Of a stretch of 37,331 nt of DNA, positions 1 to 37,331 are shown piece after piece. Both the position numbers and the translations under genes were made by a program. This stretch comes from Ekhidna sp. (GTDB taxonomy: Bacteria; Bacteroidota; Bacteroidia; Cytophagales; Cyclobacteriaceae), in NCBI GenBank assembly GCA_014323825.1, contig JACONI010000121.1, positions 7,867-45,197 on the forward strand. The letters are read 5' to 3'. The first letter of the stretch is position 1; each line of letters opens with the position of its first letter. The notes under the pieces are model-generated. The model saw nothing but the letters and a program-made list of their open reading frames with translations. It was not told the DNA's origin and ran no database searches.

Positions 1-185
1 GGGGGGGACATTAAATTAAGCCCGTACAGCCCTTTCGGCAGCGTGTGTGACGTGTTCTCTGTGTTCATGATGTCTTTTGATCTTTTTTTATTTAAAGTGT
101 TCATAACTCATTATTTTAGTTCTTAATGAAATCGTAAAACACGAAGTTATATTATTTTTTTGAATTGTTATATAAGTCTTAAACC

Positions 186-913
186 GGTATTGCTAAAATA
201 TTATAGATTTGCAATAAAAAACATTATGAAAATATCAGTCTGTCCCAAGTGTAGTTCTTATCAATACATCAAAAAAGGTAAAGTTCAAGGTAAACAACGC
301 TATCACTGTAAAGCATGTAACTATAACTTTACGGTGTCTAAATTAGGTAAAGGTGTAGATAATTATTATATACGATTATCTCTAAGGCTCTATTTGGAGG
401 GCATGAGTTTTAGAGGGATTGAACGTGTAGTAGGGGTGAGTCATGTAAGTGTGATGAATGGGGTAAAAAAGTATGGCAAGGAGTTAAAGACCTTGCATAC
501 GGATGAAGAAAATCCGATAAAAGCAGTAGAAGTGGATGAACTCCATAGTTATTTTAAGACCAAAAAAACAGTGTATGGGTCTGGGTTGCTGTGTATAGAG
601 CACGTAAAAGGGTGTTGGGTTTTACCATCGGGGACAGAAGTGAAATGACTGGAGATCGCTTGTGCTCAAGTTTAAGAAAAATGCAGATACGATCATTTTA
701 TACTGATCATTGGAAAGCTTATGAAAGTATTCTCCCCGCTGATAAACATGTACAAAGCAAAGACTTACAATATTGAAGGCTTGAATAGCATGATAAGCCA
801 TTATTTAGCTCGTTTCAGGAGGAAGACCATAAGTTATTCAAAGGCTCAAGAAAGGATTGTTTATTCACTGAATCTCTTATTTAATCATATAGCTATACCA
901 TTTTAGCAATACC
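186..913 (+). mobile_element. IS1-family insertion sequence, probably inactive
   Basis: The element is bounded by a perfect 14-bp terminal inverted repeat: GGTATTGCTAAAAT at 186-199 and its reverse complement at 900-913. Between the ends lies one degenerate transposase gene with an N-terminal zinc finger and a DDE-type core like that of IS1. The total length of about 728 bp is close to classical IS1 (768 bp). I could not find an 8-9 bp target duplication next to the ends (185 and before, 914 and after), so the flanks may have rearranged or decayed since insertion. A copy of the terminal repeat also occurs alone at 5593-5606. Confidence 0.85.
226..906 (+). pseudogene. IS1-family transposase, two frame shifts
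   Basis: The first frame (from ATG 226) encodes a zinc finger (CPKC...CKAC), a helix-turn-helix region and the first catalytic Asp in the EVDELHSY motif. After an A7 run at 562-568 the homologous sequence continues in the -1 frame (VWVWVAV...IGDRS, then YTDHWKAYESILP with the second Asp). Near 766-771 it moves again by +1 to a frame with the IEGLNS Glu and the RRKTISYSK motif, ending at the TAG at 904-906. The A7 run resembles the A-rich slippery site that IS1 uses to make InsAB', so the first shift could be programmed, although it lies further into the gene than in IS1. The second has no obvious slippery site and probably inactivates the gene. Confidence 0.8.
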
Positions 914-968
914 AAAATATCTTTATTATTATATAGTGACGTTTTGCAGGCGGTAAAGGTTGTGAGGG

Positions 969-1193
969 CTATAGAAACTTATTCAATTCCCTGAAGATGG
1001 CATCTGTGTTCGGAGGAGTAAACGCATTTGTCCCATCCGTATTTCTCACAATGTGAAAGAACACATCAATGCGGAATTCCGAACTTCCGGAGGTACGTGA
1101 ACTGGCCGAACCGGAGTAGGTGGTGGGTTTTGTTGGGTGTGGTGTGCTGCAAACTTGTCCAAAAGTCCAACACAAACTTATCAAGAGTCTCAA
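969..1193 (-). pseudogene. Fragment resembling a secreted M43-type metalloprotease
   Basis: The 74-codon frame contains a stretch, roughly residues 40-74, reading FRIDVFFHIVRNTDGTN followed by IFRELNKF. It follows a Ser/Thr/Gly-rich linker. This pattern is what I know from the junction between the propeptide and catalytic domain of Bacteroidota M43 (pappalysin-like) proteases. The catalytic HExxH segment is absent: the frame stops before it, and only about 55 bp separate the stop from the IS1-type element. No signal peptide is visible. I read it as a leftover of a larger gene, but the match is from memory and short, so confidence is low. The rest of 914-1469 shows no other gene. Confidence 0.3.
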
Positions 1194-1469
1194 AGGGCTA
1201 GCAGATCATTAACCCAAATTTCAGAGTTAAAATAACGTAAATGAATATCAGATTTGAAACATGAAATTCTTGATGAAACTAAGGTTAAAATTAGTTTTTG
1301 CAAACGCACCGATCACATTTTTTTAACCTCTCTTTGGTTGGAAGTAAAAAACCCGGGTTTAATGTAATTATGAGGATTTGCTACCCCATTGATGATTAAG
1401 ATATAAAACTAACCGGTTTATCTCTAAGATGCTTAATATTACATTGAATTCAGATTCATTTTATCTATC

Positions 1470-1931
1470 ATGCCAAAAGAAAGGTTTTCAAATAACATCC
1501 AAATAAAAAACAGAAAGGCAAGCTACGAATTCGAGTTTTTGGAAAAATTTGAGGCCGGCATGGTGCTTAAAGGAACAGAAATTAAATCCATAAGAGAGGG
1601 AAAAGCCAGTGTTCAAGAAGCCTATTGCTATTTACAAAATGATGAAGCTTTTATTAAAGGGATGAACATATCTCCGTATTCCAATGCAAGCTTTGAAAGC
1701 CATATAATGACAAGAGAAAGAAAACTTCTTCTCAAGAAAAAGGAAATCCAAAAACTAAGATCAAAAACAGAAGAAAAAGGTTTAACCATTGTTCCGGTTA
1801 AAGTATTTATTAACAATAGAGGTTTTGCTAAATTAGAAATTGCTTTGGCAAGAGGTAAAAAGCTGTATGACAAGCGAAATGATATTAAGAAAAAAGATCA
1901 CAAAAGAGAATTAGACAGATTGAAGGTATAG
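1470..1931 (+). CDS. smpB: SsrA-binding protein SmpB
   Basis: SmpB binds tmRNA and delivers it to stalled ribosomes in trans-translation. The 153-residue length is normal for the family. Family hallmarks are visible: the N-terminal core with VLKGTEIKSIREGKAS (about residues 31-46), the Y-x-NDEAFIKGMNISPY segment, and the basic C-terminal tail (ALARGKKLYDKRNDIKKKDHKRE) that folds in the decoding centre. The ATG at 1470 begins the usual short basic leader. The HNH nuclease gene follows 2 nt after the stop, so the two are probably cotranscribed; I know of no functional link between them. Confidence 0.96.
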   Translation: MPKERFSNNIQIKNRKASYEFEFLEKFEAGMVLKGTEIKSIREGKASVQEAYCYLQNDEAFIKGMNISPYSNASFESHIMTRERKLLLKKKEIQKLRSKTEEKGLTIVPVKVFINNRGFAKLEIALARGKKLYDKRNDIKKKDHKRELDRLKV

Positions 1932-1933
1932 TT

Positions 1934-2440
1934 ATGGTATTAGTACTAAATCAAGATTATTCACTGCTTACTGTTTGCACCGTGCAAAGGGCCTTTCTTC
2001 TCATATTTCTTGAAAAGGCTGATTTGGTAGAATCTATTAAGCAGAAGCATTTAAGGTCTATATCTGAATCTTTTCCCTTCCCGTCTGTGGTAAGAGTAAA
2101 ACAGTATGTAAACATTCCATATAATAAGGAAGTCGTCATGAGCCGGCATAATATTTTCAAAAGAGATAATGGCAAGTGCCAGTATTGTGGAACATCAAAG
2201 GACCTTACGCTGGATCACGTTGTGCCAAGGTCAAAAGGGGGAAAGTCTACTTGGACAAACCTAGTTACGGCATGTAAAAAATGCAATTCGGTAAAAGGGG
2301 ATTTCACTTTAGAAAAGGCGGGCATGAAGCTAAAAAAGAAACCAATGAGACCTTCTTATCTTTCACTTCTCCGGATGAGCCACGGCTCATATCAAGAGGA
2401 GTGGATTCCATATTTGAATCCTAAAAAAGCGATAGCATAA
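1934..2440 (+). CDS. HNH endonuclease family protein
   Basis: The protein has 168 residues. The C-terminal half carries a canonical zinc-bound HNH fold: CQYC (about residues 82-85), LDHVVPRSKGG with the catalytic DH, WTNL with the Asn, and CKKCNSVKGD with the second cysteine pair. The N-terminal half (VLVLNQDYSLLTVCTVQRA...) is a small domain conserved in this HNH subgroup, which is common as a single-copy chromosomal gene in Bacteroidota and cyanobacteria. No methyltransferase or restriction partner is adjacent. Its biological role is not established; a housekeeping DNA-processing role is as likely as defence. It lies between smpB (2 nt upstream) and a lipoprotein gene whose ATG overlaps its stop. 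Confidence 0.9.
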   Translation: MVLVLNQDYSLLTVCTVQRAFLLIFLEKADLVESIKQKHLRSISESFPFPSVVRVKQYVNIPYNKEVVMSRHNIFKRDNGKCQYCGTSKDLTLDHVVPRSKGGKSTWTNLVTACKKCNSVKGDFTLEKAGMKLKKKPMRPSYLSLLRMSHGSYQEEWIPYLNPKKAIA

Positions 2441-2763
2441 TGAAGTATCTATTGAGAACAATATTCATCTCATTTTTTTTAACATCCTGCAACACAAACG
2501 AAGGTGACAAAACAGAAAAATCAAGAGAAGAGATAATTGAAAAATTTGAACTTGAAAAGCATATAGAAGATTCAAAAGATTTAGCCGAAGATGTCAAAAA
2601 GGATGTAGAGACTGCTATTGAAAAATTTAAAAAACAAAAAGAAAGAATAACTAAAGAAGCAGATAATTTAAGAGAAGCTACCGAACAAGAGCTAGAGGAT
2701 GTTATAAATCAAGCCGAAAAAGAATACGAAGATTGGTCTGATAAAGATAAAGAACAGTTATAG
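2440..2763 (+). CDS. Small charged lipoprotein, unknown function
   Basis: The 107-residue product begins with a basic residue, a hydrophobic stretch and a lipobox-like FLTSC (Cys at about 17), so it should be exported and lipid-anchored. The rest is almost entirely Lys/Glu/Asp-rich and predicted to be helical (heptad-like EKFKKQKERITKEADNLREATEQELEDV), suggesting a coiled coil. The ATG overlaps the stop of the HNH gene (TAATG), indicating translational coupling. I do not recognise a family. Confidence 0.7.
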   Translation: MKYLLRTIFISFFLTSCNTNEGDKTEKSREEIIEKFELEKHIEDSKDLAEDVKKDVETAIEKFKKQKERITKEADNLREATEQELEDVINQAEKEYEDWSDKDKEQL

Positions 2764-2770
2764 TTAGAAA

Positions 2771-2799
2771 TAAAAATCCCCAACCATTTGGTTGAGGAT
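2771..2799 (-). terminator. Rho-independent terminator for the exbB-exbD operon
   Basis: On the minus strand the sequence forms a hairpin (ATCC-TCAACC paired with GGTTGGGGAT, one mismatch) followed by TTTTTATTT. It lies about 20 nt past the stop of the last exbD gene. The plus-strand reading has no T tract, so it mainly serves the minus operon. Confidence 0.7.
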
Positions 2800-2821
2800 C
2801 TCATTGAAAAGTTACTTTTGA

Positions 2822-3283
2822 TTAATCTTTTACAGACTTGAGAGATTTATAAAGAAGTTTCCTGGCGTTGGACTTTCTAAGCGTTTGTTCTACATCAGAA
2901 ACAATTCCCATTTTAACTTCTGAATCAATATTGAGAGCCATTGTTATTCGATCTCTCTCAGCCTCTGAGAGTTTATCTTTTTCCTGATTTACGAAAAGTG
3001 TCAGTTCATCCGGCTCTACGAAAACATCATTTGTTTGGATTTTTGGTTCTTCCCCATAAATACCAATATTCTTTGGCTCGCCGATGTAAATGTGACTAAC
3101 CAGCGATTTTTTTTGGATCTTGCTCAACTGCTCTGCCTTAGGCAAAATCTGCTTGACCAAAATTTCCTGCTCCCTCATAACAGTCGTTACCATGAAGAAA
3201 AATAGCAGCATAAAAATAATATCCGGCAGTGCCGCAGTAGGAATTTCCTGTGATGCTTTAGAATTTTTCTTAAACTTTGACAT
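2822..3283 (-). CDS. exbD: ExbD/TolR-type biopolymer transport protein (second copy)
   Basis: ExbD proteins pair with ExbB to form the proton-driven motor that energises TonB-dependent outer-membrane transport. The 153-residue sequence has a short cytoplasmic leader, one membrane segment at about residues 19-36 with the conserved proton-path Asp (ALPD21IIFMLLFFFMVTT), and a periplasmic domain. It is the last gene of a four-gene minus-strand operon, 8 nt after the first exbD, and is followed by a terminator. It differs clearly from the other ExbD copy, and Bacteroidota often carry two such genes side by side. Confidence 0.92.
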   Translation of the reverse strand: MSKFKKNSKASQEIPTAALPDIIFMLLFFFMVTTVMREQEILVKQILPKAEQLSKIQKKSLVSHIYIGEPKNIGIYGEEPKIQTNDVFVEPDELTLFVNQEKDKLSEAERDRITMALNIDSEVKMGIVSDVEQTLRKSNARKLLYKSLKSVKD

Positions 3284-3291
3284 AGTAATAT

Positions 3292-3912
3292 TTATTTATC
3301 CGGTTCGGCAATTGAAATAGCTTTTGGAATACCTGCTCTTGCTTGCTTATAGGCTCTTTTTTGCAAATCATCACTTTGATCCAACTGCAAAAACTCTTCA
3401 GCAGTGATACCTATTCTCTCAGCATAAATTTCATTGTAAGCCGAGTGAAGTGCGTCAAGAACATCAATATACAATTTATAACTTGTACCTCTGTTTGCCT
3501 TAAACGATACAATTGCATCGCCGGGGCTGTCAGAAGAAGACGGATCTTGTTTCACCTGTGATTTCAAAGAACCTGGCAAACTGTTATATAAATCAATAGT
3601 TTCTGTGGAAGAAAGCTTTCCAAAGTTCAAAATATGGTCCTTAACCATTTCTTTAAGCTCACTAATTGGTCTACCAAATGGCTCGTTTTCTACAAGCAAT
3701 TGGTCATTTGAGTTAGCGAGAATTTTAAAGATGTTCCGTTCTTGAAGCTTAATCTCAATTTCCTCTTCAGGAGGAGGGGGCAGTTGCATCAATATCCCTT
3801 TATCATTTGCAATTGTAGTCGTAACCAAAAAGAAAATGAGCAAAAGGAATGCAATATCAGCCATTGAGCCGGAATTTACTTCCGGAGTGCCTCTATCTTT
3901 ATTTCTTGCCAT
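3292..3912 (-). CDS. exbD: ExbD/TolR-type biopolymer transport protein (first copy)
   Basis: The 206-residue protein has the family signature SMAD19IAFLLLIFFLVTTTI in its single membrane segment, with the conserved Asp, followed by the proline-rich stretch LPPPPEEE and a periplasmic domain. It is longer than typical ExbD (about 140 residues). The extra length is in the periplasmic part: a Ser/Asp-rich insertion around SSSDSPGD and a Lys/Arg/Gln-rich C-terminal region. Its ATG overlaps the stop of the small membrane protein upstream (TAATG), so translation is probably coupled. It most likely forms part of the ExbB-ExbD complex encoded here. Confidence 0.92.
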   Translation of the reverse strand: MARNKDRGTPEVNSGSMADIAFLLLIFFLVTTTIANDKGILMQLPPPPEEEIEIKLQERNIFKILANSNDQLLVENEPFGRPISELKEMVKDHILNFGKLSSTETIDLYNSLPGSLKSQVKQDPSSSDSPGDAIVSFKANRGTSYKLYIDVLDALHSAYNEIYAERIGITAEEFLQLDQSDDLQKRAYKQARAGIPKAISIAEPDK

Positions 3913-4220
3913 TATTCAAATGCTTTTTTTACTTCCGTATATACAATACCTAAAACAGCAGCGATAGCTAAAATGTAAAAAGTAACAATTCCGGCTCCTA
4001 CCAATTTCACGGTATCTTTTGAGTAGTCTCCTTCAGCTTCTCCACTTGAAGTAAAGTAAGCAATAAAGAAGACAGCTAATAAAGCCCCTATTCCGATTCC
4101 CATCTTCTTAAGAGCATCAGGGTCTCCAAAAGCCTTTACCAGCGGCATACCGATAGCGATAATAATACAAAGACCCGTCAATATGTATGCTAAAAATAGT
4201 CCTATATCTACCATAATCAC
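3912..4220 (-). CDS. Small three-helix membrane protein of the exbB-exbD operon
   Basis: The 102-residue protein has three hydrophobic segments (about residues 6-25, 43-56 and 75-94) separated by short charged loops. It has no signal peptide of the cleavable type and no recognisable catalytic motif. It sits between exbB (8 nt) and the first exbD (overlapping stop and start), so it is translated with the motor subunits. I recall similar small membrane proteins at this place in other Bacteroidota, but no assigned function. A role as an accessory subunit of the ExbB-ExbD motor is an inference from position only. Confidence 0.8.
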   Translation of the reverse strand: MIMVDIGLFLAYILTGLCIIIAIGMPLVKAFGDPDALKKMGIGIGALLAVFFIAYFTSSGEAEGDYSKDTVKLVGAGIVTFYILAIAAVLGIVYTEVKKAFE

Positions 4221-4228
4221 TCTATTTA

Positions 4229-5071
4229 TTACTTACTCTTAGATAAGTTATGCTTAACCAGAAAATCTACCAGTGAAATAGAAGCATCTTCCATGCTATT
4301 TACGATTGAATCTACCTTAGAAACTAAGTAGTTATAGAATAGCTGTAAGATGACAGCAACGATCAGACCGGCAACTGTTGTTAAAAGTGCCACTTTGATA
4401 CCGCTTGCTACCAATGCGGGCGATACATCACCTGCCTCTGCAATTGCATCAAATGCCGCAATCATACCAATTACAGTACCCATGAAACCTAACATTGGAG
4501 CCAATGCAATAAATAATGAAATCCAGATCATCCCTTTTTCTAATTTACCCATCTCAACGGAACCGTAAGAAATAATTGATTTCTCTACCATTTCTATCCC
4601 TTCAGACATTCTCATAAGACCTTGAACAAAAATAGAGGCTACGGGTCCTCTTGTATTTCTACAAACTTTCTTAGCGGCGTTTACTCCGCCGGATTTCAAA
4701 GCATCTTCTACACCGGAAAGAAGTTTTTTAGTATTTGTAGAAGCCATATTAAGGTGAATAATTCTTTCAATTGCAATCGCCAATCCAAGAATCAAACAAA
4801 GAAGTGGGAAAGTCATAAATGTAGCATCCCCGTCTATAAAATATTGTTTTACCACTTGATGGAAATTTCTTGAATCCGAGGATTCTTCAGCAATATATAT
4901 TTCTTCGGATTCCTTAGCCGGATCCGCCGCCGCTACCTCTTCACCGACAGCAGCATCAACAACAGCAGAATCTACGGTCAGTGAATCGGGATTATCAAAA
5001 GATGCATTTTGTGCTGAAGCACTAACAGCAATCACACCTGTCAACATAAAAAGAGTTAATAACTTTTTCAT
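4229..5071 (-). CDS. exbB: MotA/TolQ/ExbB proton channel family protein
   Basis: The 280-residue protein begins with a cleavable-type signal peptide (MKKLLTLFMLTGVIAVSASAQ) and an acidic Ala/Glu-rich linker. It then has the three ExbB membrane segments: about residues 91-108, a long helical segment with SIISYGSVEMGKLEKGMIWISLFIALAPMLGFMGTVIGM, and a final one around ALLTTVAGLIVAVILQLFYNYL. The LGFMGTVIGMI and TVAGLIVA patches are family hallmarks. A signal peptide in front of ExbB is common in Bacteroidota. It opens the operon with the small membrane protein and two exbD genes. Confidence 0.93.
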   Translation of the reverse strand: MKKLLTLFMLTGVIAVSASAQNASFDNPDSLTVDSAVVDAAVGEEVAAADPAKESEEIYIAEESSDSRNFHQVVKQYFIDGDATFMTFPLLCLILGLAIAIERIIHLNMASTNTKKLLSGVEDALKSGGVNAAKKVCRNTRGPVASIFVQGLMRMSEGIEMVEKSIISYGSVEMGKLEKGMIWISLFIALAPMLGFMGTVIGMIAAFDAIAEAGDVSPALVASGIKVALLTTVAGLIVAVILQLFYNYLVSKVDSIVNSMEDASISLVDFLVKHNLSKSK

Positions 5072-5200
5072 AATTTAGTCTTATAAGTTAAGTCTTTGAT
5101 TTAGTTTAAATATTTAATAAATTCAAATTTGCAAATAGCTGCTTAAAAAAGCTACTATTTATAAAAAATCTTTTTGAAAGGCCTAAGATAATAAAATTAG

Positions 5201-5288
5201 CAGAGAGGAAGGGATTCGAACCCTTGATATCCTTTTGGGATATACACACTTTCCAGGCGTGCGCCTTCGACCACTCGGCCACCTCTCT
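5201..5288 (-). tRNA. tRNA-Ser (GGA)
   Basis: On the minus strand the sequence folds as a class II tRNA of 88 nt. It has acceptor AGAGAGG/CCTCTCT, the D-arm GCCGAGTGGTCGAAGGC, an anticodon loop CTGGAAA (anticodon GGA), a long variable arm (TATCC...GGATA) and the T-arm with GGTTCGAATCC. The discriminator is G at 5201, as usual for tRNA-Ser. CCA is not encoded. A promoter-like TTG / TTTATTTG pair lies upstream on the minus strand (about 5310-5350). Confidence 0.95.
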
Positions 5289-5645
5289 GAATGATCCCCA
5301 CTTTTGAGGAATCTGCAAATAAATCATTAAAAATTTCCTTATACAAGTTTTAAGCTATAAAGAGGTTTAAGCGAAGACTTCATTTAGCTATTTCTCCAAC
5401 TTGTGTAGGCAGTACATATCAGTATGGGGAGAAACATCCGCTGTACATTTTTAAACGGCATTGTTAATTTAGCATAGATAAGTGATTAAAAAGTAGAAAT
5501 AAAGAATACGCTATCATCTCTTTCGACTTTGAGTAACATTTGGGACAGTGGGGAATTTTTGTATCCATGCTTTTTTATTGATAATCTACTACATTTTAGC
5601 AATACCACCAAAATTAATTATCAATGCATAATATTACAAAATATT
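5289..5645. other. Gene-free region between tRNA-Ser and fbp
   Basis: About 360 bp without a credible gene on either strand. It holds the probable tRNA-Ser promoter at the left end and an isolated copy of the IS1-type terminal repeat at 5593-5606. I saw nothing else with a clear function. Confidence 0.6.
5593..5606 (-). repeat. Isolated IS1-type terminal inverted repeat
   Basis: ATTTTAGCAATACC here is identical to the right end of the insertion sequence at 900-913, and the match extends to 16 bp with its flanks (CATTTTAGCAATACCA). No transposase remains nearby and the partner end is not found within the region. It may be a relic of an earlier insertion or deletion. Confidence 0.6.
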
Positions 5646-5665
5646 ATTAGGTAAAAATACCTAAT
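5646..5665 (-). terminator. Hairpin directly after fbp stop, weak terminator
   Basis: ATTAGGTA and TACCTAAT form a perfect 8-bp stem with a 4-nt loop immediately downstream of the fbp stop codon on the minus strand, followed by AATATTTTG. The T tract is short, so termination may be partial. Confidence 0.5.
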
Positions 5666-6672
5666 TATTTAATTAAAGTATCGGCAGGTATTAAACTCAC
5701 TGCTTTTTTTACCATCTTTGGTGAGCCGAGATAAAGAGGGGTTCTTTGGTGAAGAGCTTCCGGCAGGATGTCCATGATTCTCTGGTTACCATTTGTAGCA
5801 ACGCCGCCTGACTGCTCTGCGATAAATGCCAGTGCATTGCATTCATAAAGCAACCTAAGCTTGCCCTCCGGATATTTCACCGTATTTGGATAGAGGTAAA
5901 TTCCTCCCTTCATCATATTTCGATGAAAATCCGCCACTAATGAACCGATGTATCGAGCCGACATTTGTTTTCGCCTACATTCTTCTATATAGGCTCTGAC
6001 CCATGAGTCGAACGTATAAAAATTGCCTTCATTGATTGAGTAAATTGTTCCATCCTCCGGGTAGGTAATATTATCATTAGAGAGCACAAATTCCCCAAGG
6101 CTATATTCTAATGTGAAACCATGAACGCCTCTTCCGGTAGTGTAAACAAGCATTGTTGAGGAGCCATACAGAATATATCCTGCAACCACCTGTTCAGTAC
6201 CTTTTTGCAAAACATCTTCCTCCTGAACAGGGCTGCCGACAGGTGATATTCGCTTGTAAATAGAGAAAATAGTTCCAATGGACACATTCACGTCAATGTT
6301 TGAGCTTCCGTCCAGCGGATCAATCGCCACTACATAGCGACAGTTGGGATTTAGGTGGATGATTTCCCGATTTTCTTCAGATACAATGGCACAGGTCATC
6401 CCTCCGTTTTTTAGTGCCCGCGTAAACCGAATGTCTGCAACTACATCTAATTTTTGCTGATCTTCTCCCTGCACATTCTTCCCCCCGAACCCTCCGGTGA
6501 TATCTAAAAGACCCGACTTATTGACTTCCTTATTGATGATTTTACCGGCAAGTGCTATGTCTCTGAGAAGTTGTGAAAGCTCACCTGTAGCAAAAGAGAA
6601 TTCCTCCTCCTTTCGTCTGATAAATCTATCAAGTGTTGTACCAATCGGCAGGCCAAGTTTACTTTTGTTCAT
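5665..6672 (-). CDS. fbp: Fructose-1,6-bisphosphatase, class I
   Basis: The enzyme hydrolyses fructose 1,6-bisphosphate to fructose 6-phosphate, the committed step of gluconeogenesis. The 335-residue length is typical. Metal and substrate motifs are visible: GEDQQKLD (69-76), VSEEN (about 98-102), the signature [13 protein letters not shown] (117-129), and the C-terminal [19 protein letters not shown] with [10 protein letters not shown]. It is transcribed divergently from the aspartokinase gene across a 79-bp gap that should hold both promoters. A hairpin follows its stop codon. Confidence 0.97.
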
Positions 6673-6751
6673 GTGTTTAAGATCCGTTTCAATGAATTAA
6701 TTATTTCTAAGACATAAAAATAAGGGTTTATATTGATTTATAACGATTGCG

Positions 6752-8017
6752 ATGCAAATTTTCAAATTTGGTGGTGCTTCTGTAGAAAATGCAGAAGGTA
6801 TCAGGAACTTATGTAAGATTGTTGAATCCTTTGGTAAGGATAGCCTGGTTATTGTAGTTTCAGCGATGGGGAAGACGACCAATAAATTGGAGGAACTTGT
6901 TAAACTCGCTCATACCGAAAGCGACTACGAAGAACCACTTCAAGGGCTGAAAGCATACCACAGAAAGATCATCTCAGAGCTGCTTGAAGAAGTCCCGGAG
7001 CATTATCCTAAACTAGAAACTAAACTCGAGAATATATTAGGCAACCTCAGTCAATACGACCTAATGTTTGCGTATGATATGGTCGTTCCTTTTGGAGAGC
7101 TCATGTCAACTACAATTATCAATGCCTGTCTCAATGAAAAAAGGAATTTTTGTCATTGGTTAGATGCAAGATCTGTCATTCGTACAGATCAGTATTTCTC
7201 GGAGGCCAATGTGGACTGGGTTGTTACAGAGCAACAGATTTGGGAGCGATTAAGACCCCTGACAAAAGAAAAAATTGTAATTACGCAAGGGTTTATCGGT
7301 TCGGATGTAGAAGGTAATTCCACAACATTAGGCAGGGAGGGTTCTGATTACACAGGTGCTATCCTGGCCTATTGCTTAAACGCCGATGGATTTACTGTTT
7401 GGAAAGATGTTCCCGGCATTCTAAATGCCGATCCAAGGATATTAGAGAAAACAGTGCAATATGCAAAACTTAGCTACCGTGAAGCGACAGAGATAGCTTA
7501 CTACGGTGCACAAGTCATTCACCCTAAGACATTAAAGCCAATTGCACGGAAGAATATTCCTTTAACGGTGAGATCTTTTCTTAATCGTGACTTAGATGGA
7601 ACCGTAATTTCATCTGAAAGTACAAAAAAGGACATTCCGTGTTTCATTTTTAAGGGGAATCAGCTTCTCGTAACTGCTCAGGTAAAGGATCATAGCTTTA
7701 TGGATGAAAAGAAACTTGGATTGATCTTACAGGTGTTAGACCTGTTGAATATTAAGATTAATCTTATGCAAAATTCTGCATTGACCTTTTCATTTTGTAT
7801 TGACAATAAGAAATTTAAAGTTAAGCGAATTAAAGAGTTACTTAGCAGAGATTTTATTTTATCATTTGAGTGTTCATTGAATTTGGCTACAATCAAAAAT
7901 TATACTCCGGAGTCTTTTGAGAAACTTCCGCTGAACCGCTCAGTGATAATGGAGCAAAAAACCGTCAATAATTATCAGGTATTGTATCAGTCAGACGACC
8001 TGGCTGAGAAAGGCTAA
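6752..8017 (+). CDS. Aspartate kinase (monofunctional)
   Basis: Aspartate kinase phosphorylates L-aspartate, the first step towards lysine, threonine, methionine and diaminopimelate. The 421-residue sequence starts with the nucleotide-binding KFGGAS motif (5-10) and has the aspartate-binding TLGREGSDYTGA (about 192-203) and KDVPGILNADPR segments. The remaining C-terminus, about 130 residues, should hold the ACT regulatory region and matches a lysC-like monofunctional type rather than a fusion with homoserine dehydrogenase. The first in-frame ATG gives a complete N-terminus. Its stop TAA (8015-8017) overlaps the stop of the convergent gene, with no terminator between. Confidence 0.95.
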   Translation: MQIFKFGGASVENAEGIRNLCKIVESFGKDSLVIVVSAMGKTTNKLEELVKLAHTESDYEEPLQGLKAYHRKIISELLEEVPEHYPKLETKLENILGNLSQYDLMFAYDMVVPFGELMSTTIINACLNEKRNFCHWLDARSVIRTDQYFSEANVDWVVTEQQIWERLRPLTKEKIVITQGFIGSDVEGNSTTLGREGSDYTGAILAYCLNADGFTVWKDVPGILNADPRILEKTVQYAKLSYREATEIAYYGAQVIHPKTLKPIARKNIPLTVRSFLNRDLDGTVISSESTKKDIPCFIFKGNQLLVTAQVKDHSFMDEKKLGLILQVLDLLNIKINLMQNSALTFSFCIDNKKFKVKRIKELLSRDFILSFECSLNLATIKNYTPESFEKLPLNRSVIMEQKTVNNYQVLYQSDDLAEKG

Positions 8018-8883
8018 AAGGTGAATTTTTTTAAAATTCGTTTGATATCGCTTAAATAAGAACTTCCGAATAGGTTTAAGTGTACGAGCAGAGGATATAG
8101 GTTATGTATATCAATGCGTTCTTCAAACCCCTTTTCCTGAGGGTATTCATCTATATATGCTTCATAAAAAGGCTGCTCAAACCCACCAAACATCGTTGTA
8201 AAAGCAAGTTCAGTTTCCCGATGACCATAATGAACCGCCGGATCTATCAGTACAGGTTCTCCTTCAGTATTGCAAAGAAAATTCCCGCTCCAAAGATCCC
8301 CATGGATAAAAGAAGGAGATTCTTTTGGTACTAATATCTCCAGGCAGTTATACAATTTCCGAAAGTCATCAGTAATATGCTTATCTACTAAACGGGCTTC
8401 TCTGGCGAGTTTAAGTTGAGGCTCCAGTCTCTCATTAACGAAAAATTCGGTCCAGCTTTTATGCTGAATATTTGATTGAGGTAACTGACCAATGTAATTG
8501 TTATGATCAAGTCCAAATTTTTCAGCATCAGATCGGTGCATAATTGCCAGTTTTCTTCCAAAAGAGGGCCAGAATTGGTTTGACCTCACCCCGGGATCAA
8601 TCCATTCAAGTAGTAAGTATGACTTATTATCTTTTGTGCCGATACCCAGTACATTGGGAATTTTTATCTCTGAGTTTTGAACAAGAAGACTTAATCCCAA
8701 AGCTTCTTTTTCAAACAAGTCCAATTCCTCTGATGCGCTCCATTTTAAAAAATAGCAATCAGACCCCGCTTGTATCTTGGCAGTCTCATTGATACAACCG
8801 CCAGCAACACGTTGAAATTTATCCGAACTTTTGACCCCAATATGATCGTAGAGGACAGCATTAAAGAATTTATTGTTCATCAA
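8014..8883 (-). CDS. Fructosamine kinase family protein
   Basis: The 289-residue protein belongs to the aminoglycoside-phosphotransferase-like kinase fold. It shows the catalytic HGDLWSGN (194-201) and metal-binding IDPAVHYGHRE (213-223) motifs, with the LLEWI hinge near 91-95. Family members phosphorylate fructosamine, ribulosamine or related ketoamines on proteins, leading to deglycation; the exact substrate here is unknown. Its ATG overlaps the stop of the phosphatase gene upstream (ATGA). In other bacteria the same kind of pair, a fructosamine-kinase-type gene with a low-molecular-weight phosphatase, is also seen, supporting a linked role. The 3' end overlaps the aspartokinase gene tail to tail by 4 nt. 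Confidence 0.9.
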   Translation of the reverse strand: MMNNKFFNAVLYDHIGVKSSDKFQRVAGGCINETAKIQAGSDCYFLKWSASEELDLFEKEALGLSLLVQNSEIKIPNVLGIGTKDNKSYLLLEWIDPGVRSNQFWPSFGRKLAIMHRSDAEKFGLDHNNYIGQLPQSNIQHKSWTEFFVNERLEPQLKLAREARLVDKHITDDFRKLYNCLEILVPKESPSFIHGDLWSGNFLCNTEGEPVLIDPAVHYGHRETELAFTTMFGGFEQPFYEAYIDEYPQEKGFEERIDIHNLYPLLVHLNLFGSSYLSDIKRILKKFTF

Positions 8884-9350
8884 TCATTCTCACTTCTGAT
8901 GTGATTGATGAACGCATCTATTGACCTGTTTAATATCTTAAAAACATTATCAAATTCACCTTCTTCTCCATAATACGGGTCAGGTACATCTCCTTTTTCA
9001 AGGGGATCAAAATCTCTCATCAGATAGACTTTATGCTTATTGCTGCCCATTATTTCATTTAATATGTTTTTTCTATTGGAAGCATCCATGGCAATTATGT
9101 AGTCAAAATCTTCACCGTGTTTTTTTAGAAACTGCTTACCCAGATGGTCAATCTTCATCCCGTTTTTCTTAACAATCTCTACTGTTCTGGAGTCCGGATC
9201 CTCTCCGATATGATAGCTGGCAGTTCCTGCTGAATCAGAGATATATTTTGACTCAATGCCTAGTTTTCGGACTTTGTTATTAAAGATAGCTTCTGCCATC
9301 GGAGACCGACAGATGTTTCCTAGACAGACAAATAAAATTTTTTTCATCAA
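8880..9350 (-). CDS. Low-molecular-weight protein tyrosine phosphatase
   Basis: The 156-residue protein has the N-terminal P-loop C9LGNICR15S typical of low-molecular-weight phosphatases and the general-acid Asp in DPYYG (D124). Known family members dephosphorylate phosphotyrosine proteins or, in some lineages, small molecules or phosphoarginine. It heads a two-gene operon with the fructosamine-kinase-like gene (4-nt overlap), so its substrate may belong to the same protein-repair route; that is inference. The start could be either of the two adjacent Met codons. Confidence 0.93.
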   Translation of the reverse strand: MMKKILFVCLGNICRSPMAEAIFNNKVRKLGIESKYISDSAGTASYHIGEDPDSRTVEIVKKNGMKIDHLGKQFLKKHGEDFDYIIAMDASNRKNILNEIMGSNKHKVYLMRDFDPLEKGDVPDPYYGEEGEFDNVFKILNRSIDAFINHIRSEND

Positions 9351-9426
9351 AGGGGTTACTTTTTCTGATTATGAAGTATATAACAAATGTATTACGCAAA
9401 TTTATTCATATACCTGTTTGACAAGC

Positions 9427-9466
9427 AAAAAGAAAAGTTCCGTTTTTGGCGGGACTTTTCTTTTTA
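9427..9466. terminator. Strong bidirectional hairpin between divergent genes
   Basis: An AAAAGAAAAG arm, GTTCCG and its partner CGGGACTTTTCTTTT form a long stem (one G-U pair) with T tracts in both directions. It looks like a Rho-independent terminator. No recognised gene ends here: the phosphatase gene starts leftwards at 9350 and rsgA starts rightwards at 9574. It may end an unannotated small RNA or prevent read-through between the two promoters. Confidence 0.65.
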
Positions 9467-9573
9467 CGGAGTTTGAAAAAATAGTTATTAAAGAAAAGAG
9501 AACAATAATTTTAATAGCCTTAAAAATCCGGCGATTTCATCTCTGAGATTTTGTATTTGTATTTTAGCCGGTA

Positions 9574-10488
9574 ATGAAAGGATTGATTACGAAATCCACC
9601 GGTCTTTGGTATCAGGTTTCTTCAGAGGATAAAAAGTATAATGCAAGATTAAAAGGGAAGTTCAAGCTGGAAAATAAAAAACTGACCAACCCTATCGCAG
9701 TGGGGGATCGGGTAGAATTTGAATTGAACGAACAGGTAGAAGATGAATGGGTAATCACGAATATTTATCCGAGGGAGAACTATGTTTTACGTGAAAGCCC
9801 TCGAAAAAAAGGTTATCACCATATCATAGCCAGCAATATTGATCAAGGAATTTTAATTGTTACTCTTAAAATGCCAAGAACCTCAATTGGGTTTGTTGAT
9901 CGTTTTTTGATAAGTCTGGAAGCATTCAGGATACCCGGGATTATCATATTTAACAAATCGGATATTTACTCATCTAAAGACCTTTCCAGGGTTGACTTTT
10001 TAAAAGGTATTTATGAAAAAGTAGGATATCGGGTACTAATCACCAGCTTTAATAATGATCCCCTAGACAACGTTAAATCTCTGTTATTAAATAAGATAAG
10101 TTTGTTATCAGGTCACAGCGGTGCAGGTAAATCAACACTAATTAACAGATTTATTCCACAGGCAAACCAGGAAGTACAAAAGGTGTCAAGCTTTGCAGGC
10201 AAAGGAGTTCATACAACCACTTTTGCTGAGTTGTTTGAGTTGAATAAAAACACGAAGGTTATAGATACTCCGGGAATAAAGGAGTTGGGGCTTGCTGAGA
10301 TTGAAAATGAAGAATTGTCCCATTATTTTCCGGAAATGAGAAAATATTTAGGTAAGTGTAAGTTTAATAACTGTCTGCACGATAATGAGCCGGATTGTGC
10401 AATAAAAGAGAGACTAGGTAAAGATATTTCAGCTATTAGATATGACAGTTACCTTTCAACCCTGAAGAATGAAGACAACAGAAAGTAA
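9574..10488 (+). CDS. rsgA: Ribosome small subunit-dependent GTPase RsgA
   Basis: RsgA is a circularly permuted GTPase that checks late 30S subunit maturation. The 304-residue sequence has an N-terminal OB fold (about 1-70), then the permuted GTPase motifs in the expected order: NKSD (127-130), GHSGAGKST (180-188), the TTT switch (214-216) and DTPG (231-234). The C-terminal zinc site is C262, C267, H269 and C275. The ATG at 9574 gives a full OB fold. About 280 bp after the stop (10489-10768) show no gene I can support. Confidence 0.97.
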   Translation: MKGLITKSTGLWYQVSSEDKKYNARLKGKFKLENKKLTNPIAVGDRVEFELNEQVEDEWVITNIYPRENYVLRESPRKKGYHHIIASNIDQGILIVTLKMPRTSIGFVDRFLISLEAFRIPGIIIFNKSDIYSSKDLSRVDFLKGIYEKVGYRVLITSFNNDPLDNVKSLLLNKISLLSGHSGAGKSTLINRFIPQANQEVQKVSSFAGKGVHTTTFAELFELNKNTKVIDTPGIKELGLAEIENEELSHYFPEMRKYLGKCKFNNCLHDNEPDCAIKERLGKDISAIRYDSYLSTLKNEDNRK

Positions 10489-10768
10489 TGCGTTATTATT
10501 CGTAACATCATTCAACGTGTAATAATCGTTCTTTTTATTCAAACATAAAGGGATGAAAAGGCGTAAGACCCTGCTACGCATATTTTGACTTTGCCGGAGC
10601 GTGTTTTGACTTTCAGAAATGCATTCCTTCTGCTTACAATTGTGTTCTTTTCTCCCGCAGATAGGCACAGATTCGCCAGGTGTTGTCAAATACCACAGCT
10701 TAATAAAAATTGGGTGTTGTGAAGTCCATTTCTAAAAAAATACGGAAATTACAAAATACTTTAAGCGT

Positions 10769-11117
10769 ATGAGAGAAGATAGTACCACCTTACTGGTTGC
10801 CATATTGGGTATCATTGCCCCGCATTTTAAATCCATGGGTAGCCCTCTTTGTAGGCATATTGAGTATTTTATGGCTCTCTTTCCAACTTATAAGAGGGGT
10901 AAGGAGATGGAAAGACGATACACAAAGACGAAGGGAGGAGAAGGAGAAAAGAGAAGAGGAAAAAGCAAGGAGAGAGGAGGAGAAGGAGAAGAGATCGGAG
11001 GAGAAAGAGAGGCACCTTGTTCAAATGAGCGTGCTGAAACTTCAAGAGGAGAAAGAGAAGTCCGAAAAAGCACGTATAGACCTTGAGTTGGAAAGACTGA
11101 AAGGAAACGCAAAGTAA
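10769..11117 (+). pseudogene. Small membrane protein with charged coiled coil, probable frameshift
   Basis: From ATG 10769 one frame reads MREDSTTLLVAILGIIAP. Near 10821 the natural continuation, ILNPWVALFVGILSILWL, is in another frame that goes on to 11117. Joined, they give a coherent protein: two short hydrophobic helices followed by a Lys/Glu/Arg-rich coiled coil with EEKEKREEEKARREEEKE-type repeats. A one-base error or mutation in the CCCCGC stretch would explain it. Without the shift, a TTG at 10797 would be the only start for the second frame. I do not recognise the family; the hairpin-plus-coil layout resembles small phage or accessory membrane proteins. The purine-rich coil makes the opposite strands look open, but those frames are not credible. 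Confidence 0.45.
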
Positions 11118-11164
11118 GCACCTCCTCTCTCCCTTTCCCTATTTCCCGAAAAAAGAAAAGGCAA

Positions 11165-11401
11165 GGCTTCATCATATCCTTTGAAGTAACGCTAGATTTT
11201 GAACTAAAACACCGGATTTTATTTTTTGGGAACTCAGTTAAAGTCCTTGAACAGGAGGCGTTGAAAAAGCAAATGACGGATGAGATAATTGATTTAGTCG
11301 AGCCATTGTTTATGGCTCTTCTTCCCTACATAATGCTCCCGCTAGGTGTAGTTTGTAACTATATTTTAGATATATTCTGCTCACCTGCCCAAAAATATTG
11401 A
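11165..11401 (+). pseudogene. Remnant resembling the C-terminus of a WYL-domain regulator
   Basis: This frame reads FEVTLDFELKHRILFFG followed by NSVKVLEQEALKKQM. This resembles the end of WYL-domain transcription factors, where a final beta-strand is followed by a (V)xVLxPxxL helix. No start codon, no helix-turn-helix and no WYL core are present upstream. The frame runs on past the homologous part into a palindromic repeat before stopping. I treat it as a decayed 3' end. The similarity is from memory, so confidence is low. Confidence 0.3.
11345..11365 (+). repeat. Dispersed palindromic repeat, copy 1 (decayed right arm)
   Basis: The left arm GGTGTAGTT, preceded by CTA, and spacer TGT match the two other copies, but the right arm AACTATATT has diverged from AACTACACC. 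All three copies have the same orientation. The following 11402-11629 shows no gene I can support. Confidence 0.6.
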
Positions 11402-11629
11402 ACTCTATTGCAACTTTACATTATCTTTATAGTATAAGTTTTGAGGTAATATATTTACCTGAAGTCAGAGACTTTTTTAGGTAAATTGCCCCTCAAGCAC
11501 CAAGAAACTGATTTATAATATTAATACAGCAAAGCAGGTTAATTTGGAATTGGAAAGATATTGACAATGATATTTTTAAAGATTTGACGGATAAGCTCAA
11601 CCAAAACCGACAGAATTGATTAAAATGAA

Positions 11630-11866
11630 ATGCCAGCAATTTTAAAACATAGTGGATATAGATTTTTCTTTTATGTCAATGACCATCAGCCCAAACACAT
11701 TCATATTGAAAAAGACAATAAAACGGCAAAATTTAATCTTGAGCATTTGCAGTTGATCAAGTCAAGGAAGTTTAATGCTTCTGAAATAAGGGAAATTCGT
11801 AAATTAGTCGAAAATAATATAACACTCTTTATAAAAAAATGGGATGAATACTTTAACAATAAATAA
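11630..11866 (+). CDS. DUF4160 family protein (module 1)
   Basis: The 78-residue protein is a typical short DUF4160 member. It carries the family signature N17DHQPKHIH25, with the Asn-Asp-His and the closing HxH. The fold and activity are, to my knowledge, not established. It overlaps by 23 nt the following DUF2442 gene. This gene order recurs widely in bacteria and has the compact form of a toxin-antitoxin pair, but a toxin role is inference. The pair sits between two copies of a palindromic repeat (11345 and 12218) in a patch of decayed genes, consistent with accessory DNA. Confidence 0.8.
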   Translation: MPAILKHSGYRFFFYVNDHQPKHIHIEKDNKTAKFNLEHLQLIKSRKFNASEIREIRKLVENNITLFIKKWDEYFNNK

Positions 11867-12080
11867 ATCATTTTTAGCGACAGACCTATCATTTACGGAA
11901 AATAAGATGATCGTTTTTTTTGAAGATGGCAGAGAATTGGCTATTCCCCTTGAATGGTTTTCAAAACTGCGAAATGCAACTAAAGAACAACTAAAAAATT
12001 GGCGTTTTATTGGAGACGGGGAGGGCATACATTGGGAAGAATTAGATGAGGATATACTTGTAGAAAACTTATTAGAATGA
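11844..12080 (+). CDS. DUF2442 family protein (module 1)
   Basis: The 78-residue protein matches DUF2442: a short beta-rich start, the strand pair MIVFFEDGRELAIPLEWFSKL and the ending WRFIGDGEGIHWEELDEDI. The IHWxxLDEDI tail is a family hallmark. Some DUF2442 proteins are fused to DNA-binding domains elsewhere, so an antitoxin-like regulatory role has been suggested by context; this one has no such domain. The start is placed at the ATG inside the end of the DUF4160 gene, giving the long overlap seen in coupled pairs. Confidence 0.82.
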   Translation: MNTLTINKSFLATDLSFTENKMIVFFEDGRELAIPLEWFSKLRNATKEQLKNWRFIGDGEGIHWEELDEDILVENLLE

Positions 12081-12217
12081 TATAATCAAAATAGATTTTT
12101 TCAGGGAATTGGTTGCTCCTTTGAAGGATATAAACGGGATATGCAAACAGAAGCATAAATAAGAAATAGATGAGTAAAAAAATCCTTGAGATGCCTGCAA
12201 AGCAACCCTCTCTAGGT

Positions 12218-12238
12218 GGTGTAGTTTGCAACTACACC
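12218..12238 (+). repeat. Dispersed palindromic repeat, copy 2
   Basis: GGTGTAGTT, spacer TGC and AACTACACC form a perfect 9-bp stem. It is preceded by CTAGGT, with GGT duplicated compared with the other copies. Confidence 0.75.
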
Positions 12239-12273
12239 TTAATAAATATATATCCGGCTGCTTAAAAATGAAC

Positions 12274-12846
12274 CTAACCGGTTGAAAGTTCTCTATGCCT
12301 GAAACAATCTACAGTATGATCATTAACCATCCCGACTGCCTGCATGTGAGCATAAATTATTGTTGACCCGACAAACTTAAACCCTCTTTGTTTTAAGTCT
12401 TTTGAAAGCACATCAGATGCTTTCGTTGTTATCGGTACTTCTTTCATTGACTTCCAATGGTTGATGATTGGCTCGCCATCAACGAACTGCCATATATACT
12501 CATCAAAACTTCCAAACTCCTTTTGTACCTCTATGAATTTTTTGGCGTTACGGATGGCTGCCTCAATCTTTAGCCTGTTTCGTATGATTGAAGGGTTTTG
12601 AATTAAATCTTCAACCATCTCCTGACCATAACCGGCAACTGTGGCGACATCAAACTCCGCAAAGGCTTTTTTATAGCCGGCTCTTTTTTTCAAAACAGTG
12701 GCCCAGCTAAGGCCCGCCTGAGCGCTTTCCAATACCAAAAACTCAAAATGCTTTTTTTCGTTATGAACAGGGACACCCCATTCTTCATCATGATATTGCA
12801 CATATTGATCAAAGGTATTTCGGCACCATTCGCATCGGTTTTTCAT
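12274..12846 (-). CDS. tag: DNA-3-methyladenine glycosylase I
   Basis: Tag removes 3-methyladenine from alkylated DNA, starting base-excision repair. Starting from the ATG at 12846 the protein has 190 residues, normal for Tag, and begins MKNRCEWC as expected. An upstream ATG at 12900 would add 18 residues not seen in the family. The zinc ligands C5, H19, H177 and C181 and the base-binding segment LESAQAGLSWATVLKKR (39-55, with E40) are present. It is divergent from the next gene with a small gap, so the two probably share a promoter region. Confidence 0.95.
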   Translation of the reverse strand: MKNRCEWCRNTFDQYVQYHDEEWGVPVHNEKKHFEFLVLESAQAGLSWATVLKKRAGYKKAFAEFDVATVAGYGQEMVEDLIQNPSIIRNRLKIEAAIRNAKKFIEVQKEFGSFDEYIWQFVDGEPIINHWKSMKEVPITTKASDVLSKDLKQRGFKFVGSTIIYAHMQAVGMVNDHTVDCFRHRELSTG

Positions 12847-12903
12847 AATCTTATAAATTCGTTGTTTATTACACATAGATAATCTTTCATTGCCAACCAT
12901 TTT

Positions 12904-13980
12904 ATGAGAATTACATTTTTTATCTGCCTTTTCCTTCTTCGAATAAGCCTTGAAGGTCAGATACCGGTTTATGATTACCTGAAATTTGAAAAGTCATTAA
13001 TTGTTCCGGAGAGCATTAATCGTGAGAGAACTGCTGTTGTTGTTCAGGTGCCTGACAGAACCGGAAGTTTTAGAGAGGTGGGTGATTGGAAGCAGATTGC
13101 TGAGAAAGTGCATAAGGCTTTTGTGAAAATGGGTATAGATGCGGTTTTTTATCTAAATCATTATGCTTTAGGAAGTGATATCTCAAAGAAGAATCATAAA
13201 GAGTTATTCGACTCCAGAAGAGTTGAGCACATAATCTTTGTCACAAAAAGTGATGCAGGGTTTGAGCTGATTATATGTCATTACAGCAGAACATCTTCTT
13301 TTCTATCGTTGGAAAAGCCTGTTTTTTATTTGCAAAAACAAGAACTGTATGAACTCCTGCTTCAAACCGGAAAAGAAATCAGAAGGGCTGATCTAAGCAA
13401 AGAAAATTTTCTTATCCCCGAAAAACCTAACTATATAAAGGGAATTTCTATCGTAGAAAAGTCTTTGCTTAAAAATTATCCGGGTATATTAAGAAGAAGT
13501 AAGTTGGTGGTTGAACGGTTTAGTAAGTTATCTGTCCCGTCAGACAGTGATGATGAAATCAATCAAAAAATTGACTCTTATAATAAGGATATTGAAAATA
13601 AAAACGCAATGTTTGTGAAATTAATGGAAGCATATCCTTATGATTATGAGTTCATTGACCCTATGAATGACGAGGATTTACTCAGAAGAAGACATCAATT
13701 CGTACTAAGGTCTGTAAGCGGCCCAACAGATATTTTAAGACAAATGTTAAATTTTGATACCCCTGATTCTGAGACTGATTATGTTTCAACAATCCCAATC
13801 ATGCCGGATCAAACACAGGCCAAACCTATTCCACGGGATGCGCTCGTTCATAAGTTTTACATAAGACAAAATATTTCAAAAAATATACACGCAGGCGTTT
13901 GGGATGCAGATGTTACCTGGGAAGATGCACTCGGAAATATGATTGGTAACCTTATTCAAGAGCATAATGCTGACAAATAA
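12904..13980 (+). CDS. Secreted protein of unknown function
   Basis: The 358-residue product starts with a clear signal peptide (MRITFFICLFLLRISLEGQ). The mature part contains the segments ERTAVVVQVPDRTGSF and VEHIIFVTKSDAGFELIICHYS, suggesting an alpha/beta fold, followed by a long helical, charged region (about 200-270) and a conserved-looking C-terminus ending HAGVWDADVTWEDALGNMIGNLI. I do not recognise a named domain. It overlaps the downstream N-acetyltransferase gene by 14 nt, so the two are cotranscribed. Probably periplasmic. Confidence 0.75.
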   Translation: MRITFFICLFLLRISLEGQIPVYDYLKFEKSLIVPESINRERTAVVVQVPDRTGSFREVGDWKQIAEKVHKAFVKMGIDAVFYLNHYALGSDISKKNHKELFDSRRVEHIIFVTKSDAGFELIICHYSRTSSFLSLEKPVFYLQKQELYELLLQTGKEIRRADLSKENFLIPEKPNYIKGISIVEKSLLKNYPGILRRSKLVVERFSKLSVPSDSDDEINQKIDSYNKDIENKNAMFVKLMEAYPYDYEFIDPMNDEDLLRRRHQFVLRSVSGPTDILRQMLNFDTPDSETDYVSTIPIMPDQTQAKPIPRDALVHKFYIRQNISKNIHAGVWDADVTWEDALGNMIGNLIQEHNADK

Positions 13981-14791
13981 GTCATCTGAATTTTTTGGAA
14001 ATAAGCCTAAAACGGAGGCGATTGATATTAATTCCTATCTTAAAAGAATAAGAGCACAGAAAGAGAAGCCCTCTATCAGCTATTTAAAAAAACTACACAG
14101 GGCTCATCTGATAAATGTACCGTTTGAAAATCTTGACATTCATTATAAAAACAAAATAATTCTTGATTACCGGAAAATTTACAAAAAGATTGTGAGCAGA
14201 AGAAGGGGTGGGTTTTGCTACGAACTTAATGGCCTTTTTTACCATCTTCTTTATCATCTGGGCTTCAATAGCTATTTAATATCAGCGAGGGTGAAACAGG
14301 AAGAAGGGTTTTCGAAGGATTATGATCACATGGCCGTCCTGGTTTTACTTGAAAATGAACGCTGGTTAGTTGATGTTGGATTTGGCGACTCTTTTATTTA
14401 TCCTAAAAAAATAGAAATCAATAAAGTACAAATGGACTATGTTGATTATTGGAGAGTCGTTGCTGACCCGGATGAAAACCTGATACTTCAGCAGTCTGAT
14501 GATTATTCGAGTTTTCGGTCTAAATATTTTTTCACGCTTGAAAAAAAGCAGCCTATTCAATTTATGGATAGATGCGAGTTTCACCAAACTTCCATAGAAT
14601 CACATTTTACAAAACAAAAGCTAATAACCCGGCTGACGGCAAAAGGAAGAATTATGCTGACAGAAAGGAAACTTAAAATTTCCGAACTGGGAAATACCAC
14701 AGAGCAGGAAATTACGAATGAAGATGAATTCTTATCAAAACTCCGACAGCATTTTGGAATTGGCTTTCGCCAGCTGATGCGTAACCCGTAA
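13967..14791 (+). CDS. Arylamine N-acetyltransferase
   Basis: The enzyme family transfers an acetyl or other acyl group from CoA to arylamines and related substrates. Using the ATG at 13967 the protein has 274 residues, typical of the family, and carries the catalytic triad Cys84 (RRGGFCYELNG), His121 (DYDHMAVLV) and Asp136 (LVDVGFGD). The motif VPFENLD (51-57) near the N-terminus also fits. An earlier TTG-type start would add eight residues without family support. It overlaps the secreted-protein gene by 14 nt and is followed by a terminator. The native substrate is unknown. Confidence 0.93.
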   Translation: MLTNKSSEFFGNKPKTEAIDINSYLKRIRAQKEKPSISYLKKLHRAHLINVPFENLDIHYKNKIILDYRKIYKKIVSRRRGGFCYELNGLFYHLLYHLGFNSYLISARVKQEEGFSKDYDHMAVLVLLENERWLVDVGFGDSFIYPKKIEINKVQMDYVDYWRVVADPDENLILQQSDDYSSFRSKYFFTLEKKQPIQFMDRCEFHQTSIESHFTKQKLITRLTAKGRIMLTERKLKISELGNTTEQEITNEDEFLSKLRQHFGIGFRQLMRNP

Positions 14792-14795
14792 TAAT

Positions 14796-14824
14796 AAACC
14801 GGCACCGCAAGAGTCGGTTTTCTC
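14796..14824 (+). terminator. Terminator after the N-acetyltransferase gene
   Basis: AAACCG (14796-14801) pairs with CGGTTT (14815-14820) and is followed by TCTCTTT. It lies between the N-acetyltransferase stop and the convergent TerB-like gene. Confidence 0.6.
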
Positions 14825-14825
14825 T

Positions 14826-15221
14826 TTAGTGTTGATATTTTTTGATTGCCCGCTTCAATGAAGTAACATCTGAGGCGATAGCGGGGTCACTGTATATTCG
14901 GGATGACAAAGCTGATATTACACTTTTCTTGAAGCCAATCTTTTCTGCAAGATCTTCGCAGAACTTTATCTCAGAAAGATATATCTGATTGTCAATTTTC
15001 ATCAATTGAACCAAATGAAACAAACACTCAAACTTGTCATCCTCTGACATTGTATTCAGGGGAGGCAGCGGCTCCGGGTTTTCAACATACCCATCTATTT
15101 CTTTTTCCGGAATGCCATTGGCTTTTCCAATCATGTAAATCAGGTTCTTTTCTTCACTGTCAAAGTCCCCATCTATATTAGCAAGTTGAACCAATACACT
15201 CAACTTTGATTTGATGTCCAT
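14826..15221 (-). CDS. TerB-like (tellurite-resistance family) protein
   Basis: The 131-residue protein is all helical, with the TerB hallmarks: an acidic loop near the N-terminus (LANIDGDFDSEEKNLI, about 13-28) and a second one (MKIDNQIYLSEIKFCEDLAEKIG). The acidic loops are the presumed metal-binding sites. Stand-alone TerB-like proteins are common in Bacteroidota outside any ter operon; none of terA, C, D or E is nearby, so tellurite resistance should not be assumed. It is convergent with the N-acetyltransferase gene. Confidence 0.8.
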   Translation of the reverse strand: MDIKSKLSVLVQLANIDGDFDSEEKNLIYMIGKANGIPEKEIDGYVENPEPLPPLNTMSEDDKFECLFHLVQLMKIDNQIYLSEIKFCEDLAEKIGFKKSVISALSSRIYSDPAIASDVTSLKRAIKKYQH

Positions 15222-15627
15222 ATTCTAATGTTTAAACTTTTAAGTATTTATTTGCTTCTTTCAATAGCACATCTGGTGTTATTACAGTAAGTATGATTTT
15301 TACACTTATTCAAAATAAAACAAATCATACTAACCTACCCTTAATGTTAAGAGTACAAATATAGTTAAAAACGGAAAAAAAATCTAAAAAGCAACATTAT
15401 TTATCCAATGGCTGCTCCCGTTCCCAACTAGGTGTAGTTTGTAACTACACCTCCCCTTTTCTTCATTAAAATACGCCTGCGCCAATCAGCGAAATCTACT
15501 GGAGAGTAGAAAGCCTGTCGAATGGGTCTGGGGCAAACGCAATGAAAAGACCGTTAGGGCGTTCCGGTGTAAAATAAATGCGTTAGGTATAAAATGGGGC
15601 TGTCTATTGACGGATAATGAGCAGGTT
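15222..15627. other. Gene-free region with one palindromic repeat
   Basis: About 400 bp between the TerB-like gene and sucC. It holds copy 3 of the palindromic repeat at 15430-15452. The right part (about 15475-15600) is higher in G+C than the left but has no open frame I can support and no recognisable RNA structure. Confidence 0.55.
15430..15452 (+). repeat. Dispersed palindromic repeat, copy 3 (best preserved)
   Basis: Arms AGGTGTAGTT and AACTACACCT with spacer TGT form a perfect 10-bp stem, preceded by CT. The upstream TGCTCCCG is shared with copy 1. Confidence 0.75.
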
Positions 15628-16839
15628 TTAGCTTAGTGCTTCCTTTACCTTATCTGCTGCGTCCTTGAGCACGATTGCAGAAGTTACTTTGAGACCGGAT
15701 TCTTCAATAATCCTGGCACCCTCCTCAGCATTAGTACCTTGAAGCCGAACAATGATTGGGATATTTACTACTCCGATGTTTTTGTAAGCTTCAACGACTC
15801 CCTTTGCCACTCGGTCACACCTTACGATTCCTCCGAAGATATTGATTAAAATAGCCCTTACATTAAGGTCTTGCATAATTATTCTAAATCCTGCTTCCAC
15901 AGTTTGTGCATTGGCTCCGCCGCCTACATCCAGAAAGTTTGCAGGTTCTCCTCCGGATAGTTTGATGATGTCCATTGTAGCCATAGCAAGTCCTGCGCCA
16001 TTCACCATACAACCTACGTTTCCATCAAGTTTTACGTAGTTAAGTCCGGATTTTCCCGCCTCGACTTCCAGGGGGTTCTCCTCGGTGATATCTCTTAGCT
16101 CAGCAATGTCTTTATGCCTAAAAAGGGCATTGTCATCAATATTTACCTTAGCATCAACAGCAAGTATTTTATTGTCCGATGTTTTAAGTACCGGATTGAT
16201 TTCAAATTGGGATGCGTCAGTTCCTTCGTATGCTTTGTACAAAGCAAAGATGAATTTCACCATTCCCTTGAATGCATTTCCTTCTAATCCAAGTGCAAAA
16301 GCTACTTTTCTGGCTTGGAATCCTTGAAGCCCGACTGACGGCTCAATCCACTCTTTTACAATCTTTTCCGGTGTCTCTTCGGCCACTGTTTCAATGTCCA
16401 TACCGCCTTCGGTAGAAGCCATGATTACATTTTTACCTGCTGCCCTGTCAAGAAGAATTGACAGATAATATTCCTTTGGATCAGACTTCCCGGAGTAGTA
16501 AACATCCTGAGCGATAAGTATTTTGTTTACTTTTTTCCCTTCTGCCCCTGTTTGATGGGTAACCAGGGTACCTCCCAGTATATTTTTTGCTTTAGGCTCT
16601 ACTTCGTCCGGACTTTTAGCTAAGACCACACCATTGGATCCGGTCTCGTTAATTTTTCCTTTTCCCCTTCCTCCGGCATGAATCTGAGCTTTAATTACGT
16701 ACCATTCTGTTCCTGTTTCTCTGTTTAATTCTTTGGCTGCATCTTTGGCTTTCTCCGGAGTATCCGCTACAATGCCCTCCTGGATGGCTACTCCGTATGA
16801 TTTAAGAATTTCTTTTGCTTGATATTCATGAATATTCAT
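15628..16839 (-). CDS. sucC: Succinate-CoA ligase (ADP-forming), beta subunit
   Basis: SucC with SucD converts succinyl-CoA to succinate with ATP or GTP formation in the TCA cycle. The 403-residue length is slightly above the usual 388. The ATP-grasp features are present: [17 protein letters not shown] at the start, [12 protein letters not shown] (51-62), [17 protein letters not shown] and the C-terminal [16 protein letters not shown] loop. sucD is not adjacent, so the alpha subunit must be encoded elsewhere, which is common in Bacteroidota. It is divergent from lolD across 108 bp. Confidence 0.97.
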
Positions 16840-16913
16840 AAGGATTTTTTTTGCGAAGCTAAATCAACAACCACGTATAACCAAGTTCTATAATCACTGT
16901 TTATATGTTGAAA

Positions 16914-16942
16914 TTTGAACGCTTGAGAAAAGCATATCTTTA
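16914..16942 (+). promoter_or_regulatory. Possible promoter of lolD
   Basis: TTTG (16914-16917), 17 nt, then TATCTTTA (16935-16942) matches the Bacteroidota consensus at 7 of 8 positions in the second box. It ends only 5 nt before the lolD ATG, so the transcript would be nearly leaderless; this makes the call tentative. Confidence 0.4.
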
Positions 16943-16947
16943 CCGTT

Positions 16948-17595
16948 ATGCTTAAAGCAAAAAATCTTCATAAGTCTTACGCCGGTTTAGAGATTTTAAA
17001 AGGGATCGATGTTGAAATCCAAAAGGGGGAAGTGGTTAGCATTGTTGGAGCCTCCGGAGCAGGCAAGAGCACCCTCTTACATATACTGGGAACATTGGAT
17101 GACCCTGATAATGGTGAATTAACCATTAACCATCACAAAATTTCAGATTTGGGTAAAACGAAGCTTTCACAATTTAGAAATAAGGAAATAGGCTTTGTTT
17201 TCCAATTTCATAACCTATTTCCGGAGTTTACCGCTTTAGAGAATGTTTGTATGCCCGCTTTTATAAAAAAAGACGCTGAAGCAAAGGTCAATGCAAAGCG
17301 TTTACTGGATAGGTTGGGTTTAAATGAGAGAGTAAATCATAAACCTTCCGAACTTTCGGGAGGAGAACAACAAAGAGTCTCCGTAGCCAGAGCTTTAATT
17401 AACAGTCCCTCAATTGTTTTTGCTGATGAGCCAGGCGGGAATCTGGACTCACAAAGTGCCGATCAGCTTCACAAATTATTTTTTGAGTTAAGAGAGGAGT
17501 TATCTCAAACCTTTGTAATTGTCACTCACAACATGGAGCTTGCCGGCATGGCAGACAGAACTCTGGAGATAAAAGACGGGGTGATCTTTTCCTGA
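16948..17595 (+). CDS. lolD: LolD-type lipoprotein-export ABC ATPase
   Basis: LolD powers release of lipoproteins from the inner membrane by LolCE-type permeases. The 215-residue ATPase has Walker A GASGAGKST (34-42), Q-loop Gln86, signature LSGGEQQ (136-142), Walker B IVFADEP (156-162) and the H-loop in VTHN. The LolD/MacB subgroup is supported by LGTLDDPDNGEL and DEPGGNLD, the latter with Gly-Gly where Thr-Gly or Ser-Gly is usual. No permease gene is adjacent. Its stop TGA overlaps the ATG of the EamA gene, so the two are translationally coupled. Confidence 0.88.
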   Translation: MLKAKNLHKSYAGLEILKGIDVEIQKGEVVSIVGASGAGKSTLLHILGTLDDPDNGELTINHHKISDLGKTKLSQFRNKEIGFVFQFHNLFPEFTALENVCMPAFIKKDAEAKVNAKRLLDRLGLNERVNHKPSELSGGEQQRVSVARALINSPSIVFADEPGGNLDSQSADQLHKLFFELREELSQTFVIVTHNMELAGMADRTLEIKDGVIFS

Positions 17596-18437
17596 TGAGG
17601 ATAAGCCAGGGCGTTTTATACATGCTTTTAGCTTCATTCATTTTCACATTAATGAAAGTATTTGTAAAGCTGATTCCTCACATTCCGGCTATTGAAATTA
17701 TTCTTTTTCGTTCGATTATATCTTTTGGAATCAGTCTTTACTTCCTTAGAAGGCAAAGGGTGAGTGTTTGGGGAAATAATAAACCCATATTACTGGGCAG
17801 GGGAATTTCAGGTGCTGTTGCACTAGTCACCTACTTCAGTCTTTTACAACAAATTCCGTTGGCAACTGCATCGACGTTGCAATACTTATCGCCAATTTTC
17901 ACAACAGTAATTGGAATTTTCCTGGTAGGAGAGAGGGTAAAGCCTGTTCAGTTTCTCTTTTTCGCTCTGAGTTTTGTAGGTATCTTGATAATTCAGGGCT
18001 TTGATTCCAGGGTAAACAGCATTCATTTACTTATGGGAATATTGGCATCCGTATTCATGGGGTTAGCCTACAACTTTATCCGTAAACTCAAGACAAGTGA
18101 ACATCCCCTGGTGATCATTTTTTATTTCCCGCTTGTGATGCTCCCAATATCAGCGGTTTGGTCCTCATTTATTTGGGTGCAGCCTCAGGGATATGATTGG
18201 CTGGTTTTAATTGCTGTGGGGCTTTGTACTCAAGCAGCACAATTTCTTATGACTAAATCATATCAACAAGAAGAACTAAACAAGGTTTCTATTCTTTCTT
18301 ACATAAGTATTATTTATTCGCTTTCTTTTGGTTATATCCTTTTCAATGAAACTTACGACTTCATCATTTACGGAGGGATGGCATTGGTTTTGATAAGTGT
18401 TATTTTAAACGTCCGGTTCAAAAGGAAAATTGCTTGA
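17595..18437 (+). CDS. EamA-family (DMT superfamily) transporter
   Basis: The 280-residue protein has ten hydrophobic segments forming two EamA repeats, with the repeat-1 signature [19 protein letters not shown] and the [26 protein letters not shown] motif. Members of this superfamily export amino acids, metabolites or drugs by proton exchange; the substrate cannot be read from sequence. Start and stop codons overlap lolD by one base. The downstream YebC gene starts 47 nt after its stop. Confidence 0.9.
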
Positions 18438-18484
18438 TTTTAGAAGCAGCCCATTTTAAAATTGCAATATTAAAATCAGAGTTC

Positions 18485-19195
18485 ATGGGAAGAGCATTTG
18501 AATATCGAAGAGCAGCAAAAGAGAAACGTTGGGATAAAATGAGCAAGGTATTTCCGAAACTTGCCAAGGCTATAACTGTTGCTGTAAAAGAGGGAGGTCC
18601 TGAGCCTGAAATGAATGCCAAACTCAGGATAGCCATTCAAAATGCTAAGGCGGAGAATATGCCGAAGGATAATATTGAAAATGCCATAAAGCGAGCCTTG
18701 GGCAAAGATGCTGCCGACATTACAGAAGTAACCTATGAAGGGAAGGGCCCTCATGGAGTATTGGTATTTGTAGAAGCTGCTACTGACAATACGACACGTA
18801 CAGTTGCGAATGTGAAGTCTTATTTTAATAAAGCGGGAGGGAGTTTCGTCCCGTCCGGATCTTTAGAATTTATGTTCAGCAGAAAGGCCGTTTTTGAGTT
18901 TGAGAAAACGGATATAACGGATATTGAAGAATTAGAACTTTCACTGATAGACGGAGGACTTGAAGAAATAGAAGAAAATGAAGGTATGATTCATGCTTAT
19001 GCAGATTACACGAAGTTTGGAGAACTGTCTAAGGTCATTGAAGACTTAGGAATTGAGGTCAAGAGATCCTCATTAAAGAGGATACCTATTTCTCCTGTTG
19101 AATTTTCGGAGGATCAACTCAGTGAAATAGAGAAGATGCTTGATAAGATCGAGGAGGATGATGATGTTCAGGTGGTTTACACCAACGTTGCATAA
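18485..19195 (+). CDS. YebC/PmpR-family protein
   Basis: The start is set at the ATG at 18485 because the family begins MGRAFEYRR...K.KRWDKMSK; the upstream in-frame extension has no family support. The 236-residue protein has the three expected domains and the hallmark segments [47 protein letters not shown] and [14 protein letters not shown]. YebC-family proteins act as transcription regulators in some bacteria and as translation factors at polyproline stretches in others. It converges with the methyltransferase gene with only 14 nt between. Confidence 0.95.
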
Positions 19196-19209
19196 ATTGA
19201 AAAAGAAAA

Positions 19210-20562
19210 TTATATCGTTTCTACTTCCGAATCTTTAACGGATATCCCATAATTTTCAATATCACGCTGAATATCTTTTAATTCTCCTTGCACCCATTCT
19301 CGTTTATTATCATACTTTTTATGTATATAATTTTCTATTGCTCGAAAGTGAGGTGTATGAAGTGAATATTCGAGTTTATAGCTCCTGTCGGGGTCTCCTG
19401 TCTGATAGCTCCCAAGACGGCTTTTGACATCAGAGGCGATCCCTACTTTGTATTCTCCTTCGTATTGCGGATGAGATATGATGTAAACGTATTTTTTATT
19501 TGTGAAATAAGCATCTTTGTCATTCCTTGTTGGAGGGTCGGTATTAAACCTGACCAGCTTCTCGTAAAAAAGCGTTCCCCTATTCTCTACTTCTTTCCCT
19601 AATCGCTCTTTTACTAGTTCATAAGCTTTGACGGATACGTCTATTCCTATCCATTTTCTTTTCAGCCTCTCGGCCGCCACGCAGGTTGTGGCACACCCGC
19701 AGAATGGGTCTAGGACCATATCATCTTCACTACTGGAAGCCCTGATGATGCGCTCCAACAGTGCAAGGGGCTTTTGGGTGGGGTAGCCAAGCCTTTCTTT
19801 TGCTTGACTATTCAAGATAGGTATTTCCCACCAATCTTGTAAAGCTACTTTTGATTTTCCATCTCTGTATACAACTCTATTATATTTTCCGGATTCTATT
19901 TTTTCTTTTGCTTTTTCTTTGTCATAAACTAATAACTGCTTAACTCCATCTTGAACAACATTTACATCATAACCCCTTTCCATTTTTTTTTGCTGTGGGG
20001 TATTTTTATTGTATAATTTCTCAAAAAAATGCTTCCTGTATTTTTTTGTATAAACTAATAATATATCATGATTTTTTTGAAAATATTCCGCTGCATTTGT
20101 CCACTTTCGATAACACCAAACGATTTCATTCATAAAATTCTTTTCACCGAAAATACAATCAAGCAATAATTTCAAATAATGGCACATTGTAGAATCACAA
20201 TGTAAATACATGCTACCTGTATCCTTTAATATCCGATGGCATTCCATGAGACGGACAGCCATATAGGCAAGGTAGCAGAAGTTGTAGGAAGATTTTCCTT
20301 CAATATCTTTAACCGCACTGAGTAATTCATGAATAGCGTAGTGGTCTTCTTCTATGTCCTTTAACCATTCTTCCTTTACATCTTTTTCACGAAAAATATC
20401 AGAAAAGGAGACACCCTCTGCACTGCTTCCGACCGGTGCTGTGAATGTCTTCTTTTTATTGAAAGGCGGGTCTGCATAGATCAGGTTTATGCAGTCGGAG
20501 TTGATCCCTTTCAAGACATCTAAATTGTCATGACAGAATATCGTTCGGTTTTCTATGTTCAT
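19210..20562 (-). CDS. DNA methyltransferase fused to a GIY-YIG domain
   Basis: The 450-residue protein joins two enzymes. Residues about 1-325 are a beta-class amino-methyltransferase: motif IV D31PPF comes first, then a target-recognition region, then GYPTQKP (259-265) and the SAM-binding DPFCGCATT (285-293) with WIGIDVS. DPPF favours N6-adenine. Residues about 355-430 form a GIY-YIG (T5orf172-like) domain with YVYI (358-361), YKVG (371-374), Arg382, Glu410, His414 and EW (422-423), so the nuclease residues look intact. No separate restriction gene is nearby. The central region (about 160-235) is very Lys-rich and AT-rich, suggesting acquired specificity. It may be a self-contained restriction-modification enzyme or an orphan methylase with a regulatory nuclease. 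Confidence 0.88.
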   Translation of the reverse strand: MNIENRTIFCHDNLDVLKGINSDCINLIYADPPFNKKKTFTAPVGSSAEGVSFSDIFREKDVKEEWLKDIEEDHYAIHELLSAVKDIEGKSSYNFCYLAYMAVRLMECHRILKDTGSMYLHCDSTMCHYLKLLLDCIFGEKNFMNEIVWCYRKWTNAAEYFQKNHDILLVYTKKYRKHFFEKLYNKNTPQQKKMERGYDVNVVQDGVKQLLVYDKEKAKEKIESGKYNRVVYRDGKSKVALQDWWEIPILNSQAKERLGYPTQKPLALLERIIRASSSEDDMVLDPFCGCATTCVAAERLKRKWIGIDVSVKAYELVKERLGKEVENRGTLFYEKLVRFNTDPPTRNDKDAYFTNKKYVYIISHPQYEGEYKVGIASDVKSRLGSYQTGDPDRSYKLEYSLHTPHFRAIENYIHKKYDNKREWVQGELKDIQRDIENYGISVKDSEVETI

Positions 20563-20695
20563 TCTAATGCAGAGAAACTAATTAACATATTTTGCCCCGA
20601 ATGACCCAATCTTTCTTAACTTTTTATTAACTTTTTTCTTTATGTAGTTAGATTGTTAATACATGCGGGGCAGAAACTATACAATAGAATTTACT

Positions 20696-21762
<1,067 letters not shown>

Positions 21763-21867
21763 TTCCTTGTTTTAACCGTCAGAGAAGACTTTCTTCCTTT
21801 TAACAAAGGATAGTTTGATTTATGCCATTTAAGTCGTTATTTAGCAAGTTGAAAATTTTACTTTGAT

Positions 21868-24717
21868 ATGATAAAAATTAATAACTTACTTTTTAAACTA
21901 ATGTCTTTAGGAGTATTACTGGCCGCCTGCCAGACAGGTGAAAGCGACACAAAAGATGAACTATCGCTAGATTATGAGAAAATTATACTGAATAATGGAC
22001 TTGAAGTAATTCTTCATGAAGATAACTCAGATCCAATTGTAGCGGTATCCATACTTGTCCACGTCGGATCGAATAGAGAAAAGCCCGGAAAAACCGGTTT
22101 TGCTCACTACTTTGAACACATGCTTTTTCAGAGATCCGAAAATGTTCCCGATGGAGGTTTTTTTAAAAACATCAATGAGTGGGGCGGAACATTCAATGGA
22201 GGCACCTGGACTGACGGAACAGTATACTATGAAGTGGTCCCGAAAGATGCCCTGGAAAAAGTCCTCTGGATGGAATCCGACAGAATGGGTTTCTTCATCA
22301 ATGCGGTGTCACTAGCCAGCTTGGAAGGTGAAAAACCCGTCGTTCAGAATGAGAAAAGACAAAGGGTAGATAATCAGCCCTATGGTCATACACAGAGTAT
22401 AATTCTTAAAGCATTATACCCGGAAGGACATCCATACAACTGGACTGTGATTGGTGAACTTGAAGATCTTCAAAATGCTACGTTGGATGATGTAAAAGAA
22501 TTTTATGAACAATGGTATGGTCCCAATAATGCAACACTGGTTATAGCCGGGGATATTGATAGAGATAAGGTGATGGCTATGGTTGAGAAATATTTTGGTG
22601 AAATTCCCTCCAGAGGCATAGATACTCCAATGAAACCTCAGCCGGCTGCCTTGGATGAAACAAAGACTTTCTACTATGAAGACAATTTTGCTCAACTGCC
22701 GGAAATTAGGTTCACTTTCCCAACAGTAGAACAATTTAATGAAGACCAATGGGCATTGGATGCACTTGGAGACATTTTGTCTGAAGGGAAGAGAGCCATT
22801 TTATACAAAGAGATAGTGGAAGGAGCTAAACTTGCTCCAAGTGTTAGTTCCTATAATAGTTCAAATGAGCTTGCAGGGACATTTACTATCAGGGTCAGAG
22901 CGAATAAAGGCACAGGCCTGGATTCTGTAAGGATGGTTATTGATCAGGCCCTTGCAAAGTTTGATCAGGAAGGTTTTGATGTTAAAGACTTAGATAGAAT
23001 TAAGGCCGGCATAGAAACGAATTTTTACAATGGAATCAGCAGTGTACTCGGGAAGGCTTTTCAGTTGGCTCAGTACAACGAATATGCCGGAACCCCGGAT
23101 TTCGTCAAGACAGATTTAGCAAAAATCAAGGCAGTCACAAAGGAAGACGTGATGCGGGTTTTTAGAAAGTATGTACTTGGTCAAAATCGCATTGTCACCA
23201 ATTTTGTACCCAAAGGTGAGGCCGATTTAGCTATAGCAGGTGCTATCTTGGCAGACATCAAAGAAGAAGGAATAAATGAATATGGGCAAAGCGAGATCAT
23301 TGAAGAAGAAGGTGACTTCACAATTATCAAGACCGCCTCTTCATTTGATAGGTCAAAGGAGCCTGATTTCGGAGAAGCTCCTCTGGTAACACCTCCAACT
23401 ATTTGGACAACTACAACTGGAAATGGCATTGATGTTTATGGGGTGGAAGCCAATGAACTTCCATTAGTGAACTTTTCCATGCGAATTATGGGAGGTCATT
23501 ACTTAGATGACCTGAATAAAATTGGTGTTGCAAACCTAATGACAGATATCATGATGGAAGGAACTGCCAATAAGACACCTGAAGAATTAGAAGATGCAAT
23601 TGGTCAGCTTGGTGCTAATTTGAGTATGTTCACTTCTGATGAATACATTCAGGTTTCGGGAAATTGTTTATCCAGAAATTTTGAAGCAACGATGGGGCTA
23701 GTACAAGAAATTTTACTTGAGCCCAGGTGGGATGAAAAAGAGTTTGATAGAATTATCAATCAGACACTGCAAACTATTGAACAACGCGAGACCAATCCGA
23801 ATACAATTGCAACCGTAGTAATGAATAAAAAACTATATGGCGAAAATCACATTCTGGGGCATCCTAGTATCGGGTATGAAGATGTGGTTAATAGGATTAC
23901 GATGGATGATCTTAAGGCATTTTATGAGAGCTATTTTGTGCCGAATGTTACTAACTATCATGTAGCCGGAAAAGTTACTCAAAAAAGAGCAGTAGATGCA
24001 CTGGGAAGGCTGGCAACGGAGTGGAAAGAAAAAGAGGTAATAATGCCTGCATACGATGTGCCGGCTGTTGGTCAAGACCCTCAGGTCTACTTTGTAGATA
24101 TTCCTCAGGCAAAACAATCTGTAATTCGAATCGCCAGATTGACAGTTCCATCCGATGCCCCGGCTTATAACGAAATCATGGTGGCCAATGATCGGTTAGG
24201 AGACGGTTCTTCAGGCAGACTGTTTCAAATACTACGTGAAGAGAAGCAGTTTACTTATGGGGCTTATGCCTTCCCGAGGAGGAATGTTATGGTACCGAGT
24301 TCATTCACAGCTTTTTCAAGTGTAAAATCTTCTACTACGAAAGATGCTCTTGATACCTTTAAAGAAGTCATTGGTAGTTATTCGGATACTTACACCGAAG
24401 AAGACCTGAAAAAGACAAAGACAGCTATGATCAAGGAAAATGCAAGAAACTTTGAGACACTCATTGACCTTCTGGGTATTCTACATAACATAAGTACCTA
24501 CGATCTGCCGCAAGATTATATTGATCAGGAACAGAAAACAGTAACCAATTCTACGATCAAAAGCATCCAAAATACAGTAAATAAATATTTTGATCTGAGC
24601 AACTATGTATTTGTGATTGTGGGAGATAAAGCAACCCAATACGCTCAATTGAGAGTAGATGGGCCGGGTGATCCGGTTTTAGTGGATCGTTACGGTAATG
24701 CTGATGAATCGATCTGA
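21868..24717 (+). CDS. M16 (pitrilysin-type) metalloprotease lipoprotein
   Basis: The 949-residue protein contains two M16 units. The N-terminal unit has the inverted zinc motif H80YFEH84 and a downstream QNEKRQR segment with the third ligand Glu; the C-terminal unit lacks the motif, as usual for the inactive partner. A lipobox (LLAAC, Cys21) indicates lipid anchoring after export. Full-length two-unit M16 proteases degrade peptides in the periplasm or outer membrane. It is followed by a clean terminator and then tRNA-Glu. Confidence 0.94.
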   Translation: MIKINNLLFKLMSLGVLLAACQTGESDTKDELSLDYEKIILNNGLEVILHEDNSDPIVAVSILVHVGSNREKPGKTGFAHYFEHMLFQRSENVPDGGFFKNINEWGGTFNGGTWTDGTVYYEVVPKDALEKVLWMESDRMGFFINAVSLASLEGEKPVVQNEKRQRVDNQPYGHTQSIILKALYPEGHPYNWTVIGELEDLQNATLDDVKEFYEQWYGPNNATLVIAGDIDRDKVMAMVEKYFGEIPSRGIDTPMKPQPAALDETKTFYYEDNFAQLPEIRFTFPTVEQFNEDQWALDALGDILSEGKRAILYKEIVEGAKLAPSVSSYNSSNELAGTFTIRVRANKGTGLDSVRMVIDQALAKFDQEGFDVKDLDRIKAGIETNFYNGISSVLGKAFQLAQYNEYAGTPDFVKTDLAKIKAVTKEDVMRVFRKYVLGQNRIVTNFVPKGEADLAIAGAILADIKEEGINEYGQSEIIEEEGDFTIIKTASSFDRSKEPDFGEAPLVTPPTIWTTTTGNGIDVYGVEANELPLVNFSMRIMGGHYLDDLNKIGVANLMTDIMMEGTANKTPEELEDAIGQLGANLSMFTSDEYIQVSGNCLSRNFEATMGLVQEILLEPRWDEKEFDRIINQTLQTIEQRETNPNTIATVVMNKKLYGENHILGHPSIGYEDVVNRITMDDLKAFYESYFVPNVTNYHVAGKVTQKRAVDALGRLATEWKEKEVIMPAYDVPAVGQDPQVYFVDIPQAKQSVIRIARLTVPSDAPAYNEIMVANDRLGDGSSGRLFQILREEKQFTYGAYAFPRRNVMVPSSFTAFSSVKSSTTKDALDTFKEVIGSYSDTYTEEDLKKTKTAMIKENARNFETLIDLLGILHNISTYDLPQDYIDQEQKTVTNSTIKSIQNTVNKYFDLSNYVFVIVGDKATQYAQLRVDGPGDPVLVDRYGNADESI

Positions 24718-24730
24718 AAACAGCAAAAAA

Positions 24731-24757
24731 AGGCGAAGAATTTCTTCGCCTTTTTTT
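24731..24757 (+). terminator. Rho-independent terminator after the M16 protease
   Basis: AGGCGAAG (24731-24738) pairs with CTTCGCCT (24744-24751), with a 5-nt loop and a T tract to 24757. It starts 13 nt after the stop codon. Confidence 0.9.
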
Positions 24758-24768
24758 GTTTGCAGCGC

Positions 24769-24798
24769 TTGCAAAACGAATCAGTACTTCTATATTTG
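24769..24798 (+). promoter_or_regulatory. Bacteroidota-type promoter of tRNA-Glu
   Basis: TTG (24769-24771), 19 nt, then TATATTTG (24791-24798) fits the consensus exactly, 17 nt before the mature tRNA 5' end. Confidence 0.85.
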
Positions 24799-24815
24799 CA
24801 CTTCCAAAAAATGCC

Positions 24816-24887
24816 GGTCCCTTCGTCTAGGGGTTAGGACGCCAGGTTTTCATCCTGGAAACAGGGGTTCGATTCCCCTAGGGACTG
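24816..24887 (+). tRNA. tRNA-Glu (TTC)
   Basis: A 72-nt cloverleaf without encoded CCA: acceptor GGTCCCT/AGGGACT (first pair G-T), D-arm GTCTAGGGGTTAGGAC, anticodon stem CCAGG/CCTGG with loop TTTTCAT (anticodon TTC), T-arm AGGGGTTCGATTCCCCT and discriminator G. A recombinase remnant lies about 100 bp downstream, but I found no repeat of the tRNA 3' end beyond it. Confidence 0.96.
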
Positions 24888-24984
24888 CGAAAATCAAAGC
24901 CAATTTTTATAATCGGGTATTTTTTTTACTCAAAACCTGTGTAAGAAAGTAATAATATTACTTCAGTTGTGCATTTTAAACGAA

Positions 24985-25439
24985 TGCTCATTTTTATAAG
25001 GGGAGGTAAAGGAAAGAAAGACCGCTATACCTTACTTTCAAAAAAGATCCTCTTATTGCTAAGCGATTATTATAAAAGCTACAATCCCAAATGTTATTTA
25101 TTTGAAGGAAAACCAGGTACTCCCTACTCTGCTTCAAGTGCCGGAAACATCTTTAAACGGAGTAAAAAAAGCGCAAGAATTAATACAAATATCACCTTAC
25201 ATTCATTACGGCATAGTTCTGCTGCACATTTATTGGAAAATGATACCGATTTACGTTATATACAAGAATTACTAGGTCACAAAAGCCCCAAAATAACGAT
25301 GATCCATACCCATGTAACTAATCGTAGTCTTCAAAACATAAAAAATCCATTAGAGGAGACCGAAAAAAGGGAGAAAGATGCTGAACACGCAAAGAATATG
25401 GCAATGATATCAGCGGCAAAAGGAAATAAAGAATCGTAA
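24985..25439 (+). pseudogene. Tyrosine recombinase remnant (C-terminal catalytic part)
   Basis: From the ATG at 24985 the frame starts in the middle of the catalytic domain with [15 protein letters not shown], so the N-terminal DNA-binding domain and the box I Arg are missing. The Lys in [14 protein letters not shown] (His and second Arg) and the LLGHKSP His are kept. The nucleophile is lost: the usual TMIYTHV reads TMIHTHVT, with a CAT codon. The C-terminus is also unusual: after NIKNPL it continues with a 29-residue Lys/Glu/Ala-rich tail instead of the normal short ending. A second copy of its last 57 homologous base pairs occurs at 26008-26064. Confidence 0.8.
25295..25351 (+). repeat. 57-bp direct repeat, copy A (inside recombinase remnant)
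   Basis: This 57-bp segment encodes the recombinase box with the altered Tyr-to-His codon up to NIKNP. It is identical to copy B at 26008-26064, 713 bp away. About 12 bp before each copy are also similar. Confidence 0.95.
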
Positions 25440-25459
25440 GAATTATTGTATCTTTGAGT

Positions 25460-25708
25460 ATGCCTGAGATAAGTAGATTTTACGGAATAGTTGTGTATAT
25501 GTTTTTCAATGACCATAATCCTCCTCATTTCAAAACGAAATATGGTGAATTTGAAGCGAATATAATGATTTAAAATGGCACTATTTTAAACGGTGATTTG
25601 CCTGTAAGTAAGTTGAAATTGGTTAGTGCTTGGGCAGAGATACACAAAGATCAGTTGATGGAAATGTGGAACTCAAAAGAATTTCATAAAATCGATCCAT
25701 TGAGATAA
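25460..25708 (+). pseudogene. DUF4160 family gene with internal stop (module 2)
   Basis: The frame reads MPEISRFYGIVVYMFFNDH and, through one TAA at 25571-25573 (codon 38), continues with LVSAWAEIHKDQLMEMW to the stop at 25706-25708. Both halves fit DUF4160, and the stop lies where a Lys or similar codon (AAA to TAA) is expected, so a single substitution broke the gene. The signature is also altered: NDHNPPHFK ends with Lys25 in place of the second His seen in module 1. A TATCTTTG box at 25449-25456 may be its promoter. It precedes an intact DUF2442 gene by 2 nt. Confidence 0.78.
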
Positions 25709-25710
25709 TA

Positions 25711-25995
25711 ATGAATAAGATAACCAAAATATCAATTAGTGAACCTTACAAACTCTTATGCTTTTTCAATAATGGAGAACAGCGAATACTTGATTTGGAA
25801 AAGGTTTTAGATCCTGAAAAGAAGTTTGTTAGTAAAGTTTTAACGGTTAATACATTTAAAAAAGTTAGAATTGATTCTTTTGGGGGAATATCTTGGGAAG
25901 GTGTAGCGGAAATGAAAGATTTAGATGGGAAAATAATACCTTGTGATTATGATATTTGTCCGGATTTTGCATATCTAAACTCAACCCCAATATAA
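25711..25995 (+). CDS. DUF2442 family protein (module 2)
   Basis: The 94-residue protein is a DUF2442 member, with LLCFFNNGEQRILDLEKVL and a FGGISWEGVAEMKDLDGKIIPCDYD-type tail. It is of a different subgroup from the module 1 protein (IHWEELDEDI tail). The reading frame is intact although the partner DUF4160 gene is interrupted. If the pair is a toxin-antitoxin-like unit, this would be the antitoxin-like half surviving after loss of the toxin; that is inference. The next segment (25996-26064) is copy B of the recombinase-derived repeat. Confidence 0.8.
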   Translation: MNKITKISISEPYKLLCFFNNGEQRILDLEKVLDPEKKFVSKVLTVNTFKKVRIDSFGGISWEGVAEMKDLDGKIIPCDYDICPDFAYLNSTPI

Positions 25996-26007
25996 AACCC
26001 CCAAAGC

Positions 26008-26064
26008 AACGATGATCCATACCCATGTAACTAATCGTAGTCTTCAAAACATAAAAAATCCATT
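26008..26064 (+). repeat. 57-bp direct repeat, copy B (recombinase 3' end)
   Basis: Identical to copy A at 25295-25351. After it, the recombinase frame would read NPFDAL and stop, a more usual recombinase ending than the tail that follows copy A. Confidence 0.95.
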
Positions 26065-26181
26065 TGACGCGTTATAAAAATAAAACACACAAATAGCCAT
26101 GTTTTATACTTCATATTAGCATGATAAACGCATATATTGCATTTTTATAAATAAGTTATTGATAATAAACTTTTTTACATC

Positions 26182-26604
26182 ATGTATCGACTAGAAACTA
26201 AACTATCAAACTTCAAATTCAATACGGTTCATCAACTTGGGCCCTTAACTGTTATGTGGTATAAGTTGGACGAAACAGACGGAGATGAAGATAACAAGGG
26301 TAAGTGTTTAACAAAAGAGGAACTAGATCAACTCATTAACTATGTAGTGAACAACAAAATAAACTTTGGCAATCAGAATTATTTCTCATGTGATGATGAG
26401 GAAAATCCGGGTTGTGATTTATATGACCCCCTTCCAATAGATTCGCTTCTTCCAGCTAACTTGATAGTCCGCAAAGAACTACAACTCGGAAAATCTGATG
26501 GTAATATTTACCGATGTATGGACATTGAACTTCTCAATGCTAACGGCACAACCAATCATAACTATTCACTTGACTTTGACATTATTGGCGAAGTTATTAA
26601 CTAA
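26182..26604 (+). CDS. Hypothetical 140-residue protein
   Basis: The ATG at 26182 opens a 140-residue frame, soluble and acidic, with the segments MWYKLDETDGDEDNKGKCL, CDDEENPGCDLYDP and a C-terminus ending SLDFDIIGEVIN. It has no signal peptide, membrane segment or motif I recognise. The cysteines (C in GKCL, SCDD, GCDL, YRCMD) could form a metal site or be incidental. It lies in the island between tRNA-Glu and the TPR gene and has no obvious partner except the 44-codon frame that starts 6 nt downstream. Confidence 0.6.
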   Translation: MYRLETKLSNFKFNTVHQLGPLTVMWYKLDETDGDEDNKGKCLTKEELDQLINYVVNNKINFGNQNYFSCDDEENPGCDLYDPLPIDSLLPANLIVRKELQLGKSDGNIYRCMDIELLNANGTTNHNYSLDFDIIGEVIN

Positions 26605-26609
26605 CCGAC

Positions 26610-26744
26610 ATGAAAGCACCTCAACACCTAAGTCATAAGCCAATAATTGCTGTAAATGATTATGATAAAATTTTGGTATTGTCAAATAAAGCCCCTAGAT
26701 TAACTACATTTGAATTTATTTATAAAAATTATATACACGAATAG
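26610..26744 (+). CDS. Possible 44-residue protein
   Basis: ATG 26610 to TAG 26744 encodes 44 residues (MKAPQHLSHKPIIAV...IYKNYIHE), 5 nt after the previous gene. No ribosome-binding site or family is evident, and the frame could be chance. I list it because it is the only continuous frame here in the same direction. Confidence 0.2.
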   Translation: MKAPQHLSHKPIIAVNDYDKILVLSNKAPRLTTFEFIYKNYIHE

Positions 26745-26969
26745 GCACACAGAGATAAGCCCGCAGACACGCTTAAAACACGTTTCAACAACTGCGGCAA
26801 ACCCCCGAAAAGCCCGCAAACAAGCAGCCCCAAAGACATACTATATACTGACGTATGCCTCTTGGCCTTATTCTTTAGTTTGTGGAAAACTTTTTAGTCT
26901 GAATATTTGAGTTTTTAAGATCAAAAATGCTAAATTGAATTTTTTCATTATCTGTTCTAAAATCAAACT
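26745..26969. other. Gene-free spacer with locally higher G+C patch
   Basis: About 225 bp between the possible small gene and the TPR gene. The part 26745-26850 is richer in G+C than its neighbours and contains AAGCCCGCA twice. It could be part of a dispersed repeat or the scar of the island edge. I saw no hairpin strong enough to call. Confidence 0.4.
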
Positions 26970-28373
26970 ATGGGAGAAGAACATAAACGCAAGGAGGAGA
27001 GAGAGTTAATAAAAAAGTTTGAAGCTTTTCTTAAAAATCGAGAAAATCACTACTTTGACGAGGATAACTTCATCCGAATAATCAACTATTATAACGTTCA
27101 CAATAAATTAAAACAGGCAATTAAAGCAGCGAACGTTGCTTTAGATCAAATACCTTATTCTGTAGATATTACAATTGAAAAGGCAGATATCCTGGTTAAA
27201 CAAGAACAATCAAATGAGGCCTTGGACTTACTTGATGAAACGCTAAATATCCACCCCAATGATCCGGAGTTGTTGTTGCAAAAAGGGGCAATACATTGTA
27301 TGGTTTCGGAATATAAAGAGGCCATTTCTGCTTATACCGGTGCATTAGTCAATGTGGAAGATAAAGATGAGGTATACTTTAGTATTGGGATGGCGTATCA
27401 GGGTCTTGGTAAATATATGGATGCCGCAAAATACTACAAAAAGGCAATTGAAATAAACATACTGAATGAAAATGCACTTTATGAATTAGCGTATTGTCTG
27501 GATGTTTCAGGTGAGTTAGAAAGTAGTTTGTCTTATTACCAACAATTTATTGATCAAGATCCTTATTCCGAATATGCCTGGTACAACTTAGGAATCGTTT
27601 ACAATAAGCTGGGTAAATTTGAGGAAGCTGTGGATGCGTATGAATATGCGGTAGCTATTGATGAAGATTTTAGTAGTGCGTGGTTTAATATGGGTAATGC
27701 CCAGATGAATCTCGGTCACTATGATAAGGCATTAGCAGCTTACTTTAAAACGTTTGATTTAGAAGGAGCCTCACCTGAAACTTATTGCCATATCGGAGCA
27801 GCATACGATAAACTTTCTCAAAGCGACCTTGCGATCAAATATTATCAGAAAGCAACCAAATTAGATCAGATGTACCATGAAGCATGGTATGGAATTGGTG
27901 TTTGTTTAGCGGTTCAGGATAAGTGGTATGAAGCCATTCATTTCTTAAATCGGGCCCTCAAATTAGATGCTGAAAATGGATTATACTGGAAGGCCGTAGC
28001 TGATGTCGAATATAAAACCGGAAATCTTGTTTCTTCTATTGAAGCGTATCGGGAAGCTAGTGAAATCAATGCAGGAGATCCTGCTGTTTGGCTAGACTGG
28101 TCAATGGTTTATTATGAGCAGGGAGATTATGATCAGGCGATAAGCATTTTGGAAGCAGGGCTTGATGAGTGTCCCGATAGTACGGAAATGTACTATAGAG
28201 GGGTAGTTTATTTGATCGGTTCGGGAAGCTATAAAAATGCAATTAACCGACTGGAAACAGCTTTAATGCTCGACTTTGAAGGACATCAGGTATTGTTTGA
28301 GTTCTTTCCCAATCTATCTACTCAGAAAGCACTTTATCGCATTATTGATCAATTCAGAAAGGATCACCAATAA
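26970..28373 (+). CDS. Tetratricopeptide-repeat protein
   Basis: The 467-residue protein is built of about eleven to twelve TPR units from residue 40 on, with repeated patterns such as AWYNLGIVYNKLGKFEEAVDAYEYAVAID and ALYELAYCLDVSGELESSLSYYQQFIDQDP. The N-terminal 30 residues are charged and lack a signal peptide, so it should be cytoplasmic. TPR proteins mediate protein-protein contacts and the partner cannot be read from sequence. It stands at the right edge of the island, and 64 bp separate it from the phosphosulfolactate synthase gene. Confidence 0.92.
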   Translation: MGEEHKRKEERELIKKFEAFLKNRENHYFDEDNFIRIINYYNVHNKLKQAIKAANVALDQIPYSVDITIEKADILVKQEQSNEALDLLDETLNIHPNDPELLLQKGAIHCMVSEYKEAISAYTGALVNVEDKDEVYFSIGMAYQGLGKYMDAAKYYKKAIEINILNENALYELAYCLDVSGELESSLSYYQQFIDQDPYSEYAWYNLGIVYNKLGKFEEAVDAYEYAVAIDEDFSSAWFNMGNAQMNLGHYDKALAAYFKTFDLEGASPETYCHIGAAYDKLSQSDLAIKYYQKATKLDQMYHEAWYGIGVCLAVQDKWYEAIHFLNRALKLDAENGLYWKAVADVEYKTGNLVSSIEAYREASEINAGDPAVWLDWSMVYYEQGDYDQAISILEAGLDECPDSTEMYYRGVVYLIGSGSYKNAINRLETALMLDFEGHQVLFEFFPNLSTQKALYRIIDQFRKDHQ

Positions 28374-28437
28374 ACTTTGACGATATAAAAATTATTTCTG
28401 ATTTTTGGAATTCTTTACAAACAAGACGAAAAATTTA

Positions 28438-29199
28438 ATGAATTATGACCTGACACAGATTCCTCATAGAGCAGAAAAACCTCGCTCAACAGGATACACC
28501 ATGGTTATGGATAAGGGACTGAGTCTCAGGGAAGTGGAGGATTTAATCGAAACAAGCGGGCCATACATTGACATCGTGAAGTTAGGATGGGGCACTTCCT
28601 ATTTAACTCAAAAATTGAATGAGAAATTAGCTCTTTATAAAGAGGCGGGTATCCCATGTTATCTGGGTGGAACCCTTTTTGAAGCATTCATAGTACGAGA
28701 CCAATTCGAAGATTATCAGAAGATTCTTGATAAGTTCGATCTTGAATACGTTGAAGTATCTGATGGCTCCATTGAATTAGACCATGATAAAAAGTGTGAA
28801 TTTATTAGTATACTCTCTCAGCAAATGACGGTTCTTAGCGAGGTTGGCTCTAAAGATGCAGCTAAAATTATTCCCCCCTATAAATGGATTGAGCAAATGC
28901 AAACCGAACTTGATGCAGGAGCCTGGAAGGTTATCGGTGAAGCAAGAGAAAGTGGAAATGTTGGACTTTTTAGAGACTCCGGAGAAGTTCGTCAAGGTCT
29001 GGTAGAAGAAATTTTGACCAAAATTCCGAGTGAAAAGATACTTTGGGAAGCACCTCAAAAAGCACAACAGGTGTGGTTTATCAAACTATGCGGCACTAAC
29101 GTTAATCTGGGCAATATTGCTCCAAATGAAGTAATTCCTCTGGAAACCATTCGACTAGGTCTGAGAGGAGATACATTCGGTTATTTTTTAGATAAGTGA
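28438..29199 (+). CDS. comA: (2R)-phosphosulfolactate synthase
   Basis: ComA joins phosphoenolpyruvate and sulfite to give phosphosulfolactate, the first step to sulfolactate and, in methanogens, to coenzyme M. The 253-residue length fits the family. The TIM-barrel markers MVMDKGLS, DIVKLGWGTS, PCYLGGTLFEAF and VSDGSIEL are present. The ATG at 28438 is chosen over a TTG 33 nt upstream because it gives the usual N-terminus. Bacteroidota do not make coenzyme M; the gene is known there by homology only, and the product may feed sulfonate metabolism or sulfonolipids. It starts a run of genes with 1-4 nt overlaps through DUF368, aroE and uvrB. Confidence 0.9.
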   Translation: MNYDLTQIPHRAEKPRSTGYTMVMDKGLSLREVEDLIETSGPYIDIVKLGWGTSYLTQKLNEKLALYKEAGIPCYLGGTLFEAFIVRDQFEDYQKILDKFDLEYVEVSDGSIELDHDKKCEFISILSQQMTVLSEVGSKDAAKIIPPYKWIEQMQTELDAGAWKVIGEARESGNVGLFRDSGEVRQGLVEEILTKIPSEKILWEAPQKAQQVWFIKLCGTNVNLGNIAPNEVIPLETIRLGLRGDTFGYFLDK

Positions 29200-30131
29200 A
29201 AAGCAGCTTCATTCTTTTTTTGAAAGGAGTGGCTATGGGAGGGGCCAATGTGATACCCGGCGTATCCGGCGGAACGATCGCTTTTATCACAGGAGTCTAT
29301 GATAAGCTTATCACATCTCTTAAATCTTTTGATTTACACGCAATTAAGCTGCTGTTGAAATTTAAAATAAAGGATTTTGCCATCCATATTAATCTTCAAT
29401 TTTTGATGGTGTTAATGATGGGTGTGTTGGTGAGTCTGGTAACTTTTGGTAAGGCCGTTAAGTACATTATCGACTTAGGTGAAATCTATGAGCAAATGGT
29501 ATGGGCATTTTTCTTTGGGCTCATTATGGCATCAATATACTACGTTGGAAAGCAAATAAAAAAATGGAATGCATCAGTTGTAATAAGTGGTCTTATTGGG
29601 TTGATTATTGCGATTGTTCTTGCATTTTTAAAACCCGCACAGGAAAATGATTCTTTCTTTTACTTAACGATTTGTGGTGTTGTGGCAATGAGTAGTATGT
29701 TACTTCCCGGACTTTCAGGATCGTTCGTACTCATTTTGATGGGGAATTACAGATTAATCATGTTAGAGGCTATCCCGGATCGTAACCTTGAAATTATTTT
29801 GGCAGTTGGGATTGGCGCGGTCGTTGGGTTTATTATTCTTTCAAGGATCATTTCTTACTTACTCACAAAATATGAAAACAAGACATTAAGTGGTTTAACA
29901 GGGTTCATATTTGGTTCGCTTACCATTATTTGGCCCTGGAAAGAGAAAGTCTACTTGCTAGATGAAAGTGGTTCTTTACTATTAAAAGACGGCGAAAAAG
30001 TTGTTAGTGGTTACGAATGGTTTTTACCTGAGTTCGACGGTTCAGTACTTGTTGCTGCATCGCTTATGATTGCAGGTGCTGTGCTCGTTTGGCTCGTAGA
30101 ATACCTTGGAAATAAGACTGAATTGGAATGA
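29196..30131 (+). CDS. DUF368 family membrane protein (PopT-type undecaprenyl-phosphate carrier)
   Basis: The 311-residue protein has about nine hydrophobic segments and the family signatures GVAMGGANVIPGVSGGTIAF at the N-terminus and LLPGLSGSFVLILMGNY in the middle, a pseudo-repeat of the same motif. DUF368 proteins were shown in other bacteria to recycle undecaprenyl phosphate across the membrane, which supports cell-wall assembly; that role is carried over by homology. It begins with GTG overlapping the stop of comA (GTGA), and its stop overlaps the aroE ATG (ATGA). Confidence 0.92.
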   Translation: MKSSFILFLKGVAMGGANVIPGVSGGTIAFITGVYDKLITSLKSFDLHAIKLLLKFKIKDFAIHINLQFLMVLMMGVLVSLVTFGKAVKYIIDLGEIYEQMVWAFFFGLIMASIYYVGKQIKKWNASVVISGLIGLIIAIVLAFLKPAQENDSFFYLTICGVVAMSSMLLPGLSGSFVLILMGNYRLIMLEAIPDRNLEIILAVGIGAVVGFIILSRIISYLLTKYENKTLSGLTGFIFGSLTIIWPWKEKVYLLDESGSLLLKDGEKVVSGYEWFLPEFDGSVLVAASLMIAGAVLVWLVEYLGNKTELE

Positions 30132-30865
30132 AACGATTTGGCTTAATTGGCTTTCCGGTAGGACATAGCTTTTCCAAAAAGTACTTTACAGAAAAGTTTG
30201 AGAAGCTCAAGTTGAAGGATCATATATACGATTTGTATGAGATGGAGTTTCTGCATGAACTCCCATCACTTTGGATGAGATATCCTGATTTAATAGGAAT
30301 AAATGTAACAGTGCCTCACAAAGAAGGTGTTATTGAATACCTAGACCAGCAAGATGCCAGTTCAGTAAAAGTTGGGGCGATAAATGTGATTTTGAAAAAG
30401 AAAGGGAATCTAATTGGATTCAATACGGATTACTTAGCATTTAAGGAATCATTTAAGAACTGGGTAAATGGTTTTCAGGGGAAGGCACTTATTCTGGGCT
30501 CCGGAGGAGCCTCCAAAGCCGTTCAGGCCGCTTTGTCAGATTTAGGTATTCCATTTAATACGGTTTCAAGAGCCTCTGGTTCAGGCGGCTATACCTACGA
30601 ACAAATAAATAAAAACAAGAAAATTATTGAGCACTTTAAGCTAATTATCAATACTACTCCACTGGGGATGTATCCAAATGAGAATGAATGTCCTGATATT
30701 CCTTATGAACATTTGAGTGCTGACCATTTGTTGTACGATCTCGTATATAATCCCCGGGAAACTAAGTTTATGAGTTTAGGGATGAATAAAGGAGCTCAAG
30801 TCAAGAATGGAATGGAAATGCTTGAATTACAGGCGGAGAAATCTTGGGATATCTGGAGTAATTAA
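30128..30865 (+). CDS. aroE: Shikimate dehydrogenase
   Basis: AroE reduces 3-dehydroshikimate to shikimate in the aromatic amino acid pathway. The 245-residue sequence has GHSFSKKYF (12-20) for substrate binding, catalytic Lys65 in NVTVPHKE, Asp101 in FNTDYLAF, and a nucleotide loop GSGGASKA (about 124-131). The length is at the short end of the family. The 4-nt overlap with DUF368 and 1-nt overlap with uvrB mean it is coupled on both sides. I see no shared pathway among these neighbours. Confidence 0.95.
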   Translation: MKRFGLIGFPVGHSFSKKYFTEKFEKLKLKDHIYDLYEMEFLHELPSLWMRYPDLIGINVTVPHKEGVIEYLDQQDASSVKVGAINVILKKKGNLIGFNTDYLAFKESFKNWVNGFQGKALILGSGGASKAVQAALSDLGIPFNTVSRASGSGGYTYEQINKNKKIIEHFKLIINTTPLGMYPNENECPDIPYEHLSADHLLYDLVYNPRETKFMSLGMNKGAQVKNGMEMLELQAEKSWDIWSN

Positions 30866-32886
30866 TGGATTTCAAGCTATCATCAGAATACAGCCCTACA
30901 GGAGATCAACCTGAAGCTATCAGGCAGCTCGGCGAAGGTATCATTAAAGGAGAACCTTCTCAGACCCTTTTAGGTGTTACGGGGTCTGGAAAAACCTTTA
31001 CGATGGCCAATGTAGTAGAGGAGGTACAAAGACCAACCCTCGTTTTAAGCCATAACAAAACACTGGCAGCGCAGCTATACGGAGAGTTCAAACGCTTCTT
31101 CCCGGAAAATGCGGTAGAGTACTTCATTTCATATTATGATTATTACCAGCCTGAAGCCTATATCCCTACGAGCAATATCTACATAGAAAAAGACCTTTCT
31201 ATTAATGATGAAATTGAGAAGTTGAGACTAAGTGCAACGTCTGCATTACTCTCCGGAAGGAGAGATGTAATAGTTGTTGCATCCGTATCCTGCATTTATG
31301 GCATTGGGAACCCGGAAGAGTTTGGGAAAAATGTTATCCGACTGCAACAAGGAGATGTCATTTCAAGGAATAAATTTCTTTTTGATCTCGTAGACATACT
31401 TTATAGCAGAACTGAAGTCGAGTTCAAAAGAGGGACATTTAGAGTAAAAGGAGATACCGTTGATGTTTTTGTAGCGTATGCGGACTTTGCTTATCGGTTT
31501 ATCTTCTGGGGTGATGAGATTGAGTCCATTCAAAGAATTGATCCTGCTACAGGTGAGAAACAATCTGATGAGAGAATCATTACCATATTTCCGGCAAATT
31601 TATTTGTGACCGGAAAAGACCGGCTGCAAGTTGCCATGAAGGAAATTCAGGACGATATGGTAGAGCAGGTTCACTACTTTGAAGATGAGAGACGCTTTCT
31701 TGAGGCGAAGAGATTGAAAGAACGGACGGAGTTTGATCTTGAGATGATTTATGAAATCGGGTATTGTTCCGGTGTTGAAAATTATTCACGTTATTTTGAT
31801 CGCAGAAAGCCCGGTACCAGACCATTCTGTCTGTTGGATTATTTCCCTGAAGATTATTTAATGATCATTGATGAGAGTCATGTAACGATACCTCAGGTAA
31901 GAGGTATGTGGGGAGGCGACAGAAGCAGGAAAGTGAATTTGGTCGACTATGGATTTCGGCTTCCTTCTGCACTTGATAATCGTCCACTAACTTTCAATGA
32001 GTTTGAGGATATGTTAAATCAGGTAGTTTTTGTGAGTGCTACTCCGGGGGATTATGAGCTGAGAAAATCCGAAGGTGTCATCATTGAACAACTAATACGC
32101 CCCACCGGATTATTAGATCCTGTTATTGATGTGAGACCAAGTGTCAATCAAATAGACGATTTAATGGAGGAAATCCAACAAAGAATAGAAATGGAGGATC
32201 GTGTTCTTGTTACCACACTGACTAAAAGAATGGCTGAAGAATTGACAAAATATTTGCTAAATGCGGGTGTAAGAACAAGATATATCCATTCGGAAGTAGA
32301 CGTATTGGATAGAGTTGAGATTTTGAGAGAGTTAAGACTCGGGGTATTTGATGTTTTGGTAGGGGTAAATCTTTTGAGAGAAGGGCTTGATCTGCCGGAG
32401 GTCTCGCTGGTCACAATTCTGGATGCGGATAAAGAGGGCTACCTCAGAAATGAACGGTCACTGGTTCAAACCATAGGAAGAGCCGCCAGAAACGAGCGAG
32501 GTAAGGTAATCATGTATGCAGACAAGGTTACCCGGTCAATGAGGCAAGCCATTGATGAAACCAACCGAAGAAGGAGTATTCAAATGCAATATAATGAAGA
32601 GCATGGAATTACTCCAATGACAGTGAAAAAGGATCGATTGGAAATACTAAGACAAACCGGTGTGGCGGATAAGAAAAAAGGAGCAAAGAAATATTACATG
32701 GAAGAAGAACAGAGTATCGCTGCTGACCCTGTAGTCTCTTATATGTCAAAGGGTCAATTGCAAAAGCTTGCAACGGAGACAAAAAGAAAGATGGAGAAGG
32801 CAGCAAAAAACCTGGATTTTATGGAAGCAGCAAAACTAAGAGACGAATTGCTGGAAGTTGAAAAACTGATAAGTAAAAGTAAATAG
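30865..32886 (+). CDS. uvrB: Excinuclease ABC subunit B
   Basis: UvrB is the damage-verifying helicase of nucleotide excision repair, working with UvrA and UvrC. The 673-residue length is typical. Walker A GVTGSGKT (37-44), the beta-hairpin region YDYYQPEAYIP, the helicase DESH motif, FVSATPG and the motif VI-like QTIGRAARN are all present. A UVR domain closes the C-terminus (KRKMEKAAKNLDFMEAAKLRDELLEVEK). Its ATG overlaps the aroE stop by one base. Confidence 0.98.
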   Translation: MDFKLSSEYSPTGDQPEAIRQLGEGIIKGEPSQTLLGVTGSGKTFTMANVVEEVQRPTLVLSHNKTLAAQLYGEFKRFFPENAVEYFISYYDYYQPEAYIPTSNIYIEKDLSINDEIEKLRLSATSALLSGRRDVIVVASVSCIYGIGNPEEFGKNVIRLQQGDVISRNKFLFDLVDILYSRTEVEFKRGTFRVKGDTVDVFVAYADFAYRFIFWGDEIESIQRIDPATGEKQSDERIITIFPANLFVTGKDRLQVAMKEIQDDMVEQVHYFEDERRFLEAKRLKERTEFDLEMIYEIGYCSGVENYSRYFDRRKPGTRPFCLLDYFPEDYLMIIDESHVTIPQVRGMWGGDRSRKVNLVDYGFRLPSALDNRPLTFNEFEDMLNQVVFVSATPGDYELRKSEGVIIEQLIRPTGLLDPVIDVRPSVNQIDDLMEEIQQRIEMEDRVLVTTLTKRMAEELTKYLLNAGVRTRYIHSEVDVLDRVEILRELRLGVFDVLVGVNLLREGLDLPEVSLVTILDADKEGYLRNERSLVQTIGRAARNERGKVIMYADKVTRSMRQAIDETNRRRSIQMQYNEEHGITPMTVKKDRLEILRQTGVADKKKGAKKYYMEEEQSIAADPVVSYMSKGQLQKLATETKRKMEKAAKNLDFMEAAKLRDELLEVEKLISKSK

Positions 32887-32923
32887 CCTGACCTCTTAGA
32901 TTTAACTCTTTCCCGAAAGAACT

Positions 32924-32931
32924 TACTTTTG
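32924..32931 (+). promoter_or_regulatory. Possible -7 box of the fabH promoter
   Basis: TACTTTTG matches TAnnTTTG and lies 65 nt before the fabH ATG. No good TTG box is seen about 19 nt upstream, so the assignment is tentative. Confidence 0.4.
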
Positions 32932-32995
32932 TAATAAACCTAACTGGGTACCGGTAATCAATTAGTATTGTTTCAAATCTAAACTCAAATCTTCT

Positions 32996-33964
32996 ATGTC
33001 CAAAATAACTGCCTTTGGTACTTATGTTCCGGAGAGAATAATAGATAATCATTACTTTGAAAAAATTATAGACACAAATGATGAATGGATTCTATCAAGG
33101 ACAGGAGTAAAAACGAGGCGGTTTTCAAAGGAGGGGGAGTTCACAAGTGATATGAGTGTGAAAGCCGTTAAGGATTTGCAAAAAAATAGCGGTGCAGATA
33201 TTTCTGATATTGACTTCATCATCGCTTGCACTACATCTCCTGATCAGCCCATGCCTAATGTTGCTTCCCGTGTACAATACAAGCTGGGAATTCAAAATAC
33301 CGGCTGCAACGATGTATATGCGGCGTGTGCCGGATTCGTCTATGGGCTCCAGCTGGCTCACGGACTGGTAACAGCAGGAATCAACAAGAAAGTACTGATA
33401 ATCGGGGCCGAGACATTGTCTAAAATTACTGATTTTGAGGACAGGACCTCATGTATTCTTTTTGGTGATGCAGCAGGTGCAGCACTGGTCGAACCTTCCG
33501 AAGAGGAACATTTTATTGCTTTTAATTCAGGCACCAACGGTAGTTTTGGACAAGATTTATACCTAAGCCATAAGAAGAATAGTATTAATGGAGTTGAGAT
33601 GAGATGTAACAGTAAAATTGTGCAAAATGGAAAATCAATCTTTAAGTGGGCGGTGGGTAACATTCCGATAAAAATCAAAGAACTGGTCGAGAAGGCAGGA
33701 CTTACACTTGATGACATTGATTACATCGTACCTCATAGTGCTAATCTAAGAATCATTGAAGCAATCGCTAAGAGCCTTGACTATCCTCTGAAAAAGATGC
33801 CGGAGAGCATAACAGAATTTGGAAATACTTCGTCAGCATCAATTCCTCTTGCCATAGCAAAATCCCGGAAAAACGGAGGAATAAAAAGTGGAGATATAAT
33901 TTTAATGATGGGATTTGGCGGAGGATTAACTTTTGCAGGAGCCATTATTAAATGGAGCCTTTAG
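32996..33964 (+). CDS. fabH: 3-oxoacyl-ACP synthase III family protein
   Basis: FabH condenses an acyl-CoA with malonyl-ACP to start fatty-acid synthesis. The 322-residue protein carries the catalytic triad Cys111 (YAACAGF), His247 (VPHSANLRI) and Asn277 (GNTSSASIP). It also has the dimer-forming N-terminal DTNDEWILSRTGVKTRR. It is a stand-alone gene, not in a fab cluster, so it may be a second FabH or a relative with another starter acyl group. The symbol therefore describes the family rather than a proven function. Confidence 0.88.
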   Translation: MSKITAFGTYVPERIIDNHYFEKIIDTNDEWILSRTGVKTRRFSKEGEFTSDMSVKAVKDLQKNSGADISDIDFIIACTTSPDQPMPNVASRVQYKLGIQNTGCNDVYAACAGFVYGLQLAHGLVTAGINKKVLIIGAETLSKITDFEDRTSCILFGDAAGAALVEPSEEEHFIAFNSGTNGSFGQDLYLSHKKNSINGVEMRCNSKIVQNGKSIFKWAVGNIPIKIKELVEKAGLTLDDIDYIVPHSANLRIIEAIAKSLDYPLKKMPESITEFGNTSSASIPLAIAKSRKNGGIKSGDIILMMGFGGGLTFAGAIIKWSL

Positions 33965-34285
33965 CAAAAAAAATTAAATTTTTAATTAATAAGTTTTTTA
34001 AACTTCAAATGTTGTATTACATTTGCAATGTCATCAAAAAGTAATGAGCTTTTTCTGAGGGCTCCCAGCCCTCAATTGGTGGTGAAAAGGGCGGAGTGGG
34101 GGCTCCGCCCTTTCTTATTGAATGAGGTTTGCTCTGTCCGTTACAGATAAATTTGTTTTCAAGATTTTTAGAGTATTTTAAAGAAAAATCAAGAAGAGTT
34201 AAACTAAAGATACAGTTATCCTCCCCGTCAGGGCAGACTTCCGGCCGGGTTTATTCATGGAAGTTTTTGTTACAGGCTGGTTTTA
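33965..34285. other. Spacer holding a candidate small RNA
   Basis: About 320 bp between convergent genes. The left third carries a promoter-like box and two strong hairpins, described separately. The right part (34121-34285) has no structure or frame I can support. Confidence 0.5.
34018..34120 (+). ncRNA. Candidate small RNA with two hairpins
   Basis: TACATTTG at 34018-34025 matches the Bacteroidota -7 box, predicting a start near 34031. The transcript would hold hairpin 1, TGAGGGCT (34056-34063) paired with AGCCCTCA (34067-34074) around a CCC loop, and hairpin 2, AAAGGGCGGAG (34086-34096) paired with CTCCGCCCTTT (34103-34113), with loop TGGGGG. Hairpin 2 resembles a terminator. No clear -33 TTG box is present. 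A chance 40-codon frame (ATG 34029) also crosses it; I prefer RNA because of the stems. It could alternatively be the end of fabH transcription. Confidence 0.5.
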
Positions 34286-34780
34286 CTAATCCGATAAAAC
34301 TAAAGTTTCTTCACTTAATTCCAATTTATGAATTGCCTGCTTGGCCTTTTCAATAATTCGCTCCCTCACCGGATGACTAAACATAAAGAACTTTTCACCT
34401 GAATCCAACTTTAAAAAAGTGTGATATTCATAATTAGTCGAAATATTTTTATTGTTTGCAAGGGAGTAGATGGTTTGCTTAATTTCAATTCGATTGATGA
34501 AGACCTTTTCAATGGATGTGACGGATGTAACCCGGCCAAATTTGAATCCCATAACCCATGCCCCATTGAATATCTTTTTTTCTTCCAGGTCTATTGTTAA
34601 GATGTCAGTCGCAAACCAAACGGCAGGTACTAATGCAGAGAGTGCAATAGCAAGGACTATTGAATAAGGCTGAGCGAATTGATTCATACTTATCACAACA
34701 AGTGCGCCCGGAATCATCGCTATGAAAAACCTAAGCGGAAGTGGAAGGGTTTTCCCCTGGTGTATGCTAACTATTTTCAT
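34286..34780 (-). CDS. Small membrane protein with PH-like tail, unknown function
   Basis: The 164-residue protein has two adjacent hydrophobic segments (about residues 17-31 and 40-57) followed by a soluble domain beginning DILTIDLEEKKIFNG. The arrangement, two helices then a beta-rich domain, resembles bacterial PH-like (bPH) membrane proteins. No catalytic motif is visible. It is divergent from the LON-domain gene, with 75 bp between. I do not recognise a named family. Confidence 0.65.
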   Translation of the reverse strand: MKIVSIHQGKTLPLPLRFFIAMIPGALVVISMNQFAQPYSIVLAIALSALVPAVWFATDILTIDLEEKKIFNGAWVMGFKFGRVTSVTSIEKVFINRIEIKQTIYSLANNKNISTNYEYHTFLKLDSGEKFFMFSHPVRERIIEKAKQAIHKLELSEETLVLSD

Positions 34781-34855
34781 TTATATTAGAATTTGTTAAA
34801 ACTATTTGTCATGTGATTAGTTTGGTCTCAAAACATTTGGTGAAACGTTTTGCAA

Positions 34856-35485
34856 ATGAAAGTTATCTCTCTTTTTCCATTGAATCTAGTCGCTTTCCCC
34901 GGTGAAGAGGTGAATCTTCATGTCTTTGAGCCAAGATATAAGCAGCTTGTGAATGATTGTTTAGAAGGCTCAGGGGTGTTTGGTATACCTTCATACGTTA
35001 CGAATAAAATAGAACTTGGAACAGAAGTGATGATAACTGAGGTGACCAAGGCTTATGCTGACGGACGGATGGATATCAAAACAAAGGCTTTAAATGCCTT
35101 TAAAGTTAATGATTACTGGAATCCTTGGGGAAGAAAGCTCTACGCCGGAGGCGAAGTACTTGAAATAGAAGAAGGAGATTTTGATACGGATTTATTACTT
35201 CTTCTTAAATTGAAGAAACTTTCCGGTCGGTTGTTTGCCTGGCTTGATATTGTAGATTTTCCTGATGTTTCCCAAATTAATTCCGTATATGAGATTGGGC
35301 ATAAAATAGGTTTAAAGTTAGAAGAAGAATATAAGCTGCTTTCAATGACAAGTGAAAACGACCGGCTTCAATTTACCATCCGGCATCTTGAAAAACTTTT
35401 ACCGGCACTGGAAAGAGTTCATTTTGCTCAAGAGCGGATCAAACAGAATGGTCATTTTAAACATCTTGACCCTCTTGAATTTTAA
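34856..35485 (+). CDS. LON substrate-binding domain protein
   Basis: The 209-residue protein begins ISLFPLNLVAFPGEEVNLHVFEPRYKQLVNDCL, the hallmark of the N-terminal LON domain, and continues with EVTKAYADGRMDIKTKAL and a helical C-terminus. It has no AAA or protease domain, so it is a stand-alone LON domain protein of unknown partner. The ATG at 34856 is taken rather than a TTG at 34850 because it is the first strong start. It lies upstream of the nuo genes with 42 bp between and could be cotranscribed. Confidence 0.9.
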   Translation: MKVISLFPLNLVAFPGEEVNLHVFEPRYKQLVNDCLEGSGVFGIPSYVTNKIELGTEVMITEVTKAYADGRMDIKTKALNAFKVNDYWNPWGRKLYAGGEVLEIEEGDFDTDLLLLLKLKKLSGRLFAWLDIVDFPDVSQINSVYEIGHKIGLKLEEEYKLLSMTSENDRLQFTIRHLEKLLPALERVHFAQERIKQNGHFKHLDPLEF

Positions 35486-35527
35486 CAGATTATAAAATTT
35501 CTAAAGAATTCCATTTAATTTCCCACC

Positions 35528-35986
35528 ATGGATGAAATCAGTGGATTTGGTGTAGTATTGTTATTTTTTGTAGGAGGGGTTGCATTTATTCTTTTCACCT
35601 TATTGGTAGGTAAGATTTTGAGGCCACACCGACCAAACAAAGAAAAGTTGACTATCTATGAGTCAGGCGAAGAGCCAACAGGTACGGCTTGGAGTCAGTT
35701 CAATATCAGATTTTATGTAGTGGCTTTGGTATTTCTTCTCTTTGAAGCAGAGTTAGTGTTTCTTTTTCCATGGGCAGTTGTCTTTGGAAAAGAAGATTTA
35801 GTCAAAGAAACGGATGGCCTATGGATGAGCTTCACCATGATTGAGACATTCATTTTTATCGGTATTTTAATACTGGGTTTGGCTTATGTTTGGGCGAATG
35901 GTATGTTGGGATGGGAGAAATCAAGACCAAAACCGATCAATTTTAAATCGAAAATTCCTTCAAGTGCATATTCAAAGTTTAATTGA
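35528..35986 (+). CDS. nuoA: NADH-quinone oxidoreductase subunit A
   Basis: NuoA is a small membrane subunit of respiratory complex I. The 152-residue protein has three hydrophobic segments, with the hallmark [40 protein letters not shown] between the first and second. It is somewhat longer than E. coli NuoA (147 residues). The stop overlaps the nuoB ATG by one base. Confidence 0.97.
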
Positions 35987-36525
35987 TGGATAATAGCCTT
36001 TCAAATTTAGGTCGAATAAAGACGGGAGAGAGTGGAATCATTGTTTCCAAACTAGATGACCTGTTAAACTGGGCGAGATTAAGCAGCCTTTGGCCGATGG
36101 GATTCGGTCTGGCATGTTGTGCGATTGAGTTTATGTCAACTGCATCATCCGCTTATGATTTGGACCGCTTTGGAGTGATTCCAAGAAACTCTCCAAGACA
36201 GTCAGATGTAATGATTGTCTCAGGAACAGTGACTTTTAAAATGGCCGAACGTATTAAAAGACTTTATGAACAAATGGCCGAGCCTCGATATGTTATTTCA
36301 ATGGGCTCCTGTGCCAACTGCGGCGGTCCTTACTGGGAACATGGATATCATGTGCTGAAAGGCGTTGATCGGGTCATACCTGTGGATATATATGTGCCGG
36401 GCTGTCCGCCCAGACCCGAGGCACTAATCGGAGGGTTTTTGAAGCTTCAGGAAAAAATTAAAGGCGAGTCAGTATTAAGGCCTAAAGGAGTTGAGAAATT
36501 AATGGAAGAGAAAAATGCAGTTTGA
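35986..36525 (+). CDS. nuoB: NADH-quinone oxidoreductase subunit B
   Basis: NuoB carries the N2 iron-sulfur cluster that passes electrons to quinone. The 179-residue sequence, from ATG 35986, has the four ligands in GLACCAIEF (C44, C45), [12 protein letters not shown] (C109) and [11 protein letters not shown] (C140). A TTG one codon upstream is possible but less likely. It overlaps nuoA by one base and nuoC by 11 nt. Confidence 0.98.
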
Positions 36526-36997
36526 AGAAATCAAAGAATTAATAAATGAGCACTGCCCAACTGCTATCCTTTCTGAGGATTTAGCCTCCCATCCGAATAC
36601 TTTAGAGATTACAAAGGATTCCATTTTGCCGGTTTGTCAGCTTCTTCATGAGAATGAGAAAACTTATTTCGATGCTTTGTCCTGCTTGACAGGTTTAGAT
36701 AATGGTTCAAAAGCAAAGACAATGGAGGTGATTTATAACCTATACAGTATTCCTTATGACCTCCATCTGGCATTAAAAGTTATTCTTGATAGAGAAAAAC
36801 CTGAAATTGAATCTGTGACCTCCATTTGGAAGGCCGCAGATTGGCACGAAAGAGAATCTTATGATTTACTTGGAATTACATTCGGAAACCATCCCGATTT
36901 GAGAAGAATTCTACTGCCCGCAGACTGGGAGGGACACCCTCTCAAAAAAGATTACGAAGAACAGGAGTTCTACCATGATATAAAGGTTAAGTATTAA
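36515..36997 (+). CDS. nuoC: NADH-quinone oxidoreductase subunit C
   Basis: NuoC is a peripheral-arm subunit of complex I. The 160-residue sequence ends with the family hallmark [40 protein letters not shown]. It overlaps nuoB by 11 nt. It is a stand-alone NuoC, not fused to NuoD. Unusually, no nuoD gene begins in the 330 bp that follow, although nuoD normally comes next. Confidence 0.96.
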
Positions 36998-37256
36998 ATA
37001 ATGGAAGATGGAGAATTAAAAATGGGCAGAAAAATGTACTCTTAGTAAAAAAAGTATTGTGATCCGATTATATTTAATTGTGTATTTCTTTTCAGCATCC
37101 GCATGGTAATCGCTGCGCTTAAGCTGTCTACTATTTTTTAGTAAAAAAATATACGCTTCCTTGACAATTAAATCTTTTTATACTTACTTTGTATTTTAAT
37201 AAAAAAGGATTAACCTTGCAACTGAAATTATTTTTTTTAATTAACATTTTTATATT
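36998..37256. other. AT-rich spacer after nuoC
   Basis: About 260 bp with no frame resembling nuoD. A promoter-like site lies at 37161-37191. The sequence is very A/T-rich, with short A and T tracts. A 14-codon frame at 37001 is too short to support. Confidence 0.5.
37161..37191 (+). promoter_or_regulatory. Possible promoter of the edge ORF
   Basis: TTG (37161-37163), 20 nt and TTACTTTG (37184-37191) match the Bacteroidota promoter except for one base in the second box. It precedes the open frame at 37257 by 65 nt. Confidence 0.45.
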
Positions 37257-37331
37257 ATGAGTTTATTGAAGTTATTTATCAAACAAGTTACTGACAAATT
37301 TATGCCCCCCCCCCCTATAGTTAAACTTATT
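37257..37331 (+). CDS. Partial open frame containing a C11 tract
   Basis: From ATG 37257 the frame stays open to the edge for 25 codons, reading MSLLKLFIKQVTDKFM and then four Pro codons from the C11 run at 37305-37315. Gain or loss of one C would change the frame. The function cannot be judged. The C run may be an assembly artefact at a contig end. Confidence 0.25.
   Translation, partial: MSLLKLFIKQVTDKFMPPPPIVKLI

Follow-up and report, generated by a model that had tools for sequence, protein, structure and literature searches.

The window, that is, the whole stretch of 37,331 nucleotides analyzed here (G000, contig C121, positions 7867–45197), belongs to a 3.0-Mb draft genome, in 122 contigs, of Ekhidna, a member of the Cyclobacteriaceae. 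In the spacer flanked by rsgA and tag the open reading frame list gives two intact, overlapping frames of 78 amino acids each, which lie between the first two of three copies of the palindrome GGTGTAGTTNNNAACTACACC (Table 1). A preliminary description of this DNA had placed an intact DUF4160/DUF2442 module inside a pair of palindromes, and this arrangement was borne out.

Table 1. Features of the spacer around the gene pair (window positions; identities and scores as indicated)
Feature	Positions	Strand	Remark
Other dispersed repeat, about 190 bp	10499–10688	+	10 or more additional partial copies genome-wide
IS1-like element fragment, 31 bp, just before REP 1	11303–11333	−	97% to the IS copy of C85
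REP-type palindrome, copy 1	11345–11365	+	3 mismatches to consensus
Stretch common to the gene pair and its paralogue in C99/C85	11622–12091	+	89%/88% identity
DUF4160, DhiT-like predicted toxin, 78 aa, intact	11630–11866	+	Pfam 60.2 bits (cut-off 23)
DUF2442, DhiA-like predicted antitoxin, 78 aa, intact	11844–12080	+	Pfam 73.6 bits (cut-off 23.9)
5′ end remnant, 68 bp, of another antitoxin-like gene	12140–12206	+	91% identical to intact C99 relative
REP-type palindrome, copy 2	12218–12238	+	perfect; directly 3′ of antitoxin remnant
IS1-like remnant left of REP 3	15316–15419	+	element positions 108–212
REP-type palindrome, copy 3	15431–15451	+	perfect; two IS1-like remnants meet here
IS1-like remnant right of REP 3	15522–15616	+	element positions 505–599

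DUF4160/DUF2442 pairs are presented in the relevant part of PMC8198452 as the DhiTA toxin–antitoxin (TA) system, validated in Dickeya and E. coli. The window pair resembles DhiTA of Dickeya dadantii in its domain pair, in having the toxin gene first and in the overlap of the two genes, which amounts to 23 bp here as compared with 3 bp in Dickeya. Both domains and the gene order identify it as a predicted DhiTA-type TA module, and the DUF4160 protein is accordingly named a predicted toxin. With the NCBIfam equivalog model for DhiT this protein scores 21.2 bits, below the cut-off of 100, and it is therefore a distant relative of DhiT. Seven residues (P2, F14, P21, H23, H25, W71 and F75) are invariant in an alignment of nine DUF4160 relatives. 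A single-sequence model predicted the toxin fold with a pLDDT of 76 and a pTM of 0.58; the best match of this fold in the PDB (E = 0.13) was uninformative. Searches of solved structures by sequence related the DUF2442 protein to 3k8r (4e-5) and yielded no match below 0.07 for DUF4160.

The spacer around the pair is a mosaic of the 190-bp repeat, IS pieces and a truncated antitoxin-like gene. The short IS1-like stretch in front of REP 1 is present in many IS copies. The family of the truncated gene also precedes a PIN toxin in contig C55; its C99 relative belongs to a pair that matches no Pfam family and that we presume to be antitoxin-like, a label which, together with VapD-like and PemK/MazF-like, is our own assumption. 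It is this 68-bp remnant that had been taken for a frameshifted small protein, and the supposed WYL-like remnant gave no Pfam match in the three forward frames of 11367–11629, translated with stops as X. Among the genomes searched the nearest relative is G009. In all eight congeners carrying both rsgA and tag the two genes lie far apart or on separate contigs.

Allowing up to two mismatches, the palindrome matches the genome 67 times forward and 64 times in reverse; the same pattern written backwards, which served as control, gave 4 and 3 matches. These counts are far above chance. The bracket around the gene pair is real. With at most one mismatch the palindrome was found in 14 of 59 genomes (its own and those of relatives), and perfect copies are confined to G000, G009, G010, G020, G027, G030 and G035. 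In G030 and G010 two palindromes with inverted loops, ∼655 bp apart, flank a gene for a RAYT, a REP-associated tyrosine transposase. Because copies flank RAYT genes in relatives, we regard the palindrome as the REP of a RAYT system. Among the seven genomes with perfect palindromes, four encode proteins at least 84% identical to the RAYT of G030 (G010, G027 with two, G030 itself and G035, where the protein is a fragment); the sole RAYT of G020 is 42% identical. Neither the PF01797 family search nor the search with the G030 protein detected a RAYT in G000, and the latter search detected none in G009. The REP family is thus an orphan in this genome, its RAYT being absent from the assembly. A scan of public genomes for the exact palindrome returned at least 118 stretches; the 80 listed come mostly from Cyclobacteriaceae, and 15 of the 26 brackets of 400–2000 bp among them carry RAYT sequence.

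With the known REP/RAYT systems (REPtrons, GTAG REPs, TnpA-REP) our palindromes share their dispersed intergenic location and, in relatives, copies on either side of a Y1-type transposase gene. Two differences stand out: the GTAG motif of our palindrome (GGT-GTAG) is found 3 bases into the stem and not at its end, and the window genome lacks a RAYT, TA modules occupying REP brackets instead. PMC6006769 is relevant to both points: its passages describe Bacteroidetes subclass 2.6 RAYTs with atypical structures without GT[AG]G, and orphan REPs without transposase are suspected there. Single-stranded GGTGTAGTTTGTAACTACACC would be a candidate RAYT substrate. A text search of the literature for the exact palindrome strings gave no match. 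For isolated REPs next to genes of at least 100 amino acids, 38 of 50 gene flanks place the REP downstream of the gene, a location also described in the part of PMC3733652 that deals with REP positions. In G009 (for example L178:1904–2107 and L212:4540–4639) the palindrome is found inside a REPIN-like repeat of ∼100 bp whose opposite end carries a second hairpin (AGCGTAGAT...ATCTACGCT); at least seven copies of this repeat resemble C45 of the window genome. Furthermore, about ten REPs are located 3′ of paralogous genes for HYR-like repeat proteins (L176, L183, L186, L192, L209, L220, L221, L235 and L236); since the flanks of these paralogues are near-identical, duplication along with a neighboring gene is a further way in which REPs can spread.

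The preliminary description had interpreted the palindromes as the ends of a mobile cassette carrying the gene pair. A bracket does exist, and another REP-ended unit of this genome did move with its REPs (see below), yet the closest copies of the pair tell against such a cassette. A second copy is present in two halves: C99 corresponds to window 11622–11966 and C85 to 11962–12091, and each half abuts an 820-bp element which we read by eye as IS1-like and which has 42 places in the genome. The split across contigs points either to recombination of IS copies with each other or to a junction made in assembly (the halves are contained in L096, C99:106000–120000, and in L100, the end of C85). The G009 copy, frameshifted and located beside a gene that we take to be lepA, shares 11623–12078 with the window at 78% identity. 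No palindrome arm was found in the examined flanks of the C99/C85 and G009 copies, and beyond the genes themselves homology covers 8 bp upstream of the first start codon and no more than 11 bp downstream of the final stop, so that it breaks at the gene pair and not at the REPs. Of the six DhiTA-type loci in the genome, REPs closely bracket just one. As the copies share the genes without REP arms and five of six loci stand outside close brackets, what moved did not end at the palindromes, and we consider a REP-ended cassette very improbable for this pair. The window pair seems to have arrived without REPs; the simplest account is that a DhiTA module reached a REP-rich patch by some other route. 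What survives of the cassette idea is some support for REP slots in general.

To describe such slots genome-wide we collected REP sites with up to four mismatches in the stretches around the listed sites (at least 70, with two-mismatch sites after contig C77 covered in part) and defined a bracket as a REP pair less than 2.6 kb apart that holds at least one open reading frame. Six of the resulting 13 brackets contain TA modules. Five of these are solid: the window pair, the C55 row of PIN, PIN_2 and HicA/HicB, and HicB/HicA in C99; the weak candidate is a DUF5615 gene in C84, below cut-off. The other seven hold an 84-aa protein with an aspartyl protease (in both C22 and C70), an unassigned pair, a photolyase-related protein, an S1/P1 nuclease, a presumed secreted protein and a presumed GyrB (the last two labeled by eye). 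Isolated REPs have a TA neighbor at one or two of 34 sites: Pfam assigned no TA family to 26 small neighbors; one protein, which matches Cas2 weakly, looks VapD-like, and a DUF2442 gene is found 1.5 kb off. The larger neighbors, along with three truncated HYR-like ends, were read by eye. TA modules are therefore in excess between REPs in this genome (Fisher test, p = 0.001 for 6/13 versus 1/34 and p = 0.012 for 5/13 versus 2/34), an excess to be read with the caveat that close REP spacing favors short units such as TA modules. The genome has two PIN (PF01850) genes, one bracketed and one not. In G009, too, a HicB-like/HicA module occupies a REP slot.

Short units would be expected between close REPs if REPs and TA modules simply gathered in the same permissive DNA, where insertions are harmless and short TA modules make short brackets. 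The debris mosaic of the window spacer and the several bracketed genes unrelated to TA modules are in keeping with such sharing. However, the IS1-like element, which also resides in accessory DNA, is bracketed at none of its places and lies within 1.5 kb of a REP at only one (60 listed REP sites), and isolated REPs, as described above, seldom adjoin a TA gene. Shared permissive space is thus an improbable explanation of the excess.

The chief rival is based on loss instead of recruitment: REPs would insert everywhere between genes, and direct pairs would delete the dispensable DNA between them by recombination or slippage, leaving behind addictive TA modules and essential genes without any need to recruit the former. 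Orientation fits this prediction: judged from the palindrome loop, which flips between copies, nine of the 13 brackets are direct and six of these nine hold a TA module or gyrB, compared with one weak TA candidate in the four inverted brackets. The preference of REPs for positions downstream of genes agrees with it as well, and selective retention accounts for the TA excess. It leaves unexplained, however, the tandem array of three different TA modules in C55 and the REP-ended duplicate in C22 and C70. The separators at the TA slots are direct repeats, of 59 bp at 88% identity in C99 and of 35–101 bp at 86–95% in C55. Two different TA modules of C55 share a 101-bp leader at 91% (L173:12605–12701 and 14018–14118), which consists of the REP and a tail up to the start codon and contains TATCTTTG or a close form of it, a sequence similar to the −7 promoter element of Bacteroidetes. 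The protease unit of C22 and C70 is 95% identical over 1,014 bp; the match starts at a half REP in both contigs and ends just past a full REP, whose loop is flipped between the two copies, and outside these limits the sites differ. This is the one case in which a unit relocated between breakpoints at REPs, whether through transposition or through REP recombination. All in all, we rate selective retention as unlikely.

Same-direction repeats between small tandem TA modules, as in C55, recall chromosomal integron cassette arrays, which are rich in TA modules. The palindromes could accordingly be recombination sites of an integron-like integrase and not REPs, and a C-terminal fragment of a tyrosine recombinase (24969–25439, truncated open reading frame) is indeed encoded in the window. 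No such palindrome is found near this fragment, though, and the genes that the palindrome flanks in relatives encode RAYT transposases and not integrases; in contrast to integron arrays the C55 repeats are of REP type and linked to a transposase. An integron origin is hardly credible on this evidence. A second DUF4160/DUF2442 module, with an in-frame stop at codon 38 of the DUF4160 frame, follows the recombinase fragment (25460–25995). The palindrome does not flank it; it is located between 87-bp direct repeats (25281–25367 and 25994–26080). The first of these overlaps the 3′ end of the recombinase reading frame, an arrangement that looks like the duplication of an att-like end. Both modules had been described as bracketed by repeats, which is correct as far as each has repeats; since the second module lacks the palindrome and has its own 87-bp repeat, that statement joined two unrelated repeats.

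TA modules at REPs were also observed elsewhere. Cyclobacterium qasimii (L316) has a RAYT gene shortened internally and, behind it, a HepT-like/nucleotidyltransferase module and then ParE/ParD. Direct repeats of the RAYT 3′ end plus REP, one 128 bp long at 87% identity and one 66 bp long at 76%, separate them; the REP that lies between RAYT and HepT has six mismatches and is thus degenerate, and 203-bp repeats enclose the whole array. In C. salsum (L310) a ParE-type module is situated between 370-bp repeats of 92% identity, each with the C-terminal end of a RAYT and a REP. Repeats with a RAYT 3′ end on both sides of a TA module are a further observation that selective retention between inserted REPs does not explain. 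Among the listed public loci TA modules are present in three of the 26 brackets, and these three come from two contigs of this one genus. Small open reading frames matching TA families numbered 7 of 106 within 700 bp of REPs and 1 of 106 beyond 2.5 kb (p = 0.03), with four of the seven from the single locus L316. In this comparison six of the 80 loci were left out as presumably belonging to relatives already analyzed, 106 of 109 far frames were used, the far count refers to the families listed (25 of 34), and the near count includes two RelE members whose loci are not named. TA-like genes a few hundred bases from REPs were also seen in Lunatimonas and Cyclobacterium (L276:5536–5972 and L282:5772–5981); these REPs adjoin RAYT genes or fragments, and the L276 locus has a Pfam antitoxin match.

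A comparable exchange is found at the rayT locus of E. coli. The order in K-12 is yafL, REP, rayT, REPs, lfhA, and in strain ECL27977 hicB/hicA replace positions 1962–2863 of the K-12 yafL–lfhA stretch: a REP-flanked transposase has given way to TA genes. The left breakpoint coincides with the GTAG of the first REP, and this GTAG is also the stop of yafL. HicB or HicA genes occur at this locus in 10 of 40 rows among the matches listed, spread over 5,413 records. The replacement of E. coli rayT by a TA operon is mentioned in print in the relevant passage of PMC6006769, and this sentence was the sole relevant statement in a literature search of limited depth for texts joining RAYTs or REPs to TA modules. 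E. coli offers one locus, whereas the window genome has several slots and arrays with different TA families.

The statistical excess and the arrays together make REP slots recurrent homes of TA modules. The window pair occupies a slot between two REPs of a REP/RAYT system. In the explanation we favor, recombination between direct copies of the REP and its adjoining DNA would allow TA segments to be added, swapped or duplicated, perhaps with the help of RAYT cutting single-stranded REPs, and addiction would then hold the segments in place. REP recombination, perhaps RAYT-assisted, would in this way recruit TA modules. The window pair itself would either have landed in a REP-rich spacer or have been bracketed later, amid IS and antitoxin fragments. 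Neither an empty site nor an excision product was seen for any slot. As a whole, the combination of recurrent slots, gain and exchange by recombination between repeats, retention by addiction and a window pair that came without REPs has, in our judgment, about an even chance of being correct. A broader and rather unlikely extension would see REP/RAYT loci as an integron-like platform for TA modules in Bacteroidota and E. coli, with the REP plus RAYT 3′ end as separator, RAYT and TA modules as alternative tenants and arrays that outlast the transposase. On such a platform, a similarly speculative step, TA modules would be added in tandem beside the transposase or in its place.

How small TA modules travel when they encode no transposase and what RAYTs do for their hosts are both open questions, which would converge if REP slots were to recruit or retain TA modules. 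Strains can be compared for their numbers of REP-flanked slots, and docking at a resident REP can be assayed; the exchange of rayT for HicBA in E. coli makes the idea testable in a laboratory species.
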